Positions 1 through 42,845 of a stretch of DNA of 42,845 nt are shown one piece after another. The notes beneath the pieces are model-generated. The model was not told the origin of the DNA and did no database searches. It saw only the letters and a program-made list of their open reading frames with translations. The position numbers were made by a program, and so were the translations under genes. This DNA is from Clostridia bacterium (GTDB lineage Bacteria; Bacillota; Clostridia; Christensenellales; Aristaeellaceae), in the NCBI GenBank assembly GCA_017532155.1, contig JAFXJP010000039.1, forward strand, positions 1-42,845. Direction: 5' to 3'. Numbering within the stretch: position 1 is the first letter of the stretch; every line of letters starts with the position of its first letter.

Positions 1-585
1 AACATTCTCTTTATCTGCGGCGGCGCCTTTGACGGCCTGACCAATATGATTCAGCAGCGCATCGGCTCGCGTACGCTGGGCTTTGGCGCAAAGCTGACCA
101 GCGACGCCCGCGACGACAGCGGCGAGGTGCTGCGCCAGGTGCGTCCCGAGGATCTGATGAAATTCGGCCTGATTCCCGAATTCATCGGCCGTCTGCCCAT
201 TGTGGTGACGCTGGATAAGCTGGATGAGGACGCGCTGGTGAAGATTCTCACCCAGCCCAAGAACGCTTTGGTCAAGCAGTACGTTAAGCTCATGGAGCTG
301 GACGGCGTGGAGCTTTCGTTTGAAGACGAAGCGCTCAAGGCCATCGCCCAGCGCGCCATGCAGCAAAAGAGCGGCGCGCGCGGCCTGCGTGCCATTATCG
401 AAAAGGCGCTGCTGGACACGATGTTCGATCTGCCCTCCCGCAAGGATGTGACGGCCTGCGCGGTGACCCGCGAGGTGATCACCGACGGCGCAAAGCCTGC
501 GCTGACGGTCGCAGCCCACGCCTCCAAAACGCGCAAAACCGCGAAAAAGGCGCTGCCCGAAGCAGAACAATCCGACGCGGTGTAA
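1..585 (+). CDS. clpX: ATP-dependent Clp protease ATP-binding subunit ClpX, C-terminal part
   Basis: The frame is open from base 1, so the gene begins before the window; about 194 codons remain. ClpX is the AAA+ unfoldase that feeds substrates to the ClpP protease in the cytoplasm. Visible family sequence includes FICGGAF at the very start, the GFG loop region, [21 protein letters not shown] and the sensor-2 motif GARGLR (bases 373-390) in the small C-terminal domain. The last 25 or so residues are a Lys/Ala-rich tail ([15 protein letters not shown]) not typical of the core family. The N-terminal zinc domain and Walker motifs lie outside the window. A strong hairpin terminator follows. Identification is secure; only completeness is unknown. 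Confidence 0.96.
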
Positions 586-600
586 ATCAATAACAAAATG

Positions 601-636
601 ACAGGCACAGTGGACCCATCCGCTGTGCCTGTTCTT
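601..636 (+). terminator. Intrinsic terminator after clpX
   Basis: A 13-bp stem (601-613 with 620-632, one G-T pair) around a 6-nt loop is followed by a short T-rich tail. It starts 15 bases after the clpX stop. Confidence 0.8.
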
Positions 637-663
637 GTAAACGGCAGATAAAGATGGTATGAT
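635..663 (+). promoter_or_regulatory. Probable sigma-A promoter of the cat gene
   Basis: TTGTAA (635-640) and TATGAT (658-663) are separated by exactly 17 bases, immediately after the clpX terminator and 39 bases before the cat start. The -10 matches 5 of 6 consensus positions and the -35 matches 4 of 6. Confidence 0.5.
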
Positions 664-702
664 AAAAAGCGGAACGAAAAGCCTGGGCAGAAAGGAATAA
701 TT

Positions 703-1323
703 ATGGCATTCAGATTGATTGATATTGAAAACTGGGAGCGTAAAGAGTTTTACGAGCATTTTATCAACCAAGTGGTTTGTACATATTCTGTTGTTGTCAA
801 CCTTGACATTACGAACCTGAAGAATCACAGACTCTATCCTGCGATGATTTGGCTGCTGACCAAAACAGTGAACGATATGCCTGAATTTCGAACTTCTCTG
901 ACTTCGGAAGGTCTTGGTATTTACGATGAAATGCATCCCATGTACACGGTATTCAATAAAGAAAAGAAGAACTTTTCGGGTATCTGGTCTTATTTTTCGG
1001 AAGATTATGATACTTTCTTGAAGAATTACGAGATTGACGCTGAAAAGTACAGCACCTCCACCCGTTATGCACCCAAAGATGGAACGCCGTCCAATTCATT
1101 CAACATTTCTATGGTTCCGTGGCTGGAATTTGCCGGATTCAACATCAATGTTTTCGATGACGGGCATTTTCTGCTGCCGATTTTCACAATGGGTAAATAC
1201 TTTGAGCGGGATGGTAAACGCATGCTTCCGCTTGCCATACAGGTACATCACGCTGTCTGTGATGGGTATCATGTCGGCCTGTTCGTTGAGAAGCTTCAAA
1301 ACTATATTGACCATTTTTGCTGA
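703..1323 (+). CDS. cat: Type A chloramphenicol O-acetyltransferase
   Basis: The 206-residue product has the length and motifs of trimeric type A chloramphenicol acetyltransferases, which move acetyl from acetyl-CoA to the 3-hydroxyl of chloramphenicol. The catalytic motif HHAVCDG is at residues 182-188, with the general-base His at 183 and the structural Asp at 187. The NWERKEF segment near residue 11 and FNISMVPW with the conserved Ser are also present. The start has AGAAAGGA six bases upstream. The gene has its own promoter and terminator. It is visibly more AT-rich than clpX before it and the MATE gene after it, which suggests acquisition by transfer (inference). Substrate range cannot be told from sequence; some family members act on other molecules. 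Confidence 0.9.
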   Translation: MAFRLIDIENWERKEFYEHFINQVVCTYSVVVNLDITNLKNHRLYPAMIWLLTKTVNDMPEFRTSLTSEGLGIYDEMHPMYTVFNKEKKNFSGIWSYFSEDYDTFLKNYEIDAEKYSTSTRYAPKDGTPSNSFNISMVPWLEFAGFNINVFDDGHFLLPIFTMGKYFERDGKRMLPLAIQVHHAVCDGYHVGLFVEKLQNYIDHFC

Positions 1324-1346
1324 AATACAAATTCCAATTTGTAAAG

Positions 1347-1391
1347 CAGTAAAGTCAGACTGAATTTTCAGCCTGGTTTTTACTGTTTTTC
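1347..1391 (+). terminator. Probable intrinsic terminator after cat
   Basis: CAGTAAA (1347-1353) pairs with TTTACTG (1379-1385). An inner imperfect CAGACTGA/TCAGCCTG stem lies between them, and TTTTT follows. Confidence 0.6.
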
Positions 1392-1400
1392 TATTGTTTT

Positions 1401-1431
1401 TTGCTTTCCAGTGGGAAATATATGATATAAT
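1401..1431 (+). promoter_or_regulatory. Possible promoter of the MATE gene
   Basis: A perfect TATAAT lies at 1426-1431, 47 bases before the chosen start. The only -35-like element, TTGCTT (1401-1406), is 19 bases away, which is longer than ideal. Confidence 0.35.
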
Positions 1432-1478
1432 TGTCATACTACGGTTGCAGAGTGTGGAAAGAACAGAGGAAAAAGACA

Positions 1479-2846
1479 ATGGCAGGAAACAGAAAAAGCG
1501 TAGATATGACTGAGGGTTCCATCTGGCGGCACCTGCTTTTGTTTGCCGTGCCGATGCTGATCGGCCAGATTTTTCAGCAGCTATATAATACTGTGGACAG
1601 CGTGGTGGTCGGCCAGTTTGTCGGCAAGCAGGCGCTGGCGGCGGTGGGCTCGACGGGCAATATTATCAACGCGCTGATCGGTTTTTTCTCCGGTCTTTCG
1701 ATGGGCGCGGGCGTGGTGATCAGCCAGTGCTTTGGCGCCAAGGATAAAAAGGGCGTACATGACGCAGTGCATACCGCCATTCTTTTGACCTTTGCGGCGG
1801 CTGCTTTCTGCACAATTCTGGGCTGCGTTGCAACCGATCCGCTGCTGCGCATGATGTCAACGCCTGATGACGTAATCGCCGAGGCATCCACCTACTTGCG
1901 CATTTATTTCGGCGGCATTGTGGGCCTGATGGTGTATAACATCGGCGCGGGCATTCTGCGCGCGGTGGGCGACAGCCGCCGTCCGCTGTACTTTTTGATT
2001 TTCTCTGCCTGCACCAATGTGGTGCTGGATTTGCTGCTTGTCATCGTGTTGAAGATGGGCGTAGCGGGCGTTGCCTGGGCGACGGTCATTTCTCAGGTGG
2101 CGTCGGCCATTCTGATTCTGATGCTGCTTTCGCGCACGCAGGAAGATCATCGGCTGGTTTATCGTGATCTGCACATTCATGGGCATGTGCTGCGCCGCGT
2201 GCTAAAAATCGGTCTGCCGGCGGCGATTCAGACAAGCGTTGTGTCTTTTTCCAATGTGTTTGTGCAGGCGTATATCAATGCTTTCCAGTCCGACTGTATG
2301 GCGGGCTGGACCAGCTACAACCGTCTGGACGCCTTTGCCTGGCTGCCGATGATGTGCCTGGGCATGGCCAACACCACGTTTGTTGGACAGAATCTGGGCG
2401 CGGGCAACATTGCGCGCGTGAAAAAGGGTGTGCGGGCAGGCCTGGTGATGTCTGCAGCCGGAACGACGGTGATCGTCGCGATTCTGATGCTGTTTGCGGA
2501 TGAAGCGCTGAGGCTGTTCAACAGCGATCCTCAGGTGCTTGAATATGGACGGATGTTCGTGTTGTGGATGTCGCCGTTCTATATCCCGTATTGTGCGATG
2601 CAGATTTATTCCGGCGCGCTGCGCGGCGCGGGGGACGGCTTGTCGCCGATGATCATCACCATCTCTTCGTTTGTTGTGTTCAGGCAGCTGTTCCTGCTGA
2701 TTGGCACGCAGTTTATCGATAGCCCGCTGCTTGTGGGCATGAGCTATCCGGCGGGCTGGGTGCTGGCCAGCGTATGCACAACGCTGGTGTATCACAGCGG
2801 CCGCTGGGAGAGGAATGTGCGCGCGGCGCAGGGGAAGACAGCTTAA
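1479..2846 (+). CDS. MATE family multidrug/cation antiporter
   Basis: The 455-residue integral membrane protein fits the multidrug and toxic compound extrusion family (NorM/DinF-like), which uses Na+ or H+ gradients to export cationic compounds. It opens with MTEGSIWRHLLLFAVPMLIG, followed by QQLYNTVDSVVVGQFVG, the standard first helix and helix 1-2 loop. About twelve hydrophobic segments in two similar halves follow. The second half contains FVGQNLGAGN, the counterpart of ISQCFGAKD in the first. The frame is open upstream to 1431, but the ATG at 1479 has AGAGGA eight bases before it and gives the usual family N-terminus. Substrate is unknown. It sits next to cat, so two possible drug-resistance genes are adjacent, though each has separate signals. 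Confidence 0.92.
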   Translation: MAGNRKSVDMTEGSIWRHLLLFAVPMLIGQIFQQLYNTVDSVVVGQFVGKQALAAVGSTGNIINALIGFFSGLSMGAGVVISQCFGAKDKKGVHDAVHTAILLTFAAAAFCTILGCVATDPLLRMMSTPDDVIAEASTYLRIYFGGIVGLMVYNIGAGILRAVGDSRRPLYFLIFSACTNVVLDLLLVIVLKMGVAGVAWATVISQVASAILILMLLSRTQEDHRLVYRDLHIHGHVLRRVLKIGLPAAIQTSVVSFSNVFVQAYINAFQSDCMAGWTSYNRLDAFAWLPMMCLGMANTTFVGQNLGAGNIARVKKGVRAGLVMSAAGTTVIVAILMLFADEALRLFNSDPQVLEYGRMFVLWMSPFYIPYCAMQIYSGALRGAGDGLSPMIITISSFVVFRQLFLLIGTQFIDSPLLVGMSYPAGWVLASVCTTLVYHSGRWERNVRAAQGKTA

Positions 2847-2907
2847 ACTGAAATTGACAAATATTACCATGGTGATATAATGACATATAAGAAAGGAGGC
2901 GACTGGC

Positions 2908-3804
2908 GTGGAAAAGGAATTAAAGAAGGCGAAATTTCGCCTGATGACATTGGCGGATGAAGGCCTGTTCTACAGATTTGCTTCACAGACACGCAACGAT
3001 CTTTCTGCGCACACGCGCTTTGCTTTTTTGAGTATATACATGCCGTTTGTCAATGTATACATCCGTGAGACGGAGCATTTTCTGCTGATCGTTTTATTCG
3101 ATACGGTACATAAGCGTCTGGCTTGTCTGCCGCCGCTGGGAGATTGGGCCAATTATTCCCTCAAGCGTCCGCTGGAGAGCTATCGCAGCGTTTTTCGGGC
3201 GCTGAAGGCAGATTTTGTCATGATCGACGTAGGCGAATGGATGCTCCCTGCGCTGCAGGCGGCGGGGCTGGATACTGCGCATATACAGCATGATGCAGAG
3301 GAAAGAGACTGCGTATTCATGGCGCGGGATTATGCGCTGTCGCTCATGCGGGAGCAGACAAAACAGGAAATTGAGAAAAACAGCGCATCACATGCGCTAC
3401 GGTGGCTGGATTACAGCGACGAAAGAAAGGAAATGTTCCTGCAGGCGATTAAGGCTGTGTTTGATACGCGGCTGAAAAAGCTGGATGCAGAGCGGCTGTA
3501 CGCGCAATTGCTTGATTTGCTTGCGCCGCTGGATATCAGGCTGAGCATGCTGGTGAGCGAGAATAATGTACTGGGTCTGCTGGCCTATCGGCTGATAGAT
3601 AGCCAGATGGAAATTCTGATGCATTATGCAGCGGCGCGGCCCAAGGGTGTGGAGGCTGTGATGCGCCAGCGGATTTGCGAGAGCATGGGCGCGGAGGCGC
3701 GCAAGATTTTTATTGCCGGCGCATATTATGATAAATCGCTTGTCGCTGGCAAACAGGCGGAATTGCGCAGCCAGCAGCTGTTCAATTACGTGATACACGG
3801 GTAA
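2908..3804 (+). CDS. DUF2156/phosphatidylglycerol lysyltransferase C-domain-like protein (tentative)
   Basis: The 298-residue soluble protein starts with GTG, with AAAGGAGG eight bases upstream. The N-terminal half (FRLMTLADEGLFYRF, later PPLGDWANYSLKRPLE) resembles DUF2156, a tandem GNAT-fold family related to the aminoacyl-phospholipid synthase domain of MprF. The second half (about residues 150-298) has the alternating helix/strand pattern expected of a second GNAT-like domain, but I see no diagnostic catalytic motif. There are no membrane segments or signal peptide. It stands alone, with a strong terminator eight bases after its stop. Function is unknown, and the family call is a pattern resemblance only. 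Confidence 0.5.
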   Translation: MEKELKKAKFRLMTLADEGLFYRFASQTRNDLSAHTRFAFLSIYMPFVNVYIRETEHFLLIVLFDTVHKRLACLPPLGDWANYSLKRPLESYRSVFRALKADFVMIDVGEWMLPALQAAGLDTAHIQHDAEERDCVFMARDYALSLMREQTKQEIEKNSASHALRWLDYSDERKEMFLQAIKAVFDTRLKKLDAERLYAQLLDLLAPLDIRLSMLVSENNVLGLLAYRLIDSQMEILMHYAAARPKGVEAVMRQRICESMGAEARKIFIAGAYYDKSLVAGKQAELRSQQLFNYVIHG

Positions 3805-3811
3805 TTATTTT

Positions 3812-3838
3812 GGCACGGCCTGGCGCCGTGCCTTTTTT
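3812..3838 (+). terminator. Intrinsic terminator
   Basis: A perfect 8-bp stem GGCACGGC/GCCGTGCC (3812-3819 with 3825-3832) with a 5-nt loop is followed by six T residues. Confidence 0.93.
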
Positions 3839-3881
3839 AGCCCTGCAAAGTGTAACAAAATAGAAATGAAACAACTTTGAT

Positions 3882-3911
3882 TTGACACATAATTGTAATA
3901 TGAGTTAAAAT
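3882..3911 (+). promoter_or_regulatory. Sigma-A promoter for the exported protein (and possibly ftsK)
   Basis: A consensus TTGACA (3882-3887) is 18 bases from TAAAAT (3906-3911), in an AT-rich gap 22 bases before the next start codon. Confidence 0.65.
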
Positions 3912-3933
3912 ACAAAGGAACGGAGGTGAGACT

Positions 3934-5025
3934 GTGCGCAAAAAACTGATCGCGCTTTTTTGTATGGTACTTTGGATGACGCAGCTTTCTTCTGCCTGGG
4001 CAGCGGGCATTTCACCGCTGACGGAGCAGGGACAGGAAGGATCGATTACATATATTTCTTTGGCGGATGAAAATCTGGACGCCTGGCTGCAGGCGCGGCT
4101 GAATATGGATGATGCGCTGATTCTTCTGCGCAGCGGTGCGGAGATTACCGGCACAACAGATGTATTTCAGTTTGAAAAGGACGGCATAGAATATGCCAGC
4201 GTACGTTTCACCCAGCAGGGAAAGATTCGCTTTGGCCGTTACGGACAGACTGTCAGCACGGTGCTGCTGGATATGACAAACGGCGGTGAGGCAGCGCTGG
4301 AGAGCGTGCTGGGCGATCTGGAATCGCTGGAGGCGTTCCTTGATCTGTATGTAGAAGAAAAGGTGCTGCCGTCGATCAATACCTATCTGGACGTATCAGA
4401 GTTATTGCCGGTGCCGCTGGAAAATGTGTATCTGGCGCAGGACGGGCTGACGATTCATTATCCGGCGGACCGTTTCAGTTTCTTTTCTGGCAACAGCGGC
4501 GCAGTGGAAATCAAATATTATGAGCTGGCAGAAGTGCTGCCGCTTCAGGCTGGAGTAGCGCCGGATGCGGCGCAGCTTATGATGACGGCAGCGGCAAAAG
4601 GCATGCTGCCGGGCGTAGCGGATGTATGGCTGGATATGACGCTCTCCGGTGCGCTGGCTGTGTTTGGAACGATAACAGATCCGGACTATATTGCGGACGG
4701 CGAAATCTACGAGCTGGAGCGGCCGTCGCTGCGCGGCGTGCAATTGATTGCTCCCATGGATGCACAGATGGATGCACAGTGCCAGCTGACGGGGATCCGT
4801 TCTCAGCGCGTGAATATGTATGGCCTGATGACGGGCGTGACCGAAAAAAACACAGGCCGGCAAACGCTGGGAGAGCCGATGGCAAGCGTGCAGATAGATG
4901 CTGCGGCGGCTGAAAGCTACCGTGTGGCAGAAGGCAGCGTGGATATTTATCAGGCAGGCGATTATCAACTGAAAATGTATTACGATACAAACGACATACT
5001 TTTTGCAGCGGAAATCAGCCGCTGA
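3934..5025 (+). CDS. Exported protein of unknown function upstream of ftsK
   Basis: The 363-residue protein starts with GTG behind a good CGGAGGTGA site (3921-3929). The N-terminus is a clear Sec signal peptide: MRKK, a hydrophobic stretch to about residue 20, then SSAWA before Ala-Gly as the likely cleavage site. No lipobox Cys, anchor or known domain is evident. The mature part is acidic, with mixed alpha/beta character; a central piece (ENVYLAQDGLTIHYP) looks like a beta-rich extracellular domain. It ends 18 bases before ftsK and shares its promoter region, so the two may be co-transcribed. I do not recognise the family. Confidence 0.75.
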   Translation: MRKKLIALFCMVLWMTQLSSAWAAGISPLTEQGQEGSITYISLADENLDAWLQARLNMDDALILLRSGAEITGTTDVFQFEKDGIEYASVRFTQQGKIRFGRYGQTVSTVLLDMTNGGEAALESVLGDLESLEAFLDLYVEEKVLPSINTYLDVSELLPVPLENVYLAQDGLTIHYPADRFSFFSGNSGAVEIKYYELAEVLPLQAGVAPDAAQLMMTAAAKGMLPGVADVWLDMTLSGALAVFGTITDPDYIADGEIYELERPSLRGVQLIAPMDAQMDAQCQLTGIRSQRVNMYGLMTGVTEKNTGRQTLGEPMASVQIDAAAAESYRVAEGSVDIYQAGDYQLKMYYDTNDILFAAEISR

Positions 5026-5043
5026 CAGACCAAGGAGGATATC

Positions 5044-7821
5044 ATGGCGCAAAGCAAAAAGGCACAGATCACTACAACGGCGCGGGGCGGCCCGGTGCGC
5101 ATGGCGCTGGGCTGCATGCTCATTGCGCTGGGCTGTGGCTGGGGGATAGCGCTGCTGGCGAATACCTCCTCGGCGTTTGTTTCGCTGCAGCTGCTGCGCG
5201 ATACTGCGCATGGCCTGGCAGGGTCGCTTTGCACGCTTCTGCCGGTGTTTACCATTTGGGGCGGTGTGCAGCTGTGCGTATCGGCCAGACGACGGGCTTC
5301 GGTGCGGGCGTATTTCATTGCGCTGATCATGTATGTGATTCTTCTGGCGATTCTGACGCTGTGGAGCAGCATTGGCGATCAGACGCTGATGACCTATATT
5401 GCCAACTGTAATAAAACCTGGCTCGGCCTGCAGGATCATACCTCCTTTGGCGCGTATCTGACAGGCGCGTATAACCTGCGCGCCTTTAACGGCGGTATGC
5501 TGGCGGGCGGAGGCCTGATTGGCATGCTGTTAGCCTTCCCTTTGTATTGCACATATTTTGGCACGGCAGGCAGCGCCTTTATCCTGTGCGCGGTGGAGCT
5601 TTTGCTGCTGCTGTGGCTTTTCCGCCTGAATCCCTTTGAAATGTGGCGCACGGTGAATGTTCGCCGCGAGGAAAAAATGCAGAATCAGCCTGAAGCAGAC
5701 GCGGAAGAATACGCGCCGCAGATGGAGCCTCAGCGCCGTCAGGTGGCGATGGAGCCGCTGATTCCGCAGCAGCAGGTCACCTATTCGCGCGGCACCAGCG
5801 TGCAAAGCGATGTGGAGGAAAGCTATCTGGTGCCCGAACAGCAGCAGTACGAGGAATATCAGCAGCCCACGCCGCAGGACCGCGGCTTTGTGCCGGTGGA
5901 AACGGGCGTGCTTTATGAGGAGCATATTCCGGTGGGCGACGACTATAAGCCTGTGCAGGAGCCCAAAAAGCGCACGTCCACGCGCCGTGCTGCACGGCAT
6001 GAGCAGCCTTCTGTGCAGCCTGCAGCGCCTGTGCAGGAAAAGCAGGAAGAGACTGTGCCGTGGTATTCCGATGAGGAACTGAAGGCGCAAAAGCAAAAAC
6101 CCTACGAAGCGCCGCAGATGGAGCAGCAGTCCTTTGAGGCGCCTGTACAGCCGGTTATGCCTGAAAAGAAAGCGCCGTCTGTGCGCGCCGGCAGTCATGT
6201 GACGGGCGAAATCAAGCAGGTGTATACCGATCCTGCCGTCGATCTTGGCAGCAAGCGCATTCCCATCAATCCGCGCAGCGAAGAAGCGCCGCGCGAGGAT
6301 CCCTTTGCGGTTAAGCACACCAAGGAGGCCATGCGCGCGGTGAGCGGCGAATACAGCGTGCCGCCGCTGATGCTGCTCAAAGATCCGCAGCGCCAACTGG
6401 TGGATACCACGGCCGAGGACAACGAGCGCGCCGCACTGCTGGAGCATACGCTGTCGTCCTTTAATATCGATGCGAAGGTTTCGTATGTGGTGCATGGTCC
6501 GGCCATCACGCGCTTTGCGCTGAAACTGGCGGACGGCGTGAACGTCAACCGTCTGAACAACATTTCCAACAACCTGGCCATGACCATGCAGGCGGTAGGC
6601 TTGCGTATTGAGATTCCCATTCCCGGCACCTCGCTGGTGGGCATCGAAGTGCCCAACAAGAAGGTGAGCATGGTCACCTTCAAGGAAGTGCTCGACAGTC
6701 CCGCCATGCGGCAGAATCCCTCGCCCACAGCGGTGGCCATGGGTAAGGATATTACCGGCACGCCGATCATCTGCGACCTGTCCGACATGCCTCACCTGCT
6801 GATTGCCGGCGCCACTGGCAGCGGTAAATCGGTGTGTATCAACTCCATTATCATGAGCATTCTTTACCGCGCCACGCCGCAGCAGGTGCGCATGCTGATG
6901 ATTGACCCCAAGCTTGTCGAACTGCAGCCCTACAACGGCATTCCGCATCTGCTGACGGAGGTTGTCAGCGATCCCAAAAAGGCTGCGGCGGCGCTGGACT
7001 GGGTGGTGCAGGAGATGGGCGACCGCTATCGCCGCTTCCAGCAGACGGGCGTGCGCAATATTGCCGGTTATAACGGCAAGATGAAAAATGAAGCCGATAA
7101 AATGCCCGATATCGTGGTGATCATCGACGAATTCAGCGACCTGATGGTGCAGTGCCGCAAGCAGGTGGAAGAATCCATCCAGCGCCTGGCCGCACTGGCG
7201 CGCGCGGCGGGCATTTACATGATCGTTGCTACGCAGCGTCCTTCTGTTGATGTTATCACCGGCGTTATCAAGGCCAACATCCCCAGCCGCATCGCTTTCG
7301 CGGTGGCCAATAACGTGGACAGCCGCACGATCATCGACTCTAACGGCGCTGAAAAGCTGCTGGGCAAGGGCGACATGCTCTACTTCCCGCGCAGCGAGTT
7401 CCGCCCCATCCGTGTGCAGGGTTGCTTTGTGTCGGATAACGAAGTGTCGGCCATCACCGATTATATCAAGGATAACAACGACGCGACATATGATTCCCGC
7501 GTGGATGAGCATATGGAGCGCGCGGCCCGCGAGGAGGCTGAGGCCAATGCGGCAGCCAACCATCCCAATGATCCGGAATACCAGGTCAATACCGAAAATG
7601 AGCTTTTGCAGCGCGCCATTGAAATGGCCGTTGAAAGCGGACAGATGTCTATTTCCATGCTGAGAAGACGACTGGGCCTGGGACATTCCCGCGCGGGCAA
7701 ACTGATTGACACCATGGCCAACATGGGCATCGTATCGCAGGATGAGGGACCCAAGCCCAGAAGGACGCTCATCACCCGCGAAGACTATATCAAAATGCAA
7801 GGACAAATCCTTGATGAATAA
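5044..7821 (+). CDS. ftsK: DNA translocase FtsK/SpoIIIE
   Basis: The 925-residue membrane-anchored DNA pump clears chromosome ends from the closing septum or forespore. The N-terminus has four or five hydrophobic segments between residues about 20 and 195. A long Gln/Pro/Glu-rich linker runs to about 420. The RecA-like motor follows, with Walker A GATGSGKS at 589-596 and Walker B VVIIDE at 691-696. The C-terminal winged-helix gamma domain (LLQRAIEMAVESGQMSISML, then RRRLGLGHSRAGKLIDTM) reads the polar KOPS/SRS DNA sequences that set direction. Start: ATG with AGGAGGA (5033-5039). The sequence alone does not separate FtsK from SpoIIIE; both names are used for this architecture in Clostridia. 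A strong terminator follows at once. Confidence 0.96.
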   Translation: MAQSKKAQITTTARGGPVRMALGCMLIALGCGWGIALLANTSSAFVSLQLLRDTAHGLAGSLCTLLPVFTIWGGVQLCVSARRRASVRAYFIALIMYVILLAILTLWSSIGDQTLMTYIANCNKTWLGLQDHTSFGAYLTGAYNLRAFNGGMLAGGGLIGMLLAFPLYCTYFGTAGSAFILCAVELLLLLWLFRLNPFEMWRTVNVRREEKMQNQPEADAEEYAPQMEPQRRQVAMEPLIPQQQVTYSRGTSVQSDVEESYLVPEQQQYEEYQQPTPQDRGFVPVETGVLYEEHIPVGDDYKPVQEPKKRTSTRRAARHEQPSVQPAAPVQEKQEETVPWYSDEELKAQKQKPYEAPQMEQQSFEAPVQPVMPEKKAPSVRAGSHVTGEIKQVYTDPAVDLGSKRIPINPRSEEAPREDPFAVKHTKEAMRAVSGEYSVPPLMLLKDPQRQLVDTTAEDNERAALLEHTLSSFNIDAKVSYVVHGPAITRFALKLADGVNVNRLNNISNNLAMTMQAVGLRIEIPIPGTSLVGIEVPNKKVSMVTFKEVLDSPAMRQNPSPTAVAMGKDITGTPIICDLSDMPHLLIAGATGSGKSVCINSIIMSILYRATPQQVRMLMIDPKLVELQPYNGIPHLLTEVVSDPKKAAAALDWVVQEMGDRYRRFQQTGVRNIAGYNGKMKNEADKMPDIVVIIDEFSDLMVQCRKQVEESIQRLAALARAAGIYMIVATQRPSVDVITGVIKANIPSRIAFAVANNVDSRTIIDSNGAEKLLGKGDMLYFPRSEFRPIRVQGCFVSDNEVSAITDYIKDNNDATYDSRVDEHMERAAREEAEANAAANHPNDPEYQVNTENELLQRAIEMAVESGQMSISMLRRRLGLGHSRAGKLIDTMANMGIVSQDEGPKPRRTLITREDYIKMQGQILDE

Positions 7822-7826
7822 GCTGA

Positions 7827-7862
7827 AAGCCGGGATGAAAAATCCCGGCTTCTTCTATATTT
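7827..7862 (+). terminator. Intrinsic terminator after ftsK
   Basis: A perfect 10-bp stem AAGCCGGGAT/ATCCCGGCTT (7827-7836 with 7842-7851) around GAAAA is followed by a T-rich stretch. Confidence 0.88.
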
Positions 7863-7876
7863 TCGGCGGTTTGGGC

Positions 7877-7905
7877 TTTTCAGTCTGTGTAATTTGTGTT
7901 ATAAT
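7877..7905 (+). promoter_or_regulatory. Extended -10 sigma-A promoter of the yicC-rsmA gene run
   Basis: TTTTCA (7877-7882), a 17-base spacer, then TATAAT (7900-7905) preceded by TGT, an extended -10. It lies 27 bases before the yicC start, and I found no other clear promoter before 21841. Confidence 0.65.
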
Positions 7906-7932
7906 CATTTGATAGCAAGGGAGGGGTCAACT

Positions 7933-8805
7933 ATGCGCAGTATGACGGGCTATGGACGCACACTCTGTGTGCAGGACGGCCGCGAGATGACGGTGGAAGT
8001 CAAATCCGTCAACCATCGTTTTCTGGACGTATCGCCCAGATTGCCCAGGCACCTGGGCTTTGCGGAGGATATGCTCCGTAAGCTGATTGGTGAAAACATG
8101 CAGCGCGGCCATGTGGATGTGTTTGTCACATACCGCAACAGCCGCTCTGATGCGCGCAAGGTGACGCTCGATGCTGCGCTGGCGAGCGCGTACCGCGACG
8201 CCATGGCGGAGCTTTCTGCTGCCACGGGCGCGGAGAATAACGTGTCGCTGTATGAATATGCGCAATTGCCCGATGTATTGACGGTTACCGAACAGGAAGA
8301 GGACCGCGAGGCGGTCGGCGCGCTTTTGCGTGAAACGCTGCTGGGCGCTCTCAGGGAAGCGGACGCCATGCGTCTGCGCGAGGGCGAAGCGCTGAAGGCG
8401 GATCTTTCGTTCCATCTGGAATGCCTGGAAAAGCTGCGCCAGCAGATCGCGTCCCGTGCGCCTGGCGTGACGGAGGATTATCGCGTGCGTCTTTTGCAGC
8501 GTATTGAGGAATGCGGCGTGACGGAAATCGATCAGCAGCGCCTCATTCAGGAGGTGGCGATCTTCGCCGACCGCGCCGCGATTGATGAGGAAATCTCGCG
8601 CCTGGATTCGCATATCCGTCAGGCTTACAAGCTGATGAACGGCGAGGAAATGTGCGGCAGCAAACTGAACTTCCTTGTACAGGAAATGAACCGCGAGGTG
8701 AATACCATCGGCTCCAAGGCCATGGATGCGGACATCGCCAAGATGGTGGTGGACGCAAAATCCGAGATTGAGAAACTGCGCGAACAGATCCAGAATGTGG
8801 AATAA
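7933..8805 (+). CDS. yicC: YicC/YloC family endoribonuclease
   Basis: The 290-residue protein opens with MRSMTGYGR, the hallmark N-terminus of the family, and continues with VEVKSVNHRFLDV. The C-terminal region (DEEISRLDSHIRQ, GSKLNFLVQEMNREVNTIGSKA) is the DUF1732 part. The family is now described as endoribonuclease in E. coli and B. subtilis; the catalytic details are not visible here. The frame is open back to 7894, but the ATG at 7933 has GGGAGGGG six bases upstream and gives the canonical start. It is the first gene of the long run. In Bacillus and many Clostridia a small remA gene sits between yicC and gmk; here there are only 22 bases. Confidence 0.94.
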   Translation: MRSMTGYGRTLCVQDGREMTVEVKSVNHRFLDVSPRLPRHLGFAEDMLRKLIGENMQRGHVDVFVTYRNSRSDARKVTLDAALASAYRDAMAELSAATGAENNVSLYEYAQLPDVLTVTEQEEDREAVGALLRETLLGALREADAMRLREGEALKADLSFHLECLEKLRQQIASRAPGVTEDYRVRLLQRIEECGVTEIDQQRLIQEVAIFADRAAIDEEISRLDSHIRQAYKLMNGEEMCGSKLNFLVQEMNREVNTIGSKAMDADIAKMVVDAKSEIEKLREQIQNVE

Positions 8806-8827
8806 TTGCGAAGGAGACAGTTGATCG

Positions 8828-9430
8828 ATGCGTGAAACACGAAAGGGTATGCTGCTGGTAATCTCCGGGCCTTCGGGCGCTGGCAAGGGAACGTTGTTTA
8901 AGCGTCTGCTGGCTGAGGATGAAACCATGACCTTCTCCGTCAGCTATGCCACACGCGCGCCGCGTCCGGGCGAGGTGGATGGCAAGGATTATCACTTTGT
9001 CAGCAATGAGGAATTTGACCGGATGGTGGAAAAGAACGGCTTCCTGGAGTATGCCACCGTTCATGCCAATCGCTATGGCACGCCTGTGCAGCCTGTGCTG
9101 GAGGCTATGGAAAAGGGCCTGAACATGGTGCTGGATATTGATCCTCAGGGCGCGCTGAAGGTAATGGAAAGCATGCCCGAATGCGTATCGGTGTTCATTC
9201 TGCCGCCTTCTTATACCGAGCTTCGCCGCCGCCTGATCGGCCGCAATACCGAAACGCCGGAGGCTGTGGAGCGCCGCCTGGGCAATGCCAAAGGCGAGAT
9301 CGATCAGATGAACCGCTATAATTATCTTGTGATCAACGATGATGTGGACGTGGCTTACGAGCAGCTCAAATGCATCGTAACTGCGGAAAAACAGCGCTCT
9401 GTGCGTTATTTCCCCATTGTCGAAGAATAA
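8828..9430 (+). CDS. gmk: Guanylate kinase
   Basis: The 200-residue enzyme phosphorylates GMP or dGMP to the diphosphate with ATP, a step toward GTP. The P-loop GPSGAGKGT is at residues 14-22. The GMP-binding segment SYATRAPRPGEVDGKDYHFV follows, then ILPPSYTELRRRL and the lid with RNTETPEAVERRL. The ATG has AAGGAG 11 bases upstream. Length is normal. Its place between yicC and rpoZ is the standard Firmicutes context. Confidence 0.97.
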   Translation: MRETRKGMLLVISGPSGAGKGTLFKRLLAEDETMTFSVSYATRAPRPGEVDGKDYHFVSNEEFDRMVEKNGFLEYATVHANRYGTPVQPVLEAMEKGLNMVLDIDPQGALKVMESMPECVSVFILPPSYTELRRRLIGRNTETPEAVERRLGNAKGEIDQMNRYNYLVINDDVDVAYEQLKCIVTAEKQRSVRYFPIVEE

Positions 9431-9460
9431 TAAAAATGAAATTTTCCGGAGGAGAAAATT

Positions 9461-9673
9461 ATGCCTATCAATAAGCCTGGTATCCGTGAACTGACCGAAA
9501 AGGTAGACTGCCGCTACACCCTGGTGATCGAGGCCTCCAAGCGCGCCCGTCAGCTGGTGGCTGGCGCTACGCCTCTGATTGATCCCAAGGAAATGAAGCC
9601 CGTGACCGTCGCCGTTGAAGAAATCAACCGCGGTCTTTTGACCTATCGCCGCAATCTGGAAGACGAGGTGTAA
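9461..9673 (+). CDS. rpoZ: DNA-directed RNA polymerase subunit omega
   Basis: The 70-residue protein matches omega, which helps assemble beta-prime into RNA polymerase. Diagnostic segments are CRYTLVIEASKRARQL, followed by VTVAVEEINRGLLTY. The start has a strong GGAGGAG (9448-9454). The short length is normal for Firmicutes. It is located between gmk and coaBC as usual. Confidence 0.95.
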   Translation: MPINKPGIRELTEKVDCRYTLVIEASKRARQLVAGATPLIDPKEMKPVTVAVEEINRGLLTYRRNLEDEV

Positions 9674-9679
9674 TAAACC

Positions 9680-10885
9680 ATGTCGGTGCTGAGCGGAAAG
9701 ACTGTCGTTCTGGGCGTGACGGGCGGCATTGCGGCCTATAAGAGCTGCGAGATCGTATCCCGGCTGCGCAAGGCGGGCGTGAAGGTGCATGTGATCATGA
9801 CGAAAAACGCCTGCGAATTTGTCACGCCCATGACTTTTGAAACGCTGTCCAACAACCCCTGCGTGAATGATACCTTCGCGCGCCCTGAGCGCTGGGAGGT
9901 GGAGCATGTTGCGCTGGCCAAGGCAGCGGATCTTTTCGTGATTGCACCGGCTACGGCCAATATCATCGCCAAGATGGCGCACGGCATTGCCGATGATATG
10001 CTCTCTACCACCGTGCTGGCTACCCGCGCGCCGATCCTTGTTGCCCCGGCAATGAACACCGGCATGTGGGAGAATGTTGCCACGCAGGAAAACTGCCGGG
10101 TGCTTTTGAACCGCGGCGTGCATTTTGTGGGCCCTGAGGGCGGCTTCCTGGCCTGCGGCGACGTAGGCGCCGGCCGCATGAGCGAACCGGTTCAGATTGT
10201 CGCAAAGATAGAAGAGATTCTGTCCTGCGGGCAGGATATGGCAGGCCTCAAGGTACTGGTCACTGCCGGCCCCACGCGCGAGGCGCTGGATCCTGTGCGC
10301 TTTGTGACCAATCGCTCCTCCGGCCGCATGGGCTATGCCCTGGCGGAAAGTGCGCAAAAGCGCGGCGCGGAGGTGACGCTGGTATCCGGTCCCGTGAACA
10401 TTCCCGCGCCCCGCGGCGTAAAGGTTGTGCCTGTGCAGTCGACGGACGACTTGTACAACGCCATGATGGCGCTTGCACCTGAGCAGGATATTATTGTTCA
10501 GTCGGCGGCGCCGGCAGATTATAAGGCCGAAGTGATCGCTCCGCAGAAAATGAAAAAGCAGGGCGATGAAAAACTCATCCTCACGCTTGTGCCCACGCAG
10601 GATGTGGCGCGTGCGGTGGGGGAAATGAAAAAAGACGGCCAGACGCTGATCGGCTTTGCGGCGGAGACGGAGAATCTCCACGCCAACGCTGAAAAGAAGC
10701 TGGACCGCAAGAATCTGGATATGATCGTCGCCAATGACGTAACCCGCCCCGGCGCAGGATTTGACGTGGATACCAACATCGCCTCCATTTTGACGGATGA
10801 CGGCGTTGAGGATCTGCCGCTGATGAAGAAAACCGAATTGGCGGACGTCATCTTTGACCGGGCGCTGAAGCTGCGAGGCAAGTGA
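9680..10885 (+). CDS. coaBC: Bifunctional phosphopantothenoylcysteine decarboxylase/phosphopantothenate-cysteine ligase
   Basis: The 401-residue fused enzyme carries out two steps of coenzyme A synthesis: joining cysteine to 4'-phosphopantothenate, then decarboxylating the product. The N-terminal flavoprotein half (CoaC) has GVTGGIAAYKS, catalytic His76 in WEVEHVAL, PAMNTGMW at 123-130 and the active-site Cys in FLACGDVGAGRM. The C-terminal half (CoaB) starts near residue 190 with VLVTAGPTREALDPVRFVTN, then SSGRMGYALAE, and has GFAAET and KLDRKNLDMIVAND. GAGGTG at 9665-9670 serves the ATG. The stop overlaps the priA start by one base. Confidence 0.96.
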   Translation: MSVLSGKTVVLGVTGGIAAYKSCEIVSRLRKAGVKVHVIMTKNACEFVTPMTFETLSNNPCVNDTFARPERWEVEHVALAKAADLFVIAPATANIIAKMAHGIADDMLSTTVLATRAPILVAPAMNTGMWENVATQENCRVLLNRGVHFVGPEGGFLACGDVGAGRMSEPVQIVAKIEEILSCGQDMAGLKVLVTAGPTREALDPVRFVTNRSSGRMGYALAESAQKRGAEVTLVSGPVNIPAPRGVKVVPVQSTDDLYNAMMALAPEQDIIVQSAAPADYKAEVIAPQKMKKQGDEKLILTLVPTQDVARAVGEMKKDGQTLIGFAAETENLHANAEKKLDRKNLDMIVANDVTRPGAGFDVDTNIASILTDDGVEDLPLMKKTELADVIFDRALKLRGK

Positions 10886-13110
10886 TGTACGCGCTTGTAA
10901 TCGTGGATATTGCGCATGAAAGCGTGGATCGCCTGTTTACCTACCGGATTCCGGAGGGGATGGGGATTGTGCGCGGCATGCGCGTGAAAGCGCCTTTTGG
11001 CCCTCGGGTGAAGGAAGGATATGTGCTGGAAATATCCGAGCATACCGATTATGATCCGGCGAAAATCAAGGATCTGATCGGGCCGATTGAGGATTATCCG
11101 GCGCTCCTGCCGCCCTTGATCGACCTGGCCAAAGAGATTGCGCATGATACGCATTGCCCTCTGGCGGAGGCGCTGCGGCTGATGCTGCCTGCCGAAATGC
11201 GCGGCGGTCGCATCAAGGTAAAGACTGAAACGGTGTGCCGTTTGCTGATTCAAGGGGAAGAATTGCAAAAAGCGCTGGCTGATTGCAAGAATGCCCGCAG
11301 ACGCCGCCTTTTATTGGAAATGCTCTCGGATGGCAAGTACTGGCCGCTGCGGGAGATTTCCCCTCTTGTTCGTGATGCCCGGGCGGGTCTCAAGGACCTG
11401 TGCGAGCGTGGATACGCGGAGCTCATTGAACGCGAAATCTTGCGTTCGCCCTATCCGGATACGCTGCTTCAGGCGCCCGACCCCATCTTGACCCCCGAGC
11501 AGGAGGATGTATTAAACGACCTTTTGCCTGCGGTCACGCGCGGGTCCGGTGCTTTTTTGCTTCACGGCGTGACGGGCAGCGGCAAGAGCGAGGTGTTCAT
11601 CCGCGCGGTGCGCAGATGTCTGTCGCTGGGCAAGGGCGCAATTGTGCTGGTACCGGAAATTGTTTTAACGCCGCAGATGGTCACCTGGTTCCGTGTGCGC
11701 TTTGGCGATGTGGCGGCAGTGCTGCATTCGCGGCTGTCTGCCGGCGAGCGCTTTGACGAATGGCGGCGGATCCGCCACGGCGAGGCGCGCGTGGTGATCG
11801 GTGCGCGATCCGCGGTCTTTGCCCCGGTGGAAAAGCTCGGCTTGATCGTGGTAGATGAAGAGCATGAACAGAGCTATCAGAGCGAGCATTTTCCGCAGTA
11901 CGACGCCAGAGAGATTGCGCATTCCCGTGTAAAACGCGAAGGCGCGGCGCTGGTGCTGGCCAGCGCGACGCCGTCTATCCTCAGCTTTGCGCGCATGGAG
12001 CGCGGCGATTATACGCTGCTGGAGATGCGCAAGCGCGTGCATCAGCGTCCGCTGCCTGAGGTGACGGTATGCGATATGCGCGAAGAGCTGCGCCTTGGCA
12101 ACAAGGGAATTTTTTCTCAGACGCTGCTTGAAAAGCTGGATCAGTGCATCCGCAGCGGTCAGCAGGCGATGCTCTTTATCAACCGGCGCGGCTATGCGCA
12201 GTTTGTCAATTGCCGCTCCTGCGGTAAGCCCGTGCGCTGCAGCAATTGCGATGTGAGCATGACCTACCACGAGACAGATCATTCCCTGCATTGTCACTGG
12301 TGCGGATTGCGCATCCCCATGCCGGACAGCTGTCCTTCCTGCGGGAGTAAATACATCCGCGCCTGCGGCGTTGGCACGCAGCGGGTGGAGCAGGAAATTA
12401 AAAAGCGCTATCCGGATGTGGGCGTCATCCGCATGGACAATGACACCACTGCCGGCAAGGACGGCCACGCAAAATTGCTCAGCCGTTTCCGCGCCCGGGA
12501 GGCGCAGGTGCTGGTGGGCACGCAGATGATTGCCAAGGGCCTGGATTTTCCCGAGGTGACGCTCGTTGGTGCAGTGCTGGCAGATACGTCGCTGAACATG
12601 CCCGATTACCGTGCGCCGGAGCGCACATTCCAATTGCTTACGCAGGTAGCCGGACGCGCGGGCCGCGCCGATAAAAACGGTCAGGTGGTCATCCAGACAT
12701 ACATGCCTGATCATTATGCGATCGAAACGGCGGCGGCGCAGGATTACCGTGCGTTTTATCAGGAGGAGTTTGCCAGGCGCAAGCGCTCGCTGTATCCACC
12801 CTTTACGATGATGGCGCGCCTTTTGTGCACGGCGCAGAATGAAGAAGTGGCGCAGGCAGTGAGCCGCGAAATATACAAAAAGCTTGACGCCTTTGTGGGC
12901 AGCAGGCTGAAGCTGCGCCGCCGGGTGCTGTTTATGCGCCAGGACGACGCGCCGATTAAATACCTGCGCGGCTATTATCGCGCGCAGGTGCTGGTAAAAC
13001 TGCTGGAGCATGACGAGAGCCGCGAGGCGCTGAAATTCATGCAGGAGATTACCGATCAGGAATGGCCCTGTTCGGTGCAGCTGGAGATCAATCCCGCCTC
13101 GATGGCGTAA
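10885..13110 (+). CDS. priA: Primosomal protein N' (PriA helicase)
   Basis: The 741-residue 3'-to-5' superfamily 2 helicase restarts stalled replication forks by loading the replicative helicase. Walker A GVTGSGKS is at 228-235 and the DEEH box (VVDEEH) at 322-327. Motif III is ASATPS. Eight cysteines follow in the zinc region (CRSCGKPVRCSNC, then CHWCG and CPSCG). Motifs V and VI (GTQMIAKGLDFPEVTLVG, QLLTQVAGRAGR) are intact. A GTG at 10882 could also start the frame, but GAGG at 10875-10878 is six bases from the ATG at 10885 and only three from the GTG, so the ATG overlapping the coaBC TGA is preferred. Confidence 0.96.
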   Translation: MYALVIVDIAHESVDRLFTYRIPEGMGIVRGMRVKAPFGPRVKEGYVLEISEHTDYDPAKIKDLIGPIEDYPALLPPLIDLAKEIAHDTHCPLAEALRLMLPAEMRGGRIKVKTETVCRLLIQGEELQKALADCKNARRRRLLLEMLSDGKYWPLREISPLVRDARAGLKDLCERGYAELIEREILRSPYPDTLLQAPDPILTPEQEDVLNDLLPAVTRGSGAFLLHGVTGSGKSEVFIRAVRRCLSLGKGAIVLVPEIVLTPQMVTWFRVRFGDVAAVLHSRLSAGERFDEWRRIRHGEARVVIGARSAVFAPVEKLGLIVVDEEHEQSYQSEHFPQYDAREIAHSRVKREGAALVLASATPSILSFARMERGDYTLLEMRKRVHQRPLPEVTVCDMREELRLGNKGIFSQTLLEKLDQCIRSGQQAMLFINRRGYAQFVNCRSCGKPVRCSNCDVSMTYHETDHSLHCHWCGLRIPMPDSCPSCGSKYIRACGVGTQRVEQEIKKRYPDVGVIRMDNDTTAGKDGHAKLLSRFRAREAQVLVGTQMIAKGLDFPEVTLVGAVLADTSLNMPDYRAPERTFQLLTQVAGRAGRADKNGQVVIQTYMPDHYAIETAAAQDYRAFYQEEFARRKRSLYPPFTMMARLLCTAQNEEVAQAVSREIYKKLDAFVGSRLKLRRRVLFMRQDDAPIKYLRGYYRAQVLVKLLEHDESREALKFMQEITDQEWPCSVQLEINPASMA

Positions 13111-13120
13111 GGAGTAAAAA

Positions 13121-13603
13121 ATGGCTAAGAAAGAAATTCTTTTGTTTGAAAACGATACCCTGCGCAAGATTTCCCACAAGGTGGAAAAGTTTAATCTGCG
13201 CCTGTGGCTGCTGTTGCGCGATATGGCCGATACCATGTATGAGGCTGACGGCGTGGGCCTGGCCGCCCCGCAGATCGGCATTCTGCGCCGCGTAGTGGTG
13301 ATTGACGTGGGCGATGACAACGGCCTGATTGAGCTGATCAACCCTGAAATTATCGCTGTGGAAGGCGAGCAGGAAGGCCCGGAGGGCTGTCTGAGCAAGC
13401 CTGGCCGCCAGGGCTTTGTTCGCCGTCCCAATAAAGTGACTGTGCGTGCGCAGGATCGCCACGGCAAGTGGTTTGAATTGACCGGCGAGGGCCTGCTGGC
13501 GCGCGCCTTCTGCCATGAGATTGATCATCTGGACGGTAAACTGTATATCGACGTAGAGGATCATGAGATCCTGCCTGAGGATCAGGGCGAGGAGGAAGCG
13601 TAA
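13121..13603 (+). CDS. def: Peptide deformylase
   Basis: The 160-residue metalloenzyme removes the N-formyl group from new proteins. All three motifs are present: GVGLAAPQIG (44-53), EGCLS with metal ligand Cys90, and HEIDHLDG with ligands His132 and His136 and catalytic Glu133. It lies directly before fmt, which adds the same formyl group to Met-tRNA; this pairing is typical. The stop TAA shares its last base with the fmt ATG. Confidence 0.97.
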   Translation: MAKKEILLFENDTLRKISHKVEKFNLRLWLLLRDMADTMYEADGVGLAAPQIGILRRVVVIDVGDDNGLIELINPEIIAVEGEQEGPEGCLSKPGRQGFVRRPNKVTVRAQDRHGKWFELTGEGLLARAFCHEIDHLDGKLYIDVEDHEILPEDQGEEEA

Positions 13604-14547
13604 TGGCGCTGCGGATTGTGTTTATGGGTACGCCCGATTATGGCGTGCCTTCGCTCAAGGCGCTGGTGGAAAACGGCTACGATGTAGTGGGTGTTTTCTG
13701 TCAGCCGGATAAGCCCTCGGGCCGCGGCAAGAAAATCACCTTCTGTCCGGTCAAGCAGTATGCGGTGGAGCAGGGCATTCCTGTTTTCCAGCCCATGCGC
13801 ACGCGCGTGGACGGCGTGGAGCCGCTGCGCAATCTCGCGCCCGACCTGTGCGTCACGGCGGCGTTTGGCCATATTCTGTCCCAGGAGGTGCTGGATATCC
13901 CGCGCCTTGGGACGGTCAATGTGCATGCTTCGCTTCTGCCTGCGTATCGCGGCAGCGCGCCGGTCAACTGGGCGCTCATCAAGGGCGAAAAGGTGACGGG
14001 CGTGACCACCATGATGACGGATAAGGGCATGGACACGGGCGACATTCTGATGAAGCGCGAAGTGGAAGTCAAGCCCGATGAGACGGCGGGCGAGCTGGTG
14101 GATCGCCTGGCCCAGGTTGGTGCGGAGCTGCTGATCGAAACGCTGCACGCGATCGAAAACGGTACCTGTCCGCGTGAAAAGCAGGATGAAAGCAAGGCCA
14201 GCTATTATCCGCTGCTCAAAAAGGAAATGGGCAAAATGGATCTGACCAAATCTGCGGAAGAACTGCACAGCTTTGTGCGCGGCATGACGCCCTGGCCCGG
14301 CGCATATGCGGGCATGTATAAGGTGCTCAAAACAACCGTGCTTGCCCATGACGGCAACGAGGCGCCCGGCACGATTCTTGCGGCCGATCCCAAGCAGGGC
14401 CTTGTTATCAAGGCTGGAGAAGGCGCACTGAAGATTGATATCATCCAGGCGCCTGGCAAGAAAGCCATGAACGCCTGCGATTACCTGCGCGGTAATAAGA
14501 TGGAGGTAGGGGCGAATATCGTTCCTGATGAAACCCATGCAGAATAA
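13603..14547 (+). CDS. fmt: Methionyl-tRNA formyltransferase
   Basis: The 314-residue enzyme formylates initiator Met-tRNA using 10-formyltetrahydrofolate. Catalytic residues fall at the same numbers as in E. coli: Asn106 and His108 in NVHASLLPAYRGSAP, and Asp144 in DKGMDTGDIL. The C-terminal OB-like domain holds MTPWPGAY. The start overlaps the def stop (TAATG), with GGAGGA just upstream. The last 20 bases overlap the start of rsmB. Confidence 0.97.
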   Translation: MALRIVFMGTPDYGVPSLKALVENGYDVVGVFCQPDKPSGRGKKITFCPVKQYAVEQGIPVFQPMRTRVDGVEPLRNLAPDLCVTAAFGHILSQEVLDIPRLGTVNVHASLLPAYRGSAPVNWALIKGEKVTGVTTMMTDKGMDTGDILMKREVEVKPDETAGELVDRLAQVGAELLIETLHAIENGTCPREKQDESKASYYPLLKKEMGKMDLTKSAEELHSFVRGMTPWPGAYAGMYKVLKTTVLAHDGNEAPGTILAADPKQGLVIKAGEGALKIDIIQAPGKKAMNACDYLRGNKMEVGANIVPDETHAE

Positions 14548-16033
14548 ACCCGGCAATAACAATTTCCGTTCTCAGCGCCCGGAGGGCAATCGCCCCCGCA
14601 ACGGCCGTCCCGGCACGGGCAGACCGAATATGCAAAAGGGCGCGCCGCGCCCGCGTCCTTATGGCGATAAGCCTGAAATGCGCGGCCCGGCCATGCCCCG
14701 CAGCAATGCCAATCCCCGCCGTGTGGCGCTCAATGTTGTGTGCGACGTGATGAATGAGGATGCATATGCGTCCTTGTCGCTGGATGAGCGCATGAGCGCG
14801 GTGAATCTCAATCAGCTGGATCGCCGCCTGTGCGCGAGCATTGTGTACAGAACGCTGGAAAATCTGTATATGATCGACTATGCGCTCTCGCTGTATCTGC
14901 GCGACGCCGAGGCGGTGGAAAGCCGCGTGCGCAACATTCTGCGCACCGCTGCCTGCCAGATTCTTCTGCATGACCGCGTACCGGACAGCGCAGCGGTCAA
15001 TGAGGCGGTTAAGCTCACGCGTGACATTGGCATGGAGCCGCTGGCTGGTATGGTCAATGCCGTGCTGCGCCGCCTGACGGAGGGCAAGGAGAATATCAAG
15101 TGGCCGGATGAAAGCGAAGGCGCAAAATTCTTGTCTGTCAAGTATTCGCTGCCCGAATGGCTGGCGGAAAAGCTGATGGCGGATTACGGCGAAGAGCTGG
15201 CCAAGGAGATTGTCTCTTTCCGCACGGAAAAGCATTACATCACCCTGCGTCCTACCTTTGGCCGCGAAAAGGAATTTGAAAGCGGCCTTGCCCGCAAAGT
15301 GTGGGAAAAGGAAAATGGCGTGATGCCCGGGGCTGTGCGCGTGTTCGGCGCGATGCAGATTGCCCGCGACAGCGATTTCCTCTCCGGCGTGTTTTCCATT
15401 CAGGGCGAGGGCAGCATGGTGGCAGCTGAGGCGGTGCAGGCTGCGCGCGGCATGAATATTCTCGATTGCTGCGCGGCGCCCGGCGGTAAGACTGTTTATA
15501 TGGCCGAGCGCATGGAAGGCACGGGCCGTGTATACGCCTGGGATCTGCATGAGCATCGCACGGAGCTGATCCGCGCGGCGGCGCGCCGTCTGCAGCTGGA
15601 TAATGTGCGCGTGGGCGCGCGTGATGCGGTGAAGGTGCGCGAGGATATGATCGACAGCATGGATGCTGTGCTGCTGGACGCCCCCTGCACGGGCCTTGGC
15701 GTGATGGACGACAAGCCTGACGTCAAGTATCGTCATACGCCCGAAAGCGTAAGCGAATTGGTCAATACGCAGGAAAAACTGCTGAATACCTGCTGCCGTT
15801 ATGTCAAAAAGGGCGGCACGTTTGTATATTCCACCTGCTCGATTCTGAAGGACGAAAACGAGCGCCAGGTGCAGAAGTTCCTCTCTTCGCATCCTGAATT
15901 TGTGATGGATGCGCTGCCTGATACCATCCCTGAGAAACTGCGCAAGCAGGCCGGGGAATACGGACTGCAGTTGCTTCCCTGCCGTGACGGCGTGGAAGGA
16001 TTCTTTGTGGCGAGGATGAAGCGCATTGGATAA
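14528..16033 (+). CDS. rsmB: 16S rRNA (cytosine-967-C5)-methyltransferase RsmB
   Basis: The 501-residue SAM-dependent methyltransferase has an N-terminal NusB-like RNA-binding domain (from about residue 60, PRRVALNVVCDV) and a catalytic domain with CCAAPGGKT. Motif IV DAPCTGLG carries Cys387 and motif VI STCS carries the nucleophile Cys437. Unusually, the first 60 or so residues are a low-complexity Arg/Pro/Asn/Gly-rich tail, absent from most relatives. The only ATG starts available in this frame after the stop at 14507 are 14528 and 14537. Neither has a well-spaced Shine-Dalgarno site (GGAGG is 21 bases away), so translation probably depends on coupling to fmt, which it overlaps by 20 bases. 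Confidence 0.93.
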   Translation: MKPMQNKPGNNNFRSQRPEGNRPRNGRPGTGRPNMQKGAPRPRPYGDKPEMRGPAMPRSNANPRRVALNVVCDVMNEDAYASLSLDERMSAVNLNQLDRRLCASIVYRTLENLYMIDYALSLYLRDAEAVESRVRNILRTAACQILLHDRVPDSAAVNEAVKLTRDIGMEPLAGMVNAVLRRLTEGKENIKWPDESEGAKFLSVKYSLPEWLAEKLMADYGEELAKEIVSFRTEKHYITLRPTFGREKEFESGLARKVWEKENGVMPGAVRVFGAMQIARDSDFLSGVFSIQGEGSMVAAEAVQAARGMNILDCCAAPGGKTVYMAERMEGTGRVYAWDLHEHRTELIRAAARRLQLDNVRVGARDAVKVREDMIDSMDAVLLDAPCTGLGVMDDKPDVKYRHTPESVSELVNTQEKLLNTCCRYVKKGGTFVYSTCSILKDENERQVQKFLSSHPEFVMDALPDTIPEKLRKQAGEYGLQLLPCRDGVEGFFVARMKRIG

Positions 16034-17084
16034 TCCCGTGGTAAAAAAAGAGTTGCTGGGGCTCTTCCCGGAGGAACTGGCGGCAGAGATCAAACCGATG
16101 GGTCTGCCGGCTTTCCGCGCGGGACAGATCTTTTCCTGGCTGCATAAGGGCGCAACCTTTGATGAAATGAGCAATATTTCCAAGGATTTGCGCGAAAAGC
16201 TGAAAATGCAGTATGTCGATCAGCCGGTAGAGGTGCTTTCTGAGAAGCGCTCGCAGATTGACGACACCTGCAAGCTTTTGTTTGCCATGCGCGATGGCAA
16301 CTGCGTGGAGGGCGTGCTGATGCACTATCATCATGGCTATACGCTGTGCCTTTCTACGCAGGTGGGCTGCCGCATGGGCTGCGCTTTTTGTGCAAGCACG
16401 CTGGAAGGCTGCGTGCGCAATCTGACGGCGGCTGAAATGATGGGCGAGGTGCTGTGCGCTTCGAAGATGATTCCCGGCGATCATATCTCCAATCTTGTGC
16501 TCATGGGCAGCGGCGAGCCGCTGGATAATTACGATGAGGTGATGCGCTTTTTGCGTCTTGTCAGCCACGAAAAAGGGCTGAATATCGGCCTGAGGCACAT
16601 TTCTCTGAGTACCTGCGGCCTGGTGCCCAGGATGTATGACCTGGCTGAGGAAAAGCTGCCGGTGACGCTGTCGCTGTCACTGCACGCGCCTAATGATGAC
16701 ATCCGCAAGAAGCTGATGCCTGTGGCCAAGGCATATAAAATGGAGGACGTCCTGCGTGCCTGCTGCAATTATATTGACAAGACGGGCCGCCGGGTGATCT
16801 TTGAATACGCACTGGTGGATCAGCTTAATTCCCTGCCCGAGCATGCGGCGGAGCTGGCTTCCCGCCTGCGCGGCATGCAGTGCCATGTGAATGTCATTCC
16901 TCTTAATTCCGTAGAAGAAAACGCGCTCAAGGGCTGCGATGAAAAGGCCATCAACCGCTTTATGCAGGAATTGAGCGAAAGGCATATTTCCGTTACCCGT
17001 CGCCGCGAGATGGGCGATGATATTGACGGCGCCTGCGGTCAGCTGCGCCGCAAACACTTGAAAAATCAGGAGGATGCAAAGTGA
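16026..17084 (+). CDS. rlmN: 23S rRNA (adenine-2503-C2)-methyltransferase RlmN
   Basis: The 352-residue radical-SAM enzyme makes m2A in 23S rRNA and some tRNAs. The iron-sulfur motif CRMGCAFC gives Cys115, Cys119 and Cys122. The conserved C-terminal Cys is in DDIDGACGQLR, and MGSGEPLDNYD is also typical. The chosen start is a rare TTG at 16026, because GAGGATG lies seven bases before it; a GTG at 16038 is too far away. The start overlaps the rsmB stop by 8 bases. Confidence 0.95.
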   Translation: MDNPVVKKELLGLFPEELAAEIKPMGLPAFRAGQIFSWLHKGATFDEMSNISKDLREKLKMQYVDQPVEVLSEKRSQIDDTCKLLFAMRDGNCVEGVLMHYHHGYTLCLSTQVGCRMGCAFCASTLEGCVRNLTAAEMMGEVLCASKMIPGDHISNLVLMGSGEPLDNYDEVMRFLRLVSHEKGLNIGLRHISLSTCGLVPRMYDLAEEKLPVTLSLSLHAPNDDIRKKLMPVAKAYKMEDVLRACCNYIDKTGRRVIFEYALVDQLNSLPEHAAELASRLRGMQCHVNVIPLNSVEENALKGCDEKAINRFMQELSERHISVTRRREMGDDIDGACGQLRRKHLKNQEDAK

Positions 17085-17791
17085 GAGCATATCCTGTGAC
17101 GCATACCGGCCTGGTGCGCAACCAGAATGAAGATACCATCCGCGTGGCGAATGGCGACTGCGGACTGTATATTCTGGCGGATGGCATGGGCGGACATCTG
17201 GCGGGCGAGGTAGCCAGCAGCATGACGGCGGACGAGATTGAAAAGCGTCTGTCGCGCTGCGGCGAGCCATCAACCGAAATCCTGCGCGAAGCCATTGCGC
17301 AGGCCAATGCGATTGTATATGAAAAGCAGCTGACCGAGCCTGAGATGCGCGGCATGGGCACTACGCTGACGGTGCTGTGGGAAGGCCGGGAGCATGTGTA
17401 TATCGGCCATGTGGGCGACAGCCGCGCATATCTTTTCCGTGACGGCATGATGCGCCAGATGACGGAGGATCATTCCCTGGTGGGCGAGCTTCTGCGTGCA
17501 GGCGCCATTACGCCCGAGAAGGCGCGCACGCACCCGCAGCGCAATATGATTACCCAGGCTGTGGGCACGGATATCAGTGTGCATCCGGATGTTTTTCAGA
17601 TCATCAAAACGCCCGGGGACAAGTGGCTCCTGTGTTCGGACGGCCTGACGGATATGGTGGAGGATCAATGGATTGCGCAGACCATCGCGCAAAAGGACGC
17701 CTCCGCTGCTGCGCAGATGCTGCTGGATGAGGCGCTAAAAAACGGCGGCAAGGACAACATCAGCGTGATATTGCTGGAGGTGGAAGCATGA
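17081..17791 (+). CDS. prpC: PP2C-family serine/threonine protein phosphatase PrpC (Stp)
   Basis: The 236-residue metal-dependent phosphatase reverses PrkC phosphorylation. PP2C motifs are present in order: GLVRNQNEDT, LADGMGGHLAGE, GHVGDSRAYLF, TEDHSLV, LLCSDGLTDMV and KDNISVILLE, which supply the Asp ligands for Mn2+/Mg2+. A GTG start overlaps the rlmN TGA, with AGGAGG seven bases upstream. The stop overlaps the prkC ATG (ATGA), so phosphatase and kinase are translationally coupled. Confidence 0.96.
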   Translation: MRAYPVTHTGLVRNQNEDTIRVANGDCGLYILADGMGGHLAGEVASSMTADEIEKRLSRCGEPSTEILREAIAQANAIVYEKQLTEPEMRGMGTTLTVLWEGREHVYIGHVGDSRAYLFRDGMMRQMTEDHSLVGELLRAGAITPEKARTHPQRNMITQAVGTDISVHPDVFQIIKTPGDKWLLCSDGLTDMVEDQWIAQTIAQKDASAAAQMLLDEALKNGGKDNISVILLEVEA

Positions 17792-19476
17792 TTGGTCATG
17801 TGTTTGCCCAGCGTTATCAGCTGGAGGAGTTTGTCGGCAAGGGCGGCATGGCGCTGGTTTTCCGCGCCACCGACATGCGCACGGGTCATGATGTGGCGGT
17901 CAAGATTTTGCGGCCTGAGTTTAATAACGACCAGGAGTTTCTTGACCGTTTCCAGCGCGAGGCGCTGGCGGCCAGCAAGATGAGTCATCACAATATTGTC
18001 AATCTTCTGGACGTGGGCAATGAGGATGATTATCATTACCTGGTGCTGGAGTATATGCGCGGCCGCACGCTCAAGGCGGTTATCTCGGAAAAGGGCAAGC
18101 TGCCTGAATCTATTGCGGCGCAGATTGCCATCCGTATTCTCTCGGCGCTGCAGCATGCGCACAGCAACGGTATCATTCATCGCGATATCAAGCCCGGCAA
18201 CGTGCTGGTGAACGCCGAAGGCCATATTAAGGTGGCGGACTTTGGTATTGCGCGCGTAGCGGGCAGCAATACGCTGAGCAAGAATGACAGCGTAATCGGT
18301 TCGGCGCATTATTTCTCGCCCGAGCAGGCGCGGGGCGATGATGTAACGGTTGCCAGCGATATTTACAGCGTGGGCGTGGTCATGTATGAAATGCTGACCG
18401 GCCGCGTGCCCTTTGACGGGGACACGCCGGTTGCCATTGCGCTGCAGCACATCTCTGCGCTGCCGCAGCCGCTGTCGGCCAGTGAAGCGGGCATTTCTCC
18501 CGCCATGGAGCGCGTGGTGCTCACGGCGCTTAACAAGGATCCCAAGAACCGTTTCCATAGCGCAGCGGACATGGCGCGCGCCATCCGGGCGGCGCTCAAT
18601 CATCCGGATACGCTTGATACGGGCATCACGGTGACGCAGACCACAGATATGCGCACCAATACCTCCACGCGCAGCAATACAGGCGCGGCAGCGACGGCGC
18701 CTGCAAAGCGCAGGCGCAAGATGCGTATACGTCAGATGCTGGTGATGCTGCTGCTTACACTGGCGGTGGTGGGCGGCCTGGCCTATGGCACGGTGCGCAT
18801 TATTACAAACATTATCAATGCAACCACAGCGCCTTATCTGATCGGCCTGACGGAGGAAGACGCAATCAGAGTCGGTAAGGAAAGCGGATTGACGGTGGAG
18901 GTTGTGCGCCAAAGCGATAATATAGTGGCGGCGGGTCAGGTGATCCTCCAGTCGCGCGAATATCAGTACAAGATGAAGCGCGGCGATGTGATTGTCATTA
19001 CCGTCAGCACAGGCCCCAAGGAACAGGGCGTGCCGGTGCTGACCGGCTATACGCTGGAGCAGGCGCGTACGGAAGCGGAAAAATACGGCTTTAATCTGCT
19101 GGTTACACAGTATGTGGAGTCGGATCAGCCGCTTAATACGGTGCTGGAGCAGGTGCCTGTGGCCGGTGAGATGCTGGCCTATGGCGAAATTGTGCAGGTG
19201 ACGATCAGCGGCAGCGTGAGCATCCCGTCCTTCGCCGGGCTGACGCGCAGCCAGGCTGTGACGCTGGCCAATCAGGCGGGTCTGATCAGCTTCCAGTTTG
19301 TGGAGTATCCCACCAATGACGCTACGCAATATGAGCGCATTGCCGATCAGCAGCCCAAGGCGGGCGAGCGGATGATGTATAACGAGCAGCTGACGCTATT
19401 GGTATATGTGCCGCAGGAAACGCCGCAGCCGGCGAATACCGAAGCGCCGCAGGCGCAGGATGGTCTTGTATCATGA
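17788..19476 (+). CDS. prkC: Membrane Ser/Thr protein kinase with PASTA domains (PrkC)
   Basis: The 562-residue eukaryotic-like kinase senses cell-wall fragments. The cytoplasmic kinase domain has the glycine loop GKGGMALVF (17-25), Lys39, catalytic loop HRDIKPGN (131-138) and DFG at 151-153. A basic juxtamembrane patch (KRRRKMRIRQ) precedes one membrane helix (LVMLLLTLAVVGGLAYGTV). Outside are three PASTA repeats (beginning near APYLIGLTEEDA, VPVLTGYTLEQA and IPSFAGLTRSQA), which in this family bind muropeptides. The extreme C-terminus is a short Pro/Gln/Ala tail. It overlaps prpC by 4 bases and rsgA by 4 bases. Confidence 0.96.
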   Translation: MIGHVFAQRYQLEEFVGKGGMALVFRATDMRTGHDVAVKILRPEFNNDQEFLDRFQREALAASKMSHHNIVNLLDVGNEDDYHYLVLEYMRGRTLKAVISEKGKLPESIAAQIAIRILSALQHAHSNGIIHRDIKPGNVLVNAEGHIKVADFGIARVAGSNTLSKNDSVIGSAHYFSPEQARGDDVTVASDIYSVGVVMYEMLTGRVPFDGDTPVAIALQHISALPQPLSASEAGISPAMERVVLTALNKDPKNRFHSAADMARAIRAALNHPDTLDTGITVTQTTDMRTNTSTRSNTGAAATAPAKRRRKMRIRQMLVMLLLTLAVVGGLAYGTVRIITNIINATTAPYLIGLTEEDAIRVGKESGLTVEVVRQSDNIVAAGQVILQSREYQYKMKRGDVIVITVSTGPKEQGVPVLTGYTLEQARTEAEKYGFNLLVTQYVESDQPLNTVLEQVPVAGEMLAYGEIVQVTISGSVSIPSFAGLTRSQAVTLANQAGLISFQFVEYPTNDATQYERIADQQPKAGERMMYNEQLTLLVYVPQETPQPANTEAPQAQDGLVS

Positions 19477-20348
19477 TGAAGGGACAGATTATTGAAGGCC
19501 GCGGCGGGTTGTATACCGTGCGCGGTGAGGATAAAGCAGATTATGTGCTGCGTGCAAAGAAGAAATTCCGCCGTCAGCATATAAAACCGCTGGTGGGCGA
19601 TCTGGTGGATTTTACGCCCGGCGAGGGCGAGGAGCATGGCTGGGTGGAAGATATTCTGCCCAGACAGAGCGAATGTCTGCGGCCGCCGGTGGCCAATATC
19701 ACGCTGCTCGCGCTGGTGGTTGCTTATGCGCCGGCGCCGGACTGGCTGCTGATTGATAAATTGCTTATGGGTGCCAAAATGCAGAATATGAAAACGGTGC
19801 TGATCTGCAATAAGAGCGATTTGGGCGAAGATACCATCGATGAGGCACTGCGCGATTATGCGCATGCGCAGGTGCCGGTGCTGCGTGTGAGCGCAGAGCG
19901 CGGCGAAGGTCTGGAGGCGCTTAAGGAAATGATGCGCGGCGAGACTACCTGCTTTGCCGGGCAATCGGGCGTGGGGAAAAGCACGCTGCTCAACGCGCTG
20001 CTGCATCTGGATCTGGAAACGGGCGATATCAGCCGCATTGAGCGCGGCAAGCATACCACGCGCCATGCTTCCCTGATTGAAAGAGATGGCTTGCGCGTGA
20101 TGGATACGCCGGGCTTTAGCTTGCTTGAGTTTGAGCAGGTGATGGATCCGGCCGATCTTGCGGATTATTATCCCGAATTTACCACTTATCTGGGGCAGTG
20201 TCGTTTTCAGCCATGCTATCATGGCAATGAACCGGGCTGCGCAATCACGCAGGCGGTGGCGGATGGCAAACTGAGCCATGCGCGTGTGGAACGCTATCGA
20301 CTGCTGCTGGAAAAGACACGGCAGCTATGGAGGGAACGTTATGATTGA
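19473..20348 (+). CDS. rsgA: Ribosome small-subunit-dependent GTPase A
   Basis: The 291-residue circularly permuted GTPase acts in late 30S maturation. An N-terminal OB fold precedes the G domain, whose motifs come in permuted order: NKSD (G4), then GQSGVGKS (G1, 163-170), then DTPGF (G3). The C-terminal zinc motif is CRFQPCYHGNEPGC. The ATG at 19473 overlaps the prkC stop; a second ATG at 19476 is also possible. No strong Shine-Dalgarno site is seen, which suggests coupled translation. It follows prkC as in Bacillus. Confidence 0.95.
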   Translation: MMKGQIIEGRGGLYTVRGEDKADYVLRAKKKFRRQHIKPLVGDLVDFTPGEGEEHGWVEDILPRQSECLRPPVANITLLALVVAYAPAPDWLLIDKLLMGAKMQNMKTVLICNKSDLGEDTIDEALRDYAHAQVPVLRVSAERGEGLEALKEMMRGETTCFAGQSGVGKSTLLNALLHLDLETGDISRIERGKHTTRHASLIERDGLRVMDTPGFSLLEFEQVMDPADLADYYPEFTTYLGQCRFQPCYHGNEPGCAITQAVADGKLSHARVERYRLLLEKTRQLWRERYD

Positions 20349-20985
20349 GATTTTGTCGTCGATTCTGGCAAGTGATGTGCTGAATATGGGTGCGGACGTG
20401 CGCCGCATGCAGGACGCGGGCGTGGATAGCCTGCACGTGGATATCATGGATGCGCACTTTGTGCCCAATCTGTCCTTTGGCCCGGCAGTGGTGTCGGCGC
20501 TGAAAAAGGCGTTTCCCAATTATCATCAGGACGTGCATCTGATGATGGATAACCCGGAAAAATATATTGCCGAGTTTGTTAAAAACGGCGCTGGTGCAAT
20601 CACCGTGCATGCGGAGATTCCCGGCGACGTGAAGGCGATTTTGCAGGATATCAAAGCCAGGGGCGTTAAGGCGGGCGTATCGGTGAAGCCAAGGACGGAG
20701 GCTGAGACGATTCGCGAGCTGCTGCCGCTGTGTGATCTGGTGCTGGTGATGACGGTGGAGCCTGGCTTTGGCGGGCAGAAATTTATGCCTGACATGATGC
20801 CCAAGATCCGTGCGCTGCGCGAGATGGGATATAAGGGACAGATCATGGTGGATGGCGGCATCAACGCCGAGACCGCGAAGGAAGCCGTTGCTGCCGGTGC
20901 GGATGCGCTGGTGATGGGTACGGCGCTGCTGAAGGCCGATGACCCTGCGGCGGTTGTGCGCGCCTGCAAGGAACTGGGAGAATAA
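20341..20985 (+). CDS. rpe: Ribulose-phosphate 3-epimerase
   Basis: The 214-residue TIM barrel interconverts D-ribulose 5-phosphate and D-xylulose 5-phosphate in the pentose phosphate pathway. Typical segments are ILSSILASD, LHVDIMDAHFVPNLSFGP with catalytic Asp and metal His, DVHLMMDNPEKYI, VMTVEPGFGGQKF and IMVDGGIN. The frame is open from 20278, but GGAGGG (20329-20334) points to the ATG at 20341, giving the normal N-terminus. It overlaps rsgA by 8 bases. Confidence 0.96.
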   Translation: MIEILSSILASDVLNMGADVRRMQDAGVDSLHVDIMDAHFVPNLSFGPAVVSALKKAFPNYHQDVHLMMDNPEKYIAEFVKNGAGAITVHAEIPGDVKAILQDIKARGVKAGVSVKPRTEAETIRELLPLCDLVLVMTVEPGFGGQKFMPDMMPKIRALREMGYKGQIMVDGGINAETAKEAVAAGADALVMGTALLKADDPAAVVRACKELGE

Positions 20986-20986
20986 C

Positions 20987-21841
20987 GTGAATAAGAAAAG
21001 ACAATTTGTCTCCAAGGGCATGAGCCGCCCGGCGCAGAAAAAAGGCGATTTTCATCATAAGCACAGCCTGGGACAGAATTTTCTGGAGGACGAGGCGCTG
21101 GTGCAATCACTGGTGGATTCGACCGGCGTTGGCGCGGAGGATCATATTCTGGAGGTTGGCCCCGGCGCGGGTATCATGACAAATATCCTTGCACAGCGCT
21201 GCAAAAGCGTGACGGCGGTGGAGATTGATGATACACTGCTGCCCTTCCTGCGCATCAAGCTGGAAAAATACGATAACGTGCGCATTGTGCAGGGGGATAT
21301 TCTGCGCGTGAATCTGCCCGAAATTATGGCGGAAAAGGGAGCGTTTCATGTGGTGGCGAACATTCCTTATTACCTGACAACGGATCTGATGCACATGCTT
21401 TTGACCAGTCGCCTGCCGATCAAATCCATTAACGTAATGGTGCAGAAAGAGGCGGCGCAGCGGCTGGTGGGCGCTCCTTCAACCACAGAATACGGCCCGC
21501 TGGCGGTGCGTGCGCAGTATCACACGAAGCCTGAAATCGCGCATATTGTGCCCGCTGCGTGCTTTAATCCGCCGCCCAAGGTGGACAGCGCGTTTGTCTG
21601 CATGCCCTGGCGTGATGCGCCCGCGGTTTGCGTGCAGGATGAGGCGCGGTTCTTTAAGGTGGTCAATGCAGCCTTTGCCATGCGCAGAAAAACGCTGACG
21701 AACAACCTGATGAACGCTTTCCGGCTGGAGAGAGAAGCAGCGGTTGCCTGGATTGCGCGCGCGGGGCTGGATGCCGGCGTGCGCGGCGAGGCGCTGGGTT
21801 TGCAGGAGTTTGCGGATTTGGCGAATGCGTTTGAGGAGTAG
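20987..21841 (+). CDS. rsmA: 16S rRNA (adenine-1518/1519-N6)-dimethyltransferase (KsgA)
   Basis: The 284-residue SAM methyltransferase dimethylates two adjacent adenosines near the 3' end of 16S rRNA. It shows KHSLGQNFL (25-33), the SAM-binding loop EVGPGAG (56-62), the catalytic NIPYYLTT motif and a C-terminal helical domain with FAMRRKTLTNNL. The GTG at 20987 has GGGAG six bases upstream and lies one base after the rpe stop; the longer in-frame ATG at 20939 would overlap rpe and lacks a site. It is the last gene of the run, and a repeat/hairpin block follows. Confidence 0.95.
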   Translation: MNKKRQFVSKGMSRPAQKKGDFHHKHSLGQNFLEDEALVQSLVDSTGVGAEDHILEVGPGAGIMTNILAQRCKSVTAVEIDDTLLPFLRIKLEKYDNVRIVQGDILRVNLPEIMAEKGAFHVVANIPYYLTTDLMHMLLTSRLPIKSINVMVQKEAAQRLVGAPSTTEYGPLAVRAQYHTKPEIAHIVPAACFNPPPKVDSAFVCMPWRDAPAVCVQDEARFFKVVNAAFAMRRKTLTNNLMNAFRLEREAAVAWIARAGLDAGVRGEALGLQEFADLANAFEE

Positions 21842-21864
21842 GACGGGGGAGAACGTTCCTCCTA

Positions 21865-22079
21865 CCCGCTTGTTTCGATGTAGCGAAACGGCGTTCCCCC
21901 GCAGGCGCTAACACACAATATCGTGGCAGGCCCGAAAGGCAACGCCGTTCGGGTGCGCGAAGTGCGCAGAAAAAGAGAGTGGAGATCATGGGATCGAGCT
22001 TGCTCGAATCCCTGAAATCCACTCTCTTTTTCGTATAGCCTGCCGAAATAAGTCAACTAAACATAGGCTTTCGGGTGGG
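21865..22079. repeat. Copy A of a roughly 214-bp dispersed repeat (inverted relative to copy B)
   Basis: The reverse complement of this segment aligns almost without gaps to 26836-27048. At the centre, 41 consecutive bases are identical (21967-22007 with 26906-26946), and outside it most positions match. Differences are often paired across small stems; for example, CGAA/TTCG here matches CGGA/TCCG in copy B. The segment contains one of the three 62-nt hairpins. Short ORFs across it are not credible. It lies between convergent rsmA and the ABC exporter genes. Confidence 0.9.
21970..22031. terminator. 62-nt bulged hairpin A, probable bidirectional terminator or structured RNA
   Basis: A perfect 14-bp outer stem (A5-GAGAGTGGA with its complement ending in T5) encloses an internal loop, TCA/TGA, a bulged T, GGGAT/ATCCC with a bulged A, and the palindrome CGAGCTTGCTCG. 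A-run and T-run ends would allow termination in both directions. It lies between convergent rsmA (+) and the ABC operon (-). Confidence 0.8.
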
Positions 22080-22236
22080 TTTTAGGGGAACGAAATCCGC
22101 CGCTGCCCTTTGGCAGATAAAGGCGGATGTAGTTCCAATGAGGCACAGAGTAAAGTGAACTCTCGTTCACTTTACGACAATGCCGAATTGTGTACTGGCT
22201 TTGGCTTTCCAAAGCCGCCTCCCTAACGTCTCCCTA
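22080..22236. other. Gene-free hairpin cluster between the repeat and the ABC operon
   Basis: No credible gene. Three inverted repeats are seen: ATCCGCC/GGCGGAT (22095-22101 with 22122-22128) enclosing CTGCC/GGCAG; a perfect 11-bp stem GTAAAGTGAAC/GTTCACTTTAC (22150-22175); and GGCTTTGG/CCAAAGCC (22197-22216). The last is the counterpart of the hairpin at 26803-26822, so the larger repeat probably continues here, with about 120 bases of extra sequence present only in this copy. Confidence 0.7.
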
Positions 22237-24216
22237 TCATTCTAACTCAAACGCGCCCGTATACAGCTGGTAATACTGCCCCTTCTCGGCGATCAGCTGC
22301 TCGTGGTTGCCGCGCTCAATGATGCGGCCGTGATCGAGCACCATGATGACGTCAGAATTTTGAACGGTGGACAAGCGATGCGCAATGACAAATACCGTGC
22401 GACCCTGCATCAGGCTGTCCATGCCGCGCTGCACCAGCGCTTCTGTGCGCGTATCAATGGAAGAGGTCGCCTCGTCCAGAATCATGACCGGCGGATCAGC
22501 CACCGCCGCGCGGGCGATGGAAATCAGCTGACGCTGTCCCTGACTGAGACCCGAGCCATCGCCTGTCAGCAGTGTGTTGTAGCCTTCCGGCAAGCGCGTA
22601 ATAAAGTCATGCGCGTTGGCCAGCTTTGCCGCTGCAATGCATTCCTCATCCGTCGCATCCAGCTTGCCGTAGCGGATGTTCTCCATCACCGTGCCGGTAA
22701 ACAGATTCACATCCTGCAGCACAACGCCCAGGGAGTGACGCAGATCGGCCTTTTTGATCTTGTTGATGTTGATGCCGTCGTAGCGAATCTTGCCATCCGC
22801 AATATCATAGAAACGGTTGATCAGATTGGTAATGGTCGTCTTACCTGCGCCTGTTGCGCCGACAAAGGCCACCTTCTGGCCGGGCTTGGCATACAGCGAA
22901 ATGTCGTGCAGCACAGGCTTGCCTTCTTCGTAGGCAAAGTCTACATTCTCCAGCACCACATCGCCCTCGAGCTTTTTATAGGTCAGCGTGCCATCCTGAT
23001 GCTGATGCTTCCATGCCCACAGACCAGTCTTCTTGTCGCTCTCAACCAGCTGACCGTTTTCTTCTCTGGCGTATACCAGGGTTACGTAGCCGTCATCCGT
23101 TTCGGGCTTTTCATCCAGCAGACTGAAGATGCGCTCGGCGCCGGCCAATGCCATGGCCACAAAATTGATCTGCTGCGCAACCTGATTGATGGGCTGCATG
23201 AAATTGCGGGAAAGCGTCAGGAACGAGGCAATCGCGCCCAGCGTCAGCACATTAAAGCCGCTCGTCAGACTCAGATTGGTCACGCCGCCGATCGCCATCG
23301 CGCCGCCGATAATCGCCAGCACGACATATTCGATGTGGCCGAGGTTATTGTTGACCGGGCCCAGAATATTGGCAAACTTATTGGCATTAGTGGCGTTTTC
23401 GCATAGTTCGTCGTTGCGGCGGTCAAATTCGTCTTTGGCTTTTTCTTCGTGATTGAAGACCTTTACGACCTTCTGGCCGTTGATCATCTCTTCAATATAG
23501 CCGTTCACGCTGGCCAGAGATTTTTGCTGCGCCATGAAGAAGCCAGCGCTCTTGCCGCCGATCTTAGCCGTTACCTTCATCATCAGGAAAGCGCAAAGGA
23601 TGACAATCAGCGTCAGCCATACGCTGCAGGCCATCATGGAGATGAACACAACCACCAGCGAAATGGCCGAGGAGAACACCTGCGGCAGCGACTGGCTGAC
23701 CATCTGGCGCAGCGTGTCGGTATCGTTGGTGTAATAGCTCATCACCGCGCCATGCGTGTTGGTGTCAAAATAGCGGATGGGAAGCGTCTGCATATGCTCA
23801 AACATCTGATTGCGGATGTTTTTGAGAATGCTGTGCGATACCACCGCCATGATGCGCATCTGACAGTAGGAAGCGAGAATTGCCAGCACATACAGCCCGG
23901 CCATCTGCAAAATGGTACCGATAAGTCCCGCATAATCTACCGTCTCGCCGGCCAGTGCCTGGGCAAGCATGGGCGTGATATGGTTATCGATGATGCGGCC
24001 AAGGAACGTAGCGCTGCTGACGCTGGCAATGGCGCTGATCACAATGCAGCACAGCACCAGGATCAGCTGCGGCCAGTAGGGCTTCAGATATGTCAGCAGA
24101 CGAAGCGCCGTCTTTTTATTGATCGGCTGGCGAGGGCCCATCATGCGCGGGCCACGGCCAGGACCGCCCATCGGCGGACGCATGGGGGCAGACTGCTTAT
24201 TCTGCGTATTACTCAT
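22237..24216 (-). CDS. ABC exporter half-transporter with the catalytically competent NBD
   Basis: The 659-residue protein has a six-helix exporter membrane domain followed by an ATPase domain. The NBD has Walker A GATGAGKT, signature LSQGQ (Gln in place of the second-position Gly of LSGGQ), Walker B ILDEATSSID with the catalytic Glu, and switch His in IAHRLSTVQ. A charged insert sits between membrane domain and NBD (DDGYVTLVYAREENGQLV, and on through a KHQHQDG segment), as in one subunit of several heterodimeric pumps. The N-terminus is an odd Met/Pro/Gly/Arg-rich cytoplasmic tail. The start is the ATG at 24216 with GGGAGG upstream; it overlaps the partner gene by 8 bases. Substrate is unknown, probably drugs or peptides. 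Confidence 0.93.
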   Translation of the reverse strand: MSNTQNKQSAPMRPPMGGPGRGPRMMGPRQPINKKTALRLLTYLKPYWPQLILVLCCIVISAIASVSSATFLGRIIDNHITPMLAQALAGETVDYAGLIGTILQMAGLYVLAILASYCQMRIMAVVSHSILKNIRNQMFEHMQTLPIRYFDTNTHGAVMSYYTNDTDTLRQMVSQSLPQVFSSAISLVVVFISMMACSVWLTLIVILCAFLMMKVTAKIGGKSAGFFMAQQKSLASVNGYIEEMINGQKVVKVFNHEEKAKDEFDRRNDELCENATNANKFANILGPVNNNLGHIEYVVLAIIGGAMAIGGVTNLSLTSGFNVLTLGAIASFLTLSRNFMQPINQVAQQINFVAMALAGAERIFSLLDEKPETDDGYVTLVYAREENGQLVESDKKTGLWAWKHQHQDGTLTYKKLEGDVVLENVDFAYEEGKPVLHDISLYAKPGQKVAFVGATGAGKTTITNLINRFYDIADGKIRYDGININKIKKADLRHSLGVVLQDVNLFTGTVMENIRYGKLDATDEECIAAAKLANAHDFITRLPEGYNTLLTGDGSGLSQGQRQLISIARAAVADPPVMILDEATSSIDTRTEALVQRGMDSLMQGRTVFVIAHRLSTVQNSDVIMVLDHGRIIERGNHEQLIAEKGQYYQLYTGAFELE

Positions 24217-25960
24217 CTGCCTCGCCTCCCTTCGTCTGAGATTCATATACCTCGCGATAAATCTCGCAGCGGGCAAGCAATTCATCATGCGTGCCGCAGT
24301 CAGCGATTTTGCCGTTGTCCAGCACCACGATCATATCGGCGTCCTGCACAGAGGCGACGCGCTGGGCAATGATAATCTTGGTGGTTTCGGGAATGTAGCT
24401 GCGGAAGCCCTCGCGGATGAGCGCATCCGTGCGCGTGTCTACCGCGCTGGTAGAGTCGTCCAGGATGAGGATCCTGGGCTTTTTCAGCAGCGCGCGGGCG
24501 ATGCACAGGCGCTGCTTCTGACCGCCGGATACGTTGGTGCCGCCCTGCTCAATCCATGTATCATAGCCATCCGGGAAATCCTGGATAAAGGTGTCTGCCT
24601 GCGCCAGGCGGCAGGCCTCGATCAGTTCTTCATCCGTAGCATTTTCATTGCCCCAGCGCAGGTTATCCTTGATGGTGCCGGAGAAGAGCTCGTTCTTTTG
24701 CAGCACCATGGCCACGCTGTCGCGCAGGGCGACCAGGTCATAATCGCGGGTATCCACGCCGCCTACCTTGACAGAGCCGAAGGTCGGATCATACAGGCGC
24801 GGGATCAGCTGTACCAGCGTTGATTTGCCCGAGCCTGTGCCGCCCAGAATGCCTACCGTAGCGCCGGAAGGAATGTGCAGGTCAATATCGCTCAGGCAGT
24901 CTTTTTCGCTGCGCAATGCATAGCTGAAGCGCACATCCTCAAAGTCAATCGAGCCGTCCTTGACCGTCTGCACGGCATTTTCGGGCGATTCGATGTCCGT
25001 CTTTTCATCCAGGATTTCCACAATGCGCTGCGCAGAGGCGCGGCTCATGGTGAGCATCACGAAGATCATGGAGACCATCATCAGGCTGGAGAGAATCTGA
25101 ATCACGTAGGTGATCAGGCTCATCAATTGGCCTGTGGTCATGCCGATATCCGGGTTATTGCCCGAAGCGATGATCATCTTGGCGCCCAGCCAGCTGATCA
25201 GAAGCGTGCACACATAAATGCAGCCCATCATCAGCGGAGAGTTGAGCGCGAGGTTCTTTTCGGCCTTGGTGAAGTCATCGTAAATAGACTGCGAAATACC
25301 GTTGAATTTATCCACTTCATAATCGCCGCGCACAAAGCTCTTGACCACGCGCACGCCGCGCAGATTTTCCTGCACCACGCTGTTGAGCTTATCGTAGGTT
25401 TTAAACACGCGGCGGAAAATGGGATGGGTTCTGGTCATGATCAGGTACAATCCGCCCACCAGCACGGGCAGACAGGCCAGGAAGATCAGCGACATCTTCG
25501 CATCGATGCTCAGTGCCATCACGGTAGAGAAAATCAGCGTCATGGGCGAACGCACGGCCATGCGGATGATCATCTGGAAGGAATTCTGCACGTTGGTTAC
25601 GTCCGTCGTCAGTCGCGTAATAATCGACGAGGTCGAATATTTATCAATATTGGAAAATGAAAAGTTCTGGATGTTATAGTACATGTCATGACGCAGATTC
25701 CGTGCAAAACCACTGCCGGCCGTCGCCGCCATGCGGCCGCCCATTACGCCGAAATACAGCGAAATGAAAGCTGCGGCCAGCAGCAAGCCGCCCGTCATCC
25801 AGATATAGCGCATATTGCCCGCTTCAATACCGCGGTCAATCAGCGTTGCCATCAGCATGGGGATCATCACTTCCATCGCTACCTCGCCCACCATAAACAG
25901 CGGCGTCGCGATGGCATGCTTCGCATACTGACGAATGCATTTTGCCAGGCGTTTAATCAT
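24209..25960 (-). CDS. ABC exporter half-transporter with a degenerate NBD
   Basis: The 583-residue partner has a six-helix exporter domain and an NBD with intact Walker A GGTGSGKST and signature VSGGQ. Its Walker B is ILILDDSTSAVD (Asp where the catalytic Glu should be), and its switch residue is Gln (IIAQRVASVQ) instead of His. This is the pattern of the non-hydrolysing site in heterodimeric exporters such as BmrCD, LmrCD or TM287/288. It pairs logically with the downstream gene, whose Walker B is intact but whose signature is altered. Start: ATG at 25960 with AGGAGG nine bases away, overlapping the marR-type gene by 8 bases. Confidence 0.93.
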   Translation of the reverse strand: MIKRLAKCIRQYAKHAIATPLFMVGEVAMEVMIPMLMATLIDRGIEAGNMRYIWMTGGLLLAAAFISLYFGVMGGRMAATAGSGFARNLRHDMYYNIQNFSFSNIDKYSTSSIITRLTTDVTNVQNSFQMIIRMAVRSPMTLIFSTVMALSIDAKMSLIFLACLPVLVGGLYLIMTRTHPIFRRVFKTYDKLNSVVQENLRGVRVVKSFVRGDYEVDKFNGISQSIYDDFTKAEKNLALNSPLMMGCIYVCTLLISWLGAKMIIASGNNPDIGMTTGQLMSLITYVIQILSSLMMVSMIFVMLTMSRASAQRIVEILDEKTDIESPENAVQTVKDGSIDFEDVRFSYALRSEKDCLSDIDLHIPSGATVGILGGTGSGKSTLVQLIPRLYDPTFGSVKVGGVDTRDYDLVALRDSVAMVLQKNELFSGTIKDNLRWGNENATDEELIEACRLAQADTFIQDFPDGYDTWIEQGGTNVSGGQKQRLCIARALLKKPRILILDDSTSAVDTRTDALIREGFRSYIPETTKIIIAQRVASVQDADMIVVLDNGKIADCGTHDELLARCEIYREVYESQTKGGEADE

Positions 25961-26417
25961 CGCCTTTTTCCTCCTTGCTCAGTTCCTTCAGATTATTTTT
26001 CATCTTGTCCAGGCTTGCAAACAGCGTCTGCAATTCTTCTGCCTCAAACCCTTTGCGCAGCGCCATTTCAAATCGCAGATGATCTTCGTCCATCAGCCGC
26101 TTGATCTCTTGCGATCTTTCCGTCAGCACCAGCTTTTTAAGCCTGGCGTCATGCATGACGCTCTGCCGCTCAATCAACCCTTTTTGCACCATCAGGTTAA
26201 TCACCTTGGAAGCTGTGGAACGCGTAATGCCAAAGCGCGTTTCCAGATCACGCTGGTATACGTCCTCTCCTGCTTCTGTGCGATCACCAATATAGCCGAT
26301 AATCCAGCTGTTGGTGCCTGTTATCGCTTCAATACACTTTTTATGGGAGTACTGCTCAAAATAACGCCGTGTCAAATTGGACAGCGTTCGCAGTTCCACA
26401 CCCAACGCTCTATCCAT
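25953..26417 (-). CDS. MarR family transcriptional regulator
   Basis: The 154-residue winged-helix protein is the first gene of the exporter operon, so it probably represses its own operon and responds to a ligand the pump exports (inference). The DNA-binding part is visible as YQRDLETRFGITRSTASKVI, the wing as MVQKGLIERQSVMHDARLKKL, and the dimer helices at both ends. The frame is open to 26468, but CGGAGG six bases before the ATG at 26417 sets the start. Its stop overlaps the first ABC gene by 8 bases. Confidence 0.92.
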   Translation of the reverse strand: MDRALGVELRTLSNLTRRYFEQYSHKKCIEAITGTNSWIIGYIGDRTEAGEDVYQRDLETRFGITRSTASKVINLMVQKGLIERQSVMHDARLKKLVLTERSQEIKRLMDEDHLRFEMALRKGFEAEELQTLFASLDKMKNNLKELSKEEKGDD

Positions 26418-26456
26418 GGCAACCTCCGATTTAAAATGTACGCCGTCAAACTGTAC

Positions 26457-26494
26457 GACATGCAACATTTTATCATATCATTGCAGCATGTCAA
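26457..26494 (-). promoter_or_regulatory. Promoter and candidate operator of the marR-ABC operon
   Basis: On the minus strand TTGACA (26494-26489) is 16 bases from TAAAAT (26472-26467). Inverted arms GACATGC (26457-26463) and GCATGTC (26486-26492), with an inner TGCAA/TTGCA pair, enclose the -10 and touch the -35. That is where a MarR dimer would block polymerase. Confidence 0.6.
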
Positions 26495-26510
26495 TATTTC
26501 CTTGTGACTG

Positions 26511-26538
26511 TTCACACATTTTTAAGTTTTTGTATAGA
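26511..26538 (+). promoter_or_regulatory. Possible divergent promoter for the small membrane protein
   Basis: TTCACA (26511-26516), a 16-base spacer, then TATAGA (26533-26538), 50 bases before the ORF start. Confidence 0.35.
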
Positions 26539-26588
26539 TTGTCTGTTCTTGGCGCAAACTACCTGCATCAACCATGGGAGGCCAGGTT

Positions 26589-26783
26589 ATGCGCGGAGCT
26601 GTCTGTATTCTTTTATCCTTCATGCTGATCTTCACATTGTCCCTTTGCGATCCGCCCGAGGATGCGCGATTGTCTGCCTGGTGGGGGCTTTTGTTCCCTC
26701 AGATGTTTATGCGCGACAACGGAAGCGAGCAGGTGGTGTTTGCTTGGCCGCTGATGATGCGGGTATTCAGGCTGTTTGGGTGA
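26589..26783 (+). CDS. Small membrane or secreted protein, unknown (64 aa)
   Basis: ATG with GGGAGG (26576-26581) seven bases upstream. The product begins MRGAVCILLSFMLIFTLSLC, a signal-like hydrophobic helix ending in Cys, but the preceding Leu makes a poor lipobox. The rest is DPPEDARLSAWWGLLFPQMF and an amphipathic, Trp/Met/Phe-rich tail. It is divergent from the marR-type gene across 171 bases, which may make it a target or accessory of that regulator (inference). No family is recognised. A hairpin follows ten bases after the stop. Confidence 0.5.
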   Translation: MRGAVCILLSFMLIFTLSLCDPPEDARLSAWWGLLFPQMFMRDNGSEQVVFAWPLMMRVFRLFG

Positions 26784-26792
26784 GGGGAACGT

Positions 26793-26831
26793 TCGAGAGG
26801 GCGGCTTTGGAAGGCCAAAGCCCCCTCTCGA
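26793..26831. repeat. Long hairpin before repeat copy B
   Basis: TCGAGAGGG pairs with CCCTCTCGA (26793-26801 with 26823-26831), and inside it GGCTTTGG pairs with CCAAAGCC across AAGG: 17 pairs with one bulged C. It follows the small ORF and has no T tract. Confidence 0.8.
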
Positions 26832-26835
26832 GCTC

Positions 26836-27048
26836 ACCCCGAAAGCCTGCGTTGGGTTGCGTTGTTTTGGCAGGCGATATGAAAAAGAGAGTGGATCTCA
26901 GGGACTCGAGCAAGCTCGATCCCATGATCTCCACTCTCTTTTTCTGTGCGCTTTGCGCACTCGGACGGCGTTGCCGTCCGGGCCTGTCGTGTTATTGTGT
27001 GGTAGCGCCCGCGGGGGAACACCGTTTCGCTTGGGCGAAACGAGCGGG
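26836..27048. repeat. Copy B of the dispersed repeat (inverted relative to copy A)
   Basis: It matches the reverse complement of 21865-22079. Sub-hairpins inside include the 62-nt element, GTGCGC/GCGCAC (26946-26960), CGGACGGC/GCCGTCCG (26962-26980) and CGTTTCGC/GCGAAACG (27023-27042). ORFs of about 100 codons run through it on both strands, but they follow the palindromes and are taken as spurious. Confidence 0.9.
26882..26943. terminator. 62-nt bulged hairpin B, probable bidirectional terminator or structured RNA
   Basis: The same element as at 21970-22031 in opposite orientation, with three base differences, all in the inner part of the hairpin. A5 and T5 ends. It lies between the small plus-strand ORF and the minus-strand DUF2804 gene. 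Confidence 0.8.
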
Positions 27049-27186
27049 CTCCGCCGACTATTGCGCCGCCGCAGCGGCGTACCCTTCCGCTCGTTTTTGC
27101 CGCAGCAAAAACGGCGACACCAACGAACAAGACACCAAAGAGGCAGTCCGCGTAGCGTAGCTCCGCGGGTTTGCTTTAGCAAACTG
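27049..27186. other. Tiled short hairpins between repeat copy B and hairpin C
   Basis: No credible gene. Consecutive inverted repeats: CGCCGC/GCGGCG (27064-27079), CGTTTTTGC/GCAAAAACG with loop CGCA (27092-27113), CCGCG/CGCGG (27148-27168) and GTTTGC/GCAAAC with loop TTTA (27169-27184). Confidence 0.65.
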
Positions 27187-27248
27187 AAAAAGGTGAGAGA
27201 AGTCAGCGGAGCGAGCTTGCTCGCATCCGTGATCTTCCTCACCTTTTT
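27187..27248. terminator. 62-nt bulged hairpin C, diverged relative of A and B
   Basis: Exactly 62 nt, like A and B. The outer 11-bp stem AAAAAGGTGAG/CTCACCTTTTT is different but fully paired. Then come TCA/TGA, a bulged G, CGGA/TCCG, a bulged A and GCGAGCTTGCTCGC. The core CGAGCTTGCTCG, ATCC and the TCA/TGA pair are kept. Confidence 0.8.
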
Positions 27249-27302
27249 CAATCAGACTGTCGCGTCAATAACGCAGCCAACAAACGGAACGACTGGTTCT
27301 TT

Positions 27303-27329
27303 GGTACTTTCTTGACGCAAGAAAGTACC
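27303..27329. repeat. Perfect 11-bp hairpin near the DUF2804 stop
   Basis: GGTACTTTCTT pairs with AAGAAAGTACC around GACGC. No T tract follows on either strand, so termination is uncertain. It lies 17 bases beyond the stop of the minus-strand DUF2804 gene. Confidence 0.7.
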
Positions 27330-27346
27330 GTTCTCCCTCGTCCTCC

Positions 27347-28381
27347 TTACCACTTATTATGCACTTTCTCGGCAAAGCCGATCATGTCCTTCACCTGAAT
27401 CACTTCGCCGTCATCCAGCACAGCCTGACCGGTAAAGCGGCCGAAGACCTGATGCTGGTCGGAGCAGATGAGCTTCACATCTGTGCAGGAAGCGCGGTCG
27501 ATGATGGGTACGAAGTCCATTTCAAAGCGCTTATCATCGCTTGTAAAGGTCCAGGGCTTGAGGTAATCCTCCTTGCCATCCTTCATGGGAATGTTGAAGG
27601 TCACCTGGCTTAATTTATGCGCAATACCATCGCAGAAGAGCATGTTTTCGCTGGCGGCGGAGGTGTCGCCAAAGCCGTAGCCGATGTTAAAGCCAAAGCT
27701 GCGGCCCTGCTGAATGCCGGAGGCCGAGCCCCAGTACCAGGTGTTCTCATATGTCCACACGCCGCGTCCCCAGTCCAGCACGCCAAAGGCGGTGGCGGGG
27801 GAGAAGAGATACTCTCGGCCGTCAAAGCACACCACGCCCTCTGCCTGTAGGCAGTTGATCTTCTGGTTGTAATAGAAGGCCTTGGGCGCATTCTGGAAGG
27901 GCGTGACGATCACCATGCTGTCGCGCGGGGCATTGCGCAGCTCGATATCAAAGGCGAGGGGCTTGCCGTCGCGGAAATTTTCCATGCTGCCATACAGGCT
28001 GCGCTTCACGCCGTCGTTGATGAAATGCATCTCATATCCTTTGCCCTTGACGTGAATATCGCCCTTTTCGCTGGTAGGCGGCAGATTACGCTTGCCCAGG
28101 GGAAGAAGTCCAATGCGGGAGGTTGTCTGCTCCCAGGGCTTTTCAAAGTCCAGGAGCGATATGCTGTCCATGCTCATGTAGCCGTTGTCAGCGATGGTGA
28201 GCGCAAGGCCGAAGCAATCGTTGCCGATGTAGTAGTAATCCCACTCCTTGATGCGCAGGGGATGGGCGGCGATGCGCTTGCGGTCGTACTGCTGAATGAG
28301 ATGGGTGGCATAGCCGGGCTCGTTGAGGCGGCCATTTTCATCGTGCAGGTAGCCGGGCTTAACAATGCGGTGCTGAGACAT
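27347..28381 (-). CDS. DUF2804 family protein
   Basis: The 344-residue protein carries the signature region of DUF2804: FGVLDWGRGVWTYENTWYWG, then SASG, FNIGYGFGDTSAASENMLF and CDGIAHKL. The family is widespread, predicted to be beta-rich, and has no assigned activity. There is no signal peptide or membrane helix. Start: ATG with AAGGAGGG seven bases upstream. It begins 13 bases after the HAD-MazG gene stop and is the last of three minus-strand genes with mscL, so co-transcription is likely. Its link to those genes is unclear. Confidence 0.85.
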   Translation of the reverse strand: MSQHRIVKPGYLHDENGRLNEPGYATHLIQQYDRKRIAAHPLRIKEWDYYYIGNDCFGLALTIADNGYMSMDSISLLDFEKPWEQTTSRIGLLPLGKRNLPPTSEKGDIHVKGKGYEMHFINDGVKRSLYGSMENFRDGKPLAFDIELRNAPRDSMVIVTPFQNAPKAFYYNQKINCLQAEGVVCFDGREYLFSPATAFGVLDWGRGVWTYENTWYWGSASGIQQGRSFGFNIGYGFGDTSAASENMLFCDGIAHKLSQVTFNIPMKDGKEDYLKPWTFTSDDKRFEMDFVPIIDRASCTDVKLICSDQHQVFGRFTGQAVLDDGEVIQVKDMIGFAEKVHNKW

Positions 28382-28393
28382 ATTCTTCCCTCC

Positions 28394-29377
28394 TTAACAA
28401 CCGTAGCGTTCCTTGTTGGCTTTTTTATAGTCACGTTCCATGTTGTACAGATGCTTTTTGAAATATGCCTGGGAGAACTCTTCCTCTGTCACGCCCATGC
28501 ACAGACAAACTTCGTTCATGTACATGGCCACATCCACCATTTCTTCCACAAAACGGGCGCGCAGCTCAGGATTATTTTCGATATCCTTGAGCTTGGTCTT
28601 TTTGAAGATGTCGATCACTTCGCCGGCTTCACCGATCATCCAAAGCAACTGGTTGCGTGCACGCTCCGGATGCAGCCCGCCCCATTCGGGATGGCGCGCC
28701 TGCAGCGCATGCTGAATGGCATACATATCGCTCAGGTGCAGGTCGGCGGGTTCATGCTCCCAGACAAGATCGGCCATCATATCAAAGAAGGTGTCATAGC
28801 GGAAGTCCGATTCAAAATCTGCATAATAGCCGTCGGGATCAAACATCGCGCCTGCCATGCCGGCATTTTTGCCTGCCAGCAGATCGATATCGCGGTCGCC
28901 CATCATGATGCACTTGGAAACATCCAGATGATGCTTTTCGATGGCGTAATTAAGCGCATCGGGCGCAGGCTTGGAGGCAAAGCCAAGATCGCCGGTGATG
29001 AAATCGGCAAACAGACGATCCACACCGTAGTGCTTCAGCACATCGATGGTGTAATTCTTACTGTGGGTATACAGGTAGTTTCGGCCGCCATGCTCGCACA
29101 CGCTTTTAAGCATGTGCAAAGCGCCTTCATAGGGAATGAAGTCTTCGACCGTCATATCGTAATAATACTTATGATAGAGCCCCATGGCTTCCTGATAGCG
29201 GCTGGGCAGCAAAACGGAAGCGGCATGGCCAATATGAACCTTGGTCAATTTGGCAACCGCTTCCGTGTTGGTTTCTACGCCCAGTTCCGTCAGGGCCCTC
29301 AACATGCAGCGGTTAATACGCGGATAGGTATTAAACAGCGTTCCGTCAAAATCCCAGAAGAACTCGGTGAATTTCAT
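28394..29377 (-). CDS. HAD hydrolase fused to a MazG-like nucleotide pyrophosphohydrolase
   Basis: The 327-residue protein has two domains. Residues 1-205 or so are a beta-phosphoglucomutase-type HAD phosphatase: nucleophile Asp9 and Asp11 in DFDGT, motif II Thr104/Ser106 in YTHS, Lys136 in KPAPD, and acidic motif GDRDID (160-165). Residues 215-327 match the all-alpha MazG/dUTPase-like fold: GEAGEVIDIF with Glu250 and Glu253, then EEMVDVAMY with Glu279 and Asp282, the Mg2+ ligands. A plausible role is cleaning the nucleotide pool, one domain giving NMP and PPi and the other removing phosphate (inference). The start has only a weak purine-rich site about 13 bases upstream, so it may be translated by coupling after mscL. 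Confidence 0.88.
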   Translation of the reverse strand: MKFTEFFWDFDGTLFNTYPRINRCMLRALTELGVETNTEAVAKLTKVHIGHAASVLLPSRYQEAMGLYHKYYYDMTVEDFIPYEGALHMLKSVCEHGGRNYLYTHSKNYTIDVLKHYGVDRLFADFITGDLGFASKPAPDALNYAIEKHHLDVSKCIMMGDRDIDLLAGKNAGMAGAMFDPDGYYADFESDFRYDTFFDMMADLVWEHEPADLHLSDMYAIQHALQARHPEWGGLHPERARNQLLWMIGEAGEVIDIFKKTKLKDIENNPELRARFVEEMVDVAMYMNEVCLCMGVTEEEFSQAYFKKHLYNMERDYKKANKERYGC

Positions 29378-29401
29378 TTTGTATTATTGTTCTCTTTCTT
29401 G

Positions 29402-29863
29402 TTATTCGCTCAGCTGGCTGGTGCAGTGCGGGCAGCGGGTAGCCTTCTCGTCGATGACGCTCTGGCAGAAGGGGCACTTGCGGGGGGCAGGAGCGGGAGC
29501 CGGGGCGGGCGCGGGCTTCTTCATCTTGTTGATGAACTTGACCACCAGGAAGATGCAGAAGGCAACCAGGATGAAGTCGATAATGGTCTGGATGAAGGTG
29601 CCGTAGTTCAGGGTAGCGATGCCCAGTTCCTTGGCCTGCTCGATCGTTTCGATCACAGTGCCTTCGGGCGCAGTGCCCAGCAGAGCGAACATGCCGGAAA
29701 CGCTCTTGCCGCCGGTGATCAGGCCGATGACGGGCATGAACACGTCGTTCACCAAAGAGGTGACGATCTTGCTGAACGCGCCGCCGACGACAACGCCGAC
29801 AGCCATATCAACAACATTGCCGCGCATAGCAAACTTTTTGAATTCGTCAAAGAACTTCTTCAT
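29402..29863 (-). CDS. mscL: Large-conductance mechanosensitive channel with C-terminal zinc ribbon
   Basis: The 153-residue membrane protein matches MscL, the pentameric pore that opens under membrane tension in osmotic downshock. The N-terminal helix and first membrane segment read FDEFKKFAMRGNVVDMAVGV, then VVGGAFSKIVTSLVND; the second is FIQTIIDFILVAFCIFLVV. After the usual cytoplasmic end comes an Ala-Pro repeat linker and a four-Cys zinc ribbon (Cys130, 133, 144 and 147; CPFC and CPHC), an addition beyond the core channel. The ATG at 29863 has GGAGGG upstream; an in-frame ATG at 29878 lacks one. First of three genes. Confidence 0.95.
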   Translation of the reverse strand: MKKFFDEFKKFAMRGNVVDMAVGVVVGGAFSKIVTSLVNDVFMPVIGLITGGKSVSGMFALLGTAPEGTVIETIEQAKELGIATLNYGTFIQTIIDFILVAFCIFLVVKFINKMKKPAPAPAPAPAPRKCPFCQSVIDEKATRCPHCTSQLSE

Positions 29864-29898
29864 GAGTAATCCCTCCAAGATGGATTTTTATTCATTCT

Positions 29899-29927
29899 AT
29901 TCTATCACGAGCATACAACCAATTCAA
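29899..29927 (-). promoter_or_regulatory. Sigma-A promoter of the mscL operon
   Basis: Minus strand: TTGAAT (29927-29922), a 17-base spacer, then TAGAAT (29904-29899), 35 bases before the mscL start. Confidence 0.6.
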
Positions 29928-29952
29928 GAGAAAATTCACTTTTTGTGCTATC

Positions 29953-29981
29953 TTGCGCGAGGAGGAAAGGCAAGCTATAAT
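29953..29981 (+). promoter_or_regulatory. Promoter of the epimerase-like gene
   Basis: A perfect TATAAT (29976-29981) lies 17 bases after TTGCGC (29953-29958), a weak -35, and 24 bases before the start. Confidence 0.5.
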
Positions 29982-30005
29982 AGAAAAAAGACGGGAGGTT
30001 GCGGT

Positions 30006-31028
30006 ATGAAGGCGTTGCTTATCGGCGGGACGGGCGTGATCAGTACAAGCGTGGCAGAAAGGCTGCTGCATCTTAATTGGGATGTGACGATCCTTACGCG
30101 CGGCAAAAGGCCGCTGCCCGAAAAAATGCAGGGCAAGGTGCAGTGCCTTATAGCAGATATTCATGATGAGGCGGCTGTGCAGAATGCGCTCAAAGGCCGT
30201 TATTTTGATGTGGTGTGTGATTTTGTGCTTTACACACCGCAGGAGGCAGAACGGGATATTCGCCTCTTCAGCGGCAAAACAGCGCAGTACGTGTTTATCA
30301 GCTCGGCGTCGGCATATCATAAGCCTGTGTTGACGCTGCCTATTACGGAAGAAACGCCGCTGCACAATCCGTACTGGACGTATTCCGATCTCAAAGCGCA
30401 GTGTGAGGAGGTTTTCCTGCAGGCGCACAGGGAAGGGAAACTGCCGGTAACCATCGTGCGCCCCAGCCATACCTATTGCGAGCGCAGCCTGCCGGTGCAG
30501 ATTCACGGCGGACATGGGCCGTGGGTGATCATCAAGCGCATGCTGGCAGGCAAGAGCGTGCCGGTGGCCTGTGACGGCGTATCGCTGTGGACGGCGACGA
30601 CGGCGGAGGATTTTGCCGTATATTTCTGCGGTTTGCTGGGCAATCCAAAAGCGCTGGGCGAGGCTTTCCACATCACCAGCGATGAGAGCCTGGCGTGGAA
30701 TCAAATCTACCGGATCATTGCTGATTGTGCAGGCGGGCAGTTCATTCCCTGCTCTGTGCCGGCGGATCTGCTGGCGCAGAGCACACAGTATGATTATCGC
30801 GGCGCGCTGCTGGGCGATAAGGCCAATACAGTGATCTTTGACAACAGCAAGGTGAAGCGTGTGACGGGAATATACGATCATAAGTGCATGCCCTTTGCCG
30901 AGGGAGCCGGGCGCTCGGTTGCGTATTTCCTTGAACACCCGGAAATCCGGAAGGAAGATCCGGCATTTGAGATTTTCTGCGATCAACTGGAAGAAATGAT
31001 GCAGGAAGCCAGACTGAAAATGAAATAA
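30006..31028 (+). CDS. NAD(P)-dependent epimerase/dehydratase family protein (extended SDR)
   Basis: The 340-residue cytoplasmic protein has the Rossmann glycine motif GGTGVIS at residues 7-13. It has the SDR catalytic pair as YSDLK after WT, a Ser-rich strand VFISSASAY, and TIVRPSHTY, typical of sugar-nucleotide epimerases and atypical NAD-binding relatives. The substrate cannot be inferred. The frame stays open upstream to 29619 across mscL, but GGGAGG at 29993-29998 and the Rossmann start fix the ATG at 30006. It stands alone between opposite-strand genes, with its own promoter and a bidirectional terminator. Confidence 0.88.
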   Translation: MKALLIGGTGVISTSVAERLLHLNWDVTILTRGKRPLPEKMQGKVQCLIADIHDEAAVQNALKGRYFDVVCDFVLYTPQEAERDIRLFSGKTAQYVFISSASAYHKPVLTLPITEETPLHNPYWTYSDLKAQCEEVFLQAHREGKLPVTIVRPSHTYCERSLPVQIHGGHGPWVIIKRMLAGKSVPVACDGVSLWTATTAEDFAVYFCGLLGNPKALGEAFHITSDESLAWNQIYRIIADCAGGQFIPCSVPADLLAQSTQYDYRGALLGDKANTVIFDNSKVKRVTGIYDHKCMPFAEGAGRSVAYFLEHPEIRKEDPAFEIFCDQLEEMMQEARLKMK

Positions 31029-31067
31029 AAAAAGGCGTGCAGCCCCGTGTGGACTGCACGCTTTTTT
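31027..31067. terminator. Bidirectional intrinsic terminator
   Basis: GCGTGCAG/CTGCACGC (31035-31042 with 31054-31061) is flanked by a run of A on the left and T on the right. It sits between the convergent epimerase-like and SH3 genes. Confidence 0.9.
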
Positions 31068-31069
31068 CT

Positions 31070-31765
31070 TTAGAATTTCAGGAAGTAGGTGCTCACATAG
31101 CCCTGCTGGCCGTCAATTTCAACCAGAGACCAGTTTTCGCCCATCTCCAGCACCTTTACTTCGGTGCCGACCGGATAGGTGCGGATCACCTTGGTATTCA
31201 TGCCGGGGTAGAGGCGGAAATTGACGATGCTGCCGCCGTTGATGTTCTTGAGCGTTGCCGTGAAGGGATCAACGGGCTTGGTGTAGGATACCTTCTGCGC
31301 AGCAAGGAACTTGCTGGACATATAGCCTTCCTGACCGTTTACGGAGACATGGTGCCAGCCGTTGCCCTTTTTGAGCACGGTGACGGCGGTGCCGGGCTTG
31401 AAGGACGTGATGATGCTGCCCTTCATGCTGGGCGCGGTGCGCAGATTGAGGCCGATACCGGTGTTGGTGCGCACATACATGGTGGTGCCTGCAGCATCCT
31501 CGCTGAGGAACTTGTTCATCATGTAGCCCGTTTTGCCATCGACGGATACCTTGTGCCAGGTTTCGCCTTCCTCCAGAATGGTGATCCAGGTGCCCGTGGG
31601 ATACTGGCCCAGCACCTTCGCATCCAGCGAGGCGGTTTCGCGCAGATTGAGCCGGCCGCCCTTGACGGTGGCATAGGTTTCTGCGTGGACGGCCGCGCCG
31701 GACAGCATCACTGCGGCGCACACAGCGCCGGCAAAGACGCGGACGTATTTTTTCGATGTTTTCAT
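31070..31765 (-). CDS. Exported protein with three bacterial SH3 domains
   Basis: The 231-residue protein has a Sec signal peptide (MKTSKKYVRVFAGAVCAAVM, then LSGAAVHA, probably cut before Glu). Three SH3b repeats follow, recognisable by LNLRETAS, LNLRTAPS and VNFRLYPG, each followed by a GxW/TW element and a GYM/GYV strand ending each repeat. Such domains usually bind cell-wall peptidoglycan. No catalytic domain is attached, so it is a wall-binding protein of unknown purpose. The ATG at 31765 has AGGAGGG nine bases upstream; a TTG at 31771 is less likely. Confidence 0.88.
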   Translation of the reverse strand: MKTSKKYVRVFAGAVCAAVMLSGAAVHAETYATVKGGRLNLRETASLDAKVLGQYPTGTWITILEEGETWHKVSVDGKTGYMMNKFLSEDAAGTTMYVRTNTGIGLNLRTAPSMKGSIITSFKPGTAVTVLKKGNGWHHVSVNGQEGYMSSKFLAAQKVSYTKPVDPFTATLKNINGGSIVNFRLYPGMNTKVIRTYPVGTEVKVLEMGENWSLVEIDGQQGYVSTYFLKF

Positions 31766-31964
31766 AATCAAACACCCTCCTTTGTTTTTGCGGTGCTATT
31801 GCATCGCTCACATACTAAACGCAGCAAAAGGCGGGTATGTTTCCAGTAAGTGCTGGCAATGATTGGCAAAAAGAAGGGGGATTGGCGGCATTTTCCAGCC
31901 TTGGGACGGAAAAACAAGCCGCAATAAGGCTGGGCGCGCTAAATATTTCCAAACAAAAAGCGAC

Positions 31965-31997
31965 ACAAAAAAACCGGAAGCGGGATGCTTCCGGTTT
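31965..31997 (-). terminator. Intrinsic terminator after the CNNM/HlyC genes
   Basis: AAACCGGAAGC/GCTTCCGGTTT (31971-31981 with 31987-31997) around GGGAT. On the minus strand it is followed by a run of T. It begins six bases after the stop of the gene ending at 32003. Confidence 0.9.
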
Positions 31998-32002
31998 GTG
32001 GT

Positions 32003-32884
32003 TTAATCTTTTTCGGGACACTCGTGCAGGAGGATGATTAGCTTTTCGATGCGGTGGCTTTCATTGACGGCCTTGACAATGACGGTGATGTGTTTAAAGT
32101 CGAAGGCGTCAAACTCAACCGGCATGGCGCCGATTTCATCCGTGGCCCAGCCGCCGACCGTGGCGCAGTCAGAGTCGATATCCTCTTCGTCCAGGTCCAG
32201 CTCATCGCAGAACTCGCTCAGGTTCATATCGCCCGAGCATTCATAGCGGGTATCGGTGATCTTCTGCCTGTCGGAGACGATGTCGTCGTTTTCATCCCAG
32301 ATTTCGCCGACCAGCTGCTCGAGCACGTCCTCCATGGTGACGATACCGGCGGTGCCGCCGTATTCGTCGGCCACGATGGCCATGTGCATCTGGTTCTTGC
32401 GGAACTCCTCCATGATGTCATGCAGCTTCATGGATTCGGGGATGAAGATATGATTGAGCATGAAGGACTGCCATTCGATATCCTTGTGCTCCACCAGTTC
32501 ACGCAAAAGGTGCTTGACATAGATGACGCCGACCACATGGTCGATGGTGCGGTCATACACAGGGTAGCGGGAGAACTGCGATTCGTTGATGATCTCCAGC
32601 ACCTTTTCCAGGCTGTCGCTTATTTCCAGACCGATTACGTCGATGCGGGGGGTGAGGATATCGCTGGCCTGCAGATCGGTAAATTCCAGCGCGGACTGCA
32701 AAAGCTCCGTCTGGTTTTCATTGATAATGCCTTCGTCCTCAACCGTATCCAGGATGCTTTCCAGATCCTCTTCGGTAATGGTGACATTTTCGTCATCCTT
32801 CTTGCGGCGCCACAGCAGGCTGAAGAGGTTGACGATGGCGGTGGAGAGGAGAACGGCGGGATACAGCAGGATCATCAGCGCCAT
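32003..32884 (-). CDS. C-terminal part of a split CNNM/HlyC-CorC family protein (CBS pair plus CorC domain)
   Basis: These 293 residues continue, in the same frame, the ORF that stops at 32891, after an in-frame TGA and two codons. They contain the last part of the membrane domain (LMILLYPAVLLSTAIVNLFSLL), the conserved TEEDLESILDTVEDEGII, a CBS pair (ASDILTPRIDVIGLE, then MHMAIVADEYGGTAGIVTME) and the C-terminal CorC_HlyC domain (VGGWATDEIGAMP). The family is linked to Mg2+ or other ion transport. The ATG at 32884 has no Shine-Dalgarno site, so independent translation is doubtful. The gene is either a recent pseudogene, a reinitiation product or a sequencing error. Confidence 0.7.
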   Translation of the reverse strand: MALMILLYPAVLLSTAIVNLFSLLWRRKKDDENVTITEEDLESILDTVEDEGIINENQTELLQSALEFTDLQASDILTPRIDVIGLEISDSLEKVLEIINESQFSRYPVYDRTIDHVVGVIYVKHLLRELVEHKDIEWQSFMLNHIFIPESMKLHDIMEEFRKNQMHMAIVADEYGGTAGIVTMEDVLEQLVGEIWDENDDIVSDRQKITDTRYECSGDMNLSEFCDELDLDEEDIDSDCATVGGWATDEIGAMPVEFDAFDFKHITVIVKAVNESHRIEKLIILLHECPEKD

Positions 32885-32890
32885 CAGCGG

Positions 32891-33283
32891 TCAGCAGACC
32901 ACGCGGACAATCACTTCGTTATAGCGCTTGGCCAGCATCTTGGGGGTAATTTCACCAACGATCAGGATGACGATGGTCATCACAATTGTAACAATGCTGG
33001 AAGCGGTGTCATCGCTGATCTTGCCCTGCGAGGCAGCGGCAAGGCTAACGGCGATGACGGTTGCGATGGAGGTGGCGCCGATGTTCACCAGATTGTTGCC
33101 AATCAGCACGGTGGACAGGGCGTTATCATAATGATTGCAGATATACAGGACAAGCTTTTCGGCCTTTGTCGCCTGATCCGCTTCTTTTTTGAGGCGGAGC
33201 TTGTTGAGCGAGGTAAAGGCGATTTCCGTGCCGGAGAAGAAAGCAGAGCCCATCAGGAGCAGCACAAGCAAAAAATATTGCAT
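32891..33283 (-). CDS. N-terminal part of a split CNNM/HlyC-CorC family protein (DUF21 membrane domain)
   Basis: These 130 residues hold most of a CNNM/DUF21 domain: SAFFSGTEIAFTSLNKLRL, VLIGNNLVNIGATSIAT and IVGEITPKMLAKRYNE are all hallmarks. The frame then meets TGA (32893-32891) in the last membrane segment. The frame continues unchanged beyond it into the CBS part. The start has AAGGAGGGG, 15 bases after the stop of the intact paralogue upstream. Without the stop, the whole would be about 426 residues, normal for the family. Confidence 0.7.
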   Translation of the reverse strand: MQYFLLVLLLMGSAFFSGTEIAFTSLNKLRLKKEADQATKAEKLVLYICNHYDNALSTVLIGNNLVNIGATSIATVIAVSLAAASQGKISDDTASSIVTIVMTIVILIVGEITPKMLAKRYNEVIVRVVC

Positions 33284-33298
33284 TTTTTCGCCCCTCCT

Positions 33299-34303
33299 TT
33301 AGCGCAGCTGCAGGCCTTCGCCTGCATCGCTTTCGTCCTGAATGTCGCCGACCAATTCTTCCAGCAAATCTTCCATTGTGATGATGCCCAGCTTATTGCG
33401 CTGATCATCACAGATGAAGACCATCTGCAGCTTGTTGAGGCGCATGCGCTGCAAAAGCTCGTTGGTTTCAACATTCTGGTTGAAAATATAAGGCTTGAGC
33501 AGGAGTTTGCGCAGCATCACAGGCTTGCCGGTGACATAGTTGCGGAGGAACTCATTGACGGGCAGAATGCCCACAATGTTGTTTTTATTGCCTTCATATA
33601 CAGGCAGACGGGAGTGCGGCAGCGTGCGGATATAAGCTGCCAGCTGGTCATTGGACATGGAGCTTGAGATGGAGACCACCTGAGAGATGGGGATCATCAC
33701 GTCTTTGGCTGTCTTATGGCCGAATTCCATGGCGCTGTTCATCAGCGCCTGCTTTTCAGGCTCCAGCACGCCCTCGCCCTCGATGGTTTCCAGGATGGTC
33801 TGCAGATCTTCCTCTGTCATCGCGTCGGAGTTGGTCTCGGGCCCAAACAGGCGGGAGATGCCGTTGCCGATGGCAGTGAAGATTGCGGAGATGGGGGTGA
33901 GGATGCGGACAAAGAAAGCCATGCTGCCCGAGAGAATCAGGGCCAGCTCTTCGCTTCTGGCTTTGCCGAAGGATTTGGGAATCATTTCCGCGAAGAGGTA
34001 GACGATGACTGTGGTCAGCAGCGTGCCGTACACCACATACTCGCTGGAGAACGCACGGATGACAAGCAGAGCCGAGAGCGACGCGCAGCTGGTGTGGAAC
34101 ACGTTGTTGCCAATCAGGATGGTCGTCAGCGTTTTATCGTACCGGTCACAGATCCATAGTGCACGCTTGGCGCGCACATTGCCTTTTTCTGCCAGGGTGC
34201 GCAGCCTTACGCGACTGACGGCAGTATAGGCCGTTTCAGCGCACGCGCAGTACCCGGAGCAGAACAGGAAGAACAGGAACAGTAGACAACTGGCAGGGTC
34301 CAT
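33299..34303 (-). CDS. CNNM/HlyC family membrane protein with CBS pair
   Basis: The 334-residue protein has the DUF21/CNNM membrane domain (CACAETAYTAVSRVRLR, ILIGNNVFHTSCASL, FAEMIPKSFGK). A CBS pair follows (AKDVMIPISQVVSISS, then LQMVFICDDQRNKLGIITME, DLLEELVGDIQDE). It ends there, lacking the CorC_HlyC domain seen in the neighbour. This family is implicated in Mg2+ homeostasis. The frame is open to 34393, but AAGGAG 11 bases before the ATG at 34303 and the hydrophobic N-terminus support that start. It is followed in tandem by the interrupted paralogue. Confidence 0.88.
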   Translation of the reverse strand: MDPASCLLFLFFLFCSGYCACAETAYTAVSRVRLRTLAEKGNVRAKRALWICDRYDKTLTTILIGNNVFHTSCASLSALLVIRAFSSEYVVYGTLLTTVIVYLFAEMIPKSFGKARSEELALILSGSMAFFVRILTPISAIFTAIGNGISRLFGPETNSDAMTEEDLQTILETIEGEGVLEPEKQALMNSAMEFGHKTAKDVMIPISQVVSISSSMSNDQLAAYIRTLPHSRLPVYEGNKNNIVGILPVNEFLRNYVTGKPVMLRKLLLKPYIFNQNVETNELLQRMRLNKLQMVFICDDQRNKLGIITMEDLLEELVGDIQDESDAGEGLQLR

Positions 34304-34352
34304 GAAATAACCAACTCCTTTTTTGTATGGACATAGATTTATACAATTATAT

Positions 34353-34381
34353 ATTCTAACACACGATTCTGGATTTGTCAC
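34353..34381 (-). promoter_or_regulatory. Promoter of the CNNM/HlyC gene pair
   Basis: Minus strand: GTGACA (34381-34376), a 17-base spacer, then TAGAAT (34358-34353) preceded by TGT, an extended -10. Confidence 0.5.
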
Positions 34382-34413
34382 TATGAATTGCAAAAATATG
34401 GAAGCGTTTTTTG

Positions 34414-34442
34414 TTGCAGAAGTGCTTTTTGCGTTGTATGAT
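34414..34442 (+). promoter_or_regulatory. Possible promoter of the ECF sigma operon
   Basis: TTGCAG (34414-34419), 17 bases, then TATGAT (34437-34442), in a very AT-rich gap. An ECF-type autoregulated promoter could also exist, but I cannot define it. Confidence 0.4.
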
Positions 34443-34515
34443 AAAAATAAATATTCTGAAAGCGTTAAATTCAGTCATTTGCCTGCGTCTAATGAAATGA
34501 AAGGAGGGTGAAGCA

Positions 34516-35037
34516 ATGAGCGTTGGCATGGGCCCGGACAACAAGGAAGAATTGATCAGTCAATGGATTGTTACTTATGAGAAGGATTTGCTTCGCCTGT
34601 GCTGCGTGTATCTGAAGGATACTGCGCTTGCAGAAGACGCGGTGCAGGAGACATTTTTGAAAGCCTATAAATCCTATGATGCTTTTCGCGGCGATTGCGG
34701 TGAAAAAACATGGCTTGTGCGCATTGCCATCAATGTGTGCAAGGATATGTGCCGCAGCGCATGGTTCCGCATGCTGCGGAATGCCGTGGAATTGGATCGG
34801 TGCCAGATTGCCGAGCCGGAGGGAAAGCGCGAAATCCGCTCGGCGCTGGTGGCGGAAATTCTCCATTTGCCCAGAGTGTGCAGGGAAGTGGTGCTGCTTC
34901 ATTATTATGAAGGCTACAATAAAAGCGAGACCGCCGAAATTCTGGGCATATCCAATACCACTGTGCAGCGGCGGCTGGAAAAGGCGTACAGATTACTCAA
35001 AAATGTGCTGAAAGGAGAAAGTTTTTATGAAGAATGA
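34516..35037 (+). CDS. ECF-type RNA polymerase sigma factor
   Basis: The 173-residue protein has sigma region 2 (YEKDLLRLCCVYLKDTALAE, then DAVQETFLKAYKSYDAFRGD and KTWLVRIAINVCKD). It also has region 4 (LHLPRVCREVVLLHYYEGYN, then KSETAEILGISNTTVQRRLE). It would direct RNA polymerase to a small stress regulon. Start: ATG with AAGGAGGGTG upstream. It overlaps the next gene by 11 bases, the usual arrangement with a cognate anti-sigma factor. Confidence 0.94.
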   Translation: MSVGMGPDNKEELISQWIVTYEKDLLRLCCVYLKDTALAEDAVQETFLKAYKSYDAFRGDCGEKTWLVRIAINVCKDMCRSAWFRMLRNAVELDRCQIAEPEGKREIRSALVAEILHLPRVCREVVLLHYYEGYNKSETAEILGISNTTVQRRLEKAYRLLKNVLKGESFYEE

Positions 35038-36385
35038 ACAGCTGATCCGTGCTGAAATAGAAAAAGAGCTTTCTTTCCTGGATGGCCGTCCTTCTCTGCA
35101 TCACAGCATTATGCAGGAAATCAGAGGAGAGAAAGCAGTGAAAAAGAAATTATCGGTTAGTTTGGTATTTGCGCTGGTGATCATGGCGATTTCTGCTGTG
35201 GCGCTTGCCTATACTTTGTCGCGTCAGTATTTTGAAGATGTGGCGCAGCTGCAGTTTGACAGCGGTTATTATGATGACTGGAGCTGGCAAGAAAAACAGA
35301 AAATGGTGGAGATACTCCAAAAGCACGGCTTAATTTCCAAAGAGGAAGCCGGCAAAATGAAAACGGAAGCGGCTGTTGACGCTTACATGATTGAGCGCTA
35401 CGGCATCGACGGACGTTCGGATACAATCGGCCTGTGGAGCATTCTGGAAAGGGAACTGGGGGAGATCAGAACCTGGACGCTGGAGCAGAAAGCCTGGTAC
35501 ACCGACATGCAGATTGAGATTGGCATTTTGACCAGGGACAATGATGACTTTATCTGCGCCCTGCCCGAAAAGGACGATCTGCAGCCCGATGCTGCGGTGG
35601 AGATGGCCAAGACGGCGATCATCGAAGCATATGGGCTGGCGCCGGACGCACTGGATCATCATCAGGTGGACATTGCCTTTGAAACGCACGCATCTGACTG
35701 GGAAAGGGAGAAGCTGCACTACAATATCAATTTCTGGGGCGATGGCATTGGATACTATTCCTGCTCCGTTACGCGTGATGGAAGAATCATGGACAGTACT
35801 ATGGAGGAAGGTTGTCTGTCGCCGACTGAGCAGGTGCAGATGGAACGGCAGTTTGCCAATGAAAATGACCTCGAGGCGATTGGCTTGTTCCAGCAGTATG
35901 CCAATGAGCATTTCCCGGAGGGCGTTTTAAACTTTGAATTCTGGCCTCTGGAAGATAAGAAGGCGGTGACGGATATGCTGCGTCCCGTTATTCTGGAAAA
36001 CATGGCTGAGAATCCCAACTATGCGGACTATACGCGCATTTTCTGGGCAACCCATTTCTATGGCATGCCGGATGAAAAGGCAATTCCTCAGGGAAAAGCG
36101 ATTGAACTGGCGAAGGGACAGCTGACGAGCAGCTTTGGCTTGACAAAAGAACAGGCTGCTACTGTGGATAGCGTTGGCCTGTTCTATGAAATTACCGATC
36201 CGGAGCATCCGCTGTGGAAGATTATGCTGCGGGTTGGTGAACAGCGCGATGCAGCAACGGCTCTTGGTATGAAGCTTTTCTATCGTTATCGTGTCGTTAT
36301 TGATGCGTACACGGGCAGTGTGATAGAAACACATCTGATTACTGACCTTACGAATACACCGGAGAATGTTGCATTGCAGAACTAA
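35027..36385 (+). CDS. Probable membrane anti-sigma factor with PepSY-like extracellular region
   Basis: The 452-residue protein has a 40-residue acidic/basic cytoplasmic head (ELSFLDGRPSLHHSIMQEIR), one membrane helix at about 45-62 (LVFALVIMAISAVALAY) and a large outer part. Within it, two stretches (about 190-260, AAVEMAKTAIIEAYGL, and 355-445, KAIELAKGQLTSSFGL and later VVIDAYTGSVIETH) have the PepSY-like pattern of a helix followed by strands ending in a D-x-x-T/D-G turn. I see no zinc-binding anti-sigma motif. Position, 11-base overlap and topology suggest that it binds the ECF factor; this is inference. Confidence 0.72.
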   Translation: MKNEQLIRAEIEKELSFLDGRPSLHHSIMQEIRGEKAVKKKLSVSLVFALVIMAISAVALAYTLSRQYFEDVAQLQFDSGYYDDWSWQEKQKMVEILQKHGLISKEEAGKMKTEAAVDAYMIERYGIDGRSDTIGLWSILERELGEIRTWTLEQKAWYTDMQIEIGILTRDNDDFICALPEKDDLQPDAAVEMAKTAIIEAYGLAPDALDHHQVDIAFETHASDWEREKLHYNINFWGDGIGYYSCSVTRDGRIMDSTMEEGCLSPTEQVQMERQFANENDLEAIGLFQQYANEHFPEGVLNFEFWPLEDKKAVTDMLRPVILENMAENPNYADYTRIFWATHFYGMPDEKAIPQGKAIELAKGQLTSSFGLTKEQAATVDSVGLFYEITDPEHPLWKIMLRVGEQRDAATALGMKLFYRYRVVIDAYTGSVIETHLITDLTNTPENVALQN

Positions 36386-36390
36386 TAACT

Positions 36391-36432
36391 AAAAAACAGC
36401 CCGGCATGCAATTGCATGCCGGGCGCTTTGTT
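36391..36432. terminator. Bidirectional terminator between the anti-sigma and MgtC-like genes
   Basis: A perfect 11-bp stem GCCCGGCATGC/GCATGCCGGGC (36399-36409 with 36414-36424), loop AATT, with A-rich and T-rich flanks. Confidence 0.88.
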
Positions 36433-36435
36433 TAA

Positions 36436-37152
36436 TCAGGTGGTCGTCGTTCTTACCGACAAAATGTTGAGGAATGAAGACAGGTGGTTGATTACTTCCG
36501 TGTAGCTTACCTTGCGGGGAAGATGCAGCGTGTAAATATTGGTATAGGTGTTCACTTCGCCGCGGGTCAGGTTGGTGACGTTTTCAAAGTGGTAGTCCAT
36601 ATCCAGCACCTTGATGCCCATTTCTTCAAAGTAGTCGTTGATGAAGGGCAGCGTTTCGGTGCGCTTGATGAAGCGGATTTCCACGCGCTTGACGGTGTTG
36701 ACGCGGATGACCTTCTGCAAAAGCAGCAGCACCAGCAGTACTACCAGGCAGCCGAAGAGGCTCAGCCAGTAATAGCCGTAGCCCGTGGCAATGCCAAGGC
36801 AGGCGGTATTCCACAGGGAGGCGGCGGTGGTCAGGCCCGCGATCTTTTTATGGGAGGTGAAGATCGTGCCTGCGCCCAGAAAACCAATGCCGCTGATCAC
36901 CTGCGCGCACAGGCGGCCGAAGTTATAGGATACATTGTCGCCGACCGAATCCAGATTGAGCGTGAACAGGCTTTCGATCACGGCAATCATACAGGCGCCA
37001 AGGCATACCAACACGTGCGTGCGCAATCCGGCCGGACGGTTTTTGTACTCGCGCTCCACGCCGACCACGCAGCCGATCAAAATGGAAATGCCAATGCGGA
37101 TAAACATTTCTGCGTAGGTCAGTTCATTTGCCTGAATAAAATTGAGTTCCAA
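36436..37152 (-). CDS. MgtC/SapB family membrane protein
   Basis: The 238-residue protein has the MgtC membrane domain: IGCVVGVEREYKNRPAGLRT, HVLVCLGACMIAVIES, ISGIGFLGAGTIF and GLTTAASLWNTACLGIATGYG. A roughly 85-residue cytoplasmic tail with an ACT-like pattern follows. MgtC relatives affect Mg2+ homeostasis and ATP synthase in other bacteria; the role here is unknown. The start appears to be TTG at 37152, because GAAGGTGAT lies just upstream and the next ATG (37107) is within the first helix with no site. Confidence 0.9.
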   Translation of the reverse strand: MELNFIQANELTYAEMFIRIGISILIGCVVGVEREYKNRPAGLRTHVLVCLGACMIAVIESLFTLNLDSVGDNVSYNFGRLCAQVISGIGFLGAGTIFTSHKKIAGLTTAASLWNTACLGIATGYGYYWLSLFGCLVVLLVLLLLQKVIRVNTVKRVEIRFIKRTETLPFINDYFEEMGIKVLDMDYHFENVTNLTRGEVNTYTNIYTLHLPRKVSYTEVINHLSSFLNILSVRTTTT

Positions 37153-37190
37153 AGAATCACCTTCGTTCCTGTTAAATAATGATAGTTCCT

Positions 37191-37199
37191 ATTATATCA
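37191..37199 (-). promoter_or_regulatory. Extended -10 promoter of the MgtC-like gene
   Basis: Minus strand TGATATAAT (37199-37191), 38 bases before the start. No clear -35 is seen. Confidence 0.45.
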
Positions 37200-37245
37200 C
37201 ATGCGCCGGCCAAAAACCACTCTTGAATGCACGCGGCAGATGATC

Positions 37246-37275
37246 TTGACAAAGCCGCTTTTTTCATTATATAAT
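37246..37275 (+). promoter_or_regulatory. Consensus promoter of the T-box/aspS unit
   Basis: TTGACA (37246-37251) and TATAAT (37270-37275) match consensus fully, with an 18-base spacer. Confidence 0.8.
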
Positions 37276-37286
37276 ATCTTTTAGCG

Positions 37287-37502
37287 ATGATAGGAAGGAG
37301 CCTGCGTCCTTCGCGGCTGAAGAGAGGGAAATCCCCGGCTGAAAGTTTCCCGCCCGAAAGCAGGCGTGACACCCTGGAGCTACCCGTGAGAGCGGGCGTG
37401 ATTTCCGCGTTAAGGAAGATGAGCGGCGTTATAATGACGCAAGCTGGGTGGCACCGCGAAAGAGATTTCGTCCCATGCAAGCATGCATGGGATTTTCTTT
37501 TT
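37287..37502 (+). promoter_or_regulatory. T-box riboswitch controlling aspS
   Basis: The leader carries the T-box core GGGTGGCACCGCG (37446-37458), then a terminator stem TCCCATGC/GCATGGGA (37471-37478 with 37485-37492) and a T run to 37502. Stem I is visible: GCCTGC/GCAGGC (37300-37305 with 37360-37365) and GGGAAA/TTTCCC (37326-37331 with 37346-37351), enclosing the AGAGAG element. The likely specifier triplet is GAC (37368-37370) followed by A, an aspartate codon. Uncharged tRNA-Asp would stabilise the antiterminator and allow aspS transcription. Confidence 0.94.
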
Positions 37503-37550
37503 TGGCCGCCTCATTCTGTGATTAAACCTTACTGAAAGGATGAAAAAACA

Positions 37551-38840
37551 ATGGAAAGAAGCCTGATTGCCAACGTAAAGCTTGGCGAGCGCAACAAACT
37601 TCAGGGCTTTGTGGAGAACATCCGCAATAAGCGTACCATGGCCTTCCTGGTGCTGCGCGATTATTCCGGCCGCATTCAGCTGACGGTCGAAAAGGAAAAG
37701 TATCCCGAAATCGCCGCGCTGGTTGACCAGCTGACGGTCGAATCCGTCATCACCGTTGAGGGCGAAGTGGTAGAAAACAGCTACGTAAAGCTCGGCGGCA
37801 AGGAAATGCTGCCCGACACGATGAAGATTGAATCCATCGCCGAAGCGCTGCCCATCAGCAAGGACGCCGCCATCGACAGCCGCATGGATTACCGCTGGAT
37901 AGACCTGCGCTCCGACCGCAACACCCTGATCTTCAAGGCGCAGTCTGAGATGGTTGGCGCGATGCGCAATTACCTGCGTGAGCGCGGCTTCCTGGAAATC
38001 CATACCCCCAAGCTGATCGGCACGGCCTCTGAGTCCGGCTCCGATGTATTTGAAGTCAAGTACTTCGACACCAAGGCTTATCTGGCGCAGAGCCCTCAGT
38101 TCTATAAGCAGATGGCCATGGCCTCCGGCTTTGACCGCATCTTCGAAGTGGGTCCCGTGTTCCGCGCGGAGAAGAGCTTCACCAACAAGCATACCACCGA
38201 GTTCACCGGCTTTGACCTGGAGATGAGCTACATCACTTCCTTCCGTGACGTTATGGATATGGAAGCTGAGCTGCTCAAGGCTGCGCTGGAATCCGTGAAG
38301 GAAAAGTACGGCGAGCAGATCAAGGAACTGTTTGGCCAGGAAGTGGTTGTGCCCACCCTGCCCTTCCCTGAGATGAAGCTGCAGGATGTGTACAAGGAGC
38401 TGGAAGAGCGCTACGGCTACACGGTGGATGAGAGCGAAAAGAATGACCTGACCACCGAAGCTGAGCATCTGTGTGCCAAGCTGAGCATGGATAAGTTTGG
38501 TCATGAGTTCCTGTTTGTGACCGATTACGGCCCGGAAAAGCGCGCCTTCTATCACATGCGCGATGAGAACGGCATGCCTCTGGGCTATGACCTGATCTGG
38601 CGCGGCACTGAAATCACCACAGGCGCGCAGCGCGAGCATCGCTATGAGCAGCTCAAGGCGCAGGCGGATGAGAAGGGCCTGGGCGAGGACGTGAAGTTCT
38701 ACCTGGAGTTCTTCCGCTACGGCTGCCCGCCCCACGGCGGCTTCGGTCTGGGCATTGACCGCTTTACCATGCTGCTGCTGGGTATCCCGATCAAGGAAGT
38801 TATGTTCCTGTTCCGCGGCCCCAACCGCCTGACGCCGTGA
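37551..38840 (+). CDS. aspS: Aspartyl-tRNA synthetase, short archaeal-type
   Basis: The 429-residue class II synthetase has an N-terminal OB anticodon domain (GFVENIRNKRTMAFLVLRDY) and the catalytic core with motif 2 (FEVGPVFRAEKS, FTNKHTTEFTGFDLEMSY) and motif 3 (GGFGLGIDRFTMLLLG). It ends FLFRGPNRLTP. It lacks the GAD insertion of the long bacterial form, so it belongs to the archaeal/eukaryal-like group common in some Clostridia. Members may charge tRNA-Asp only or also tRNA-Asn. The usual discriminating Trp in the OB domain is replaced here by Phe in GFVENIRN, so specificity is open. The T-box with a GAC specifier supports Asp. AAAGGA lies ten bases before the ATG. Confidence 0.95.
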   Translation: MERSLIANVKLGERNKLQGFVENIRNKRTMAFLVLRDYSGRIQLTVEKEKYPEIAALVDQLTVESVITVEGEVVENSYVKLGGKEMLPDTMKIESIAEALPISKDAAIDSRMDYRWIDLRSDRNTLIFKAQSEMVGAMRNYLRERGFLEIHTPKLIGTASESGSDVFEVKYFDTKAYLAQSPQFYKQMAMASGFDRIFEVGPVFRAEKSFTNKHTTEFTGFDLEMSYITSFRDVMDMEAELLKAALESVKEKYGEQIKELFGQEVVVPTLPFPEMKLQDVYKELEERYGYTVDESEKNDLTTEAEHLCAKLSMDKFGHEFLFVTDYGPEKRAFYHMRDENGMPLGYDLIWRGTEITTGAQREHRYEQLKAQADEKGLGEDVKFYLEFFRYGCPPHGGFGLGIDRFTMLLLGIPIKEVMFLFRGPNRLTP

Positions 38841-38920
38841 CCGGGCAGTGCCCGGACCCTGTGCCGATCATGTTGTGTGCAGGCCCTGGCCGTCCCACGT
38901 GAACAAACGATCATCACAAT

Positions 38921-38950
38921 AACGCCGTCTTCGGACGGCGTTTTCTTTTG
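38921..38950 (+). terminator. Intrinsic terminator after aspS
   Basis: AACGCCGTC/GACGGCGTT with a TTCG tetraloop (38921-38942) and a T-rich tail. A small CCGGGC/GCCCGG hairpin also lies right after the aspS stop (38841-38855). Confidence 0.88.
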
Positions 38951-38959
38951 TATTTTATG

Positions 38960-39029
38960 CTATGTACCCATATTAAAATTGCGATATTTATTATATTTTA
39001 CTATGGACACATAGTAAAAACTGCGATAT
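38960..39029 (+). repeat. Tandem duplicated operator-like unit upstream of the RHH-NTase gene
   Basis: Two units of the form CTATG-n-AC-n-CATA-n-TAAAA, then TGCGATAT, lie at 38960-38987 and 39001-39029, 41 bases apart. The second unit forms a perfect 10-bp-arm palindrome TTTTACTATG/CATAGTAAAA (38996-39005 with 39010-39019). Likely binding sites for the downstream ribbon-helix-helix domain (inference). Confidence 0.75.
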
Positions 39030-39032
39030 AAT
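39004..39032 (+). promoter_or_regulatory. Promoter of the RHH-NTase gene, overlapping its operator
   Basis: TGGACA (39004-39009) and TATAAT (39027-39032) are 17 bases apart. The -35 sits at the centre of the palindrome, the position expected for autorepression. Confidence 0.75.
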
Positions 39033-39059
39033 ATATACCGTAGAAAGGAGATGCAGCTG

Positions 39060-39629
39060 ATGGCGGAAAACAAACCTGGGACGTACGGATATAACAAGGA
39101 GTACGCAAAAAAGTATATGGCCAAGCTGTCCGAAATCAAGGTGCGTATGTCCCCTGAGGAAAAGGAAGCCATTGCAGCTGCGGCGCAACGGTCTGGCGTA
39201 TCGGTCAACCAATACGTAATTTCAGCCGTTGAGCGGCGTATGAACAGAACAATGGAAAGAAATGAAATTCTCGCGCAGCTTGAAGATATGGAACTGAACC
39301 AGAGCGAATTCTGGGTAATCACCGGCGCCGCCATGGTGCTGTACGGCCTGCGTCCCAAGACGTATGACATTGACCTGGGCATCACCACTGCTCTGGCGGA
39401 TGATCTGGAGCGGGCGGGCTATCCTGTCAAGCGCAACGAAAACGGCCAGCGCAAGATCATCTTCAATCAGGATATCGAGATGTTTGAAAACTGGCTGTGC
39501 GACAAAACACAGCTGGTGAACGGCTTCCGCGTGATTTCGCTGGAGGGCCTGCTGGAAATGAAAAAGCAACTGGGCCGCGAAAAGGATTTGAGGGATATTG
39601 CACTGATTGAAGCAGCGCTGGAAAAGTGA
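39060..39629 (+). CDS. Ribbon-helix-helix DNA-binding domain fused to a minimal nucleotidyltransferase-like domain
   Basis: The 189-residue protein begins with a basic segment, then an RHH fold at about 24-62 (EIKVRMSPEEKEAIAAAAQR, then SGVSVNQYVISAVERRM), like CopG/Arc-type antitoxins. A short helix leads to a DUF6036/MNT-like nucleotidyltransferase domain at 83-187 (FWVITGAAMVLYGLRPKTYD, with Asp103 and Asp105 as the DxD pair; SLEGLLEMKKQLGREKDLRD). A classic third catalytic Asp is not obvious. The ATG at 39060 is chosen because AAGGAG (39045-39050) is nine bases away; the ATG at 39051 abuts it. It may be a fused antitoxin-toxin or an autoregulated NTase. It is flanked by terminators, so it is monocistronic. 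Confidence 0.78.
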   Translation: MAENKPGTYGYNKEYAKKYMAKLSEIKVRMSPEEKEAIAAAAQRSGVSVNQYVISAVERRMNRTMERNEILAQLEDMELNQSEFWVITGAAMVLYGLRPKTYDIDLGITTALADDLERAGYPVKRNENGQRKIIFNQDIEMFENWLCDKTQLVNGFRVISLEGLLEMKKQLGREKDLRDIALIEAALEK

Positions 39630-39634
39630 TAATA

Positions 39635-39668
39635 AACCCCGCCGACATGAAAATGTCGGCGGGGTTTT
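39635..39668. terminator. Bidirectional terminator
   Basis: A perfect 14-bp stem AACCCCGCCGACAT/ATGTCGGCGGGGTT around GAAA (39635-39666), ending in TTTT. It lies between convergent genes. Confidence 0.9.
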
Positions 39669-39675
39669 GTATGAA

Positions 39676-40383
39676 CTAATCCAATACGTAGGTGTCGAAG
39701 CTGTTTTCGCAATGAACGTTAAACAGAGATTTTAGCAGCATCATAGGCCAGTCGCAATGATCACACTCAAAACAGATTGTTTCATATTGTGAGAACATAG
39801 CCGAAACAAGGCAATGCAAAAATTGCTCAAAGTCTAATTTGTTGCTACCGCAAGTATAGGCAATTTCGTTGCCTTCGATAAAGGCAGCAGAAAGGCTGTT
39901 GCCTTTCTTAACATATATGACTTCGTTCGGAAGAGTACTGCAAAATGTCTGAAAGTCTGCTGTCCATGGGTTAATGGATTTGTGCGTTGCAACATAATGA
40001 TCAAATAGAAGCTGGCAAGATTGCATATAATCTGCATCACCGACCTGACAATGTGAAAGTGGAAGAGAGGTTTTTCCGCCGGTATAATCAGTGAAACGGA
40101 CCTCTATTTCGTAGCATTTGCGTCTGCATTCAAAGCCGCTTGCGGTTAAAAAAGCAAGTGTTGAGGTTTCGGTAGAATCGATCATAATTTGCAGGGGACG
40201 GTGCGTGATTTTTTTGAGTTCAGCAAATAAGGATGCACCGATACTGTGGTTGAGCTCTTTTAATTCTAAGTGCAAATAGCAGTTGGTTAGATGATACGGA
40301 TTATCATACAACTGAACAGTTCCTATATAACGATCTGAGGAATAAATTTGATATTTTTCATTTGATTTTTGAAGACGCAACAT
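39676..40383 (-). CDS. GNAT-like protein, possibly tandem acetyltransferase fold
   Basis: The 235-residue cytoplasmic protein is AT-rich compared with its neighbours. The N-terminal half has a GNAT-like strand/helix pattern (YIGTVQLYDNPYHLTNCYLH, later TSTLAFLTASGFECRR). The C-terminal half has a similar layout (LSAAFIEGNEIAYTCGS). No clear acetyl-CoA loop (Q/RxxGxG/A) is seen, so activity is uncertain. Start: ATG at 40383 with GGAG five bases away, 14 bases after the mutY stop, so it is read from the mutY promoter. Base composition suggests foreign origin. Confidence 0.6.
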   Translation of the reverse strand: MLRLQKSNEKYQIYSSDRYIGTVQLYDNPYHLTNCYLHLELKELNHSIGASLFAELKKITHRPLQIMIDSTETSTLAFLTASGFECRRKCYEIEVRFTDYTGGKTSLPLSHCQVGDADYMQSCQLLFDHYVATHKSINPWTADFQTFCSTLPNEVIYVKKGNSLSAAFIEGNEIAYTCGSNKLDFEQFLHCLVSAMFSQYETICFECDHCDWPMMLLKSLFNVHCENSFDTYVLD

Positions 40384-40397
40384 AAGATCTCCGTGGA

Positions 40398-41426
40398 TTA
40401 AAGCAATTCTGTTGCAAACTTTCGTGCCACCTTCACAGCGGTAGGCAGGGGCAGGGCGGCAAGTTCATCCGCTGTGACGAATTGATACCCCGGCTTTTTG
40501 CGCACGTCGGTTGCTTCAAAGTGATAGATTTTCATGTTCCAGATGCGGTGCGTGAAAATGTGCCGCGCTTCGCCGAGATGGGTTTTCAGCTGCGCTTCGA
40601 TGCCCATGCTGCGCAGCTTTTTCTCAAGGCCTTCGGGCGTGTCGTCGTTCTCCAGCAGCAGGAAAACCCACAAGCCTTTGAGCAGCGCTGCATCGCGCTG
40701 CTGCACGAGAATCTTGCCGTTATGCGTCACCAGCGCTACGCCCATCTGCACGGGCTTAGGCGGCTTGGCGGCGGCGCGGACAGGCAAAAGCTCGGCGTCG
40801 TCTTCAAGATGCGCATCGCATTTATCCTTCAGCGGGCAGCGTGCGCAGTCCGGTGTGCCGGGCAGGCAGATCGTTGCGCCCAGATCCATCAGCGCCTGAT
40901 TCCAGTCGCCCGGGCGCTCGCGGTCGATGTATTCCCGGCCCAGCTCCTCGATCTGCCGCTTGACGGAGGGGATGCCTACGTCCTCGCGCACGCCGTGCAC
41001 GCGGGAGATGACGCGCGTGAGATTGCCGTCAATCGCGGGATAGGGCAGCCGATAGGCGATGGAGCAGATAGCTGCGGCGGTGTAATCGCCAATGCCGGGC
41101 AGTGCGCGGACGGCCTCATAAGTGCGCGGAAAGCGATCATCGTATTCTTCGTGAATGATCTTGGCCGCCTTGTGCAGATTGCGCGCACGGGAGTAATAGC
41201 CAAGGCCCTCCCAGTATTTGAGCACTTCCTGCTCATCCGCCAGCGCCAGCTCCCGCACATCGGGAAAACGGCGCAGAAAGCGCGTGAAATAGCCGCTCAC
41301 CGTTTCGGTGCGCGTTTGCTGCAGCATGATTTCCGAAATCCAGATCGCATAGGGATCGCGCGTGCCGCGGAAGGGCAGCACGCGTTTAAATTCATCATAC
41401 CAGGGTAAAAGCTGCGCGTAGGGCAT
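40398..41426 (-). CDS. mutY: A/G-specific adenine DNA glycosylase
   Basis: The 342-residue repair enzyme removes adenine paired with 8-oxoguanine. It shows SEIMLQQTR with catalytic Glu32, helix-hairpin-helix LPGIGDYTAAAI (109-120), AIDGNLTRV with Asp133, and the iron-sulfur cysteines 187, 194, 197 and 203 (C-x6-C-x2-C-x5-C). The C-terminal Nudix-like domain (from about 226, MGVALVTHNGKILVQQRD) recognises 8-oxoG. One small deviation: LPFR in place of the usual LPWR near residue 18. Start: ATG with AAAGGAG six bases upstream. Confidence 0.96.
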   Translation of the reverse strand: MPYAQLLPWYDEFKRVLPFRGTRDPYAIWISEIMLQQTRTETVSGYFTRFLRRFPDVRELALADEQEVLKYWEGLGYYSRARNLHKAAKIIHEEYDDRFPRTYEAVRALPGIGDYTAAAICSIAYRLPYPAIDGNLTRVISRVHGVREDVGIPSVKRQIEELGREYIDRERPGDWNQALMDLGATICLPGTPDCARCPLKDKCDAHLEDDAELLPVRAAAKPPKPVQMGVALVTHNGKILVQQRDAALLKGLWVFLLLENDDTPEGLEKKLRSMGIEAQLKTHLGEARHIFTHRIWNMKIYHFEATDVRKKPGYQFVTADELAALPLPTAVKVARKFATELL

Positions 41427-41454
41427 GGGGGACTCCTTTAAATAAGATGATATC

Positions 41455-41483
41455 AGTATAACAAAAATCGGCGTTGTTGGGAA
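41455..41483 (-). promoter_or_regulatory. Probable mutY promoter
   Basis: Minus strand: TTCCCA (41483-41478), 17 bases, then TATACT (41460-41455) preceded by TGT (extended -10). Confidence 0.5.
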
Positions 41484-41582
41484 GAAAAATAAAAAACAGG
41501 CTCAAATATAAACAAAACGCAATATTCGCCTTGATTTTCTGATATTTGCAGGTGAAAATCATAAAATAATTCTGAAAAACAC

Positions 41583-41611
41583 TTGTATTTATCCGGAATA
41601 TGCGTTAAAAT
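41583..41611 (+). promoter_or_regulatory. groESL promoter
   Basis: TTGTAT (41583-41588) and TAAAAT (41606-41611) with 17 bases between them; the CIRCE element starts 15 bases downstream. Confidence 0.7.
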
Positions 41612-41626
41612 ATGGGTGTAAGGCGG

Positions 41627-41653
41627 TTAGCACTCAATAAACAAGAGTGCTAA
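41627..41653 (+). promoter_or_regulatory. CIRCE operator (HrcA binding site)
   Basis: A perfect TTAGCACTC-N9-GAGTGCTAA inverted repeat, placed just after the groESL promoter. HrcA repression relieved by heat is the known mechanism. Confidence 0.97.
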
Positions 41654-41980
<327 letters not shown>

Positions 41981-42000
41981 GCATTTTATCTATTTTTTAA

Positions 42001-42845
<845 letters not shown>

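What the first reader, a model, noticed from the sequence alone, without database searches (positions are those of the whole stretch)
21970..27248. Family of 62-nt bulged hairpins with covarying stems between convergent genes
Three elements (21970-22031, 26882-26943, 27187-27248) are exactly 62 nt. All start with A5 and end with T5 and share TCA/TGA pairing, a bulged base, GGA/TCC, a bulged A and the core CGAGCTTGCTCG. Hairpin C has a different outer stem (GGTGAG/CTCACC in place of GAGAGTGGA/TCCACTCTC), a C-G for a G-C in the GGGA/TCCC step, and G-C for T-A beside the core, all still paired. Conserved bulges and length are more than a plain terminator needs. All copies lie in gaps between convergent genes, so bidirectional termination is the simplest role. 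A protein-bound structured RNA or DNA element is possible.
Basis: partly seen in the sequence, partly recalled or inferred. Interest (0 to 1): 0.75.

Follow-up and report, generated by a model that had tools for sequence, protein, structure and literature searches.

The report
Repeated gene-end folded terminator element
The three hairpins are arms of a larger folded DNA repeat that sits about 100 bases after many genes of a gut bacterium, probably stopping transcription there, and relatives keep the same shape with a quite different sequence.

Summary
Three 62-nt A5...T5 hairpins lie exactly where stated, with real compensatory changes. They belong to at least 106 such hairpins at 65 sites in this 2.0-Mb genome.

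Each hairpin (HP62) is one arm of a four-way junction, P1 enclosing HP62, P3 and P4, in a modular unit that starts at a gene's stop codon. Where a stop could be assigned, HP62 usually lies 91-117 nt after it (66 of 86). All 41 close pairs point the same way, one unit per gene, mostly between convergent genes.

The design, but not the sequence, recurs in other species and a second genus.

Best reading: HP62 is a bidirectional intrinsic terminator inside a dispersed, exchangeable, REP/BIME-like gene-end element. Support is indirect: at 2 of 10 orthologous gene ends read in a relative, a plain terminator stands directly after the stop instead, and simple scans do not flag HP62, whose stem is interrupted. 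P1 spans past the T run and G-U shows no strand bias, so termination does not explain the fold. DNA-level structure or mobility is the novel possibility. No RAYT-type transposase was found (genome 82.5% complete). No transcript data.

The parts
21970..22031 (-). HP62-A: 62-nt A5..T5 hairpin. In the sense of the served gene (22237-24288, minus) it reads A5-stem-G(CAAG)C-stem-T5; CTTG is on plus
21925..22045 (-). Four-way junction of unit A: P1 of 7 bp (21925-21931 with 22038-22044) enclosing HP62, P3 (about 21954-21968) and P4 (about 21931-21953)
   Evidence: folded (z -8.7 as DNA, -9.9 as RNA); sub-coordinates read from the sequence
21865..22236 (-). Repeat copy A, from next to the stop codon of the ABC-transporter gene 22237-24288 through module I and the junction to the 'CGTTTCG..CGAAAC' arm; single unit
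   Evidence: (query 26-397 matched by a near full-length copy elsewhere)
26882..26943 (+). HP62-B: 62-nt hairpin, left (minus-oriented CTTG) member of a pair
26868..26990 (+). Four-way junction of unit B: P1 of 7 bp (26869-26875 with 26982-26988), HP62, P3 (26946-26960), P4 (26962-26980)
   Evidence: z -9.1 as DNA, -9.2 as RNA
26784..26840 (+). Module I of unit B (arms 26784-26801 and 26823-26840), beginning next to a stop codon at 26781-26783
   Evidence: (I3)
27187..27248 (-). HP62-C: 62-nt hairpin with GGTGAG outer stem, right (plus-oriented CTTG) member of the pair
27140..27263 (-). Four-way junction of unit C: P1 of only 4 bp in the fold (27144-27147 with 27256-27259), HP62, P3 (27169-27184), P4 (27148-27168)
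   Evidence: z -8.8 as DNA, -7.7 as RNA
27303..27329 (-). Module I of unit C: hairpin GGTACTTTCTTG/CAAGAAAGTACC between junction C and the stop codon of the DUF2804 gene 27347-28381
   Evidence: (I4)
26991..27139 (.). Centre joining units B and C: spacer and short arms (for example CGTTTCGCTTGGGCGAAACG and CGTTTTTGCCGCAGCAAAAACG)
   Evidence: sequence
22237..24288 (-). Gene served by unit A: ABC transporter (PF00664, PF00005); stop 205 nt from HP62-A
27347..28381 (-). Gene served by unit C: DUF2804 protein (PF10974); stop 98 nt from HP62-C. Its 93% identical orthologue in G007 has a short hairpin without a clean T run and no unit

Best explanation
A dispersed, modular gene-end element. In the sense of the gene it serves, one unit reads: stop codon, purine-rich spacer, hairpin I, P1 5' strand, HP62 (A5-stem-loop-stem-T5), P3, P4, P1 3' strand, then central arms. 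Two units often meet head to head between convergent genes. Mechanism, inferred: RNA polymerase leaving the gene makes HP62 about 100 nt after the stop and terminates at its T run. Because HP62 is nearly palindromic with A5 before and T5 after, it also stops polymerase from the opposite gene, so a pair insulates convergent genes. The unit takes the place of an ordinary terminator and is exchanged between gene ends by recombination or transposition. Shown: sequence anatomy, covariation, position, orientation, the four-way fold in several species, presence/absence and occupant turnover at orthologous gene ends. Inferred: termination, the exchange mechanism, any role of P1, P3 and P4.
For: Copies: 106 distinct hairpins at 65 sites, 41 pairs and 24 singles. 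Orientation: 41 of 41 close pairs here and 11 of 11 in G007 are minus then plus. Position: a served gene was assigned for 86 of 106 hairpins, 66 of these at 91-117 nt; in G007 for 35 of 44, 30 of these at 90-120 nt. Covariation in HP62: 90.6% of cells paired, 138 compensatory cells against 40.6 shuffled, 0 of 500. Junction: P1 complement of 8 nt or more in 68 of 105 units, against a mean of 35 of 105 with partners swapped among copies and 1 of 105 shuffled; P3 and P4 in 112 of 146 units against 4 of 146 shuffled; fold with a P1-closed junction of three or more branches in 81 of 106 against 21 of 106 with shuffled flanks, and in G007 26 of 44 against 10 of 44. Same design with other sequence in G063, a second genus (22 of 25 against 8 of 25), G004 (6 of 6 against 1 of 6) and G008 (3 of 6 against 0 of 6). 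Terminator role: no other terminator-like hairpin between stop and HP62 in 66 of 71 genes; of ten G007 gene ends read whose own-genome orthologue has a unit, two have a plain terminator directly after the stop (L297, L309) and one a terminator after a remnant (L316). Turnover: at 15 orthologous gene ends both species have a unit, yet HP62 identity is 0.65-0.87, medians against own-genome paralogues being 0.70-0.77.
Against: No transcript data. Two simple terminator scans do not flag HP62 in the window; both ask for an uninterrupted stem, which HP62 lacks. P1 closes across the T run, so a transcript ended there cannot form the junction; the fold needs another explanation. 20 of 106 hairpins had no served gene within 450 nt by my simple gene caller. 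The junction fold fails the test in 24 of 106 own copies (one more not scored), and the shuffled control still reaches it in 21 of 106. G003 gives 1 of 3, the same as its control, and G210 0 of 1. P1 of window unit C is only 4 bp in the fold. Only 17 of 114 hairpins pair at all nine outer-stem positions in the fixed register used. Two of the 15 orthologous HP62 pairs (0.86, 0.87) are well above the paralogue median. Of the ten G007 ends, L311 has a hairpin without a clean T run, four carry partial or variant units, one shows no terminator by the scan and one ran off the locus. The genomes are fragmented MAGs.
Confidence: 0.62

Rival explanations
1. The unit is primarily a DNA structure: a non-autonomous mobile or recombinogenic element whose single strand folds into the four-way junction recognised by an unknown host or transposon enzyme; the terminator is a passenger that makes insertion at gene ends harmless.
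For: P1 pairs across the T run. G-U against A-C mismatches in HP62 show no strand bias: 39 against 32, and 75 against 77 G-U in folds of the two strands. Presence/absence and occupant turnover at orthologous gene ends. One G007 pair joins genes that lie on different contigs here. Folds well with DNA parameters.
Against: No Y1 transposase in this genome (the genome is 82.5% complete; other transposase families were not sought). No target duplication or free form shown. No match in the phage and plasmid collections. Gene conversion between repeats could give the same turnover.
Confidence: 0.2
2. A structured RNA: the read-through 3' UTR or a processed 3' sRNA folds into the junction and acts on stability or binds a protein.
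For: Compensatory changes in HP62 and many fully paired stem variants in P3 and P4; fixed orientation to the gene; very stable RNA fold.
Against: No excess of G-U over A-C on either strand. P1 needs transcription past T5. No Rfam family at gathering score and none above gathering score in a permissive search of three loci.
Confidence: 0.1
3. Only ordinary bidirectional terminators, kept palindromic by mutation bias (quasi-palindrome correction) and copied by gene conversion; the other arms are passengers.
For: A-tract/CTTG/T-tract hairpins of similar form turn up singly in other bacteria (some of those hits may be chance). Template-switch correction can make compensatory changes without selection (recalled general knowledge).
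Against: Same order and co-occurrence of P1, P3 and P4 with HP62 in two genera with unrelated sequence. Persisting internal loops and bulges in subfamilies.
Confidence: 0.12

Closest known systems
REP / BIME (repetitive extragenic palindromes, bacterial interspersed mosaic elements) with RAYT (PMC2817692: abstract and outline seen; PMC3733652: passages seen)
   Same: About 100 or more intergenic palindromic copies per genome, inverted arrangement, preference for convergent and 3' positions, proposed roles in termination, species-specific sequence.
   Different: Unit hairpin is 60-66 nt with A5/T5 rather than 20-40 bp; it is embedded in a four-way junction within a several-hundred-nt unit; no GTAG/CGTC tag was noticed (not formally scanned); no Y1 transposase detected.
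Bidirectional intrinsic terminators of convergent genes (recalled)
   Same: A tract, stem, T tract, near palindrome at gene ends.
   Different: Interrupted stem not flagged by simple scans; repeated as a family about 100 nt after stops; enclosed by P1 with two further arms; flanked by other conserved modules.
MITE-type or other dispersed intergenic repeats (Correia, ERIC and similar; recalled, not tested)
   Same: Short dispersed non-coding repeats with inverted symmetry.
   Different: No terminal inverted repeats with target duplication shown; the unit begins at the stop codon and is oriented to the gene.

Membership tests
Intrinsic (bidirectional) terminator | Stable stem followed by a T run in the direction of transcription, on both strands | tested here: met
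   A5/T5 and stem in all three window copies
Intrinsic (bidirectional) terminator | Recognised by a simple terminator scan (uninterrupted stem, short loop, T run) | tested here: not met
   the three window hairpins are not among the 13 sites, nor flagged by my scan
Intrinsic (bidirectional) terminator | Located downstream of genes with no other terminator-like hairpin before it | tested here: met
   66 of 71 genes; 66 of 86 at 91-117 nt
Intrinsic (bidirectional) terminator | Transcripts end at the T run | not testable with these tools
   no RNA data
REP/BIME | High-copy extragenic palindrome, often in inverted arrangement | tested here: met
   106 hairpins, 41 pairs all minus-plus
REP/BIME | Short 20-40 bp palindrome | tested here: not met
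   60-66 nt extents
REP/BIME | GTAG or CGTC tag at one end | not tested
   the ends seen are GAAAAAG/CTTTTTC-like; no formal scan was made
REP/BIME | Associated RAYT (Y1 transposase) | tested here: not met
   PF01797: 0 matches in own genome; 5 of 14 control genomes ring; the genome is incomplete, so absence is not certain
Known structured RNA (Rfam 15) | Match at or above a family's gathering score | tested here: not met
   0 matches in the window; none above gathering score in the permissive search of L111, L269 and L289

The most novel reading that the evidence does not exclude
A lineage-wide class of gene-end element whose single-stranded DNA folds into a conserved four-way junction carrying its own bidirectional terminator. 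It spreads or is swapped between gene ends by an unknown enzyme, independent of RAYT, while its sequence turns over completely between genera.
Probability: 0.25. Interest if true: 0.82.

Novelty: new variant of a known kind. Interest (0 to 1): 0.63.

Why it matters
If right, many genes of these gut Clostridia end in an exchangeable terminator cassette rather than in individually evolved terminators. That gives a natural system to test how repeated palindromes spread, why they gather between convergent genes, and whether a folded DNA junction rather than an RNA is what is kept. It may also explain assembly breaks: repeat copies lie at the starts of several contigs.

Tried and rejected
Rejected: known RNA family. 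RAYT-driven REP in the strict sense. Phage or plasmid origin: copy A had no match among phages and copies B-C none among plasmids (each query was tried in one collection only); two isolated pattern hits in viral contigs were not followed up. One-strand RNA selection: the G-U against A-C test gave no asymmetry. Strictly fixed 62-nt length and universal bulges. A first gene call by ORF length gave misleading neighbour orientations and was replaced by a codon-usage caller. The MAFFT alignment A1 misaligns stems of unequal length, so covariation was counted on the 39 distinct sequences among 43 hairpins of 64 nt, out of 125 hairpins with a clear extent. The first branch counter was faulty; its folds were read by eye and recounted, which takes the better of two flank settings for real and shuffled alike. 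Orthologues: one search gave 14 best-hit candidates in G007 without an assigned hairpin; I read ten and one more (it carries a unit with a divergent loop); two candidates under 50% identity and one cut by its locus end were not read. One further candidate pair with units in both species was dropped for 36% identity. Literature: ten searches; five returned nothing, and by title and abstract start I saw no description of such an element in the other listings. The library is open-access only, so this does not show that it is unpublished.
Full report
WHAT IS THERE. The three hairpins are at the stated coordinates and are exact. Each folds with RNA z-scores of -7.8, -6.6 and -7.4. They are cores of a longer repeat: 21865-22075 and 26838-27048 are inverted copies, 85% over 211 nt, and a 401-base query around hairpin A has 64 matches in the window's own 2.02-Mb, 62-contig, 82.5%-complete genome (40 of 85 first-look candidates scored). 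A stem pattern with two mismatches gives 13+14 matches against 0+0 for its control. The covariance model R1, built from 53 copies, gives 144 matches in this genome at E<=0.01 on both strands (150 of 1022 candidates scored). In the window plus the 54 fetched stretches it gives 202 matches at E<=0.05, which I reduced to 106 distinct hairpins by keeping the better strand. The number is a lower bound.

ORIENTATION AND PLACE. The 106 hairpins fall at 65 sites, 41 close pairs and 24 singles. All 41 pairs have the CTTG-bearing strand minus on the left and plus on the right, and so have the 11 close pairs among 44 hairpins of G007. With a codon-usage gene caller, 36 of 65 sites lie between convergent genes (25 pairs, 11 singles), 11 lack a gene call on one side, at contig ends, and 18 were called otherwise; among 195 adjacent gene pairs without the repeat in the same stretches only 10 are convergent. 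In the sense of the gene it follows, each such hairpin reads A run, stem, CAAG-type loop, stem, T run. A served gene within 450 nt was assigned for 86 of 106 hairpins, 66 of them at 91-117 nt, and for 35 of 44 in G007, 30 of them at 90-120 nt. The sequence right after the stop codon is G-rich from the first base (G 57%, A 26% over 12 positions in 66 genes; background G 24%, A 33% in 178). In the window, A serves the ABC-transporter gene 22237-24288, C serves the DUF2804 gene 27347-28381, and B follows a stop at 26781-26783 that closes a small ORF seen (an inference; my caller did not call it and no family match was obtained for it).

COVARIATION OF THE HAIRPIN. On 39 distinct 64-nt copies (30 from this genome, 9 from G007; 27 pairs) 90.6% of cells pair, 19 pairs show changes on both sides and 138 cells are compensatory; shuffles give 78.6%, 12.1 and 40.6, and none of 500 reaches the observed values. 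'Further pair types' was not special (84 of 500 shuffles reach it). Slid registers give at most 39 compensatory cells. Across 114 distinct hairpins, 62 different outer-stem 9-mers occur; 79.4% of outer-stem positions pair against 61.2% with arms swapped, though only 17 of 114 pair at all nine positions in this fixed register. Related copies inflate such shuffle tests.

THE HAIRPIN IS ONE ARM OF A JUNCTION. Downstream of HP62 in gene sense come two further hairpins, P3 and P4, both found in 112 of 146 units against 4 of 146 shuffled, and then a strand complementary to one just before HP62 (P1). P1 exists in two main forms, GCGGCAGT/ACTGCCGC and CGGCAGGC/GCCTGCCG. A complement of 8 nt or more is present in 68 of 105 units, in a mean of 35 when partners are swapped among copies, and in 1 of 105 when shuffled. 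All three window units fold into P1[HP62, P3, P4] with both RNA and DNA parameters, with a 7-bp P1 in A and B but only 4 bp in C. In minimum-energy folds, a junction with three or more branches and a P1 of 5 bp or more appears in 81 of 106 own units (shuffled flanks 21 of 106) and in 26 of 44 G007 units (10 of 44).

OTHER SPECIES. R1 found nothing in 56 of 60 genomes searched; the four with matches were this genome (87 under the stricter filter), G007 (58), G004 (6) and G008 (4). A looser pattern over 308 genomes of the family finds matches in 35, with many only in this genome, G007, G004, G008, G063 and G179 (counts include overlapping hits, and the listed G179 matches are near-identical to one another and, by eye, not palindromic through the outer stem). 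G063, of another genus, has a hairpin family of unrelated sequence in the same design: P1 GGGCAC/GTGCCC, an HP62 with A4/T4 and CTTG, P3 and P4 (25 hairpins in the 20 fetched stretches), with the junction in 22 of 25 (8 of 25 shuffled). By the listing, 17 of 25 have a gene reading towards the T side of the CTTG strand at 154-215 nt; the other 8 do not. G004 shows the junction in 6 of 6 (1 of 6 shuffled), G008 in 3 of 6 (0 of 6), G217 in 2 of 3 (0 of 3; one not scored), G199 in 1 of 2 (0 of 2), G003 in 1 of 3 (1 of 3) and G210 in 0 of 1 (0 of 1). Thus the shape is kept where the sequence is not, in five species of two genera with some weight and thinly elsewhere.

EXCHANGE. Fifteen orthologous genes (69-98% protein identity) have a unit in both this genome and G007, yet their HP62 sequences are 0.65-0.87 identical, while medians against own-genome paralogues are 0.70-0.77; two of the 15 (0.86, 0.87) are clearly above the median. 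At several sites the two species carry different unit types. Of ten orthologues in G007 without an assigned R1 hairpin that were read, two have a plain terminator directly after the stop (L297, L309), one a remnant and then a terminator about 100 nt on (L316), one a hairpin without a clean T run (L311, the orthologue of the gene served by C), four carry partial or variant units (L304, L312, L313, L317), one shows no terminator by the scan (L317, another gene) and one ran off the locus (L299) (scan). One G007 pair joins genes that lie on different contigs here, which may be rearrangement or misassembly.

HOW IT MOST LIKELY WORKS. HP62 has the form of an intrinsic terminator on both strands, and no other terminator-like hairpin lies between stop and HP62 in 66 of 71 genes (19 of 51 background gene ends have one within 130 nt). 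Neither simple scan flags HP62 itself, since its stem is interrupted. The most economical reading is a transferable gene-end cassette that ends transcription of its gene and shields a convergent neighbour. This is inferred from form and position; no RNA data were available. Two results do not follow from termination: P1 closes across the T run, and neither strand shows the excess of G-U over A-C expected of a selected RNA (39 against 32). They point to DNA-level structure or to a mechanism acting on both strands, and keep open a mobile-element reading.

COMPARISON. The closest known kind is REP/BIME (PMC2817692, abstract and outline; PMC3733652, passages). Shared: copy number, intergenic palindromes, inverted arrangement, convergent gaps, species-specific sequence. 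Not shared: hairpin length (60-66 nt against 20-40 bp) and a RAYT (no PF01797 match). I therefore do not file it as a REP; it works like one in distribution. No Rfam family matches.

LIMITS. MAGs, incomplete and broken at these very repeats; a home-made gene caller; related copies inflate shuffle-based covariation; copies were found through a CTTG-centred model, so units with other loops are missed.

Noticed in passing
L117, L123, L124, L128, L148 (centres of units): Some unit centres carry a further palindromic insert, CTACACCTCATCC..CTTCCCCTTGAGGGGAAG..GGATGAGGTGTAG or parts of it, which I recall as a common repeat of Clostridia; not searched on its own.
   Followed up: no
window 26991-27139 and pair interiors: The centre between two units itself looks like a branched fold (arms CGTTTTTTCTGCGGAAAAAACG, CGCCGCTGCGGCGGCG, CGTTTCGCCGCAGCGAAACG joined by GAGCGGG/CCCGCTC); read by eye, covariation there was not counted.
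   Followed up: no
upstream of HP62 in some units, e.g. gene sense GGCTGCGTTATTGACGCGGCAGTC: The P1 5' strand can instead pair with the sequence just upstream, so P1 and this small hairpin exclude each other, as in attenuators.
   Followed up: no
contig starts of C5, C9, C43, C48, C52, C53, C54: Several contigs of the genome begin within or next to a copy of the repeat, consistent with assembly breaks at it.
   Followed up: no
window 22237-25960: Two adjacent ABC-transporter genes on the minus strand lie between the inverted repeat copies A and B.
   Followed up: partly
G179, C30:72132-72201 and others: Another genus of the family has a near-identical repeat with a GGGGGAGCTTGCTCCCCC core at several places; it matched the pattern but by eye lacks a palindromic outer stem.
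   Followed up: no
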